Notes under the pieces: generated by a model
What the model was told of the DNA's origin: nothing
The model's input: only the letters and a program-made list of their open reading frames with translations
The model's database searches: none
From: Favolaschia claudopus
Lineage: Eukaryota; Basidiomycota; Agaricomycetes; Agaricales; Mycenaceae
NCBI GenBank assembly: GCA_037176885.1
Contig: JAWWNJ010000082.1
Coordinates: 1,116,001-1,180,000 of the forward strand
Direction: 5' to 3'
Length of the DNA stretch: 64,000 bases
Program-made: the position numbers and the translations under genes
Shown: piece by piece, positions 1 through 64,000 of the stretch
How positions within the stretch are numbered: position 1 is the first letter of the stretch
How the letters are laid out: each line of letters opens with the position of its first letter

Positions 1-716
1 TTCTCGCCACGACCTGCATCGGCGACGAATCCCTTTATCCTTTGCGCTGCTGCTCTCAGAATCTTCCGATAGACGGAACCCGCGGCGTATACGCATATCT
101 CGAAGTCCGCCTGCGCATCTCTTTCACGAAAAAAGCTCAGGAATATACAACTGTCTTCAAGAACCGCTTGTACTGCCCGCGTCCCACTTGTTCCATTTTC
201 CTTGGGTCAATTGAGAACCATCTCGAAAATCCTGCTTGCCCCCGCTGCGCCACCGAGGTATGCATTCGATGCAAGCAAATCGCGCATCCGGGCGACGCTT
301 GCGGAGAGAACGTCGCTATCGAACAAGTCAAAGCACTCGCGCGCGAACAACACTGGCAGACTTGCCCCGGATGCGGCCAAATAATCGATTTGCAGCAGGG
401 ATGTTTCCATATGACTTGTCGATGCCGGACCGAGTTCTGCTATGTCTGCGCTGCGCGTTGGAAGAACTGCACCTGCCCGCAATGGGACGAGGCTCGTCTG
501 ATCGTCACAGCCGAGCAGCGGGTTCAGAACGAGATGGGTCCGCAGGCTCGTGCAGTCGCACCTGCGATTTTCCAGCAGCGTGTTGAGCAGCGGGTTGAGA
601 GACTGCGTTATGAGCACGATTGCGCGCTAGGTCATCGCTGGTACCGACGAAATGGGGGTGCTCGCTGTGAGGAATGTCGTTACACGCTCCCGGATTACCT
701 GCTGGTGCGTGTTTGA
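1..716 (+). CDS. RBR-type (RING-IBR-RING2) E3 ubiquitin ligase-like protein, 3' part
   Basis: The reading frame is open from the left window edge (frame of base 3) to a TGA at 714-716, so the start lies outside the window. The first residues (CIGDESLYPLRCC) look like the end of a RING1. An IBR follows, with paired cysteines (YCPRPTC, CPRCATEVCIRC, HPGDAC). Then comes a RING2 with CPGCG, GCFHMTCRC, EFCYVC and CTCPQW. In RBR ligases the Cys of the GCxHM motif accepts ubiquitin as a thioester before transfer to substrate; it is present here (GCFHM). A C-terminal His/Cys segment (HDCALGHRW, CEEC) is common in mushroom members. No intron is needed in the visible part. Family call is confident; substrate and pathway cannot be told. 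Confidence 0.88.
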   Translation, partial: LATTCIGDESLYPLRCCSQNLPIDGTRGVYAYLEVRLRISFTKKAQEYTTVFKNRLYCPRPTCSIFLGSIENHLENPACPRCATEVCIRCKQIAHPGDACGENVAIEQVKALAREQHWQTCPGCGQIIDLQQGCFHMTCRCRTEFCYVCAARWKNCTCPQWDEARLIVTAEQRVQNEMGPQARAVAPAIFQQRVEQRVERLRYEHDCALGHRWYRRNGGARCEECRYTLPDYLLVRV

Positions 717-1598
717 GGTACTTGATCACGTCTGGAAGTAATATATTTGCAGGTTTGCAGATCTTGTGGTATTGCTGCCTGTGTGCGCTGTGCGAGGAAC
801 AGGCTTTAGTCGAATCGCAAAGATAGAATGATACGTAAAACGCACTTGACTGTATATGGGGTCTGATTTTGTTGGAAAAATGTTACTTGCCTGAGCTGCT
901 CCACGAACCGAGTTGATGGTCTGAAAGAATCGAATGAATGAGTTCATCTGAAGATCGGTCAGCTTCGAGCCCAGACAATCAGAGGAAAGTTCTTCGCTTT
1001 CCCAACGGCCATTTGATAACGGGAATCAAGTTCAATCGTATATCGGCGAGCCTGGACTCTCCGTCGGAACAACAAGAGCAATTTGAATGAATGAATGAAG
1101 TCAAGGCTTGCACATTGAAGGGGTCGAGGATTCTCCACAGTTTCCAATAACTCTCGATTAGCGATGGGGGAAGTTCAAGGATTTGCGGTTAAGTTGGTCC
1201 CGGGTTGGGTGGTGGTGGTCAGGGAGAAAGGTCCATGGGAAATGTTGCCATCATAATGCGGATCATGATGCATGATGCATGATTCGTGGCTCTTGCTCCT
1301 AATTTCCTCCACATTTTTCGTCTGCGGAACGCGGTTCAAACTTCAGTGAGGCAGTCGGCGATCAGCGACACCCAGATTGAAGTATGTAACTCGAGTGTGC
1401 GCCGGTGAAAAAATATGCGTCGCAGCCCCAGATCACAGCGAGTCAGCGACCGTTTCGGTTGAGTCTTTCCGGATGCCTCATGGCCAGCCTCAACCGACTT
1501 CAGTTTAACTTTTGCCTGCGAAAAACATACGAAACCGGATGCCGGAATATCCTCACTGGTGGCATGACTTTCTGAAATTTTTCCTTCCCTCCATCATC
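717..1598. other. gene-free spacer
   Basis: Between the RBR gene and coiled-coil gene A. I see no coding pattern on either strand, only short tandem GAATGAATGAAT-like and CATGATGCATGATGCATGAT-like runs near 1081-1100 and 1262-1285. It presumably holds the 3' flank of the left gene and the promoter of the right one. Confidence 0.5.
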
Positions 1599-3715
1599 AT
1601 GGTTAAGGCAGAGTCGGAGAGCGATACAGGGAATGTTACGAGCAACATCTCATACTTGTGGCAGTATCTAGATAATTCGCGGGCCCGTGTCAGCCAGCTT
1701 GAGCAGGAGCTGTCCGAGTCGGTACGTGGACCTTTGTTCTTCCTCATTATCACTCATCGTATGGGCAGAGGCACTCCTCGCTAACTTCGACTGCTGGAGC
1801 CGGGAAGATTATGCAGCTCGAAGCCGACAAGATCGAGCTAGCTAGACAGGTTTCGGTCCTTGAGGATAAGCTTCGCGTGAAGGCTGAAAATAAGCCGGTG
1901 ATACTCGTCAAAAGGGAGGAAGGGGTGGAGGCGGTGAGGGGCCGCGTCTTGCATACCGTTTCTAATGCTGAGTTTCGGATTCCCTCCAGACTATCCGCCG
2001 CCCGCCGTCTGTACCTCGGGCGTCTCGCGAGCCCAACACGGTCCTCGCCGAGACGCGCGCCAAGCTCAAGGAGGAGCGCCAATGCCACGAAGAGTTGCGA
2101 AATGTGCGTCGTGTATGTCGTCTGATTCTCTTATTCATCTCGTTTTAATAGAAATATATCGAACTCGAAGGTCGGGTCAAAGAGGGGGAGGCAATTGCTG
2201 CTAAAGCTCTCCGAGCGGTATGGACTACGCACATCTTAGTCTTCTTTGCACCTGATTGATGCCCCATAACAGAGATTCGAAACGGAAGAGGTGAATGGTT
2301 TCATTTGAAATGAGAACGCGTTCGAATTCGGAATCTGATGACTGTAGGCGCTCAACGAAATGCGTTCCGAGATGGAGAAGCGTCTCAAGAATTTTGAGGC
2401 GGTCGACCAAGAAAGGAACCGTTTGGTGGGGGTTAGTTCCGATCTTGTTTCGATTGCCAGACGATTGATTGACCAAAACGTCCGATGTGTAGCATTCCGT
2501 AGAGCAGACCGATCGTGTCGACGCTCTCAAGGAGAAACTCTCAGGAATCAAGGCGGAGCTGAAGGCGGAAATCGAGGAAAAGGACGCCTTGAAGCAGGTG
2601 AGGGTCATGTCATACGTTGACTTCCTATAAATCCGACTTTTGGCAGACTCTTCAAGAGATGATCGATTTGGCGGAGGCTCTGGAAAGGGAGGTTCAAGAG
2701 GTATAGCTCAGGAAATGGAGTGCTGCGTCAATCACGAATGAAATCTCATCATCTAATAGCTACAAGCTGCTGAAAAGAATAGGAAGGAGTCGCCGGAGGT
2801 TAGCCGTTCTGATCTTCTTCGCGCATCCTCGGTGTCAATTAAATTTCTTCGCCAGATCGCTGAAGCGCTAGGGAAATACAAAGAATTCATGTATAAACTG
2901 CCTGGTCCCGAGAAACCTCCGCCATTCCATGTATCTCGATTAGAACCTGTGTGCGACTTTGATACCAATTTACATGGCTATCTGGCTCAGGTACGTGGCT
3001 CGATCCTGCGATTAGGGTGTATTCAAATGTATCCCGGTTTCCTAGGATCTCATAGGACAGAGGTAAGCCATGACATACATACCTGGCAATGCGCTAAGAT
3101 TTGTAACTTTTTCGAATTTAGGTTTCTCAACCATATCTTGTATCTTCCGAAGCGAGTCGTGGCTCTGTCCTATTCTAATTTCCATTACCTGGCTTATGGA
3201 CCCACTCACCTCTATGATCATGCCACAAGAACTTGGACTGAGGGCTCAGACCTTGCCGGTATCCATGGCGGTAGTCGCGAGCTCTTTGTCAAGCACAGAG
3301 ATTTCGTGGTATATGCGGGTACTTATAGATGCCACGACCTCCGCCCAGTATATTCTGACGGGACGAACTTGCCTGCTCACATTGTGCGTCTATTTCTTAT
3401 TTTTCCTGTTGGATGGAATTCAAACGCATCACATCCTAGTCCCCAGTAGAGATCGTCGAAGCTGCGCTTGTGGGCTGTCCACCCGATGTCAACCGCAAAC
3501 AAATTATCAAACAATGCTTTCCGGATGGAAAGGTCAAAGCTACAGCGACGGGACTGCAGTGTGTCGGGTTCAACACACAGCTCTATAATTCCTTGCGTCA
3601 CAAATTTCTCAACGATCGGAAGAACACCAAAGGCGCGCAGAAGCGCAAAACGGGTGGTGAAGATGGAGGAGGGAAGGGCGAGGGGCGTCCCATGAAAATT
3701 CACAAATCAGGGTGA
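1599..3715 (+). CDS. Coiled-coil protein A with conserved mushroom C-terminal domain (DUF6697-like)
   Basis: Twelve exons fit: 1599-1721, 1769-1933, 1990-2103, 2152-2217, 2273-2290, 2348-2431, 2493-2597, 2647-2700, 2760-2990, 3046-3062, 3122-3383, 3440-3715, all in phase, about 504 residues (488 if exon 2 starts at 1817). The N-terminal half is charged coiled coil spread over many small exons. The C-terminal third is globular (motifs YLPKRV, VYAGTYRCHDLR, LQCVGFNTQLY) and ends in a basic tail that may be a nuclear signal. Gene B at 56513-59574 is a paralog with the same last three junctions, including the 17-base exon. From memory this domain is the one annotated DUF6697 in mushroom proteomes; I could not check. 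Function unknown. Start chosen at the first ATG before the coiled coil; an in-frame ATG at 1539 is possible. Confidence 0.78.
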
Positions 3716-4494
3716 TCCTGCGGTCAGCTAATCGAACTTCGTTTGTTTCTATCATTTCCCTGTCCGTTTTCGCTCCATCGTACTACTCACTCGACGCTAT
3801 CATGGTTCAATTTGTCCGGCATTCCCATCTGCCAGAATAAGTACTACTTAGTTCATATGTCCTTGTCACGGATTCTTGTCTCTGACCAGTGGCATTCGTT
3901 GTGGAGACGATTTCTATGGGCTTGATACTATTGTGGCTCATATCGTCGCTTGGCTTTGGTCTATTAGCGCTGGATGCGCGAGGATGCGCGCGGGCTGAAT
4001 GTGCTTCTATCAACTCAAAAATATTCGTCGTGAGATCGCCACGCAGATCCTCTACGGACGTTGTTCCGCATCTTTTTTCGCTCTTGACACACGAGATGAC
4101 TCATGTCCAGCCTCTGTTTTGGTGGAAACTGCTGCGGCTTTCTATATAATGTGGTGACCGTTACGTCCCTTCATCGTGTTCCCTCCATACGAGTGTTGCT
4201 CCATATGCTTCAGGGCGCCTTTTTCTCCTACGGGTGTGAACCTCTGTACTGCATATTTTCGTATTTCCATCTGATCGCTGCATTCCCCTTCAAAATTTTG
4301 GATCAAAATTACCTGATATGTTGTAATTTGCGACACAGCGCGTTTCGGAAGGGAGGCCGGAAGACGCTGATCTCGGAGATAACCCTGTCCAAGAGTTTTC
4401 TTCGTCCCCGGCGTCGCGAGCTCTTGGGCGCTTATCGCGACGAGCTAACCCTTATGAACCCTACCTCCACGTACCCACCTCGCACTCCTCCCTC
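3716..4494. other. gene-free spacer
   Basis: No convincing exon on either strand. Short open frames (for example 3889-4149) are of random composition. It separates gene A from the NLR-like gene and should include the latter's promoter. Confidence 0.45.
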
Positions 4495-7400
4495 ATGCCA
4501 GCCGCAGTAACATACAAGATCCTCGACTACACTTCGACTGCAGCGACTGCGCTGCGGGAAATCGCTGTTAGCACAGACACGCCGTTTCTCGCGACAGCAT
4601 GCGATTTGGCTTTGAGAATCGTTTCAATGGTCCAGGTGAGTATTCTATGCGAGATGTTTTCTGTGTCCCTTATCGAATCAAAACTCAGGAAACGCGGTAT
4701 TACAAGGAGCGATGTCATCGTATCCTGGAACAAATCCACCAGTCGTTATGCGTTTTGTCGACTCTATGCGTCGAAGCAAAGGATGGGCTTTCTCCAAGAA
4801 TGATCAACCAAATTGCTCAGTACGCAGCGTGAGTTTTCGATTGATATTTGTTCATGAATGCAATCCGAACTCAGTGACTTGCAGAACGTTGGAGAAATTT
4901 CATATATGTTTACAGTCACAGAACGATATTGGGCCATTGAAAAGGCTGTTGAAGCAAAATGAAATCGCCTCTCAACTTACCATGTGTGAAAAGGGATTGC
5001 AAACGGCGCTTGAGGTTTTCATGGTACGTTTCGTGTTCCTTTGGCTGCAAACAAGCTGAAAGAATTATCTGGCAGACGGATTACGCAGCTGTGGCCAACG
5101 AGGTCTTGCATTTAGAGAATGATACCGAGGCCCGACACCAGGAGCTACTGGAACTCATTTCACGGCGAAGCATATCATTTGACGACTCGTCCATAGTGCG
5201 TGACGATTGCTCTTGATGAAGTATGATCTCGAACGTCGTTTCAGGCCAAGCACAGCTCGTTCAATACCAGGTAAGTCGGCTCCGACTCCGTCACGAGAAT
5301 TGCAACGAATTGAAATGATCCCAGTACTGGTTCTTTCTCTCTGTTACCAGCATCCCCGAAGGTTTTCTACGGACGAGAAACAGAATTGGAATCGCTTGTC
5401 GCAACCCTCCTCTCCGACGGCCCCAGAGTCGCAATATTGGGGCCCGGCGGCATGGGGAAGACGACCTTAGCCATGGCGGCTTTACACCATCCCACTGTCG
5501 TTCCTAAATACGCCCTTCGACACTTCATTTCCTGTGATTCTTCGCCCAGCTGCGGTGATTTGATCACTAATCTGGGTCTACAACTTGGGCTGGAGCCGTC
5601 AAGGCAGCTTACGAAAACGATATCCTTCTATCTCCGAAAATATGGGCCGTGTTTAATCGTCTTGGATAATTTCGAGACGCCTTGGGAGCCGTCGGAATCT
5701 CGAGCTGAGGTCGAGGAGTTTCTCTCGCAGTTGGCGGATGTTCCCAACCTTGGGTTACTTGTGCGTCCTAACTGCCCCGTGGTTTTCGTTCTCTGGTTGA
5801 CCGAATTTTGATTCCCAGGTCACGATGCGAGGGTCAGAGCGACCAGGAAAGGTCAAGTGGAATCGGCCGTTCCTTCCGCCCCTCGAGCCATTGTCTCTCG
5901 CCTCTTCGCGCCAGATATTTTTCGACATTGCCGACGAGCCCGAGCCCGGCGAAGAATCTGTGCTCGACGACTTGCTCACTCTTTCCGGTAACCTGCCCTT
6001 GGCGCTTAGCCTATTGGCGAATGTAGCTTCCTTCGAAGGATATTCCGGTGCTCTCGATCGCTGGCGCATCGAAAACTTTACCCTTCTATCGCTAGGGAAC
6101 GACAAAAGCTCAAATCTCGAAACATCCATTACCCTCTCCTTGCGCAGCACACAAATCTCGTCCTTCCCCCCGGCGCAGGAACTCCTGTCCCTTCTCTCCT
6201 TACTACCAGACGGCGTCTTGACCAAGGACATTGCGGCAAGCAAAGTTGCGATTCCGGATGTCGGCCGGTGCATATCATTGTTGCTCCGCATGTCCCTCGC
6301 GTATACCGACACTAGAGGACGTATCAAAGCCTTGAATCCCATTCGCGAATTTATTCGACGTGCATACCCGCCTTCGAAAACCCTCTGTAATTCCTTTCGC
6401 GTTTATTTCCAGGATCTGCTGGACATCTGGGGCTCGACGCACAAACGTGTCCCCTCCGCTGGACTCACCGCTGAGCTCATGGGAAACCTGGGTAATATCA
6501 ACGAACTCTTTTTCGAAGGACTCGTAACGGAAGATCCGTCGACTTTGAAGTTTATTGGCCTCAGTATCATCACTCTCGATGAATTTTCGCACACGATGCT
6601 GCAGGGCATGCATCCGTTGTTTCGACGACTTCCGCATTTGATCAGAGTCAGCGATGACGCTGAGTTACGATGGAGATACGGTGGTAGATGCCTGCGCTAC
6701 TCGGATCCCATCCGCACGGCAGGAGAGAATTTAGATGTTTGGATTCAAGAGGGCATGGAATATTTTGACGCCCAGACGCATCCCAATGATCAAGGTGAGC
6801 TTATGTTCTCTCAAACCAATCAAGCATCTGCTTATTTCATTAATACAGCAATCATTTTCTTCCACTCTGCCGCAGCGCACTATAATCTAGTCGAGTTCCT
6901 CGACATTCAGAAATCGATGGAGCTCAACAAACGCGCCCTTTCTCTAGCCGACGAGGCAGGCAATGTCGAGCTCCAGCTCTTGTGCTTGGACACCGAATTC
7001 GATATCGCTCACAGACTTGGTGAACGCTCCCGGCAGTTCGAAATCGTGCGGCGAGGTCTCGCTCTTGCGGAGTCCAGCTCGAACCACAGTGTCCTGCAAT
7101 CCAATTGGCTTATGACCGACGCTTGGCTCAACATTCTTGTCGGTAATCTACCCCGCGCGCTCGCTTCATGCACGCAGGCGGACGAAATATTGGAGTCATG
7201 CGGAATGCTCGAATCTGAGAAACATTTGTGGGCTCTCAATATTCGGGGAGAGGTGCATCTAAACAAAAGCGAATATATCGAAGCTCGTCAACTCACTGTC
7301 GAAATTCTACGCACCAAGTCCCTTGCTGTTCTTGAACGTCACTATGCGAATGCGCTCATTAGCATGGCGCAGTTAGATATTCTGATTGGGGGTCCAGAGG

Positions 7401-7990
7401 AGGAGATCCTAGCCAGCATACAAACCGCTGAAAAGGTTTACGAAACCCTTGACGCCCATCGAATTCTTCTGTGTTCCATGATGCGCGGGTACCTTGATGT
7501 ACGTTCTGGCAATACCGACAGTGCTCGTTCGCGGTTTTTATCGTCTGCGACGAAGAGCCGGGGCACATATACGGACTCACACAGCATGTGTCTGATTGCT
7601 CTCGGCGATCCCAAGCATCAGTTCTTCGACCCAACCGAAACGCTGCGCTGGGCTGTAGTCTCTCTCTCATTTGAAAGGCTATCGCAGAATTTCGTCAATT
7701 CGCTGACGGCTGTTCGGTGCCTTGCCGACACCCACGTTCTTTTGGAGGACGACGAAACCGCTCTTTCGCTTTTCCAGGTCGCGCTCGAAGGAGGTACTCA
7801 GATAGATATTCATCGTCTTAGGGCGGAATGTATGACCGGAATTGGGGACGTCTGGTTCCGGCGCGGGGACTTGAAGCAGGCGGAGGAGATGTGGACGAAT
7901 GCCTATCCACTGTTCTTGCGCAGCTCGCAGATCAAAGACGCTGCGGCGGTCGAGGAGCGCCTGGAGGGACTTCGAAGTGCGTCTGCCTGA
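4495..7990 (+). CDS. NLR-like STAND ATPase with helical N-terminus and TPR-like C-terminus (intact copy)
   Basis: Eight exons in phase: 4495-4635, 4689-4828, 4885-5023, 5076-5195, 5245-5270, 5325-5760, 5819-6794, 6849-7990; about 1039 residues. Residues 1-180 are all-helical and resemble the MLKL N-terminal/HeLo-like bundle of fungal NLRs. Then ASPKVFYGRE leads into a P-loop NTPase: Walker A GPGGMGKTT (from base 5440), Walker B CLIVLDNFETPW, sensor-like TMRGSERP, and GNLPLAL. The C-terminal half is helical and TPR-like, ending ALFQVALEGG..., GDVWFRRGDLKQAEEMW. Such proteins act as nucleotide-switch sensors in fungal non-self recognition or cell death; the ligand cannot be told. The 54-base intron 6795-6848 is in frame and stop-free, so a retained form would still be readable. 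Homologous over its whole length to the minus-strand gene at 17849-21327. Confidence 0.88.
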
Positions 7991-8417
7991 TGTCAGTATA
8001 ACCCATAGACAGTTCAACGCTTGTATCATGTAGTTTTCTGTATTTTTGAATGGAATTCGAAATCCAACACTAGCGCGAGTATTCTGTCGAGTTAACGATG
8101 GCAACTATGAGCTGAAGTCGGATGCGGTTGAGAGAATGTACAATTTGAAAAGGGAAGAGGGTTGAAATCTGCCGCCCGCAATATGGCCATCTGAAATGTC
8201 TGCGAATTCGGGGTGAACTTACATTCTGCAGCGCGGCCTGGGAAGTAGGAGAAAGAGGACGTAACGAAAAAAGGCCGAAAGGGTCTACCTAACGAGCGGC
8301 AAAGCTTGAGTCTGTGGATTGGATATGTGGATATATTCTCCTTATGGTTCGGATTTGTCGTGCTTGTCTAGGTAGAGAATGATGACAAGCTGCAGCTTTG
8401 GGTCGAAGCATGCTTCG
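7991..8417. other. convergent 3' spacer
   Basis: Lies between the ends of two converging genes (the NLR-like gene and the F-box gene). Nothing else seen. Confidence 0.5.
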
Positions 8418-10834
8418 TCAGCCTTTTCTCTCCCTCGAACTCTTCACTCGTGGAGCCCAATACTTCCCCGTCGAATCCGCGAACTTGATTCCCCGTTTCA
8501 GCAACAAACTTTCCGCGATGGCGACACAGCTGCTCTTGTTAATCTCGCGTCTGCGCACGAATTGAGAGTCAGGGTTGAGAACCAAGTGAAACAGATAGCG
8601 GTCGGTGCGGAAACAGATCAAAACTCACTCGCTGGTTGGCCAGGTGAGGCCGCTGAGTTGGATTTCTTGCAGCGCCGGAAACTTTTGAAGGTCGAGTTCG
8701 GTAACAGAACTGAAGTAAAACATTGTAAGAACAATCTTACAGACGACGAACGGGTTCGGGGATATGTAGTATAGAACCTACCTAGGTAGCTTCCAAAACA
8801 TGAGCTTTTTGAGTGAATTATGCTTCGTCTGAGGCGCCATTTGGATTGCATCGTATTCCTGTTCAGCCCAATTGCGTGCTTGGTTATATATAGGACGCAA
8901 ACAAAAGCTTACCCCGCGGAATTCGAGTTCGACCAGGGTGGGGCAGTAGTCAAGGACGACTGTCTTATTCAAACCTCCTGTCCTGAACTGCGGAACTTGA
9001 AGATGCGCAAGTTTTTCTCCGTGTACTTTGATGAAGTTGATGAGGCTGCTGGGGCTTTCGCCGAATTCAGACAGAGTAAGTGTTCGTAGGGCGTCCAATC
9101 TACATGTGAATCTCTTGGTAGGACGGAATTCTACAGGTGCAAAAATGCATCGCCTACCTGAAGCCTTTGATAGCATCCAGAACGTCCGTCTGCCAGCCTC
9201 GAATGTGAAGCGTGTGCAGCAAGTTCAGGCCATTCGAGCCGGAGAGATGTTTGGAAGCGGTCTTCACGCTCCCAGCATCAGTCCGTATCTCCAGAACCCG
9301 AAGCTCTGTGAAAGGAGCAAATAGAGATGCGGAAATCTCGTTAGTTCGTAGAGCCGTGCGGAGTTCGCGAAGAGAAGATCCGGTGTGGATAGCGAGCGCC
9401 TCAAACACAGTTAGTTCTACTCCGTCGCCGAGGTAATCTGGCTTTCTAGGCAGAATAGACTGAAGATTGGTTGTGGCAGCGAGGATGGGGGCCATGAAGT
9501 CACGCGGAATGATTTTGTAGGGCATGTAGATGACGCGGATGGATGAGCCGAGTCTCGGACGCTCCTCTAATTGTTTGACTATCAGAACAGCGTTACGGAC
9601 TGTGATGTTGACTGTGTCGTATAGATACGGGAGCGCAAGATCCTGATTTCGAGGTTGAGCGCAGTTAGTTGGGTAATGAAAATGGTGCGTACGTGCATAA
9701 ATTTCGAGACGGTGAGGATCGAGAGGTACGAGGAGAGCGTGTCGGAGATGGAAGAGCGATCCCGTCGTTCGTCGACATCCATAGCAAAGAAAAGAATGTG
9801 TTGCCAGATGACCTTTCGTGTTTCCTCCGAAACGGACGCCAGGGGAACGTAGAGTGGATTCAATGATGGTGTGATATCGGGCCCTGAGATTGTAACTGCA
9901 GCATCATCATCAACGGTGCTGGGGCTGAAAGAAAATATTTGGACGAGATAAAATGAGTGCAAATGCGGTTCACATGGCAACGACTCACTCTTTGACTAGA
10001 GTATAACGAACCAATGTCTTGAGTTTCGGCTCAGCGTCAAGGATGGCAGCCAGTTCACGGCACACAGGATGCATGATTTCGATCGCTTTGAGCGACGGGA
10101 TGCGAGTCAGCGAGACTATATGGCTCGGTATCCAAAGCTCCAACTCCATCGGCAGCTGGATGGTGCGAATGCTGGAGGAACGCACAAGCCAGTCAATGAC
10201 CTCTCGCGCTCGGTTACCCCAGCTGTGGTGCCGTAGTCGATACCCGTAAGGGAAGCTGAAAATCTCCTGGATGAACATTAGCCCGCAACGAAGACAAAAG
10301 CTCGGGTGGGACGCATACCAAGCTGTCCCACTTCTGGATGCAGGACGAGAGCGTCTTCCTGAGTGCGTCCAGATGTTTGTTTTGCAAAGGACGCTTGCTG
10401 AGGCAGGGCTCATGCAGAATGATGCGTTTTGGGTTGAGAGGGGGAAGACCGCTGCATAGGCCGACGGTGCTATCGGAAGACCAGATAGAGAACGAGACAA
10501 AGAGATCTTTCACGTTCGGCGAAGCTTTGAGAATCGTGAGCATGGCCGGCCCATAGCCACCCTCGACCCGAAGCTTCTTGATAAAAAGACCGAATTCCGG
10601 AAGTCTGCGAAGGACTTTTTCCAGCGCGTTTGCCTGAGATTTAGAGCGCAGAACGACGACGTGGTAGAGCAATGGAGTGGCCACCCGCAACCAGTCTTTG
10701 CAGACCGAGAGGTATGCCGAGGATGATACCGAGTAAGTGGCAAAGGGAGATACATCAGAGCTGTCTGAGAACAAGTGGTCGGGGACTTTCAACGCAGGTG
10801 AGAGAATTTCTGAGATGATCTCGTCGGGAAGCAT
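8418..10834 (-). CDS. F-box protein (mushroom type)
   Basis: Eight exons fit in phase on the minus strand: 10834-10319, 10266-9989, 9924-9693, 9642-9158, 9099-8913, 8858-8782, 8709-8629, 8550-8418; 662 residues. It starts MLPDEIISEILSPALKVPD, the usual mushroom F-box, followed by the family's VCKDWLRVATPLLYHVVVL stretch. A second characteristic block in the middle reads EETRKVIWQHILFFAMDV. Leucine-rich short repeats follow (LRELRTAL, LRVLEIRTD, LDALRTLTLSEF, LDLQKFPALQEIQLSGLTWP). F-box proteins bind Skp1 and select substrates for SCF ubiquitin ligase; the leucine-rich part would bind the substrate. The last exon is basic (LLLKRGIKF...). Start is the first ATG of the F-box frame. Confidence 0.88.
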
Positions 10835-12384
10835 AGCAGTTCGCTGTATTTGCGGTATTGTTCAGTTGTCCCGCGCCGCTAGTTCTTCGGTCGGGTACGG
10901 ACCGTTTTTTCTTTACAAAGGATCAACGTCTCGCGGGCTTTAGCAGCTCTGGTGTTCTGATCGAAATTTTCGCTGTCGAAAGCAGAGGAAAGGAGGCATG
11001 TGACGTGATGTCACAGGCTCGCAGCACTCAGAGCTCGACCAAAGCTTGACCAATATTGGCAGCATCTATCCTCGAGCTCGGCCCTTCTATTTGCGCTCAA
11101 TAGCTTCAATGAGCTGTATCATTGACTCTGTGACTTCTCCACGTTGCTTTCGTCCCACCGCTTGAAGACCTTAGACCACCAACTCAATCTAAAAAAAATA
11201 AGTTTCTTCCATCGTCGCCTCTTCCTTCAAGGCCCTCTTCTCCGTCGTTCCCGCCGCGCCTCCCCTTTAAATTGCTCTTTCATTCTATTCGCCAGGACGC
11301 GTTTCATACCGTCTTTGTTCTTTTCATCGACCTTGTCGCTCAGGGCCTCTCGCTTTGATTTGATTGTCAGACTCCCGCCAGTGAAAATTTCAAAATCCAC
11401 ACCCCGAATCCACGCCTGATGTTGACGAAGAATCTTTCGATTTATCCTTGCTTGAGGAGGCGGCTTCAAATCCGCGCACCAAATGCGACAGCCTGATGGA
11501 GCGCACATATTTTCTCTCCTTGTGCCGTCTGAAGTCATCGTTCTCTTTGGCACAGGCTGTCGTTCACCTTTGTCTCAAGTTCGAATCTTGTGTTTCTAAA
11601 TGGACTGTTGGAATCAACATTGTCCATCCATCTGCATCCGACACTCATGGGCGGACGTGTCTCCCGAGCTCCCGAAACTCCGTAGAGTTCGATCACTCTC
11701 ACTTGACTCTCCCTGCGGCGAAGCCAGCCCAGCTCAGCGGCGCTGTATGACCCATGCACGATAACACAAGCAGGCGAAGAAGGTTCTCTTGGGGCTTCAC
11801 ATGCCACGAAAGAGGGGTACTGTACTCGTATTTCGAAGACAAAGAGCAATAATACAGGAGGATTTGCAATTTGAAAGAAAACAAACGCTTCACGGGACGT
11901 AAAACCATCACACAACCTTTCTGAAACTGCTTCAGCCTGCGGGGACATCAAGGGATGTTCGGGTGACTTTCGTACCTGCGGGGAAGATCTGCGACGTCGA
12001 GCAATTGACATTGGTCTTCTATCGACGCCAGAAAATCATTGATCAACAACTTGAAAGCAGCCTAAATTTGTCCTGGACAAGTTCCCCGCGTCTGAATGAG
12101 GATGAAGGACATGTCACCGCCAGCGTCGACTACGAATAGCTTAAACGTTTGTTAGCGGTCTCGTCTAAGATAAACGGAATGCGCGACTCGGACGGATGGA
12201 AGCACTTCCCCTGCTCACCATCTATCTTATGCAATTGTTCGAAATCTGACTCCAATAAGTGACGGAACCAAGAGGACAAGGCCAGCCACAAAACGATTGG
12301 AACTCCTCCACATCAAACTTGAACCCTAAACCCTAAACCAAAAAAACGAGTGTTATATTTTATATCGATTCTACAACGCAATAC
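10835..12384. other. spacer with one doubtful open frame
   Basis: Upstream of the F-box gene. Minus-strand open frames at 12011-11535 and 11553-11227 have a plausible composition (the second ends in a strongly basic KEQFKGEARRERRRRG tail), but the two cannot be joined by an intron that keeps frame, and I recognise neither. A plant-type telomere-like pair, CCCTAAACCCTAAA, occurs at 12324-12337. Confidence 0.35.
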
Positions 12385-12891
12385 TAGGTTCGGAACAAGC
12401 CGCTTCCTCACACTCACATGACATTCACGTGCGGACACACGGAATTTGAGAAAGGGCTTGTGTCAAGATGTCAAAAAAGGGCAATGTCTTTGGCGCGCTC
12501 TTGTGCTTCAGCAAGGGTACCAATCACCTCCGACCAGTGGTGAATGTTGTAGCTAAGAGTCATCTCTGTGATTTCACAATTTTATTTCGACGAGAAATGC
12601 CCTTTTCATGACACTGTAAGCTGAACATTCTGAGGCTTGGAAACGCGTTTGACAGCGTGAATGATCTTGTAACAGCTCAACTGGCTTCAAAATATAGAAT
12701 TCGGTGTAAGTAAATGCAGCCGAGGTGTCTAGTAGCTCTCAGGCAGCCTTCTTTCAGCCGTTTGCAGCCCATTTCGAGGGTTCAGAAGGAATTCCTGCAA
12801 AAGACATTCGTTGTTTTGAGCAGTTTGGAGCAAGCCTCTCTTCGAGTGAAACCCGGCTTGTCCGGATCGGAGAGGGCTTGTTCCGAACCTA
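12385..12891. mobile_element. Non-autonomous TIR element (Mutator-like MITE?)
   Basis: Perfect 17-base terminal inverted repeats: TAGGTTCGGAACAAGCC at 12385-12401 and its reverse complement at 12875-12891. Both ends are flanked directly by ACGCAATAC (12376-12384 and 12892-12900), a perfect 9-bp target-site duplication. The 507-base interior has no transposase-like frame, so it would be moved by an enzyme encoded elsewhere. A 9-bp duplication is what Mutator-like elements usually make; the superfamily assignment is inferred only from that length. Confidence 0.8.
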
Positions 12892-14003
12892 ACGCAATAC
12901 ATAGATACGTTCTACTGTACTGTATATGTTTTTTCTAATCTCTCCCATTCGTACGTATACACAGCAACAACTACATCATACTACAGCAACAATCCAAGAA
13001 AAGAGCAGCGATGCGCTCCAGTCGTGGTAGATAGCTATGAACACCCACCGTGAGTTCGCCGCTCCACGCGAGGATAAGAAAAGCAAGAAAAAAAGAAAGA
13101 AGCAGAGAATCGGTGTTTGGATGGAATCAAAACAAAGAACGGCGGGGATGCTAGTGCTATATCTAACTGATAGATAGGCGGTGGGGGTGCATAGGTGGGG
13201 GAGGGGAAGTGGTACAGTAGAGTAAGTACAGTGAGTGAGTGGGTTTGGAAGTAAGTAAGGAGCGTGCGTGTGTTAATTTCAGTTCACGGAGAGGTCGTCA
13301 TGGAGAGGAGAGGAGAGGATGGGGAAGTGAGTCGGACACGGAAGGGCGGGGACGGAAGTGAATATCCAAGGGGCTAAGCAAAGAAGTACGAGGCAGAGAA
13401 GGCGGGGTAGCGAGAGAATCCAGTCCTATCAAAACGAGGCGAGACGAGGCAGTGTCGAAGATGCGCGCGAGACTTATCTGAGCTTCCTCGCCGAACGAAT
13501 TTCGAATCGTATCGTACGATGCGGGAAAGTCTCCGATATCGCTCCGTCGAGGCGTTTCAAATGGATGGATGGGATCAAGAAAGTGGGTGGACAACCGAGC
13601 CGGTCGCGCACGCGTCAGCGTCGGCATAGGAATAGGCGGAAGTAGGAAGAGGTGTAGGATACGATACGGGGTGGTGGAACAACAGACAAGAGCGAGAAAT
13701 TGAATGGAATAGATGGGAAGGAGAACGAGATCCAGAGCAAGGAAGGGTGGGGAGGCAGGCATACAGAACAGGACAGGACAGCGAGGGGTATCGCGCCCAC
13801 GGCTGCGAGTGAGCAAGCTATGGGCGGGGAAGCATACAGGCGGACGGAGACATAGATAGTGGCGCATGGGATGGGGTGTACAAGAAGGCGGGTGAAGAGA
13901 CATAGATAGATAGGCAGGCTGGCTGGCGCACAAGATAGAAACAGATTTCGAGGCGGAGGGTATCGATGATTGACGGGGTTCTTGCGAGAAGCTGACCGAC
14001 GCT
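12892..14003. other. gene-free 3' flank of the bHLH gene
   Basis: Purine-rich on the plus strand (many GGGAGAGG, GTAAGTAAG and GATAGATAG runs). Open minus-strand frames here continue from the bHLH gene region in other frames and have simple, Ser/Pro-rich composition. No gene supported. Confidence 0.45.
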
Positions 14004-16501
14004 TCAGAACCGCCCAGGCTGGTGCAGATACTGTCCCTGCGCCACCCCAACCGGCATCGACATCGACATTGACATCCTCGGCTGCCCCATCCCCATACCT
14101 GCGCCCATCGCCATGGACGACATCTGCTGTTGCATCTGCATCTGCTGCATTTGTATCCTCTGCACCATCATCTGTTGCTGTTGCTGCTGCTGCTGTTGCT
14201 GAACCTGCATCTGCATCTGCTGCGGGTGCTGCCATCCCATGCCCATCTGCGGATACGATGTCGGGGGGTACGACGCCGGCGCAGACGAAGGAGCCAACAA
14301 AAGCCCCTCCTCGCCGTCAAACCCAAGCCCAAGATCATACGCCGCACCCGCGCCAACGCCCATACCCATACCCACACCCAAACCCATCTGCCCATGCGCA
14401 TCGTACATCGACATTCCCATCTGCTGCTGCTGCATCGCCGCATACCCCTTCATCGGCATCGGCATCCCCAGACGCACGTCAGACACAGCGCCGCCGAGAG
14501 ACCCAGCGCTAGCAGGCGGCGTCGCCGGCCCCTCCCACCCGCTCCCGCTCCCCGAGCTCGCAGAAGACGGCGACCCAGGCGGCGCCGCGAACGCAAAGCG
14601 CTGCTGGTGGCTCGCAGCGGACGCGGGTGTAGGCGGCGTCTGCGGCGGCGCGTAGTCGAAGAAGCCTTGCGGCTGCTGGTGGTGGGGGTGCGCCGACACA
14701 GGCGAGTGCGCGAACGGGCCATGTCCTTGGGCATGCGCAGATCCTGGGCTCGGAATGCTGACACTGACAGAACTCGCACTGCGTGCACGCACGGGGCGCT
14801 GCTGCTGCTGCTGTTTCTTCCCTCCTTCCTTCGGTCCCTCAACATCCTTGACCTTAACCTTCTCACCCATCTCCTCCTCCTCCCCATCATCCTCTTCACC
14901 CTCCTCCCCCTCCTCGAGATCCCCCATATCCTCAAAATCAAGCTCTAAATCCTCCACCTCACCGCGCAGCACCATCTCGTGCGCGTCGGAGCGAACGGGC
15001 GCCTCGAGCTGAGGGACGCGGGCGCGAGCGCGCCATTCATTGATTTCCTGTCGAAAGAGAGGAGGTGTCAGCGTACAAAGATAGGAGTGAGAGGCAACGG
15101 AAAAAGAAAGACAGAAAGGGGCGCAACCAAGTCATCCTCGATCGCGTGCACAAAAAGGGGGAGGACACAAGACAGGGGGGATATGGCGCGTGAACGACAA
15201 CACCCTCGTTCGCGTGCGCCATCCTCGGCCCCCTAATCAGCCACCACGCCAAACGATCAGGACTAAGTTCGTCTCCTTTCCGAAATCAGCCAACCTCTCC
15301 AGCGATATCTATCCCTCCAGCCTTATCGCAATCGTTCATGAGTACACGTCGCCGCTCCACCCGGGTGTCAACCCAACCGCCACACCCGCGAAGCGAGATA
15401 AGGCGGACGTCCGACGTCGACACGAAGAACCCGTCAAACAAATGTCGATAGCGATATCGATTCCCCAATAAGAAAAAAAACACCAAACAGGCGAGAAACG
15501 AAACAGAATGCCGAAGGAACGGAAAGAGACAACGAAACCAACAACTCACCCTCCTCAACCCCTCCGTCTCCCTATCCAACGACCGCAGCGTCTGCGCAGC
15601 CAAAATACGGTGCCTGCGCGCAGCGGTGATAGTTGCGATGCTGTAGACGAGGGTCAGTGTGCGGAAGATGAATGAAACAAACACAGAAACCCACCTCGAA
15701 CCGACAATCGCAGCCTTACTCGGTCTTCGCAGCGCAGCGAGTGGGGGGAGTAGCGTCGCTAGGGTCTGTTGATTCGTAGAAAAAAAGTCGTCAGAAGGTT
15801 ATCAAAAGTTGGAACGGGGCAAAGTGAGAAGAAAAGAAACGAAAACAAAGACGCAGCGGGCATCGGTGACTCTCAGCGCACGCCAATTCAACCCAACCCC
15901 CAGCCGCGATAGGTCGACCGACGACGTCATCGCTAGATCCTTCCGCCGTGCGAGCGAACCAACGTTGATTCGTCCGAACGAACAAACAACGAGAACAAGG
16001 CAGCCGTCAAAGTTCTCTGAATCTTGGGCAACCCAGCCACGAAGATATCGAACCGACGACTCCACGTCAAACCGCTACCCCGCCCGCTCGCACCTGGCGA
16101 AACGAACGAACGAAAAACGAGCGAACGACACCGTGATTTCAAGGGAAGTAGGAATCGGAATCAACGAAACCTCCCCACCGAAACGAAACCGAACGCAACC
16201 AAAACCAAGAACCAAAGAAACCGAAAACAAAACGCACCATGAACCTCCCATTCAACGTCTCCCTCCGCATCCTCTCGACGGCATTATGGGTCGCACGGCG
16301 CTCGGCGGTGTTGGCACGGCGCGTTGCGCGGCGTTTCGGTTGGGTGGGTGCGGGTGCTTGGGGTTTGTCTTCAGCGGCGGTGGTGTCGTCGGCAGGAGAA
16401 GCGGAAGCGGGGGAAACAGAAGCGGAAACAGACGCCGGCTTCTCGTCAGCTGCGGCGGTGTTCGTGGTGGTGGAGACGGCGGTGTTGATTGTGATAGCCA
16501 T
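14004..16501 (-). CDS. bHLH transcription factor with Gln/Met-rich C-terminus
   Basis: Four exons in phase: 16501-16238, 15765-15695, 15640-15550, 15047-14004; 489 residues. Residues 1-65 are low-complexity Ala/Ser/Pro. Then comes the basic region and helix 1, RRATHNAVERMRRETLNGRF, a short loop (TLLPPLAALRRPSKAAIVGS) and helix 2 (SIATITAARRHRILAAQTLR), continuing into a helical stretch EINEWRARARVPQLEAP. The His-Asn-x-x-Glu-Arg-x-Arg-Arg pattern predicts E-box binding as a dimer. The rest is disordered: an acidic patch, Ala/Pro/Gly-rich segments, a polyglutamine run and Met/Gly repeats typical of activation regions. The first intron is long (16237-15766), unusual here. Target genes unknown. 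Confidence 0.88.
14171..14202. repeat. CAG/CAA microsatellite coding polyglutamine
   Basis: On the minus strand this CAG/CAA run encodes about ten consecutive Gln in the bHLH C-terminus. It is a likely site of length variation. Confidence 0.8.
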
Positions 16502-17740
16502 CGTTGTACGTCAAGAAAAAATCAAAGCAAAGTAAAAACACAGGTGGTGGTGGTGAAGGGAGTTGTAGAAGGTCGGTTCGGTAAGCGTGTCGGGTTGTGA
16601 GGTGTGATGCGGGTGGAAGTCGGATATTCGTAGAGTATGAAGAGAGACAAGACAAGACGATCGCGATCCGAGAGGTTCAGCGGCTCGTCTGCCTAGGCAA
16701 GTTTATGTTCTGGGGCGGGGCGGGGCGGAAGGGTGATGAATACGAGTGTCTGGTCCGGTTATTGTTGTTGTGAAGCCGTGGGGTTATTGCAGAAGCAGCG
16801 AGCAGGGCTCAAGCGTACTTGTATCCGGCGGGGGGAGTAGGTGGAATGGGCGGAAAGTATGAGAGCCGAAAAGGGTCGCGAGATCTGTGGGGGGGCGGCG
16901 TCGTCAGCATCGTCGTCGGGGCCTTACGCGTTGGCGATAAGCAAGCCAGAGATAATACGCACTCCAAGCGGGATCCTTTAGCAGGCGGGGGGTTGCGGTG
17001 GGGAGAGCGGGGCGGGGGGCGGGGCGGGGGGACCGGAGGGGACGTTCAGACAACTCGCATGGGGTGAGGGAGAAAGAGAAAAGAAATCTGAGAGAAAGAG
17101 GAGAACACGCCAGAAATGCCCCCGCCCGCTTCCCACGCCCGGATATTCCCGTACCTTCGTATTAGCCTTACGGGGCTAGTTGTCCCCGTGTTTTACGTGG
17201 TCATAATTAGCGATGGAATTCAAATTCGGGAGCGGACGAATCGGGGATGTGCCTCGTTCCTGATTTACTTACTTACTTCTTCTTCTTCACTCGTCTCTGC
17301 TGCGACGTTGAGGACAGCGACGACGAGGGCGGCGCCGGGCTACAACTTCGACTCAACCAGACAAACTCGTTTTCTTACCTCGGCCTGCTAACCCCGCTGC
17401 TATGACTCACCCCAAACTCTATCCTGATTCCTGTGCATCGACTACGTAGCCTCCGGCTTCCGGTCTTTTCAATCCCGGGTCCACCTCGCCTCACCTCATC
17501 CCTTCCTGAGGTTTGAACAGTGAACTCGACAACGCAACAGTGCCTGCCAGCGATTCCATCGACGATCCACCGACAAACCTGCGCCTCTCCAATCACTGTC
17601 TATTCTCTGCTAGTTAGGATACCGGGGAAGACTTGGCCTCCGTTCACATCGCGGATCGCAAAATCGAATGCTGATTGGGCAGGTTCCCTGGTGGGTTTTC
17701 AATCTCCGTTGAATACCTACTTGCTCTTCTCCCCGAGTAC
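16502..17740. other. promoter side of the bHLH gene; GC-box-like runs
   Basis: Contains several G-rich runs on the plus strand (GGGGCGGGGCGGGGCGG near 16712-16728, and 16985-17035). No supported gene. The right end meets the 3' end of the CpG-poor NLR-like copy. Confidence 0.45.
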
Positions 17741-17848
17741 AATTTCAACAAAATAAAGTGCTCACTCAGTGTTCAAATTCAGCAATCTGCTTAGGAAAGC
17801 CAAGTCAACCATCCAACAAAACCCTTATATATTTCAGGTCAAGATACT

Positions 17849-20800
17849 TCACAATCCACCCAGCCGCTCATTCACCGCATCAACCTCCTTCATCTGCAAA
17901 CTACGCACAAACAACGGACAAGCCTCCTTCCACATACTCTCTGCCTGCTTATAATCCCCTCGCCCAAACATGATATCTCCAATCCCAATCATACACCTAG
18001 CCCTGAGCAAGTGTATATCAATTTGAGTTCCTCCCTCAAATGCAACCTGAAAAAGAGAAAGTGCACTCTCATCGTCTGCCAATTGAACAAAGGCATCTGC
18101 AAGACGCTGAAGGGCATTCAAAGTGCCAACAACATCATCCATCTTCCTAACAAATGCAAATGAAACTACAGCCCAGTTGAATGTCTCAGTCACATTATAC
18201 AACTTGTGCCTTGAATCACTAATTGCTGCTAAACATAGACTGTGAATATCTGGACGATATTCCGGGCTTTCCGCTAAACAACAGAGAAATCTTGAACGAG
18301 CGTCATCAATGTTTCCTTCAAGGAGGTCCAACAGTCCGCTCATGAGCAGAAACACGGAAATAACAGTCTTGTCATTATCCAGAGCTTTATACACTCTTTC
18401 CGATTTATTGAGATTTTCCTGGATATTTTCTACCGGACCCCCTGTAACAAGGTCGGTGTGGGCAAGGCTAATCAAAGCATTTGCATAAAATGGCCCAGAG
18501 GATATAAGAGATATCATCTCCTGATAGAGCTGCCCAGCCTCCAAGTACTCGCTTTTATTGAAATGTACCTCAGCCCGTACATTGAGGATTTCCAGATATC
18601 GGTCAGATTTCTGCATTCCAAACACAGTGAGGATCTCATTTGCCTCTATGCATAGCCGCAGCGTTTGTGGCAAATTTCCCAATTGGAGTTGAACCCAAGC
18701 TTCTGAGACAAGCAAGTCACATTGAGAAAGGTTTATCGTTGACCCAATCTTGGCCAGACAGTTGTAAGCCATGTTGACCACTTTGAGCTGTCTGTTACGA
18801 TCTCCCCACATTTCAGCTACAATGATTTCTGTATCGAAGCATAAAAGCTGAAGCTCTGTGTTGTCTGTTTGCTCTACCAAGTCCAAGGCCAGTTTGTTGT
18901 ACTCTGTTGCTTTTTGGCGATCAATAGAGTTTGATTTAATATAATATCATGCAACGGTGTTGTAGAATGTAGCAACTATGGTAAGGGATGAGTCAAAGAC
19001 AGGAAACTTGCTGGAGTATACTCGAAGCTCACCTTGATCAATAGGGTATGTATTTCCAGCCTTGAAATATTCTAGACCTTCCTGGATCCAAACCTTTGGA
19101 TTCTCACCAAGCCAGAATTTAGGGTTGCAAAGCAATCTACGTCCATACTTCAAGCGCAACTCCACATCCTCCGTGATTTTCACAAGATGTGGAAGCCTCT
19201 GGACAAGAAGTGTAGACCCTTGCATCATAATTTCAGAAAAAATGTCAAGGACTGTAATGCTGGTTCCAATAGCCACCAATGTTGACTTGTTCTCTGTTAT
19301 CATGCCTTCAAGCAAGAGGCTATTAACATTGCCCAAGTTCCCTACCAATTCTGTGATAACTGCCCGATTGCCAGCAAACAGTTGTCTTCTAGTCGAAAGC
19401 CAGACATCAAGCAAGTCCTGGAAGTATACCCGTAGTGAGGCTGCAAGAACCTGTGATGGTGGATGGACTCGATGAATGAATTCACGGATAGGGCTCAAGG
19501 CTCTGAGGCGCCCTTCAGGGTCTCTGTATGCAAGGGACATGCGAAGCAGGAAAGATTGACATTGGCCCATATTTGGAATGCTGACTTTGCTAGCCTGAAG
19601 ATCTTTGTCTTTGATTCCATCTGGTAATAGAGATAGAAGTGAAAGTAAATCCTGAGCTGATGGAAAGGATTTGAATTGAGGAGTATGGATAGACAGGGTG
19701 ATAGACTTTTCGAGACTTGACCCTTTGTCATGTCCAAGAGAAAGCAAGGTGAAGTTTTCAATCTGCCAGCGCTCCAAGGTGGTGGCATAGCCCTCGAAAG
19801 AAGCCACATTTGCCAGTAAGGTGATAGCCAAAGGATGATTGTCGGATAGGTCCAGCAATTGATCCAATGCAGACTCTTCTCCAATTTCTGATTCATCAGC
19901 AATGTCAAGAAATATTTGACGTGAAGCTGTAGAAGAAAGTGGCTCTAGAGGCAAAAGAAATGGTCGACTCCACTTCACTTTTGCTGGTCGCTCTGTGCCT
20001 CGCATGGTCACCTGCAGTGTTTTGGTTAGGACAGAAAAACAGAAAGACATAAAAGTTCTGACCAGCAAACCAACACCTGGAATATCAGCCAATGAAGACA
20101 AAAGTTCCTCAACTTCCCCTCTGGACTCTGGTACTTCCCAAGGTGTCTCCAGATTGTCCAGAACAATTAGACTTGAATTACATTGCTGAAGGTGCCGGAT
20201 GACCATTCTCTGTAGCTGCCTTGAGGGCTCAAGCTGTAGATGTAGGCCGAGAGTTGTAATCATTTCTGAGCAAGTGCTAGATGACTCGCATGAAATGAAA
20301 TGTTGATTCTTGTATTTCTCTAGAATAGCAGGGAAATGCAGCAAGGCCATGGCCAGAGTAGTCTTTCCAATACCACCAGGGCCCAATATCACAGCTCTTG
20401 GATTGTCAGAAAGAAGAGCTGACACAAGCAAGTTGAATTCAGCCTCCCGTCCATGGAAAAGCTTTGGGGATGCAGGCAGCAGAGAAATAGAGCCTGAGCT
20501 GTAAACACTTTGCTTAATACTCATCAGATCAATGACTGAATGCCCTTACCTTGTGTTAAGCGAGCTGTGCTTTGCCTGGTTAATATTAGGTATGTTTCAA
20601 TGAGGTTTGAGTATTGAAGACTGCATGCGCACCAGAGATTTATCATCAAATGAAATACTTTGAGCTGTGATGAGTTCCAGCATTGCTTGGTGCCGGGTTT
20701 CCAAATCGACATGAAATTGAACAAGGTCAGTTGTAGCTTCAACTATGGTTTCCACCTTTCAAAGGATGAATTTAATCTTTGCCCGCAACAGCTGAGAATC

Positions 20801-21327
20801 ACCTTGAAAGCCTCGAATGCTGTCTGTAGCCCCTTTTCACAGATATTCAACTGGGAACTGAGTTCATTCTGTCGGAAAAATCTCCGCAACGGTCCTATAT
20901 CATTCTGTGCTTCTAAACACAGTTGGAACTTCTCCAGGATACTGTTCAAACAAAGTTTATTCAACGTAGATGATGGTTTTGTGAGTGGTTACCTGGCAAA
21001 CTGAGCAATCTCATGAATCATTTTGGGAGCTAGAACCAACTCGGTGCCAACACAGAGAGCTGTGAGAGCACATAATGATTGGTGAATTTGTTCCACGATA
21101 TGGGTGCAGCGTTCCTTGTGCATGCGGGTGTTCTCGTTGAAGATTCAGTTGGGAACATGCAAACAGTCTCTGAACTCAGTGCTCACCTCCACCATCGGGA
21201 TGATTGCTGAAACAAGCTCACATGCCCTGGAGAGAAATGGTATCTCCGTGGCCAATGCTATTCCACGAAGGGCATTTGCTGCAATTGAAGTGTATTCCAG
21301 GCTGTGAGCTATGTTGCGAGTGGGCAT
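17849..21327 (-). pseudogene. Second NLR-like gene: CpG-depleted paralog with an in-frame TGA
   Basis: Exons on the minus strand: 21327-21187, 21132-20993, 20941-20803, 20755-20633, 20575-20550, 20498-20063, 20011-19033, 18975-17849. Lengths 141, 140, 139, 123, 26, 436, 979, 1127 compare with 141, 140, 139, 120, 26, 436, 976, 1142 in the plus-strand copy. Same domains: helical N-terminus, GREAEF, Walker A GPGGIGKTT, Walker B SLIVLDNLETPW, TMRGTERP, DNHPLAI, TPR-like tail. Nine codons into the last exon a TGA (18949-18947) sits where the other copy has Ala, inside a gapless alignment. An alternative acceptor giving exon start 18903 keeps frame and skips the TGA with about 24 residues lost, so a working protein is not excluded. 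CpG is very rare compared with the rest of the window. Confidence 0.82.
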
Positions 21328-22951
21328 GAGGGAAGGGAAGCTGTGAAGATGTTATGAGTTGACAGTTTATATGTTTTGTCTGACAGAGCAGCTGACCTCG
21401 GGCTTTTCGAAGTAATATAATGTGAATTAGACCGCGCGGGTGATTGTCAAATTGATTCTTGAAACAGTCCGGTCTCTTGGTTTCGCGGGCTAAATCGACA
21501 TATCAGCCCAGGAAGTCCGAAGACAGCCTATTGAATGTGCATACCAGGAAAGATAGCTAGTACGGCTGTGTCAGTCAGACATTTCAATTGGTGAGATAAG
21601 AATAAGAATACATCGACAGCGCCGAAGAAGCCAGAACGATCCATATCCTAATGTATCAGAAATAAATACATAGGTGGTAGAAAGTGATGAAAAACTGTAA
21701 GCCAGTACGCAATTGATCTGAAAAGACATCGACTCAGTTGGTGGAGAGCCGTATCACCATCGACTTTGAAATCAAGAACCGTGGCGCCTTCGTGCTCAGT
21801 GCCCTCTATTCACCGCTGATATCTCCAATCCTACGGACAACAAAGAGCAGGTTGCCTCACCGAATGAACGCAGACACGATACATGGATGACGAGTGCGGG
21901 GGACGAAACACGGCGCTGGAGAGAGTGATTTAGACTGTAGGATAGATTAGACTCATGTGAATTAGAGACGGCAAAAGAATTCGAATATTGACAAATACTG
22001 CGCACTCCTCGTCCGCTCTCCTACCCCACGCTTCAATCACGGAAGGTCGTCTACAGAGCCGGTCGACTAAGCCAGCACTTGCGACAAACCAGCCACAACG
22101 CCGGGTGACTCAGAACTTATGCTCGGCGCTCGCGCTCGTTATCGTGGAAGAACGGCACGGTCTCAATCCGGGTGCCGAGCAATTCAAAGTCCTCTGGATA
22201 CTGGAAACCAAGATGATAGACGGAGCGAGCAGCAGGAGGTATGTAACTTACTTAGTAGTAGCATACCAGGCCTAGACGCGCGCATCCAGTCTGCATTATA
22301 ATATCGAAGGTTGGCAGAGGTTCAGCATCGTGACGGTGCGGGAAGAGTATTTACTTAGTCTGAGTAGATGCCCGCACGCGACATGAAAACAATCGCATTT
22401 CAACGCGTTCCTGAGTCTCCGTTTTGACCGTCCTGCCTCTTCACTGAGCGTCAGTTTGAAGTTGACATTTCTCCCTAGGCTTCTCGCTGGCTCAAGGCCA
22501 CTCAAGTGTTCTGTGCGACGCTCATATCATCGAGTTCAATAGTTGAATCGCTCACAAACTCAATCCGCCCCATATCCTGACCCGACTGATCTCTTGTCGG
22601 CGCACGTCCACTTGTAAATTTCCCCACTAGCTCCTGATTTGGATTTCGCGCTTCGTATCATCTTCTCCTTTGGGCTATACGCGGAATTCAAAGAGCCAGA
22701 TGAAACTTGAGAATCTCCCTTCGTCGAGGCGGGAGCGACGCCAGACTGCGGTGGACAGCGAGCTATGGAATGTAGCAAACAGAATCGGGCGTTCAGGGCA
22801 ACTGATTCATTGTAGCGGAGGTTCGTTGTAGCGGAGGTTCGGTCGAAGAAATGACAGACAATTGCATTCAAGGCGGTCGTCCCGCTAATAATGATAAATA
22901 TTTCCAAAATATCAATAAATACCGATGTTCACGATACAAAAAATGCAACAA
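21328..22951. other. gene-free spacer with a small tandem repeat
   Basis: No coding signal recognised. Holds a tandem pair of the 16-mer TTGTAGCGGAGGTTCG at 22810-22841. CpG frequency returns to the window's normal level from about 21390 on. Confidence 0.45.
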
Positions 22952-24140
22952 CTAGCCCAAGACAACCCACTGAGATTCCGCTTTTTTGTATTTCCATAAC
23001 TGACCATCTGGGAACAACACGTCAGCGACACATATCACAAAAAAGAAAGAAAGAAACGCACGAAACTTGACGACGCTGACGGCTTTACACGCCGCCGCCC
23101 ATTTCAACACCACCTCCCGATCCTCGGGGGAGCTCTCCCCGGCACGGTGAAGGTCGAGCGTACGCAAGCAGTGCAGCGCCTTCAGGATGTTTTCGACATT
23201 CCCTACTTCGGCCTATACAAATAAAGTCAAGTCGACAACCCCAGAACCGAAGAACGAACACCATACCTCAGAGAGCGTCGTACTCCTCACAAACGCCAAT
23301 GACTTGACATGCTGGAACCTCCACGCGACCGCAGCGAGCAACGACCACTCAAGATGCTGCCGGCACCCGAAGCTCCGTACAATGACAGACGCCGCGCTAT
23401 GGATGTTGGCCAACTTGTCCGGCATCACGTCGGCGCGGACGTCGAAGCGCCTTGCAAGTAGCGTGAGGTACTGCAGGTGATTCTTGCGAAGGTCGAACGC
23501 GGGGACGGCTGAGAGGAAGGCGGTGAGGTCGGTGAGCCTGGGGAGGCGGATGCGCCCGGGGAAGGCGGCGCGGGTGCGGGTGTCGATGCGCAGGGTGCGG
23601 ATGGTGCGGTGGCGGTTGAGGAAGGTGCGCAGGGCGCCCATGGGCGGGCGGATGACGGTGAATTCGAAGTTGGTTAGGTGGGGGAAGGCAGCGTGTTCGA
23701 GGAGGATGGTGAAGTCAACGGCTTTGCTGACGAGTCTGAGGGAGTGGAGGTGGGACATGCGGAGGAGAAGGGTGGAGATTTCTTTGACGAGAGGTGCGGG
23801 GGAGCCACTTTCGCCGCGGTGAGTGATTGAAGCAGCGAGGGATACTGAGCACTCACTCCACATCCACTGTTTTCAGTACAAACATCCTAACCCTAGAGGC
23901 CAGTTCCAATTGCGGAGACTCGTCAATGCTTTTCTTAAACAGTTCAAGGCGCGAGCTGGTTGTGAGGGTTACAGAGCGATACAGTAAAGGCGTCCCAATG
24001 TTCCTCAGCAATTGCGAAGTCTGACAGAGGGTGGCAAGGTCGGCTGGCGATAGGCATTGCATGACAAGGGCGAGAACTTCATTTGGAAACCAGCGGATGA
24101 TACACCTCGCATACCTGGAGGCACTGCGAGTCAGTACCAT
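22952..24140 (-). CDS. F-box-like protein
   Basis: Four exons in phase: 24140-23857, 23807-23267, 23212-23062, 23007-22952; 343 residues. The N-terminal F-box reads FPNEVLALVMQCLSPADLATLCQTS, followed by the usual TPLLYRSVTL block. The remainder has leucine-rich spacing (LHSLRLVSKAVDF, HLTNFEFTVI, IRTLRID, LRTLDLHRAG) and ends in a typical DGQLWKYK tail. It is predicted to be an SCF substrate receptor; substrate unknown. The start ATG is a choice: upstream sequence stays open to 24257 and the first intron could begin earlier. Confidence 0.75.
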
Positions 24141-24633
24141 CCAGACCAGAATTCTGAGTCGGAGATGAAGAGGAAGAAAGCAAGTGTCACAACAATGTGA
24201 CCGTCGATCTTGATGTGACCGGACCGGAAAATGCCGCTGCCTGTTGGTTTTGTCCACTTCAACTTCGCTTGCTGATCACTTGCCAGAAGTCAGTGAAAGC
24301 AAGCAGCACGGCGAGCGACGTTCTCTATTGCGGGATGGTGTGCAGCTCATTGGGATGCAGCAATCTATCTCTCGCACAAGTTGAAACCGGAACGTTGAAC
24401 TTTCAAGACTTCTGACTCACCGAAGAGCCAACGGAAATCAAGTTGTAGCAACTGGGCGTCTCGTTAGAACTCACCGAGGACCCATTTGCATCTCCACAGT
24501 AAATTTCATTAGTTATCCGAATAGTAGAATACATGCAGTACAAAATCCAACCATCTAGTTTCCTACGGTCGTTCTTATTCGTCTCTCTGACAAATTTCAA
24601 TCCCATCGCTCGAGTTAGCTTCAGATTCGTGGC

Positions 24634-27100
24634 TCATTTCTCTTGATGCGACTGGGACTCTGCATCGTGATCCACCTCCTCGATAGCCGCCTCCTCTTCG
24701 TTCGGCTCCTGTGGCAGAATCAGATTCAAGACTGCAGCAACGATTCCAGCCGCCAAGACTAGAGGCAAACATGATCAGTCCTCCAATCAACGCAGGGGAA
24801 AGAAAACCATCCACTCACACGGCGTACTCAACACAATCGTAATCGAATCAAAAAATCCCTGCAGCGCCCCATTCGGTCTCTCCACCCCATCAAACAAATG
24901 CGCAAAAATCCCCGGCACCAACAAATCCCCCACCCCAAACGCCAGCGCCGCGCCCAACACGAATCGGTCTCTTCTTGTGAATCGTATGTACGACAAGACG
25001 CGCAGCCCCGAGACGGCGACGGAGGCGAAGAGGAAGGTGGTTACCCCGCCGAGGACGGGGTTGGGTATGGCGAGGAAGGCGCCGGAGAGTTTTCCGAGGA
25101 TGCCGAAGAGGATGAGGAAGACGCAGCACCAGCGGCCGGCGGCGCGGTTGGCGCAGCGGGTGACGGCGATGACGCCGTTGTTCTACAAGATATAAGTGAG
25201 ATTGAATTGTATGGATGGGGGTAGAGCCGAGCTGACCTGGGCGAAGATGGAAAGCGGCGTAACGGTAAAGAGAGCAGATATAAAGCCGCCAATGCCGTCG
25301 CTCTGCAGAATTGTCATAGCAGTTCCGTTAATAGCATTTGGACGCGACCTACCAATACACCTCCCTGAATCCTAGAATCGAATTCCGGTCCGTCGACTTC
25401 TTGGCGAGAAACTTCCGCCGAAGCTGTGATATCGCCTGCGTCAAGAAATCAGCGCCGCAGACGAAATTGTAAGTATTGACAAGAGGGCTCACCAATCGCC
25501 TCCATAGCCAACGATACTATATCCCTTCGTCAGCAGCATGGTTTAGATCTCACGAAAAGACGAACCATAAACCGCAAGCATAGGCAATATCGCAGGAGGA
25601 TATACACCAATCTTGAAAGTCTTGACCCTGCGCCACAGTCATTCGAGAACTGACGACGAAGGTGTGAAATCGAACCTACCACAAGAAAGTAATCGCCGGC
25701 GCAGACTTGATACTACTCCCGTCGATATACCCCGCAGCGCCAGAAACGATGCATCCTACAACAAGACCAATGATGATACTGATATTCTTGAGGAACGGAG
25801 AACCAAACATCTCCGTAAGGATGATGCTGACGAACGAGAGGAAGCCCAGCCCGATGAATTCAGGTGAGCCCCAGCTAAAACAAGTAACGCGTCAAGTAAG
25901 TAGATAGCTTATAATATGTATGCACGTTACAACCGAGGAAAGTGAGACTAGACATACGGAAGCGGCCGCGGGGCAAATATCGTCGGACAGAGCTCGAAAA
26001 TCCCGCTCGTCGGGAACGATTGACAGTCGTTTGAGCCGCCGCCCCAGTTTGGGATTCCGGAGGAACCGATGAGGGATGCCCCGATCATGAGGATTACGGT
26101 TCCTAGCGAAACAGAAACATAAAACATAAATGCTCCAGTGTAAAGGAGGGAAAGCGAATTCTCACCGGTGACCATGGGCGGAAATATCCGCTGTAGGACG
26201 CGAGAAGGTACGAATGACATGCCGATTTCCAATAGTGAGCATATTAAGGACGTTCCTGTTCACCGTGAACTCGAAATTCTGCAAACAGAGATATCTCTAC
26301 TCACCTAGGACCTTCCCGTACGCGTCAGGACACGGTCCGCGAGTGATTGTGCCATCCGCGGCTGTCGTAGAGGGACACGTCCCGTCGTTATACATCGCAT
26401 TGAAAATCTAACACGCCCCCATCCACCATCAGCCAAAACGACCAAAACACGAATACCCAGACAAAGACTCACCGCATTCGCCGTACTCAACGTCGAAAAA
26501 CTCGTCCCAACCACACTAATCAGCCCAGTCCCCAGATAATACCCACGAAACAGTCTGATCCTCGACATCTGCACTAGACTCAAAATCCCTATTACCACAT
26601 GGCGCGAGATGAGTTCAATATGAAACGGCGAAATCGACACGGCGAAATAAAAACGACGCACCACACCCGATAAGGGACGCCGAAATCATATACGCGGATG
26701 TAGCGCCGTCCAAGCTGAGCGCAGACGCAAAGATAATGGGCGGTGTGATGAGGCCCGCGAGCATCGCCAGCGCGTGCTGTAGACCGCTCGTAATCGCTAG
26801 TAAGAGAGGTAACTCTGCGTCGAGAGCGTAAAAAGGTGGAAGACGAGATTTCTTGTGGTTTCCGAAGGGCAGAGTCGGGGTGCAGAGCCTGGTGGGATTC
26901 CTCGTCGGCGACGAATGTTTATGTAGTACATGCACGGAAAGTTACCAAGCGTAGTCGTAGTCGCCGAACCAGCCGTGTCGCGTCGTGAGTTTTCTCTTGA
27001 CTGTGGATAAGCGGCGGGTAGGGCGCTGCTGGATGGACGGCGCGCGCGTCACGGCGGGTTGCTCGCTCAAGACGTTAACGTTGGGCGGGCTCGACGACAT
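24634..27100 (-). CDS. Xanthine/uric acid permease (NAT/NCS2 family, UapA/UapC-like)
   Basis: A many-exon minus-strand gene from ATG at 27100 to TGA at 24634. The N-terminus ends LTTRHGWFGDYDYAW, as in fungal UapA-type carriers. Further hallmarks are LGLQHALAMLAG-like (GLQHALAMLAGLITPPII), YLGTGLISVVGTSFSTLSTAN, and DGIGGFISALFTVTPLSIFAQ. The NAT signature QNNGVIAVTR, split by an intron after Q near 25183, precedes CANRAAGRWC, then IPNPVLGGVTTFLFASVAVSGLRVLS. In the family these residues line the purine site and couple proton entry; Gln and Asn of the signature are intact. Plasma-membrane protein of about 14 helices importing xanthine and urate for nitrogen use. It ends with an acidic cytosolic tail (EEEAAIEEVDHD). 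Not all inner splice sites were worked out. Confidence 0.9.
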
Positions 27101-27741
27101 GATGAGCGTATCTGCGCAAGCCTGAGGTGGGCGTCTCGAGAACCCATTGGAGGGTGGGAGAACTTCTCAAGCTTCTCCGTCTCCCGGACAGCGCGCGGGA
27201 GATAAGGCGACGCGGTCACGTGAGAATTCACCGCGTCCGAAGCTCAATCCAAGCCACGCGTTTCGCGCCTTGATTTTCATAATGATCGCTTGCTATTATC
27301 AGGCGAGCGCCTCGGCGTGGACATGCGAAGGCAGCAATAAGCCGGGACAGAGTATAGGGTATTTCCAGGTACTTGGCCCAAACTTGGCCTCCAATCGAAG
27401 TTCCAAGTGAGCAGTACTACCCGTCTCGGTCTGAGTCCTCGACGATGGCGAACACCCATAACGAATTAACTCACCCCGTCCGAGACGCTCACTCATGATC
27501 AACCTCTATCTCAGCTTCGCAGATCTCCCGCCGTGACTCCGCAATATTCGAATATGTAAGTATATGCAATAAGGAATCGTAACTTATCTACCCGTAATAG
27601 CAGTAAGTACTGTATTAGTCGCGATCGTAGAGTGAACATTAAAACCATCAGTTTTGTGCAAATCGTTGTGCAGGCATGAATCCAAACTCCGTCAAGAACC
27701 ATAAAAGAACTCGGAGAGGTACCACAGCGCCGGGTTCTTCA
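27101..27741. other. spacer between permease start and Myb-like gene end
   Basis: Promoter region of the permease and 3' flank of the Myb/Rap1-like gene. No further gene seen; GATA-type sites were not mapped. Confidence 0.45.
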
Positions 27742-29340
27742 TCACCTCCGAATCTCTGTGGAAGTCAAGATGAATGTGAGATTAGCCGTGCTGGGGTATG
27801 ACACAAATACGTACTTCTTCTTTGAAAATTCCCGTTCACCGGCACGCGGTGTTTTGGTGTCGCTTTCGATTCTGTTCGAGAAACGAAAGAAAGACGTAAG
27901 AACAAGAAAATAACTAAATAGTAAACCCAACCCAACTCACCCTTCTTAACCTTCTTCTTCACTTGGACATACTCCACCTGGTCCGCATCCTCCACCTCGA
28001 CATCGACATACTTGCGCTTGCCTACTGAGTTCCAATTCCAATTGAATGGCGAGCGAATTCACACGAAATCCGTACCTGAATATTTTGTATTGGCCAACAC
28101 TGTTGATTCGGGGAGGAAGTCAGTCAGTCAAAGTTAATGGCAGCGTAGCCCCGAATTGAAATATATATATATATGGACGCAGAACGAAGAACGTAACGTA
28201 CCAGTCTTCTTGGGTCTCGAAACCACTATCTTGTTCTTCTGCAGGAGTCGTTCATAGCCAGCACCGGCCTCTAGATCTTCGTCGTCGTCGTCGTCAACGA
28301 CTATCGGTAGTTTTCTCGCTGATAAACGGCACTAGTTGAGCAAAAGGAAGCGAAGCCGAGAACAAGGAATCGAAGAACGTACGCTGGGACTTGGGAATCA
28401 CTGACATCACAGATAGAATTGAGAATCAAGGAGAAGATCGGGCAAGCCTATAAGTGGCCAACGTACATTTCAGTCCGGGCAGGGGCTTCACGTCTTCCTC
28501 CTCCTCATCGTCCTCATCGTCCTCCACGCAATCGCCATACCCTTCACCCTCGTCGTCGTCGTCCGATATGGCCAGTTCCGCACGGATCATCTCTTCAGCA
28601 ACACAAACGCTGCGATGCCCACGAATCAAGTCGCGCACTCCAGGAAGCTCGACATTGTATTTAGCCGCTAGGCGGCGAGCGTCTTGTTCGAAGAAAGGGA
28701 CCTGCAGCTGAGCCTTCGGAGGATTCAGATTCAGATGTACGTGATGTTGCGATCCCAAACCTGAACTCACCCGGTCGACTGCCGCCGGCTTCTTCGTGAC
28801 CACGGGGGTTGCCTACAGGCCGGTGAGCGCAATGAATGTTGGGAAGATCTGCTCATCGTACCTTCTTCGTTTTCGTCTGTGGGGTTGACGCTGAATCACA
28901 GAGAAACAATGAGACGCCAAGTAGATAGGATATACAAACGAGTGACATACCGACGCGCGATTTCGGCGATGCCGACTTGGACTTGGGAGTTCTGATTGAG
29001 GTGTTAGCTGCTACGCAACGCGGCTAAAAAATAAATAGAATACGCAAATACCTTTCCTTTAAAGAGTCTCTCGCCGCGAGAAGCATCTTCTCCGACAGAT
29101 TCTCGATCTGTCCTGCGCGGCGCAGCCATGCATCGGGTTTATGTTGATGAGACCATGTGTAGATCGACTACATACAGAGTGGTGATGAGCTCTGCATCGG
29201 ATCCACTGGCTGGTAAAATGACTTACTCTTGGGCCGAGGTCACAGTAGGTAGAAAGCGATTTTGGATTGGAGAGCAGGCGGTTGGGCTCTGCAAGAAATT
29301 CGATTAAATTGGCGTCGTCGATGGAGGTGAACTTGGGCAT
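27742..29340 (-). CDS. Myb/Rap1-like DNA-binding domain protein with acidic tail
   Basis: Starts at ATG 29340. Exon 1 (29340-29227) and exon 2 (29167-29052) encode KFTSIDDANLIEFLAEP...SIYTWSHQHKPDAWLRRAGQIE, which fits the Rap1-type Myb fold: an acidic helix 1 and a TWxxxxxxxxWxxR recognition part. Several small exons follow, with Lys/Ser-rich segments (TPKSKSASPKSR), a helical block (FEQDARRLAAKYNVELPGV), very acidic runs (SDDDDEGEGY, DDDDDEDLEAG) and a basic end (KRKYVDVEVE, VKKKVKKGE). Stop at 27742. Inner exon boundaries partly uncertain. A second protein of this style lies at 60214-62110. Role in telomere or chromatin binding is only inferred from the domain. Confidence 0.65.
28160..28172. 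repeat. short AT microsatellite
   Basis: A short (AT)n run inside an intron of the Myb-like gene. No other significance seen. Confidence 0.5.
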
Positions 29341-30023
29341 AACAGGCGGGCGTAGGGGTAAAAGAGAGGGAGCGAGAGGAGGTATGCATCCCGAGGCTGC
29401 TTTAAGAATTGCAGGTGACATAACTTCTCATCATCGGCCGCAGGGTCTGAGATCTGAGCCGGCGCTGTGGAACGAAGTCTTTGAGCCGAGTTCATTCTCT
29501 GAGCGAAGCGCGTTTTTTCGCGCTTGTATGGGAAGTTATAGCTCCGTTTGTCGATAATCGTGGGGGATAAACTGTCGGTTCCGACTGAGCAATTTGCAAG
29601 ATTTGAGAAATCGAGGAATCGAGTCAACTTAGCAGCCGCGGACGAAAGGCTGTAAGCTTCAAGCCGCACTGCGGCAATTAGGATCGATGCAGGGACAGCG
29701 GTGGCCCGCAGATTCGACGATTCCCAGGTGACGAAACGTAGACTCGTGAACCAGTCGGTGCGGAGGACGCCATCCCGATCCGGTTTGACATATCAGACAA
29801 ATATTTGGGAGAGTAAATATTTGGTGATTGACGGGATGGTTGTCCTGGTAATTCAAGTTGTGGGAGTGGGCAGCGATCGAGCCATCAGCATTCTGTTTAC
29901 ACTTGCTGATTGATGAGCTGTCCCCGCCAAATGAGCCCGTCAAAACGCCTTCCCGTTTTTGAGCTTCCCCTCCTCTCTGGAAGCTAAAGTTGAGAGGGAA
30001 AGTTGTGTTCAATTAGAGATTAA

Positions 30024-30128
30024 AGAGATTGGTTAAGACCGATTTTTTTTGACTGCCTCATGTCCTGGAATATTTGTGTCGGCATCGGGTGCCGGGCAAG
30101 CAATAATAATCTGCCTTAACCAATCTCT
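30024..30128. repeat. ~105-bp inverted-repeat element (MITE-like)
   Basis: AGAGATTGGTTAAG at 30024-30037 is repeated perfectly in inverse at 30115-30128, and similarity continues inward (about 25 of 29 bases). The interior is T-rich then GC-rich. I found no clear target duplication. It sits 41 bases left of the transposon's duplication at 30170-30177. Confidence 0.55.
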
Positions 30129-30177
30129 AGATATTTTGCCTAAAAGAGCGCCGGTGGCCGGCCGGTAGCGCCAAAAT

Positions 30178-33100
30178 CAAGGGGTGTCCGATCTCTGGAT
30201 CACCCAATAAAACCCACGACCTACCCCCCCCAAAAGAGGCAATGATCATCATCAATCATCAGCCATCGGAGTTGCGATCAACGTGCCACTCAACGCGTCC
30301 ATCTCTTCTTTGTGCGCGCCCTGGCGCGCATTAACTCGCTCGAGCCGCTCCACCGACCTCTATAGCTCACTAGCTCACTCTGCAAACAGTATGGGACACT
30401 AACTCTGTACATCCTGCACATACAACTTCGCAAAACAATGCCTCTTACTTGGCCAATTCATCTTCGTTCTCGACGTCCTATAATTCGTTCTCGGTTGTAT
30501 CTAGTCATGAAAATGAGCCATGGAAAGAAACCGGCGACTGGCATATAGGAACACGTCATGTTCTGTGTCCCCGATGTCTTCAGTATGTCAACCATGCATT
30601 CGATCCGGGGACGAGGCCTATGGATACCCATTGGACTAGCCGGCGCTGCCAAGACCTTGCTAGTGAGTCTCAGTTTCTCTTTCGCGTGTTTCTACCTGTC
30701 TTGACGCGTTGTAGACAACGTTAACGCGAGAACATCGCGTCCCCGATTCGACAATATACCTGTTGCCGATGATATACCCAGCACCCGCGCCGAGTGTTCT
30801 GGCGCGTATTTTCAGTGGACTGTTGGATCGCTGTACAGAACCTATCCATTTGTCATTCACGACCCAACATCTCGTCACCAGCCTCGCTATACCCTTCTGT
30901 CGGCAGATTTCGTTGCCTCTGTCATCCGAATACGCTCGGTCAAGTGCTGTGGATATGTATCCCAGCCGGGCTGCTGCAGTGAATGTGATGACTTAGATGG
31001 AGCGGTCGATGTTGTCGAGAGGTGGTCTCAGCAATCATTCGGCAAGAAATCTATCGACAGGCTCAGTCACGATCAATTAGCCTTGAAGCTCAAGGCACTA
31101 GCTCAGCAGCTGGCTTCCGAGCAGGTTAAGGTATGTAGTCCAATCCTACCATGTTTCAATTGAACTGAAGATAACCTGCTTAGAGAAAGAACCGTCAAAC
31201 ATCATTGAAGGCTGCTCGGAAGCGGTTAGGACATTACCGCGAGTTGTTTAATATTGTATCCCTTAACGAGGTGCCTGGCCTCTCACGGCTGTTCTCTACT
31301 GCGAAAAAAGAGGGATGGAGTCCCAAAAAAACAGCTGAACACTGTCTACTTGCAGTCGAAGGCAAATACCATCCCCGGAACTATACCGAGTTTGACCGAG
31401 AACTTGCGACCCTCATTTACGAGTTGGGAGGCGGGGCGGCTCTATATGCATTGAACAAGTCCCCAATCATGCTTCCGTCACGCCAGACCATTGCCGAAAC
31501 CCGTCGCGAGCTGAATTTACGCATCACCGTGGGCAACGTCAAAGTCTCGGACATCATGGAAAACATCGAGGTCTTGTTCGGTGATGGAGACACCACAGAC
31601 TCGGGCCTAGTCCTACACTCGCTCTTGCAGGACGAGATTGCAGGGGATGGACGGCCGTGCTACCTCGAAGATACAGACGAAATAGGTGGTTTATGCGAGC
31701 ATGCAACAAACCGTCTGAAGACCTTCAAAATGGGCACTGACTTGTCGTGCGCTGAGGAAGCGGTGAAAGCCGTCCGATCGGGAGAAATACATGTCGGAAA
31801 GGAATTCAGTGTTGCCGCCTTCTCTAGACATTCCGAGCACAACTATGGGGCCAAGCCGGTCCTTATAATGCCTACCTGCAAGAAAGGCTCCTGGGAATCT
31901 TCCGCGCAGCTCCTGCAGAAATTGATACAGGCTTGGAAGCTCTCACCATTCGGAGAAGCCAAACACGGTCCATTGGTGTCGATAGCATCTGATGGTGATG
32001 GGCGACGGCGGGCGGCGCTGTACTTGATTTGCATGCACCGACATTTATCGAAGGACGACCCTATATACCAATTTTTATCCAATTTGCCTGGTCTGAATTT
32101 GTACACCGGCAATGGCGGATTAACTATGGATTTCGACTACAAGCACCTATTCAAACGTATGCACAACATTCATTTCATCTTTTTCCCCGCGCTAATGATA
32201 TCTGTATAGGACTTTGCACGCTTCTCTGCTCGCTTGCGGGGATTCTCGTCAATGATGTAGTAATCAACAAGACCCTTATTGCCCAATGGCTCGAAAGAAT
32301 CCCCGGATATGACTGGTCTGACGAGAGCATACACGCTCTTTTACAGCCCAAGGATTCGCAAGATGTTGGGCGGTCTATTAAACTTCTATGTCTCATATCC
32401 GATCTACGAGGACTCGACACTTCTGAATTCACCCCTTCCGAAAAAATCACGCATCGCGCACTGAGCCTCCTCGGCGAGATGTTCGATGCCCTCGTTGATC
32501 CATTCATTAATCCAACACTTTCACTTTCGGAACAAATGATTTCCCTCGTAAAATTTGCGCACATTTCTTGCGCACTGTTTATAAAGCACGGCGGTGACTT
32601 CTTTTCGCATCAGCTATATGGCGACCTTCAATGCATGGTGAAAAACATGATATTCAAAATTGCGCACTCCAAAGTGCTAAACCCTATGCTAAAAGTCTTT
32701 CTCTGCCTATTGGGAGATGACGTCTTGGAAATTCTCTTTGGCCGATCCAGGATGATCGGCGGACACTCGCCCAACCATGCTGTTGACGAATTGCGTCAGC
32801 GTATCTGTTCTGCTCTCCGCATGGACAAGATCTTCCAAAAATATCCTCATCTAGAGCGCCACGCTCGACGCCTTCGTTTAGTTCGCGCGAGGGATGTTGA
32901 TCATCTTTCTCCTCGCAACTGGAAAGGCGACCTCACTGCAGCCTCATGTGATATTCAAGAATGTTACACTACTGGAGTTGCTCACGCTAAGGCAGTACTC
33001 GCGAAATATGGATGCGACATTGATTTCGCCGCCCGTTTCTCAAAAGAGGGATTTGACTTGATGAGGCCTAATGGTGGAAAATACCCGGGGCTTTCAAAAG

Positions 33101-35007
33101 AAGTTGACAGGTCTCTCGGAGATGTATTGGATTCTGCAGGAACAGAATCGCTGGCTTCCGCTGCCGCCAATGTCAATGATAGTTTGGTGCCCGCGGATAT
33201 TCTTGCCTACAATGCCGAGCTGGCCCTTGCGAGCGAACAGGCCGCGCACACCGAGTCCAATGGGCATAGCCTTTGGATTGACCTGACTGAAGACGGACAT
33301 AAAAAAGCACATAAAAAAACAATCCTTCGAACCCTAATGGACCCAACTTTCGACATCAACGACAACAAAAGCCACGACCGACTTCTCCGGGTTCGATACT
33401 ACTCCATTGGCGGGGATAGCTGGGATCGGACAGCCTCGACAGTCTACTCCAAATCCACCTCCGATGACCATTTGCTCAAGATCCAAGGACTTTTTGCGTC
33501 CTTGGTCTGTTTCAATGGCTCGAAGATTTCCCTGGCCATTCTGCAGTGCACCGGTATTAAGATTGTTAATACCCATCCCGTTACCTACCTGGAGGCAGCG
33601 CCGAGCGCCGAAATCTCTCTCCCCGACACTCGCTATGAAATAACGGGACAAATATTATCTCTCGTTCCATTTGATGAGTCCAACAATTCCTCTGGAAGGA
33701 TTTCCTGGGCTTGGATTGCCCAGTACGTCGCATTTGACTCCGCGAAAACCAAACAGGCAAGCGCCGCGGATCTTCCGTCTCGTATGCACCATCTCAGTGT
33801 GACTGTGGATGGGCGTCTAGCCTTGCCATTGAAGTCGTCCGACCTCAAGCAATTGACACTGGAGGAGATCTTGAATATACCGCGGCCGGCAGACAAAGAG
33901 TCGGAGAAGACATGGGTATTTTCTAATGAACAGCTGGAGGTGTTCGGTCGTATACTCTGTGAAAGGGTGACGGAGGATGCCGTGCGAATGAAAATTCCAG
34001 TATATGGTGCTGTCAAAGACGGCAGATATCCATATGAAGCTACTATTCAGGATGGTTAGTGTCTCTTTCGAGTCAATGGATATCCGACTGAATGATTCCG
34101 TCAGCTACGACTCAAACGGTAGAAAAGGTTTCGCATTGCTTCAATTCCATCGTTGCACCTGCGCCGAAAGATGGCCGACGCCCATGCGGTGTTTGCCTTA
34201 AGAATGTCGCTGGCTCGGAGCGTCAGAACCATATGGGAAGACATATCTTACTCTCGCAACGAGGGGTAATTGAGCCTGAGATTGTGATGCAGGTCGATCG
34301 ATGACATCCTCCTCGTTCTAACAGGCACTTAATTCATTGACAGGTCGCAAAAGACTACCCCTGCGGATTTTGCGGGAAGGAGATGTCGGAGAATGGATGC
34401 AGCATCAGTATAGCCAGCGGTAAAAAAGCCAGCTCATCGTGCTCGGAGGGATACCCGTTCCAGGTCAGCGCAGCATTGAAGAGCAGCACAACAAAACCAA
34501 GCACAAATGCGCCGTTGAAATGCAGTCTCTGCACGGAGACTCACTGGAAGTATAACATGCCCAAGCACCTCCAAGACCGGCACCCATCTTGGAAGGTTTC
34601 TGTGCCCCTGCCTGACCGCAATATTCTCGCTTCCGCCATCTCAATTTCACAGGAAGAAGAAGCCCGGATGAAGATACCACATTCACAACCGGAAAACGTC
34701 GGACAGAACTTGAAGCGAGGCTTAGAAGACCACACAGTCACTCCAAGCCGTACACGAGTGGCGAAATCGGCGCGTTCGGGAGCTGCAGCTGGTAGCAGAC
34801 AGCAGGTGGTCAACAGAAGCGAGGTTGGAATGGCCGTAGACGTTTTTGTATAGTGTATATAGGCTTTGCGACAAGCAGGGAGGAGAAAAGGACTGCAGAC
34901 TGCGCGGTCCGGGCTCCGGGACGTGTTGTTCCGTGGATCCGACATCGATCATTGATCTCGCGTATTTACAGATCAAATTGAACGATCCAGAGATCGGTCA
35001 CCTCTTG
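30178..35007 (+). mobile_element. Complete P-superfamily-like DNA transposon (TIRs, 8-bp TSD)
   Basis: The left end CAAGGGGTGTCCGATCTCTG (30178 on) and the right end, read as reverse complement from 35007, CAAGAGGTGACCGATCTCTG, match at 22 of the first 24 bases, then weakly to about 31. GCCAAAAT directly flanks both ends (30170-30177 and 35008-35015), a perfect 8-bp target duplication. The 4830-base element holds one plus-strand gene whose motifs fit a P-element/THAP9-type transposase. An intact gene, matching ends and identical duplication copies argue for a recent insertion. Confidence 0.9.
30449..34853 (+). CDS. P-superfamily-like transposase with zinc-binding termini
   Basis: The first coding exon ends near 30661; its true start is unclear because the frame is open from 30374 without an ATG, so a small upstream exon is likely. 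Then exons 30715-31131, 31184-32156, 32210-34054, 34105-34290 and one from about 34345 to 34853 fit in phase. The N-terminus has a possible zinc knuckle (CPRC...HWTSRRC). RNase H-like landmarks: YLEDTDEIGGLCEH (31660 on), VSIASDGDGRRRAAL (31978 on), a DYKHLFKRL segment like the HLxKxxRN part of P transposases, and DDVLEILFGRSRMIGGHSPN (about 32710) like the D-x-LE-x-x-F-x-x-x-R-x-x-GG region carrying the last acidic residue. The C-terminus has C2H2-like fingers (CGVC...H...H; CSLC...H...H). It would cut and paste the surrounding element. The family is common, and usually unnamed, in mushroom proteomes. Confidence 0.78.
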
Positions 35008-35015
35008 GCCAAAAT

Positions 35016-37441
35016 GGGTGTGGCGGCTCAAATTTGTGAAGTCCGGCGGGGCATCATGGCGGGTCACCTCTGTGTGACATTGTGTGACAAGCCCTCATTT
35101 TTATCCGTTCGAAGCCACAAGAACCAAGATATATATTTCTATGATATCCATGTCTAATTAAGAGACATTTATTCTCTTCTTGGTAATTTTCAATTCCACT
35201 GGCAAACAGTTTGCAGCTAAAGCATGAGAAACTGGGCTCGGCGCTATTTGATGTGGCTGTACTACGTCCGATCAGCCCATCTGATTTCGGTCGCTGCCCA
35301 CTCCCACAAGTTGCCCACAAGTTGCTTGTTCCGCAAGCGCACGTGCTGAATTACCGGATGGGGACGAGCCTAGACGAAACGAGACGAAAGATGTAAAGTT
35401 GTTTCGTGTTTGTTCAGACGCGTCATTGCCAAAGACAGACAAGCATCACGCTTTTGCTTCCCTCTCCCAACTCGCGTCTCCTCCGCGTCTCTCCAGCGAA
35501 TTCACGCGATTTCGATACCGGCTCATGCTACACCTCCGATCCTCACCAGGATATCTGACTGTCTGAATTCTGCGCGGATGAAGAAGATGGATCGGACCAA
35601 GATCGGACAGCTCCAATCTCCGACTCACAGCAAATGCAATCACTGGCATTCAACTTGCATTCAACAGGCTTCAAGTTTTCCGACTCCCGAGCGGCGTGAA
35701 CTTGTGATTTCTAATAGCAGTCTTTTCGCCTCCGCGGATGCTCTATCAACTTGAAGTCCCTCACTCGTCACTTCCGAGAAATTCGAAGTTTGCCAGCCGC
35801 TTTTCGAGGCCCGCCTCAGACCCTCTCAAGACCTGATCTTTCTGCCTCTTAAACTTGGGGAGCGACGTGTCGCTGACATGTACTTGTCATGATATCACCT
35901 CCGCTACACTGCAAATTTGTCTAATTTTCTCGCAGCCTTCAACAACGCTTCCGTCTCTTTGACATCCAAAAGTGATGCATTTCTAGTGGCTTCGTTGCAC
36001 GTACCTTTCCAACACGATACATCTCCGGTGCGAAATCGAATTCAAATTGCCGACAAACATTGACGACCTCTAGTGTTATTGAGGTATTCTCGTTTTGGCA
36101 ATACATTTCCCACTTCCCTCAAATTCGCTAACTTTCCGAGGCGCATCAATGTCGGCACTTATATTCCGCAACCTGTTCTGCATTCAACCTGTTTGTCCCG
36201 ACCCAAGTCAATTCCGACCTGGAAGCGGAGTGGTCAAAACTCACTCGATTCAGATTGGACCAGCCGGTAAGTCGTCGTAAGCCCTATGAAGCTCACTTGA
36301 GCCATTCGATTTTGTACTTATGGCGAGGGCGAAGATTTGACGAAGATCCATCGTGTTCGTCGAACACAGCATAGCATCTCTTTGACGCCGAATTCCAGCG
36401 GTGAGTGTACTTATCGCTGAGTCTTCACTTCTCCCCTTTCTCAATGGTTTTCTCAGGTCAAACCTTGTTAGTCTTCGGGTTGAGACGCAGAAGTTCAACC
36501 CGATGTACTAAAGATGCCCAATTTTCTCCAATGAAAGGTTGAGCTTCGCTCAGAACCACACAGAATCCATATTAATATTTAGACATCGTCTTTTCGCCGA
36601 GGTGACTGTTCGAGTTTCCGCCCACTTCCGAACCTCCTAGTTTTTGCACTTGCCGCGGTGCGTGAGTATATCGATTGCTTTTCTCAAACATTCAATTTAA
36701 TCCATAGCTTTCTGTGATAATCACCGGTGTATCTTATTGGCCTGAGCAGATCGATCTCGCTGTCCGGTTCACCGTGGATCCCGCCGGATTGTCCACCTTC
36801 GACGTATAGGACAGAGATTCGAGACATCGATTCTCTCCCGTCAAATATCCCAATGCAACCATTGTCAATGTCTGTGATTGCGTTTTTTGTTCCTCAACTG
36901 ATTTTTCCATGGTAGACGCGTGTCGGACTGACGGAATTTCCACAGATACATCGGCGCGTCGTCGCAATGCTGATGGCGTTGAGGGCGAGCAAGGCACACT
37001 CTCATTCGTGGACGACGAGCAATGACGCAAAGTGATGGGGCGGTTGCGTTGCGATCAGTCAACCGCCTATCTCTTGGCGATGACAGAACGGTTCAACTTT
37101 CACTCAACAACCGCGGTTCAACCTCGTTCCTATTCTTGCTGAGGGTAATTTGGTCTGATCCGAATGAAAATGTGTGTAAAGATTCACCGTGGCTCCGAGC
37201 TGAAAAGCTTTACAATACGATTCAAGGCAACAAAAGGCACCAAAGTTAAGAAGCATCGATTTCAAATTCAACGAAAATCGCCGATCACACGCCTCTCGAT
37301 GACGTGCGAGACGTGCGAGTCGCGTGGTTGGTTGAACGGATGTAATTTGGCTGGCTTAAGAGTCAAGACTTGAACTCTTTCCATCACCTTCCCCCCGCTC
37401 GACCGCTCCTCGCAGACGTTCTTTCCTGCCTTCCACCGACC
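35016..37441. other. gene-poor region right of the transposon
   Basis: Only short frames of ordinary composition on both strands. I could not join any of them into a gene with sensible introns. Contains the promoter of the Kre9-like gene at its right end. Confidence 0.4.
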
Positions 37442-38317
37442 ATGTTCACCAAAGTCTAGTCAGTTTTTGCCAAACTTCCTCGCCTCTTGGATTTCTTAAA
37501 ACTCACTGGTCGTGTGCCCACAGTCTTGGTCTTTCCCTGGCTGTCAGCGTAGCGGCGCTGTCCATTAATACGCCGAACGACATCCATTCGGAGGGTACAA
37601 CGACTCTTACCTGGACCAGTGACTCTTCCGATCCGTAATTCGATCGTTTTCGTTGTCTTTGGGTATTCGCTCAACCTCGAATTTACCATAGCGTCTTCTC
37701 GATCGAGCTGAACCACCCGTCTTTCGTATGTTGTACTCTTCTTCCAGTATAGAACCTATCATATATCATGGCTAATGTATTCGTTATAGCACGAAGCTCT
37801 CGCGATCGCCAACAACGTCAACCCCGGCGACAACAACAGGACCATCACACTACCGCCCTTGGCCGCCGAGTGTGTATCATCTTCCTTCCTCTCCCTGCAC
37901 CATTCGCGTCTGGCAGTTGCGAGATCTTGCTGATTGGTAATTCTCTGCTTCAGGGACAACTACACCTTGACGTTCGTCAATGTCACCGACATCAACGACG
38001 TTTTCGCGACGAGCAACAGCTTCTCTATCGGTGCAGCCGTCAGCCCGAGCTCCGGATCCCCCTCCGGCTCTGGATCGAACAGTGGTGGAAGTCCCTCTGC
38101 GTGCGTTTTTAATCATCCCATCCTCTCAATTCTCGCTAAGCTGAGTCCCTTCTTTACCAATCGTTGCAGAACCGCCCCGCCTTCCTCCAGCTCCGGATCT
38201 CAATCCTCGCCATCCCCTTCGACATCCGCCCCTCCCAACGGAGCTCTATCCGTCCGTAACGCGCCGACAGCCGTTATCGCTGTTGTCGGGATGACCGTGG
38301 CTGCTCTCGTGCTTTGA
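37442..38317 (+). CDS. Kre9/Knh1-like, Ser-rich GPI-anchored cell-surface protein
   Basis: Six exons in phase: 37442-37458, 37524-37634, 37692-37725, 37790-37869, 37954-38100, 38170-38317; 178 residues. The tiny first exon plus exon 2 gives a clean signal peptide (MFTKVYLGLSLAVSVAALS). The folded part, INTPNDIHSEGTTTLTWTSD...FSIELNHPSF...NYTLTFVNVTDINDVFATS, matches the beta-sandwich style of fungal Kre9/Knh1-like secreted proteins. A Ser/Gly/Pro-rich stalk and a C-terminal hydrophobic segment (AVIAVVGMTVAALVL) end the chain without charged residues, as in GPI-anchor signals. Likely a cell-wall or membrane-surface protein; the link to beta-glucan assembly is known only for the yeast family namesakes. 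Confidence 0.78.
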
Positions 38318-38904
38318 GCTCCGGGAATATTGATCTGGATATTTCGCGCCCGATCGGCTCACCGTCGTTATCATCTCGGTGTAAAACGGACTCTAATTCA
38401 TTTAGTGATTCACGGACACATGGACTCACGCCGCCATCTATGTATTTCCGCCTGCTGTAGCCACTCTTCATGAGGCCGAGGCACACTGACTCACTGTGTG
38501 CTTCGTCACTCTTCTTTATATAGTCTTCTTGCTGTTGTTGGTCTCATAGTACGTTGCAAAAAGAAGTTCACATACCATTTCAACCTTCGCGAATCGCGAA
38601 TATCAATCGGCGTTGTATTTTCAGAAAATCTTCCTCTTGCGGCTGATATGCGAACAAGAGACTAAATTTATCTTGGTGAATTAGTCTCCAACTCCTCAGC
38701 TCGAATAAAAGACGTGGTGCTTCGCGACGCGACGTTGAATTCTCATTGCGGCTATTTCTGATCGGAATTTGCCGCAGCGGCCTTCCACGTGAATGCCCGC
38801 CTCTTGTTCTCCTCCTTCACAGTCTCGCTTGCGTCTGAGTTGCGAAAGGTGTAGCACAGCAGCCTAAATTCCAAAGTGTCTGCCTCTCAAGCATTTGACT
38901 TCTA
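38318..38904. other. spacer left of the second transposon
   Basis: 3' flank of the Kre9-like gene and the insertion site. The left copy of the duplicated target (TTCTA/CTTCTAG) is at 38899-38905. No gene seen. Confidence 0.5.
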
Positions 38905-38954
38905 GTGGGGACCGGCACCGCCGTGGACGAATCCGGCATGTTTGCCCGTGTTTG
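38905..38954. repeat. left terminal inverted repeat of the second transposon
   Basis: Pairs with 42785-42834; 46 of 50 positions match, the four differences being at repeat positions 25, 41, 42 and 44. Confidence 0.9.
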
Positions 38955-39426
38955 GTTGGCAGGAGCCCTTGGTTCCGGTTTTCAAATCCCTAAGGCTTTT
39001 TCCACAGGCGTTGTACCTCTAAAATATGGCTGAGACTTTTGTAGTAAACAAGCACGAAAATGGTCTCCCTAAGCCAAATTCAATTTTTTTCGGCTCTTGG
39101 TATGTAGGGATCGCGTCTCCGCCGCGAACAGGATCTTCCGAGAGTAAATCAACCGAATTATATAAAATTCTCTTAGGCAGGCTGTAGCCATGTATCATAC
39201 CTACAAGTTTTACAGCGAAAGTTAGACGCTATGTGACGCAGGGAAAAAGCTTTAGGCTGTCGATTGAAGACATCAAACGCGCTATGTCACAAGTGTGACA
39301 CTCATTGATTTCCCAGTCGCGTCCTATCGCAACTCATTTTCTGCTTGCAATACTCCTCCCTAGGACAGGATTCTTGGCTCATAACATACATGCAGCGACT
39401 GACTAGGCTCACCGACGCTTTCCCGC

Positions 39427-42400
39427 ATGCCTCGGGTCCCTAAATCGACTTCTAGACTTCATGACGCTGCTCGACAGGCCCGGGAGGCGAAGAAGCTTCT
39501 TTCGGATGATAGTGACTGCGAGAACGTTCCTCCCGACAACCCTTCACCTCCAGCAAACCCACCGTCACGTAAAAAGAAGACCCTGTCAGCGCAACTAGCG
39601 GAAAGCAATGAACGGATCACGGAGCTTGAAGGAACGGTCACGAACCTAGAGGCAGCACTCGGACGACTACAGAACGAGTTCGACGAGCTACAAAGACAAT
39701 ATACTGCACTGGCTAGCAAGAACGAGGTCACGACAATTGCACACAACGCTCTGAAGAATCTGAAAAGGAAAGCCGATGTTACCTTCACGGAGGAGCTGCG
39801 GAAGAAGAACAAACGGATAAAGAGGCTGGAGAAGGAGCGCACCACCCAAACAGAGACTTCTTGCACTGAGCTAACGAAACTCGACGACACTCTCGACGCC
39901 CATACTCAGAAAATAGCCGAATTGGGACGGGATCTTGCGTCTGCGCTCAACGAACTGGTACTGCGGGATAAAACTATCAAGATACTTCAGGACACTGTAA
40001 AGACAAAACAGTCCACTCTCACCGTGACGCGGAAACACCTCTACACTTCTCAGAAGAAGAACCATCGTCTGACTGTGGCGCTGGGGCAGATACGAAGTAA
40101 ATACAAGGACCTTCTTACCTGGAATCCAACCCTCCATGGACAATTCACCACTGCTGCTCGAGAGCTAGCTCGTCGTCTAACGCAGGCAGGATGTGCTGCC
40201 GAGAAGATTGCATACGCTGTGGAGAGCTGTGCGAGCGCATTTGGGATCAGAATCTCACGCAGTTTCATGAGTGCAAGGACAGTAGCGCGAGCGATCGACG
40301 AAGGTGGGAAGTATGGCGAGATCCAGTTGGCGCGGGAGATTATGGATGCTCCAGGTGCAAGATCTGAAAAACTGTATGCTCAACCGCTAACTTGATTCAG
40401 GTTTTGTCGCGAGTTCCGATGGTACCTCGTTGCGCGGTCTCACCATTGAGTCGCGCCACATCACTCTTCTCACCCCGAGCTATGAACCCGGAGTCGATGA
40501 CGCAGACCAGTCCACTTGGACCCATCGAACACGTTTCCTGGAGGTTGCCCCCGCTCTTGACCATACTGCGCAGCGTCAATTCGAAGGAGAGTCGGAAGCT
40601 GCTGCTCGGGTGGCGACTGTATACAGCAACAGTCCTTTGGCAGCCAAAGAGCGACGGATAATGGACAAGAATGATTATTGGCGGAAGAAGATGGGGGAGA
40701 TGAAGGATCATGCGGCGGATGGGAAGAAAGGATTCAAAATCTCGGCGGACTATAAGAAGGAAGTCATTGTCCGCGACATGGGAAGAGAAGCTCTAGACGA
40801 CGAAGATCTCACCACAGGTCAAATACTCCTCAGCGTTCTCGACGTTAAAGATGCAGACTTGCTCGCTGTAGGCAGAATTTCGACCCAACAATTGGCTGAA
40901 TTGTACGTCCTATTCACAGTTTATCCGCGACTTATTCTTCTCAGGTCGACTGAGGCTCGATCCCAACTTGCTGAGGCGGCGCTTGAGCTGAAGATTGGCC
41001 AGGAGAAATTCGACTTGCTTTCGCCGGAGGAACAACAAAACAAATGCACTCATATATTCGGAGGATGCTGCTGTCACAAGGATCTAAACGTCGTCAAATA
41101 TGGCTACCTGTCGATTCAACGCGCTTACGATGAATACGGACTGCCGCCTCCCCTTCTCCTCCCCAACAAAGCTCACGCGTCCACAATCCGAGTTGGAGCT
41201 GGCGACAACGACAGCGAGGCGGCGGTACGGAACGCCATAGAATCGAGCACTTCCGGCGCCATCAAGCTGCTACAACTCATCGGCTCACTCCTTCAGCACA
41301 GGGATAAAGAGCGAGGCTATCAAGATAAGTGTGGAATATTCATGCGAGAACACAAGATGGAGCTCTTCGATCTGGACGAACCTAGCAGATTCCCCGACGT
41401 CTCGAATAACCGATATGGCGCCTACACTTATGCAGCTGCAGAAGTGGTATGTTTCCACACTTTGATTCATCAACTCATCCACGAGACCCTGGACGGCAAA
41501 ACCAATTCTGGCAAAGCCAACCATGTCGAACAGAATGTCCTCAATGGGCTGGCGTGTCCGGTTACAATGGCGGAGATGGTCGCCTTGGCGCTGTATGGAG
41601 CATCGGTTTCGTGGCCGTACATGGCCCAGGTCCGCACCACGAAGGAGTCTCCTGTGAACTTGCTGTCGCTAACTGATCTGCATCGCAAACTGCCTATTTT
41701 TTGCTCCAACATCGCCGCCCACCCTTACCTTCTCTTGGACCCAACCGCCTCGCCAGACCAGCTCACAATCGACGGACGTCCTTTTGGCAACAAATTGCTC
41801 TTCTGGTCCATTGATCAACTCCGTCCCCTCCCGAATCTCTTCCTCGTCATCTCTCGGATGTTCTCTGGCTGCGAGACTGGCTGGATCAGATTCACTCCCG
41901 AGTTTCACATCGGAGGCACTTTCGACACACTCACCCCTTGGCAGCGTGCTTTACTTCACATCCCGTCTACAAACGATCGCAATGAAGGCGCTCTTGGGTC
42001 GAATACATCGTTCTCACGGGATAAACCCAACTCCAGCCCTCAGTCTTTCTCCAATCGCACCCGAGCGGAACGCAACAACACCGAAGCTTTCATCAAAAAA
42101 CACTGTGATGCAGCAGTCGAGAAATTTGTGATGCGGGAAGTGCGAAAGGATGGCAAGTTGAGGCTGCGCACGAAATTCAGGAAGGCTTTCTTGGCTTTCC
42201 AGCGAGACAAAGCGGAGAAGGGGCAGAAACGACGAGAGAAAGCGGCAGCAAAAAAGAAGGCCACCGAATTCCGGCTAGCGACGACCCACTTGGAGCTCAA
42301 CGTTGATGCCATCCAAGCGATGACTTCGGTTAAATTGAAGGGGCAACTGGAGGTCTATCGAGATGTGTTGAAGGACGAGATTTTGAAGAAGAAACTGTGG

Positions 42401-42635
42401 AAGGACATGGCGACAGTTGCGGTGCGCCGAACTTTGGTACTTGAAGCTCGAGCCCGCGAATTGGCTCGCCGACGGTGAGTACTACGCTGCCGGCGACACC
42501 TGCTGACATATCATCCACAGAGAAAATACCCTTGTAGTTCCCGCTAACCCCTCTGAACCGTCAGAAGATTCTATGGTCATCGATGAGTACGGATATTGTG
42601 AAGGTGATGATGCTGAATGGGAGGACATGAACTAA
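39427..42635 (+). CDS. Putative transposase of a large unnamed mushroom family (1024 aa)
   Basis: Four exons in phase: 39427-40354, 40401-40902, 40945-42474, 42521-42635; 1024 residues, no break. The start is the first ATG of the frame. Residues 50-235 are coiled coil (Leu/Glu/Lys heptads), then a helix-turn-helix-like segment (TQAGCAAEKIAYAVESC...SFMSARTVARAI) that may bind DNA. The core has landmarks suggestive of an RNase H-like transposase: VASSDGTSLRG (first Asp), FGGCCCHKDLN (a C-x2-H...N like the C/D(2)H motif of hAT and relatives), DVSNNRYGAYTYAAAEV (position of the usual TRWxS motif) and STNDRNEGALGS (candidate last Glu). A basic helical region and an acidic C-terminus close the chain. 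It is the only gene between matching inverted repeats, hence the role. Intron 40903-40944 is in frame and stop-free. Catalytic residue assignment is tentative. Confidence 0.8.
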
Positions 42636-42784
42636 CTGATTACCAACTTACGATATTAATTCAAAAATTGGGGAGCTGATAGATATTGGTATTATAAACA
42701 TATTCTACAGCGACAGCTAGATGTATAAATGGATGTGGAAGCCGGAATGCGAGGGAACATGGGTTTCGAGATGCTAGGCGGGAG

Positions 42785-42834
42785 CAAACAAGTACAAACA
42801 TGCCGGATTAGTCCACGGCGGTGCCGGTCCCCAC
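42785..42834. repeat. right terminal inverted repeat of the second transposon
   Basis: Reverse complement of the left repeat at 38905-38954 with four differences; followed at once by the target copy TTCTAG. Confidence 0.9.
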
Positions 42835-42839
42835 TTCTA

Positions 42840-44971
42840 GCGTGGCTTCCTTCGACGTCAAACATGAACTGAACTTGAATGAGGCTGCAATTGAGTCCGA
42901 CCCGATTGCCAGGGCTGTTTTCTGCCAGCTCTAAGACTAGACTGGAGCTACAACTCGGAAACCTCCGTCGGCCAACTGGCTGCCTGCTTCCAGATCAAGG
43001 TTTCGCGGCGCTCGTATCCTCTCCTTCTACGCCAAAGACGTGAACCACTTGATGATCTGGGTTTTTGGAGACGTCCCGTCTTCTTCGACCTCAGGCTTAT
43101 CCGCTAACTTCAAACGAAAGTAGGTACCAAATGGTAAGGCCCGTCGATCAGAACGATATTCTTCCTTGAGAAGAGATTAAATGTCTCACAATTTGCGGAG
43201 TTGAGAACTTACTCTTGGACGTCTCCGGCAACTACACGGCGGGCGTGAGTTGTTTCTATCTGACGTATACAACCACTGCTTGCCCTTATCGCCGTAGAGC
43301 TTCTCCGAAATTTCTTCTCTTCTCCCGGATCTAGAGAAATGTTGGTATGATCGGGACGCTTACCAGCGGGAAAGTTTTGTGGTGTTGCCTGCTACTTCCA
43401 CCGAGAGGCTCGTAACCGGCGGTAGTTGCTTTCGGGCGTTAAACTTCCTTCAGTTTTCAGATCCACACCGCAGTTTCCCCAAGACAAACATGGCTATGCT
43501 CAGTTCTCCAGCGCCAAACGAACGAAGAACACCAATTCAAGCGTACGATCAGGGTATTGAATTCAGCACCGTTGTATGCAGGATGGTGACGGTCATTCGA
43601 GTCTAACCCGGGATAGCCAACCTAGATCAGCCCCGGTCAGAATCAGAAAAGCACAGTGATTAAGGAAAGAAATACCATTCTGGTCAGTTATCAATCTGAA
43701 CTGCTGACAGGTCAACAACACTTTGTTCACCACCTCAACAGATAGATGTAACCCAAATCTGCAGGTACGCGGCGATCAGACCATTCATTCAACGGTAAAG
43801 AACTCAACATGGCCGCTTCTTACGATGGCACGCGATAGGAGGTCCAGACGGTGGACTGGTCTAGAGCACGGCAAAATTTCGCTCTTCCGAGCGCTGCGCT
43901 GAATAAAAAAGTCCTATACATCGGCGCGGGTATCACCTCCTCAAGTTTCCGTCTCAAATCCGGCTGGGGTAGCAAGTGGAGTGGGAGGAATGTAAACCGG
44001 TCGAAATCGCGTCTGGACTCTGTGCACAAGGTCGCGGCTAACAGTCAGAAGGCGCGGGGCGGATAGCTTCATAATTTACCCCGCACTCGCTTCACTTGCT
44101 TCGGGGTCAAACACAGAACGTTTTGCGTCCGAAGACCAAACAACCCTCACTGTCGTGCAACCCGGCCTCTATTGCGAGAAAGTATTATAAAGAACGATTG
44201 CCGCCGGAGGCCCAGACCGGCTCAAGCAGTTTCTATGTCAGAGCCAAAAGACAGCCGACTCCAAACCGACAACCAAAGAACCACTCCGATGGTAATACAC
44301 GGAAAAAGGTACAGCTGGTTCTATCCAAGAATACAACGATTTTTCATTTCGGTGGCAACAAAAATAATACTACTACAACGATCGCCGTTCATCTGACCCA
44401 ACCTTCCTCCCGTCCAATTCTACCCAACCAACGGCGTTCGGTGTCGTGTCAATACCATACCATTATATACGTATATGCGTGTGCAAGTAACAAAGATAGA
44501 TGCGCAGGGGACCAACAGCAATGCAAAGCGAGGACAAGAGAGGTAGGTAGTGTGAGAGATAGCACAAACAAAAGCAGTGAGGAGTCTAATGTGGGCGAAC
44601 AGATAGGTGATACAACGTGCGTGTGCGTAAGATGCGAGACAGACAGACAGACAGACAGACAGATTGCGGATATATGAATATATGAGGGATGCGAGGCCCA
44701 ATTCCAAGTCGAAATAAAAACGTCCAAGGAAAGATGCCAAAAACAAGATGGATGAGATAGATGTACAGTTTTGTGCTTGCGTTCGTGAGTGCGTGAGTCC
44801 GTCGGCGGTCGTCGGCGGATTTTGAAGTTGTAGGTGAGGGAAGAAGTCAGTCGATTCGTCCGTGTGTGTGAGACTTGAATTTTGATTTTCATATTCTGGA
44901 GGCCGAGGAAGACACGAAGGGCGATCGTGGTGCCGCATAAGGTCGAGGGGAGTGGGCGAGGGGAGCGGATT
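42840..44971. other. gene-poor spacer
   Basis: No gene recognised on either strand. The right part is the 3' flank of the large minus-strand F-box gene and holds a GACA microsatellite. Confidence 0.4.
44638..44662. repeat. (GACA)6 microsatellite
   Basis: Six uninterrupted GACA units in the 3' flank of the F-box gene. Probably length-variable. Confidence 0.85.
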
Positions 44972-47900
44972 CTAATCTTCTCCCCTCGCGAAGCACACAC
45001 TCCCGCCCCAACTCGGCGCCAACACATCCTGGGCGGCCATCTGCCACGTCCCCTCGAACGTGTCCCGGCCAACGATATTTCCAGAGATGAAGTACGTCGC
45101 GAGACCCAGGGTCCGGTCACGCTGTGGGACGGACAAGGCAGTCAGCATTTAAATTTACGAGAGCGTAAGAGATAAGAGAGGAAAGGGAAAATGACGAAGG
45201 GAAAATGGACCCACCGGCCGCATTATGAGCCCGATCAGACCGTCCCAGGGCCTCACACGCCCGGAGTATTCGTAGTGGTGCCAGGCCATCCCGTGTCGCG
45301 GGTCCGTCTATAGTATATGGTCAGCGTCACTGGACAAAGGATATGGGACGGCGTGGGTGAAGATAGGTGAAAAGATGCCACGGACGACAGTGAGACGAAA
45401 AGAGGAACAACGTTCACAGGCGGCATATCCCCACCGGCATTGCGAGAGGTTGAGACTGCCCGACAGAGAATCGAGTGCAAGAAAGAAAGACCAAGCGAGG
45501 GGGTTCAATGAGACCTAACCCTAGGACGAGAGTCCGTTTGAGAAACCAGAAACAGGGACGCATAGGGAAAGAGAAAGAGACAAAGAGATAGACACGAAAC
45601 AGGTTGACGAACGAGAATGAATGGGGAACGTACCTCGCCGCTGAAAATGACGTCCTGCACACCGTCGCATTCCCACTCAGGATGTGCTTGCCATTCAGCC
45701 CAAGAGTCATTTGACGAGAAGCTCTCCGAGGAGGGCGATTGTTGAGAGGAAGACAAAGGTTCGGAGCCAGCAGGGTAGCCACTGGAGGCACGACTGGAGG
45801 CACGTTCCCTCGACTGGCTGGAGTCGGAGTAGCTTGTGTATTCCTCCTCCTCTTGCATTTGAGACTCGCCCGAGCCAGACCACTCTTCATCTTGTGTCTG
45901 TACCGACTCCCGAGAACCAGAGCCAGATCCGAAGCCACTCGAATACGCTCCCCCCGGCTCCACTTCCTCTTGTTCCCACTCATCGTCATCCCCGCCACTG
46001 ACATACTCTCCACACCTCTCCCTATCATGCGCCGGATGCTCCCCCGCCTCCCCTCCCGCCTCGTAGTACACATACGCCTTCTCCTCTTCTCTCCTCCCCC
46101 ACCCGAAGGCACTATCCCCACCACGACCGGCCTGCGGCACCCGAACCTCCAGCTTCCCCCCTCCGACACCAACGACGCGCGTCCCTGTGGGAAGCCACGC
46201 TGTACGCAGCCCTTCGTCCGCGGTTACGCTGTCGGGTGGGGGGGCTGGTGCGGGGTCGGTGCCGTGGAAGCTGGAATGCGAGATGGTAAGTGTAATGACG
46301 AGAACGAATGATAGCAAGAAGGAAGAAGAGACGACTGACCTCCAATGCTCCCGAATGCGTAGGTACACTGGCCGTGCTGCAGCAACAAAGTCATCTCGTG
46401 GAAGCCCGCCTTCGGGGAACGCGCCGCCAGGGGTGTCGATGAGAGCGTTGTATGCCAGCTCAGAGGGCATCTGGCGATGGTGGTTAGTAGGTAGTTCGTT
46501 GAGGAGAATGATGGTGGCCAATAGACGAGGACATAGCGACGAAAAGGGACAAGTAATGATAGACGGAAGAACAGAGAGCGAGGAAGCGCATTGTGTCTGA
46601 ATAGTGAAAAGTGCAAAAGATGGTCGGAAGAGGAGAAAGAAGAACGGGGGACGAATGCAATGCGGGTACACACACGAAAGAAATAGGCAAGAGAACACAA
46701 GAAAGTACAAGACACGACCACGAAAGAGCCAAGAAGCACAGAAAAACAAAAGCAAAACACGAAAGCAAGGAAAGTCAAAACCAAGTAATCCCTTCCTGAA
46801 ACTCACCAACATCGTCCCCGCCCACAACCCCGCAAAGCTCCCCAACGCATACACCCGTCCAATCCGACCCGGTCTCGTCACCGACATCGCCCTGTCCTGC
46901 GTCTGCGGGGAAGCTGCATGGACATCCGCCCTTCCCTTGCCCTTGCCGTTCCCGTTCCCACTCGACAACGACGAAGCACCAGCACCACGAGAAGAAGCCC
47001 GAGAGGACCCATGAAAGCCCCCGTCCTCATACGAACAACATAATTTCGCCCTCCACCGATGCGTCGCCCATCGATCGGCTCCTCTCCTTCTCTTCTCCTT
47101 CCCCGCACCACCATACTCCTCATCATCATCCAGCCCCGGATCCACACCCATCTCCCCTGCCTCCCACTCCCTCTCCACCTCCCGCTCAACCCCGCTCCCC
47201 TCCGCATACGTCCGCCCCACAGGCATCGCCATCGCCACGCCCGCACCACTTCCGCTCGCTCCTCCTCCTCCTCCTCCTCCAACCCCATCTCCAGCTCCGC
47301 CCGCACTTGCGCTTCCCTCGCCCGAACCTTGCGACGAGGAGGAAGCAGCCGCGTCTTGCGCTTGCGAGGAATAACTGCTACTCGCCAATGAGGCACCTCC
47401 ATCCTCAGAAGAAGAAGTAAAAACGGCAGCATCATCCGCTGCGGCCGCCGCAGGCAACGACAACTGCCGCTCGAACCTGACTACGGGTCTTGCGTTCTTC
47501 TCGTGGATGTCTTCTTGTGTGGGCCCGATGGGGGGTGGGCCGGTGCCGCCTGTGCGAGAAGGGAGAAAATCGTGTTAGTAAGAAATCAAGAACCGCATTC
47601 GTAAGAATAACGAATCGGGGAGGGGGAGTAGGAGAGTGAAATGGAGATCGAAGAGCGAGAAACGCGAGTGATACTCACCCCCCGCCAAAAACCGCCTCCC
47701 CGCCTCCTCCCGATCCCTCGGCAAATGCGGCGGCACACCCATCCTCGCCCCCGCCTGCATCCGCGCGAAAAACAGCAACCGCGCAGGCGGGGCCGCAAGG
47801 AGTCGGCTGTGCGCTTGAGCTTGCTTTCTGCTTGCTCGTATTCTTCCGTCTTCATGTCCGCCGATGCTGCTTGACGAGAATCCTGGGCTTATCGAACCTC

Positions 47901-49917
47901 CGCCGCTGGAGACAGCCGTTTTAGGCGTAGGCACAACTACCGGCATCCCCGCTCTTGCGGCACCACCACCTCGCCCTGGAAGTGGCCCCGCAAGCGGATA
48001 CAGAGGGTACGGCCCATGGTGCGTCGGTATCGTTATGCCCCTCTCCGAGTCGGCGTCGTCCTCCAGCGCATTGAATGCCGAACTCGCGTACACCGTGGGC
48101 AGGAGCGGGACGGTGTAGTGGTGGGGCGGGGCGAGGGTCGATGGGTACTGTCAGGGAGAAGGCATCAGAATTCGTCGATCAGTCAGGTTGGGTAGGCCAT
48201 AAGATAAGGTCGGCGGGATAGAGAGAGCGAGGAAAGCGGGAGGAGTGAAGTAGAGACAAAACGAAAATCACGAAGGGCGTTCACCAAGGCAAGTAGGAAT
48301 AAGAAGAAGAACGAAACAAATAGATAAAGCGATTCGAAATGAAAATGGAAGAAACCCCCAGAGAAAAAAAAAACTCACCCGAAACGGCGCCACGACCAAC
48401 GGCAGCAACAGCGCCATAATATGTCTCCGCAGCTCCTCCGGCTCCGCGCGCAGAGTTTCTGACGATGCATAATTAATTTCAAACACCCTCCAAATGAATG
48501 AAAGAAACCCACCTCCCCCCTCGAAAAACCACCCCACCCACAGCGCCGCCGCGCCGCCCTCCGCGTCGCGCGGCCAGCCCCGCTTCCACGCCGCGTGCGC
48601 GTGCTCGGGTGAGGTTTGTGCTTCGGCGAGGGATTCGGCGAGGACGGAGGGTGGGTAGGTGTGCAGCTGGAGGTGGGGGTTAGTGGGTCAAAATAAGAGG
48701 GGGAGAGGAAGATTGAATGGCATAGAATAGAATGGGAGGAGGAAGGAGGATAAAGGATGGAGGGTGGAGAGGGCCAGTGAATGTAGTGGGTAAGTGAGAG
48801 ATCAATATAAGATTCAATGGAGGGGAGGGGAATGGAGGGGAACGAGGGAAAGCGAATGGATAGGATAGGAAAGTAAAACGGTAAAGTAATCACGAAAGAA
48901 TTGGCAACATAAAAACACAAAAACGAGACACTCACATCCTTCGCCTCCCGATCCCCAAACCTCCCACAATACAGCCTCTCCCTGACGTATCTTAGCGCAA
49001 AGGTGCGAGCGTTGGCCCAGGCGAGTTGGCGCCGGTTTTTCCCTTTCGTGGTGAGGTTGGTGGGGAGGGTGAGTGTGGTGAAGGAGGGGGAGGCTGGTGG
49101 TAGATAGGTTAGTAAAGTACGCAGTCAATTCGAAAGTGAGGGGAAAAGGGGGGAGGATAGACGAAAAGACGCGATGAAGATAAAAGTACAAATAAAAATC
49201 GAGATATAATGAATAGAAACGCTCACCCTCCTCGCCACCAACAACCCAATCCCTCCCAACGCCCTCCCCCTCCCACTCATCCTCAATCAACATCCCATAC
49301 GCGACCTTCAACGCCCTCACCGCCCCCGGCGTGAACGGGTCCCCCCGCCGAATCACCGATAACGCGAGACACCGCGTGCGCAGGACGTGCGCTTCGTAGC
49401 TGGATTTCGATTTTGAGTATTTCTGCTTGCGGTGCGCGTTATTGGATATCGGTTGTATAGATGGGGAGGATGAGATTGAGAAGGACTCGACGAGCGGCGC
49501 GTAGGGATATCCTTCGTATGGTATGTACTCCGGTTCCGTTGACGACGAGTAGGGCGAAGAAGGAAAGGTGAATTTGGCCCTTGCGATGCGCGCCCAGAAG
49601 CTCATATTTCCGCCGTCTCCCCATCCCCATCCTCCTCCTCCCTCACCCCCTTCCCAATCACACGACGTAGAGCCCCCGCCCAGCCTCCCCCACCCACAAA
49701 CCGCATACACCCTCCGACACACGAGCAGGAACGGCAGCAGCGCCGCCGGCGGGCCGAGGTTGGGCGGGCGCGTGGCCAGGTGCAGCGCGATGAGGGTGAG
49801 GAGCTCGGGTGGCAGGGCGAGGAGGGTCAGGCGGGGGTTCGCTGTTGTCGTCGTCGGCGCTGTCGTGCTGAAGGCCGCCGATGTGGACAACGTGGTTATC
49901 GGTGCAGCAGACGCCAT
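44972..49917 (-). CDS. Large F-box protein with long disordered middle
   Basis: Minus-strand gene from ATG 49917 to TAG at 44974-44972, about ten exons, roughly 1000 residues; not every splice site was fixed. The N-terminus has an F-box (LTLLALPPELLTLIALHLATRP...LLPFLLVCRRVYAV). Ordered blocks then alternate with low complexity: LAWANARTFALRYVRERLYCGRF, HAAWKRGWPRDAEGGAAALWVGW, YPSTLAPPHHYTVPLLPTVY, WRAKLCCSYEDGGFHGS, GRIGRVYALGSFAGLWAGTML, MPSELAYNALIDTP. The C-terminal block reads GRVRPWDGLIGLIMRP...LGLATYFISGNIVGRDTFEGTW, a layout I know from mushroom F-box proteins. Long Ser/Gly/Glu-rich stretches lie between. Probable SCF substrate receptor; substrate unknown. Several introns are long and purine-rich on the plus strand. 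Confidence 0.75.
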
Positions 49918-52900
49918 CCCCAGCGCCCAGAAGGAAGCGGATTCAAAGCGGCTTCAAGTTATCGTTCCCTTGCCCTTGCTTGTCTTGTAGTCTCTTGTAG
50001 GCGCTTGAACCCCCCTTGCCGCATAGACTGGTCTGTACTTATCCCACTTCGCCGATACGTACACCACTCGTCCGAGTCGGAGTCGAAAAGCCATTTGATT
50101 TTGATGTCCAAATTTTGATTATGTATTATTTCTCAGTCTGTCAACGTTGACGCAACGTAATCTTCTGATCGCCGCCGCCGACGCCCGATCCAATCTCCGT
50201 TCGAGATTATTCAATCCCCGAATCTCCGCTTACGCTTACGTTGGGCATGCCTTTCCCTTCCCTCCTTCTCTCACCGACGCTATTTTCGCAGGTTTTGCCG
50301 CTCTCGCTTCGTGTCTCCCTCCACCTCCACTGTTCTCTCTCTGTGGCACCAAACATTGGCGGCTTCTCACTCACCGGCTCTTCTCTCACTCCATCCCTCT
50401 TCAATCTTCTCTTCTCTCCCCCACCGTTTTTGCAATCTACCAGTGACACTCCGCGGCTTTCTCATACACAACATAAGTATTTCAAGACCTTCCTCTCGGC
50501 GACGGCCTTTGCTCTCGACATCCTTTCGATATTTACATACCTCTTTCTTTCTTATCTTCCCCGCCAGCCGCCGCTGCCAACAAACTGTACTCCCTCCCAG
50601 AATACTGGCTCGATGTACGTATCCCACAGCAGTCTACAGACGACAACAGTGGCATCGTCAACGTCGACGTCGGCAATCCGAGGCGTAACTGTTCCTGGAT
50701 CGATCTGAAGAGTCAAGACGAATTTAATCTCCGACGGCGGCGCTGTCTATCTTGGCTTGTAATGTCTCGTCTGTCCGAAACGTTTGTTTTGTTTTTTCGC
50801 GCTCAAATTCATACAGGTATTCTTATTCTTGGCAACTGGCTCTCACCAGACTCACATTTAGCCCCTTCATCCTCCCATCGTCTCTCCCACTCATGAAAAC
50901 ACTACTACCGCCTTGAATCTCCTCTCCTATTTGCTTCCTCGTCTCTCTCGCGAAAATCCCTCAATCAACTCTCGAACTCAACAAACAATCAACCCTTCGC
51001 CGTGGTTTGCCGTGTCCTCACCATCATATCGTCTCATCTCGTATTACTATACATCCCCACTCCCACTCCCATACACCCTCACCGAGTCACCGACCCTCTC
51101 TCTTCCCACCCAGTCTTCAAGTTTGCAGCTGGAAGAAAAATCCGCGGTCCTTGCCCAAGTTCTCTCGTCATCGATATTCGTCCATATTCGTCCACGTCCG
51201 TATCTCGGTACCGGCATATTCTACACATTCTACCTGCTCTTGGCACACATATCTGACCGGCTGTAACTCGTTCAGCCGTAACTCGAGGTCGTAAATGTCT
51301 TCATCCGTAACAAATCCCTATGGCGTCAAACTCTCTTTCTAACTTTCATTACGCCGTATATAATCATAAATCCGAATCTGCCTCAGCCCGCAGCTTACTT
51401 GTGTTCTCTATCAACAAGTTCTCATCTCGGCTCCAACCCCGTTCAACAAACAACCGTTCGCCGCGTCCTGGCTCGTTTGACAAATCGAGTAAATCAACTC
51501 TTCCTGCGGTGCGCTTACTCCTCGCTCGCTGGCCACAAGCGATTCTAATCGCTCGCTTCCTTCAATTCTCGTTCCGTCCGTCCACGCAATATTAACCAGA
51601 ATCGCTACTACTCATTCCTTGAATCAACGTTCTGCTACCCTCTTTTTGTGTTCGACTCCGAACCCCCTCCCCCTTCTCGAGTCCTTTCAGCGAGTTAGGC
51701 TAGCATCTCGCTCTCTCGCTCACTTGCCGCTATCTCCTTCGCTCGCACGTCGCATTTTAATATTCATCTTCGCCTCGGCCGATTTCGATGCTCAAACGCG
51801 TCCGGGATAAAAATTTCCTCCACGCTCGCTTACCAGATATCGCAAACCACAAGCCGCAATTCTCTTTCTATCTCAATATCTTCATCGTCTTGGGTTCGCA
51901 TCCCAAGTCGTCGGCTGTTCAATCACTCTCTCGCTCAATACTCCCTCCCCGCTCCTCGCTCGCTCACGAGCAATCTTTTCTTTTTGATACTCGCTCCCCC
52001 ACTCGCTTCGCCTACTCATGATTACTCAGCTCCAATGCCGAATTCTAGCGATTCGGTTCATGGATTAATTCCAAATTCAATTAGGAAAGCTCTAAGTACC
52101 TTGAAGGCTTGAACGAAACACCCTCATCTGTGATCAGCGGCCCAGTACTGTAACTACTGGAGCGAGAGAAACGAACCATGATGGAATAATTATCGAGCAA
52201 GAAGCAGCAGAAGAATAAGAAGAGATTTCTATAATACACCGCAGGTACGAGGAGTCTTGCATTCTAATGTCTGTTTCTAAGAGACTAAGAGATTTCTGGA
52301 AGTGTTGAGGTTGAGTTCGAAACACACACTCTCTCTCTGCAGGTAACGCCGCGTCAGCTTGTTCAGTGGGCCGTGATTCAATGTTCAACTCCTCGCCGAT
52401 TTCCAAATAATATCGCATGCAGGTTCAAGAAATGAGATCCGGTACGTATACCGGTTGAAAAAATCAAGCAAACGAAGCAAGATACAGTCCCCTTGGTCTG
52501 AATCTACTTACACTGAATATCACCGCGTCCGAGACTGCCTTTGCCTTGATCGGCAATCCCAACTCCCACCTCGCCTTCCTGAAAACTTTGGAATATTCTG
52601 GGTTATCATTTCTCGGGCATTCAAGTACTTCGCCTCCGGGATCAACAGACCATCCACGCCCATTCGCTGTTGAAGTTGCCGGTCAACCCAATTTGACAGA
52701 ATCGGATTCCCGGGGACCCCAATTCGTGAGGAATACGCTCGTCCCCGACGCCAACTAAACTCAGAACTCCAACATGAACTCAGGTCTAACCCGCGTCGGG
52801 GCGTCGCGGGAGAAGCAGCGAAGATTTCAGAAATGAAAGCACGTTTGCGGGGTGTTTGTCTTGTCTTGTCGAGATCCACGTCCAGATATAAGCAGATGTT

Positions 52901-54477
52901 GGAGTCGGGCTTTAAGAATTCGTCGACCTGGCGTCGGTGCGTCGCGGGAGAAGCGGGGTGTTGGTAGAACAAGTAAGTAAATGTAACTTGAGAATGATCC
53001 GCCTCTAATAGAATCTGGATGTAAGTTAATGCAAGTTGGCAGAAGTTGCCAGTGAGCAGATCCGCGCCTAAGAATTTGAGGATATCGGTCGTTCGGTCCG
53101 ACTGGTTTGCGTTCTTTCTGCCAGTGAGTGATCAAACTAGCTAAACGGAAACGCGGAAGAGAAATAACCGTTCTGCTCTAGACTCTGCTTCCCGGCGTTC
53201 AGAGCGGTTGTTTGAGCCACCAGAATAATTAATCCGCCCGCTGATAGCGATAGAGTTCAGTTGGGAAAACGGCGAAGGGAGGGAGAGGTGAGTATTTCCT
53301 CGATAAGTATAGCCATTTCGGCGGTGTTTTGAGGAGGGAGGGGCATGTATAAATAGAGGAGTTTTCTTTGCGACCCCGACCGATTATCCATTGAGACCAT
53401 TCATACGAATAGGGTTCAAGATCCATGTTCCACCATGTAAGCTTTCACTTTCAATTTTGCGCCTCTCGGCTTCCGAGGAATTGAACCTAAGGAATTACAT
53501 ATTCCCGCTTGAAGTGAACGATTCGATGCCCTTTCAACCGGTTTAAATTCCGTTGTTGGATGAAAGTGAATAATCAAGCGAATAGATAGTTGGTTACGTA
53601 CCTCGTTCCGCTCCTGAATTCAGATTTTGTGGTGTATTTCAAGCCACCATCCCGATCAACAGTGATTGACGGAAGGCGGGATGCCACTCTGCAATTGTTG
53701 TTGAGCAGGGATCGATATCGGTATCATTGCCTTTGAAGTTACTTACTGTAGCATATCTCCGGTCGCGAGTAGCAAGCGGAATGCAATGTTGATATGTATG
53801 GGAATGTTCGTCGCTTGGAGATGCGAATTTGCCGAGCTTGAAGTTGAAAGACCCATGTGGGTGTTTGTGGGCGTCCTATCAAAACGGCTTCAAGACTGCT
53901 GCCCGTGGCGCAATGTGTGAAACATTGACTTCAAGAAACCGAGGATTCAGTCGCGTACCTCTACAAGGGAATATTTCAGCGAATATACGTGACGGTGGTA
54001 CTCACTGTGAGAAAGGTTCCACATGCACAATCAATGGAGCCCAGTCGGGGCCCACAACGGAGACAGCGACGGATGCAACGGCCGCAGGGAATCGCTTCCC
54101 CGTCGCTTACTGCGATAGCTGCGTGTACAGTTGCTCAGTTTCAAATTATAGTCAATTCTCACAATCGACTTACTGATCTCAAACCCCTCCGGCCTTCGAC
54201 GGCGCCTGATTGATGATTATGTTGTAAGTTCAACGATCGATCTGAAGCCACGAACTCACTCATACCTCGATTGAGGCTATCGCACCCAACAACTATATGA
54301 ACCTCGCCTACTCATCTTTCTTTCCATTCATGGCGGGAGACTCCCGCCCCACGACGCAACCCTTGAACTTGGCGCGGCGGCCGCTGGGCCTGACAGGTCG
54401 AATTTAGCCACCAGATTCACCGACATACCGCACGTTCAGTCCGCCCTAAAGAAAATTTAAAAAGTCCGTGATGTTCG
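49918..54477. other. 4.5-kb gene-poor region; pyrimidine-rich 50.2-52.0 kb
   Basis: Plus-strand composition from about 50200 to 52020 is very rich in C and T with repeated CTCGCTC and TCTCTC runs, giving long Ser/Pro/Leu frames that look like artefacts of composition. A stop-free stretch at about 50571-50760 (…KLYSLPEYWLDVRIP…) has a more protein-like look but no start or splice context. From 52.0 to 54.4 kb only scattered short frames. A 24-base direct repeat (one mismatch) occurs at 52793-52816 and 52931-52954. Confidence 0.4.
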
Positions 54478-55590
54478 TCATTTCCTGCGGCGGCCGACGT
54501 TAGCATGGGCGATAGACTTGGACAGATTCCTTCGATGACTTGCCTGGCGCTCGTGGCACTGAAAATGATTCTCTACGCCCGTGAGAAAGCGAATGCGGCT
54601 GCAGAATTCGACAGTTATGTAGGTGAACGCGAAACATTCGTCCAGCGTCGCTTTGATATTCAATGATCCAATCATACCTGAAAGATTCTCGTTCCAAACA
54701 ATAGTCAGGCAGCTTCCTGGATGAGATTAGTGATAACCTGTAGCGTGGCAAAGAATCGTTCCGCGAAATGTCAAGACCTCCACTGTATCCGCCCCGAGTC
54801 TTCCCCACATGCAATTGATCCGCACAAACTGCAAATCGAAATGAAGAATGCTTCGATAGGAACGAGTCGATTTGCACCCGTTGTTCTTACGAGAACCTCA
54901 GCGAAATATCAGCAAGTGTATGTGGACTGTGCGCGTGTCACGCTCACTCGGTGACCCGTCGGCCCACTTGTTGAAAGGTTCAAATCATACCTGAGGCTGG
55001 AATATTCATGTTAGGTGTTTTGCGTCGACGTCAGGCCCGGACGTACCTCTTTCTCCTGATGCAACTTGAAGGCCTTCTGCTATTTCTATCATCTCAGAAT
55101 GCGCCTATGTGATAGGCTGAATATCAAGCCAGAACGGCAGCAAAGCCCATCCATAATCGCACCTGATGAACGTTCCAGTATATAGGTTTTGCGCAGCCTC
55201 TTGGAGATATATGCCGATGTGTTGCACGCGGCCTCCTCTTGCTAGCCCGTCGGCCGTCTCACATTCAGAGATGTTGTGGCGTTCATGTATGTTACTCGAT
55301 AATTAAAATTTGCCGGCAAGACTTACTTGCAATTTTGAAACATCTTTGAGACGTTGAAGTGGAGTGGAAACTCGTCGTCGCTGTCGTATCTATAAGTTGC
55401 AAGACTCAGAGTCAAACGCGACGTATTTACCTTACCACTCACTGAAAACACTGGACGGTCTGGAAACGGTGCACGGAATCCGCGTACGGGATCGCTTCAA
55501 TCTTCGGGGTTTATGGACACCAGTTTGACGGCGGGGCGTGCTCGAGGGAGAAGTAATTGGTTGCCGCGGCGAAACCGACGATAGAAGACA
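54478..55590 (-). pseudogene. Unidentified multi-exon gene, possibly decayed
   Basis: Minus-strand segments with protein-like composition and plausible introns: IEAIPYADSVHRFQTVQCFQ (about 55507-55447), YDSDDEFPLHFNVSKMFQNC (about 55395), NISECETADGLARGGRVQHI...YGWALLPFWLDIQP (about 55278-55123), then RSILHFDLQFVRINCMWGRL...LTFRGTILCHATG and MIGSLNIKATLDECFAFTYI...SIAHANVGRRRK ending at TGA 54478. The third block runs into an in-frame TAG (just after DIQPIT), beyond which the same frame continues as AHSEMIEIAEGLQVASGER. Either an unrecognised intron removes the stop or the gene is broken. I do not recognise the family. Confidence 0.35.
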
Positions 55591-55599
55591 TGATTTTTC

Positions 55600-56512
55600 A
55601 CTTCAGGGAACGCTGGCCGCGTCCGAAGAGCTACCACCGCGGGATGGATGCTTCGGCTTTCGATGGTGGGAGGGCAGAGTGTTGAAAACGACTGCAAAAA
55701 GCCGCGTCTGAATCGGCCTTTGAAACACAGCTTACAGGCAGCCAAGAATTCCTTGACTTGAATTTGACCCGACGAATTCGAACCTTTCCTGGAACTAGGT
55801 GGTGTTTTCCCCGTGATTGGCGTTTTCTATGCATTATGATCAGCATCGCATATACGTGTAGCGCAAGCTCATATGACTATAGTACCTATTCGGAGCGTTT
55901 CGATTATGAGTCTCATTGCATCCGCAAGAGGTTCATAGGCTACAAAATAACAGTCCATAGAGGGTCGATATGACAGCAAGATAGAGATACCTACAGTGCG
56001 TTGGAACCAACGGCAGGACACGTCGCCTTCCGGACGAGGTCTACAGATTGGATAGAGTCCATGATTTGACGAATACAAGGCTATCGTGAACCATGCATTG
56101 GCTGCCCCTGATTAGTTGCCTGACAATGTGCACTCTCGACCTGCAGCATAAACGTAAGAAAAAAAGCAGAGAATGTGGAGTCTTGGAGGCAAGTTGAGTC
56201 CAGAACTACCTCCGCCGTCCGAAGACTCTTTGAATCGAGTTGACCCACAATTTTCCAGAGGAGCGAGGGTAATTTCGAAGAGAATTAGGCTGCTTCTTGA
56301 GTCCCGCGCGAAGATATCTTCCTGCGGAATACCGCTGAAACTGTCGAGCTTGCGACTGAGTTGTGGTGGCAGGAGACAAGGAAGACCGGCAACACCCGAT
56401 CGGCCGAAAGAATATTCTCGCGCATCATGTGACCGTAAGTTTCTTCCTTCCGCTTTGTTCCTTCGTTTTGCTTCTCAGCGCCTTGCGCTGCCCGTTCGTT
56501 TTCGTCTCAAAG
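55600..56512. other. spacer upstream of coiled-coil gene B
   Basis: No gene supported. The last 200 bases are the probable promoter and 5' leader of gene B; a pyrimidine-rich TTTCTTCCTTCCGC stretch precedes its ATG by about 70 bases. Confidence 0.4.
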
Positions 56513-59500
56513 ATGGCCAAAGACCCTTCAGAGGTCTTCCAGCAACTCGTCCGTGCATTCGAAGAAAGTAATGTCCGCGTACGGACTCTGGAGGAAAAGC
56601 TCGTGCAGGAGGTAGGCAGATCGCGGCAACAGGGCTAAGACTTTCAGTCGTTAACGGTCGAGGCGACGACTTCAGCGTCAGGCTGCTAACGATGCGATCT
56701 GCGAAGCGAGAGCCAACTCGACCATCGTATCCCTTCAGGCGGATGCGGAAATAACGAGACTCCGTAAGGAGCTTGTGAGCTTGCAAGAAGACGCGGCGAA
56801 AGCAGCGAAACTCCGTGCTTCTGAGAATGACCAAGTCTGTCTGAGACTAGTGCGTTGATAATACTCACAGTATTGCTTTTCGCAGCCGGAAGAGACGGAG
56901 GATTTGCGCAACAAATACGACGCGCTGAAGATCGCGCATCGTGAGCTCAAGCGCGTGAGTGCGGTTTTCTCTAATGAGCGTGGCACTCTTCATATCTTTT
57001 CAGTCGCACTCCGAGATGAGTACTGCCAAAGACGAAGCCCTCATCGACGCGAACGCGTACGAGCAACACGCGATAGAAATCTCGAATGCGGCACGTATTC
57101 TTTTCACACTCAATCTCGATGCATCCTCAAAGTTTCTTTTCTTCGTCTAACAGAAAACGGATGTCGAGAACGTATGCTCTGCCCTGCAATTTCTTCCTTT
57201 CAGCACTGATCTTCTTCAGAACTTACAAGACCTCCAAAAGAAATACCACGCGTTGAAGAAGGGGAAACCGAGTAGCACCGTGAGTTTTACCCCCGACTCA
57301 AGAGTTATCTCATTCTTCTTTTCTTGAATCCTATTGTACCAATAGAACTCGAACTCTAGAGAGCTTAATTCGCTCAAGAATGAGGTTAATGCACTGGGGA
57401 ATGAATTGACTGCGTGGCAGAAACGAGTACGATCACCATTCCATCTTTCGCAAGCACATCTCAACATTCTTTTAGCACGGAGACGAGATGACAAGATCGA
57501 AGGAATTGCACGAAAATTTCGTCAGAGAAAAAAGACAGGTCAGGGTCGCGCGGATTCCATACAAGTTGTCTGATACTTCTCATGCAGAACGAGGACTTGA
57601 ACGACAGAGTCACCGACTTGTCGAGCGACGTGACTAAGGCCGTGAAACAGGTGAGAATCCATTCGTTCGATGCGACTGAACAATCAACTAACGGCAATGC
57701 GTTGGGCAGGCACAAGCTTCACAGCAGGTAAAGCCGCTCATTTCCTTTGTCACTTGTTCTTCTCAGCAAGTTGTTTCGCAGGCGTATGCAAAGCTCGACC
57801 GATTGTACAATGAGGAGCTGGAGCTGAGCGAAGAGCTCCAAAAGGTTTGTCGAGCAGTAACAGTCGATATATACGTCTCTTGAATTCATCTCGTTCCAGC
57901 GGCACGACAAACTGGCAGCCGCGAACCAGCAGTTAACGCAGAAGAATGCGTATCTAGAACAAAACAGTTCAGCAGTGCGTCATGTCGGGCATATATAAAT
58001 CAGCTTCCATCGCCGACTGACTATTCAGATCCAGTCCTCGTCCCAGTTAAAAGCAGTTCGCCGCCACTTCATCCAGTTCACTGATTGATCCAACTTACTT
58101 TTTGTGCGCAGATTTGCGATGACCTCGAGGCGAGGAATCTGAAACTTCATGACGTGCGCTTCAGTATCTATTAATTCATGAGTGATGCTAAAGACTGAAC
58201 GATTGGAACAGGACTACCGGGCGCTTTGGGCGGACAAGATTGAGCTACAAAAGGTTGATTCATTTCTCCCTACTCATGCGTGATGGTTGAAGTTTTTCTT
58301 TCTTGTTCAGACGTGTGGCGAGGTGATCGGCGCTGCGGAGAAGATCAACGCGGAGGCTGTTGAACTTCGGTGAGAATCAATTCTATGCGTGCGGGTCTTG
58401 TTCGGGTCGCTCATTCGGTAACTTTCAGGACCAAGATCACGGTACGTAGCTTTTCTTACATGTCGAGAATTCAAATCTGAGGGAAGACGAAAATGTAGAC
58501 GCTTCGAAGTGTTTGTGGCAAAGCTAGGCGGGTTGAACGTCGCTGACTGTATATACAGGAATCGAAAAGTCAATTGGATGGGTTAAAGAATATCAACCAA
58601 GCGCTTCGAAGTAGAGTTAAGGTGAGACTTGCATCTTCTCTATGAGCAGATTGAGCTCAATGAACTGATATATTCCCGCATAGAACGAGGTAGTATCGGT
58701 AAGGAATTTATCCCGCCTAAATCCAATGTCCTTCTGTGCGGCGTCAATGATAAATCTTTATGTAGACGACCATGGCACAGATCTTATACGAGGACTCGAT
58801 GGCGGGGTTCCCGTCGACCGTTGCGGGGCGGCCGAGTTTTAATTCTTTGCAACCAATCGCGAAATTTAACGTTAATCTGTCGCAACATCTGGCTTCGGTA
58901 CGTTTTGTTTGAGTTAGTATTGTAATTGGCTCTCATCTTCAATTCTTTTGAAGGATCCGGTATGTAAAGGGTATGGTCGAGTCATCTCGTGGGCAGGGGT
59001 TGAATTCTGACGTTAATCATTAGGTATCTCGACTCTGCGCTCTACTTTCCACAGCGTACGATCTGGGCCTCGTCGGACCGGCTGCATGCTCTGGCATTCT
59101 CGCCGACACACCAATATCATAGTTCGAGCGGGACGTGGATGCAATCGTCCGATATCACAGCTCTGGTCGGATACTGGCGTGAATTATTCGTGGATGTTGG
59201 GGATTCGATATTCTATGTTGGGACTTATCGGTGCCATGACTTGAGGTATTTGTGTCCTGGAGGGAGCCAGGCGCCGGAAGGCGTAGTACGTCGTTCCGAA
59301 TCTATTCTAACTTCTCCGTTAACACCGTTTGTAGTCGCCTCTTGAACTGCTGCGCGCGGCTCGGGTGGCGATGCTGCCCGTCGATGAGCAGACCCAAGTC
59401 ATTTCGCGATTATTCCCCAGCGGCGTTATGAACTCGGAATGCATGGGCCTCGAATGCATTGGATTCAATGCCACTTTATATGATGCACTCCAACGCCGAC

Positions 59501-59574
59501 TTGGTAAGCGCGAGGCACGAGAACTTGAATCGCCAGAATGGAGTCCGGATGCGAAGCGTGTGCGGACGAGTTGA
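56513..59574 (+). CDS. Coiled-coil protein B with conserved mushroom C-terminal domain (DUF6697-like)
   Basis: Begins MAKDPSEVFQQLVRAFEESN in exon 56513-56611 and continues through roughly 17 small exons (for example 56676-56834, 56886-56954, 57154-57171) coding heptad-rich coiled coil, such as DLRNKYDALKIAHRELKR and YAKLDRLYNEELELSEELQK. The C-terminal domain starts near 58765 (AQILYEDSMAGFPSTVAGRP) and ends with exons 58954-58970, 59024-59285 and 59335-59574 (VGTYRCHDLRY, LECIGFNATLYDAL). The last junctions match gene A, with identical 17- and 262-base exons. One coiled-coil intron near 57091 may have a GC donor, because no GT fits the frame. Function unknown; family name from memory only. 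Confidence 0.75.
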
Positions 59575-60213
59575 AGTGAACGGCGGTTGATCGAACGACT
59601 AACTTACAGATCACGATAATGGATTTCACTAGTTGTTATATAGTCTTACAGCCCACTCGGTGTATATTTCTTGCTTTTTTTTCAACTTGAACTTGAATTT
59701 CTTGGCATGTTTGTGGTTGATTTGCGGTCATTGTTGATTTGGAATTCTGAACAATGAGTTATCGCTAGCGTCAGTGAATGAAACCAAACCATCTACAGAT
59801 CTTCGAGTGAGTGAACGAAGTAGGTATTCCACTTCGAGTGGGCCGGGGTCGGCCAAAATCATGCCGATATGATCGCGGAGTTCGATGCGACTGTGACCGT
59901 CGACACGACACGTGTCATCGTCCGGCCCCTTGTCTCCAACCACCACAGCTGTCGAGCAGTCCCCTCCGTGCTCTCGTCTCTCCGTTGAAGAAAATCCTTT
60001 TCGATATCTGAACGCTGTAATATCCCGGTAAATGACCTGTACACCGTTAGTTGAGAAGCAATCTCGAACAGCTTCGAAATCCGACCCTGCAAGTGATTAG
60101 CTTGTGTCTGATATCCCTCGGCCCTTCTTCCGCCGATTCCAATGACTGATTTCGAGACATTCTTCTCACTCGCCCTCCACCTCCCTTGACCTGACTCTTT
60201 CTAATATTCTACG
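59575..60213. other. spacer
   Basis: 3' flank of gene B and promoter of the Myb/Rap1-like gene. No other signal recognised. Confidence 0.45.
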
Positions 60214-62110
60214 ATGCCCAAGACTTCAGCAATCGGCGACAATTATCGCAACGTCAGGTTCGTCTTTGGGCCCAGTTCAGCGTCCCGCACATCTGACTCG
60301 GTATCGGCAGATTCGACTCCTCCGAGGACGAGCACCTCGCCGAGTTCATTAGAAAGCAAGACCCGGCTGCTACGAAACGGTACAGTCAGGACTTCTACGC
60401 AGCGTTGGGCCCGGAGGTATGCATTCGTCGTTCGACAAGGATCGTATTCATCTCAAAGGGACTACCTTCTTCCAGGCATCCGAGAAGTTCTCTTGGAGCC
60501 GCCACCGACCCGCGAAGTCCTGGATGACGCGCTACAAGAACAAGCACGCGGAGTTCGATCGACGCGTACAACGATACTCAGCCCGAGAACATCCTGGATC
60601 CTCCACACCCAAGTCGGCGGCGAAGACGTTAAGAGTGAGCCCATTCTAAAAGCATGCAATGGACCCGGAGTTCACGAATGGGATTCCAGACATACGGTCG
60701 CAAATCGGGCAACACCACCCCGAGTTCGCCTCAATATTCGCCGAATCATCCTCAACCTGACGTACAACCTCTGGGCTCACCGTTGGCCCTGTCTGACTCT
60801 TTGCCCGTACGTCTCCCGTCTTCTCATAAAGAATAGACAATGATACATCGGTCTCTTTCCCAGCCATCCACGCGTTCCTCGCCTTGTCGTCGACCACAGG
60901 TCGAAGCTTCCGACGAGGTGCGTTTCCGATCTTGAAGCGCTAGTTCTAAATTTCGAGAGCTGAGAAAATCTGTCGCTCTTGAAGCTCTCGCCACTGAAAG
61001 ACCGACTCGCATTTCGAGGCTTCGTCACCAGCCCCAAAGCCTCAAAGAATCCCCTATGCTTCACCTCGGTATGTCAAATCCACGCGTATCATAGACCACG
61101 CATCTCAAACTATCCCCAGCCCTCCAGCGCACCTGCAGCTGCGCCGTCCAGCGCCCCCGGTGGTTCAGACACCCGACCCCCAACGCCATCTCCGTCTCTA
61201 ACCCGAGCCTCGACCTCCATGCTACAGTCTCTCACATCTCTGTTTTCTGTGAGTTTTATTCTCTACCCATTGTACCGTCTCAATCTGTATATCCCACTAA
61301 CACAATCTTCTCCGCCCCAGGCACCATACACCCCATCGCCTCCCTCGCCTGCCCCGTCCTCCCCTGTGCATCCAACTGCAATTGACGACGCTAGACCCGA
61401 ATCACCAGCAGACCGTGGCGACTCGGACGAAGCCGACGAATCCCCCGCCGCGCAACACGCCAAAGTGCACCGCAAGCTATCTCGCATGGCGCACCGCAGC
61501 AAGGTCTTCTCCGTCGATTACGTGTGGGAGGTGTATACGCACGAAGGCGATCTCGAGGCGACGAAGGAGATTATCGAGAAGCAGGCGGGTGCGTTGAGGG
61601 ATTCGATGCCGATCGCTGAGGCGTCGTCTGAGCCGAATGGTATGTCATCACTTCTTTCTCTATATCTTTCATGCTTTCCTTCATATTTCGCTGACTATAA
61701 CCCACGCTTAGATCCATCATTTCAAGACGAAGACTCGGACCCGCACCGCATCCACGCAGCATTGTCCCAGCTCGTTGTCAAGATGTCTATATTTTCGATT
61801 GATTTTGCGTGGGCGATATACGGGGAGGTGGGGAGCGTAGCTCGGGTGGCGAGGTGGTTCCAAGACGTTCTTGATCCAGGGCGCGAAAGCCATGCGAAGA
61901 AGCGCAAATACGCGGAGGTTGAGGTTGATGGTGAGGAGGAGGAAGAAGGGGGTAAGCACGAGCAAATGAAGAAGAGGAAGCGGGCGACGAGAATGGGTAC
62001 GTGTATTGCTCGCCGTTTGCTGGAAACTGAACTGAACTGAGCGGATAGAATGACTGGCAGCCGAACGGCGGAAGCTCCGAACAATTTTCCGGAGATGTTG
62101 GGATTGTTGA
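60214..62110 (+). CDS. Myb/Rap1-like DNA-binding domain protein with internal repeat
   Basis: Exons 60214-60257, 60311-60416 and one from 60476 encode RFDSSEDEHLAEFIRKQDPAA...DFYAALGPE and KFSWSRHRPAKSWMTRYKNK, a Rap1-type Myb domain (acidic helix 1; W...W..RY in helix 3), the fold used by telomere protein Rap1. A long Ser/Pro-rich linker follows. The C-terminal part has two related units, SKVFSVDYVWEVYTHEGDLE and MSIFSIDFAWAIYGEVGSVA, separated by an intron (about 61640-61710), then an acidic/basic stretch (EVDGEEEEEGGKHEQMKKRK) and a final small exon ending at TGA 62110. Middle splice sites are uncertain. The telomere role is inferred from the domain alone; related in style to the gene at 27742-29340. 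Confidence 0.65.
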
Positions 62111-62900
62111 ATGGCGAAATCGTTGAATATTGTGCCAACCGACTCGTCCACTTGTACTCTGTTGGACCTTTCTATAGTCATTTTCTTGCGTCACTCACTA
62201 TTACTACACATCTGTGACGGTCGCATGAATAGAGCGAATTGTTAAAAATTAAATGCGGATAGATGTCAGGAGGGGCTGTGCACTGCTTGTCTCAAAATTG
62301 TTGTCAACGGCTTTCTTCCCGTTTCTTCCCGCTCGACGGTCAGACTCATGGAACCCTCAGTCTGTTAGTCCAAAAAGCAAACCCCCAAAGTTCAGTGCAA
62401 AGTCTACTGCTTCAAGCTTCAAGGCTCGAATCATCCGGATACCGCAAATTCAAGCTACTTCCTTGCAACCTCACCGAGGGTTCCAAGTGTCCGACTGTAA
62501 CGCGCAATTCTCCATCGTCCTCAGTCCGCAAACCTCAAATACGCCGCGGCCCCTCCACGTAAAACAGTCCGGCAGTTTCCTGGAGGCTCTCTCAGTCGTT
62601 ACTACTATCAGCGATCCTTGATGTCGATGCTATATCATGGCTCTTCCTGACGTGCCCAGAGACCTCCCTGTAATTTATATGAAATCGTTGCTGGCCAGTG
62701 GACGAGAAGGTATAGGCTATCCTTTTGCCCTCTCCCCCACCTTTCAAGTTCTTCGCGTCGTTGTGCCCGGGTTTTCGTGTTTCGTGCGGGCTTCGGCAGG
62801 GTTTCGGAGTGGGCGATGTTTCTTTCTCGGTGAGTGTTCATTCAATGTTCTTCAGGATCCGCACGAAGAATGCTTCTTCCTGAGCAGCTGCAGGTCATGC
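62111..62900. other. spacer
   Basis: No gene supported. The upstream frame that runs into the next gene from 62637 lacks a signal peptide and was not used as its start. Confidence 0.4.
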
Positions 62901-63734
62901 ATGACTTACTTCCTACCATTTCATTTTCTTCTTCTTCAACTTGTTTCCGCTCTCACCTTCGGACCTCTCGACGACCTCATAATCCCCGGCCGACCACTCC
63001 GAATTACCTGGACCAGCGATCCTGCCGTGGATCCATCGATATGGGTACTAGAAATTGCGTCGAAGCGGAGTGGCGATTCGAAAGCTACTGTGGATAAGGT
63101 TGATGGATCTGCTGGGCAGTTTGCTTTTTTGTTTCCGGAGGTTGGTTCGGGCACGAGGTGAGTACTGGTTGCCTCGTCCTACTGTGCATGCGCAAGATTC
63201 TAAATGATGGATGGATGAAAGTAGATCTCGACAGCAAGCGTTTGTTCTGCAGGCGGTTTCCTTTGCTGGGGGGCAGTGAGTACTTATTGTTTCACAAAGT
63301 CTTCTTCGAGACATTCTTTAATATACCTATCGTGCTCCAGACTGCTAGCCACCAGCAAACCTTTTCGTCTCGACAGATATACGGCTGCTGCACCCGGGGC
63401 AAATCCTTCCTCCGTTGATGCAGCGTCATTTACCCCGCTCCCTTCACCTTCGAAACCCTCCACCACCGAATCCATCACTTCGCAACCCTCACCTCCTCCT
63501 CCTCCCGGCAGCGGATACGCCTCCTCTCACCCATCATCCAACTCCACTTCTACTTCCGACCTCGGCACAAACCCTGACAATTCCGCAAGGCTACCTGCGC
63601 TGATCGCAGGACCTATCTTGGCTGTCGGCATCGCTGCGTTCCTTGGGTTTTTGATTTGGACTTGCTGTGGGTGTAGGAAGCGGCCGGATGCAGATGTTTT
63701 GGATCGTGCTGAGAAGGGGAACGGGAAGGTATAA
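62901..63734 (+). CDS. Secreted single-pass membrane protein, Kre9/Knh1-like fold
   Basis: Three exons in phase: 62901-63157, 63225-63275, 63377-63734; 221 residues. The signal peptide is MTYFLPFHFLLLQLVSALTF, which decides the start. The extracellular part (DLIIPGRPLRITWTSDPAVDPSIWVLEIAS...FVLQAVSFAGGQYTAAAPG) has the same TWTSD-centred sandwich as the GPI-type protein at 37442. A Ser/Thr/Pro stalk follows, likely O-mannosylated, then a transmembrane segment (LPALIAGPILAVGIAAFLGF) and a short Cys/Lys-rich cytosolic tail (CCGCRKR). Surface or wall-sensing role possible; nothing specific shown. Confidence 0.75.
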
Positions 63735-64000
63735 CACGCGCGGTTGGTTGTTGGCGGGCGGCTCGGACGGATAGAAAACCCGCGAGGAAGGTTGTATGGT
63801 TGTTGGGGTTGAGGTAGGATCCAATGAGCCGTGGATGCACAACCGAAGGGCTGATCAGTACTTTAGGGATGGACACGAAACCTCGAAGAACAAGTCCGTC
63901 GTCACTGGCCGCCTTCATACAAGTCTCGCCTTTGGGGCGTCTGGAACGAAGCTTTCGATATTTTTCCAGCAACCATCGACAAGCCAGAGAAGAAGGAGGC
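63735..64000. other. right window edge, 3' flank
   Basis: No gene can be supported in the last 266 bases. Confidence 0.4.

Follow-up and report, generated by a model that had tools for sequence, protein, structure and literature searches.

A complete, recently active DNA transposon of Favolaschia claudopus whose single gene probably encodes a distant relative of the hAT transposases

The window analyzed here, a stretch of 64,000 nucleotides from a Favolaschia claudopus contig, contains a complete, recently active cut-and-paste DNA transposon. We give a probability of about 0.86 to the reading that this is an autonomous element whose single gene encodes an RNase H-fold (D, D, E) transposase deeply diverged from its hAT relatives. 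This reading is based on complete ends flanked by 7-bp target-site duplications, on empty sites at paralogous positions, and on copies that are nearly identical yet sit at different places in the genome. Short derivatives share the ends of the full element, the gene has a low dN/dS, and the predicted fold and arrangement of residues agree with those of Hermes. The coordinates of the element and the duplications flanking its relatives are collected in Table 1.

Table 1. Features of the window element and target-site duplications of family members in the same genome
Feature	Position	Strand	Description
Complete transposon	38906..42833	+	3928 bp, TGGGGACC...GGTCCCCA
Left terminal inverted repeat	38906..38954	+	
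Right terminal inverted repeat	42785..42833	-	
Target-site duplication, left copy	38899..38905	no strand	CTTCTAG; single copy in the empty paralogous site L027
Target-site duplication, right copy	42834..42840	no strand	CTTCTAG
Transposase gene, four exons	39427..42635	+	exons 39427-40354, 40401-40902, 40945-42474, 42521-42635; 1024 aa plus stop
N-terminal coiled-coil region	39427..40116	+	about residues 1-230; boundary approximate
Proposed catalytic Asp 1, D316	40418..40420	+	SSDGT; 55/57 sequences; first strand of RNase H sheet in model
Proposed catalytic Asp 2, D412	40706..40708	+	DHAAD; 59/60 sequences; end of strand 4 in model
CxxH motif, C518-H521	41066..41077	+	CCCHKDLN; C 60/60, H 59/60; basis of genome pattern
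Proposed catalytic Glu, E824	41984..41986	+	NDxNEG; 58/59 sequences
Duplication, window copy			CTTCTAG, exact 7 bp
Duplication, L010			TTTATCG, exact 7 bp
Duplication, L011			CAAGTAC, exact 7 bp
Duplication, L016			TATGTAT, exact 7 bp
Duplication, L017			TTTGCTA, exact 7 bp
Duplication, L020			CTGTCTC, exact 7 bp; 903-bp derivative
Duplication, L021			CTATTAT, exact 7 bp; 903-bp derivative
Duplication, C11			CTGTTAT, exact 7 bp; 51-bp ends
Duplication, C43			GAAGGTG, exact 7 bp; 20-bp ends
Duplication, C21			AGGTCTG, exact 7 bp; 14-bp ends
Duplication, C65			CTTTGAA, exact 7 bp; 49-bp ends
Duplication, C54			flanks CTTACAG vs CTTAAG, inexact; alignment judged by eye

Ends, duplication length and genomic copies

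The two ends of the element match as inverted repeats over 51 nt at 92% identity (38904-38954 with 42785-42835), in line with the repeats of about 50 bp (46/50) reported in a first-pass annotation of the sequence. The outer AG/CT of this match is part of the flanking duplication, and the element is therefore delimited as in Table 1. That annotation had offered either TTCTA or CTTCTAG as the duplication; the 7-bp form stands and the 5-bp form does not, the length being fixed by other copies in the genome and by the empty site L027. A 3-bp duplication (TCT) is likewise excluded by the other copies. Academ, a superfamily with duplications of 3-4 bp, was the first candidate and was dropped once those copies had fixed the length at 7 bp. 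With its ends, its 7-bp duplication and an intact gene, the element is the complete DNA transposon that had been proposed.

Copies were sought in the 264.6-Mb assembly that contains the window. The end sequence of the window element was found at 25 places, and seven of the eight independent elements in this set with both ends have an exact 7-bp duplication; the flanks of L012 and its duplicate L013 show none. L020 and L021, of 903 bp each, keep the ends of the window element and have no match to the transposase protein. A 27-base pattern from the CxxH region gave 50 genome matches against 0 for its reversed control, and the loci returned (30 of the 50) match family proteins in every case; the flanks of five diverged copies, picked as better preserved, were taken from these 30. 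A 17-base end pattern, TGRGRAYSGGCACCGCC, occurs at 57 places in the genome against 1 in the control, and of all seven further end pairs in this list six have exact 7-bp duplications (two of them with common flanks). The flanks of the C84 pair, from the same list, carry no direct duplication.

Overall, among paired ends, 16 of the 19 independent elements have a 7-bp duplication, so the comparison of flanks that the first-pass annotation had recommended settles the length. The ends of the family read TGNG...CNCA, and the subfamilies differ in end length, some having about 50 bp and others 14-20 bp. A consistent lack of inverted repeats in other family members had been named as grounds for doubt; instead, diverged members lie between inverted ends with 7-bp duplications. 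For the diverged subfamily L018/L019 the 3′ end was not found within the stretch fetched, and L038 contains no more than a short remnant of a distant relative.

Several copies have a more complex structure. The C84 derivative (G000:C84:559972-560797) is flanked by nearly inverted copies (TTCTTAGG before, CTAAGAAG after) with no direct repeat, which could reflect aberrant transposition or chance. L016 is broken at 1627-2250 by ~0.6 kb and L015 at 1511-3764 by ~2.3 kb, and the matching pieces overlap by 9 and 5 bp, as expected if elements making 9- and 5-bp duplications, respectively, had inserted into them. The end-truncated copies L009/L014/L015 have one common flank, as do L022-L025, so the copies within each set have probably multiplied inside a larger repeat or by segmental duplication.

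Empty sites, age and selection

The sequence made by joining the flanks of the window copy has two genomic matches (83-84%), and one of these, L027, carries a single uninterrupted CTTCTAG and is thus an empty site. For the L010 site, the paralogue L029 is identical over 80 bases spanning the junction; seven unoccupied relatives of the L017 site are not clean, with small indels beside the junction. L027 and L029 are paralogous rather than allelic, so the empty-site comparison suggested earlier was made between paralogous sites of the same genome, where the one CTTCTAG of L027 confirms the ends as insertion boundaries.

L010 and L011 have the same 3928-base sequence, each differs from the window copy at 1 position, and the three occupy unrelated insertion sites. 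Judged from these near-identical sequences, the element may still be active today. The dN/dS of the window gene is 0.064 against L016 (690 codons, with the in-frame intron 2 counted in) and 0.087 against L017 (438 codons), both partners being worn copies.

Transposase gene and protein family

Intron 2 of the gene is 42 nt long and in frame, and its retention would add 14 residues to the protein. It is supported by 41 of 43 aligned homologues, which have no extra residue at this position; the other two have 6 and 2, and none has 14. Support for the last exon comes from 16 of 44 alignment rows, the window row counted, in which a similar acidic tail is present. The alignment of homologues thus upholds the earlier model of an intact four-exon gene of 1024 codons at both points.

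The first-pass annotation had placed the protein in a family with no named domain, and Pfam scans of the window protein and 18 homologues agree. The window protein gave nothing above curated cut-offs, its weak matches being mostly to coiled coils. The 18 homologues at E up to 0.1 matched 14 families, each in a single member and none of them a transposase family, and at E up to 1 homologues matched 33 families (25 of them listed). Precomputed Pfam annotation is empty for 109/109 homologues listed. Members of the P superfamily carry THAP/P domains, and the 19 family proteins gave no Pfam match to P-element/THAP domains or to the KDZ transposase domain. An N-terminal coiled coil is indicated by weak profile matches to window residues 48-193, by coiled-coil PDB chains that match the N-terminal part of the family profile, and by long N-terminal helices in both structure models. 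The PDB sequence search with the family profile returned mainly such coiled-coil matches to the N-terminal part (best 60 of 147 matches listed), and the same search with the family protein P0003 returned no match.

Two homology searches gave 79 and 45 matches, together 109 proteins, among which the closest relatives of the window transposase are from Mycena. The organism names (P0079 and P0109 carry none) include many Mycena species, Roridomyces, Hypsizygus, Gymnopus, Schizophyllum, Lentinula, Hygrophoropsis and others, all genera that we take to be Agaricomycetes. Each search scored only the ~8000 candidates with the most shared words, and the true spread of the family may therefore be wider.

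Elsewhere in the window, adjacent ORFs at 17852-20545 (-) with matches to an NB-ARC/NACHT-type ATPase and to tetratricopeptides resemble a fungal NLR-type gene, and two long ORFs at 31999-34056 (+; 686 aa) and 45508-47574 (-; 689 aa) have no Pfam match at E up to 0.001.

Predicted fold and catalytic residues

The AlphaFold model of P0003, built with a 60-sequence alignment, has a pLDDT of 91.9 and a pTM of 0.82. It runs through strands 1-3, a helix, strand 4 ending in DHAAD and a helical insert. Strand 5, which carries CCxHKDLN, comes next, then a large insertion of helices and finally a helix that contains NDxNEG. D125, D221 and E629 of P0003 correspond to window D316, D412 and E824, and the spacing of E824 to the end of the Hermes alignment equals that of Hermes E572 within one residue. 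Other acidic positions of the family are equally conserved (E101, E113, E135, D225, D330, E476, E601 and E662), so the assignment of the triad is based on the fold. Hermes was the first fold-search match for both models; P-element, RAG and KDZ-like chains are absent among the matches listed, which excludes nothing. On these models, the protein is predicted to be an RNase H-fold transposase with D, D and E as catalytic residues, the outcome that the first-pass annotation had sought in a comparison with RNase H-like transposases. Its central claim, that an unnamed mushroom protein family belongs to mobile DNA, is borne out by this predicted fold and by the diverged members that lie between inverted ends with 7-bp duplications in the same genome.

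We also considered that the gene might be carried as a passenger while a different transposase moves the ends. An element can do without the gene in cis, since the short derivatives L020 and L021 have no protein match, but the predicted transposase fold, the conserved acidic residues and the position of each diverged member inside ends of the same pattern make a passenger scarcely credible.

Relation to hAT

In the predicted models the catalytic region has the overall hAT layout, as the Hermes match indicates. The hAT-type CxxH follows the second Asp, as in Table 1, but behind a helical insert. At the position of the hAT RW motif, whose equivalence to Hermes TRW was judged by eye, R is present in 56/60 sequences and the next residue is Y (43) or F (17), never W. 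The hAT C-terminal dimerization domain (PF05699) was found in 0/19 family proteins against 2/2 control hAT proteins, and the BED zinc finger in 0/19 against 2/2 controls at E up to 0.01, one control falling below the curated cut-off. For want of these two domains we do not file the family as a member of hAT; it is probably a distant relative, and the element probably works like hAT.

Profile comparison by hhalign, with the family set against 23 hAT proteins and 120 shuffles as control, places the similarity mainly in the N half. Over the whole length or core the probability was low (7, 10 and 19%), and the trimmed core scored 37.5, above all 120 shuffles (maximum 27.5). In local alignment the N half reached a probability of 61-63% with scores of 33.3 and 33.7, each reached by 0/120 shuffles, and the C half scored 18.2 and 19.9, reached by 6/120 and 1/120. 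In what was probably global mode, the N half scored 18.8 against a maximum of 8.7 in 100 shuffles, the whole core 1.0 (shuffle mean 2.6), and the C half 1.9 (mean 2.3). The N-half alignment takes in the first Asp with the segment that precedes it and the HT motif, and their order agrees with the fold; as the comparison was made with the hAT profile alone, this similarity may be partly common to other RNase H transposases.

A tentative alternative, to which we give distinctly less weight, places the family in a superfamily of its own within the C/DxxH group (hAT, P, MuDR, Kolobok, Dada) and outside the hAT branch, with the Hermes match reflecting a common core plus helical insertion. Such a separate superfamily is suggested by the undetected hAT C-terminal domain and BED finger and by a C half without clear hAT similarity, and is also favored by the distinctive TGNG...CNCA ends and by the helical insert of ~95 residues that separates the second Asp from CxxH. 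Against it, the N-half profile resembles hAT, the sole profile compared, even in the stretch before the first Asp, and Hermes is the first match of both models. The earlier suggestion that the superfamily may be new thus loses its argument from duplication length and has in its favor the grounds given here. No title or abstract opening listed in searches of an open-access library describes this lineage, which may already be catalogued elsewhere, for instance in Repbase or Dfam.

Proposed mechanism and significance

For the preferred reading, a diverged hAT relative, the transposase would bind the ~50-bp ends, and D316, D412 and E824 would hold the metal ions with which the element is cut out. 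In Hermes excision a hairpin forms on the flanking DNA, and by analogy excision here would probably follow this hAT route. The ends would then be joined to target strands at a 7-bp stagger. The N-terminal coiled coil probably joins subunits, and the short derivatives are probably mobilized in trans.

By extension, the family's many unnamed proteins in Agaricomycetes are probably transposases of such elements, and proteins that databases list as hypothetical would thereby gain a function and an explanation for their copy number. For repeat annotation, a fungal transposon lineage that has no Pfam model can be recognized by a profile and by its end signature. With copies this similar the element may still be active, and its mechanism is open to direct testing, including what replaces the hAT C-terminal domain in a diverged hAT-like transposase.

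Comparison with known systems

The first-pass annotation had held that the duplication length rules out hAT, P and KDZ. This argument fails: duplications of 7 bp are reported for hAT7 and Kyakuja (PMC12730594) and for Galileo (PMC2775673), and duplications of 6-7 bp for Dada (PMC3706591). Membership in KDZ, P or Dada is suggested by these lengths and is highly improbable given that no transposase Pfam match was found in 19 proteins. Kyakuja, a KDZ lineage, likewise occurs in mushrooms and has 7-bp duplications in Laccaria, but its elements have CA...TG ends without inverted repeats (PMC12730594), whereas the window family has inverted ends and no KDZ Pfam match. Galileo, of the P superfamily, resembles it in the 7-bp duplication (PMC2775673) and in inverted ends that can be long. 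Dada resembles it in duplication length, in the C/DxxH motif and in its occurrence in Laccaria. It differs by insertion in small RNA genes (for Dada with clear termini), by zinc fingers (N-terminal CCCC, C-terminal CCHC) and by the lack of terminal inverted repeats in Dada-U6 and Dada-U1 (PMC3706591). The window element has 49-bp ends, its protein has no CxxC pair, and 11 occupied sites gave no tRNA or Rfam match (ARAGORN with the bacterial code, by which split or intron-bearing genes can be missed).

Within hAT, the groups hAT5, hAT6 and hAT7 are recognized, and hAT7 of rust fungi is fungal and has 7-bp duplications like the mushroom family (PMC12730594). An ordinary element of the hAT7 kind would account for the duplication and the hAT-like predicted fold, yet is very unlikely: hAT7 was assigned to hAT on transposase similarity and groups with hAT lineages of the Ac and Tam3 type (PMC12730594), whereas the mushroom family has no hAT Pfam match. 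The F. claudopus genome contains 150 scored PF05699 matches (489 candidates), and ordinary hAT elements are thus present alongside this lineage, but none of the 150 lies <6 kb from the family's CxxH-pattern or end-pattern places, compared by eye.

Hermes, as a representative of hAT, has an 8-bp duplication, whereas the mushroom family has 7 bp and ends in TGNG...CNCA, and neither a hAT C-terminal domain nor a BED finger is detectable in its proteins. Relative to Hermes, the family has in addition a ~95-residue insert before CxxH, an N-terminal coiled coil and ~200 residues after the catalytic Glu.
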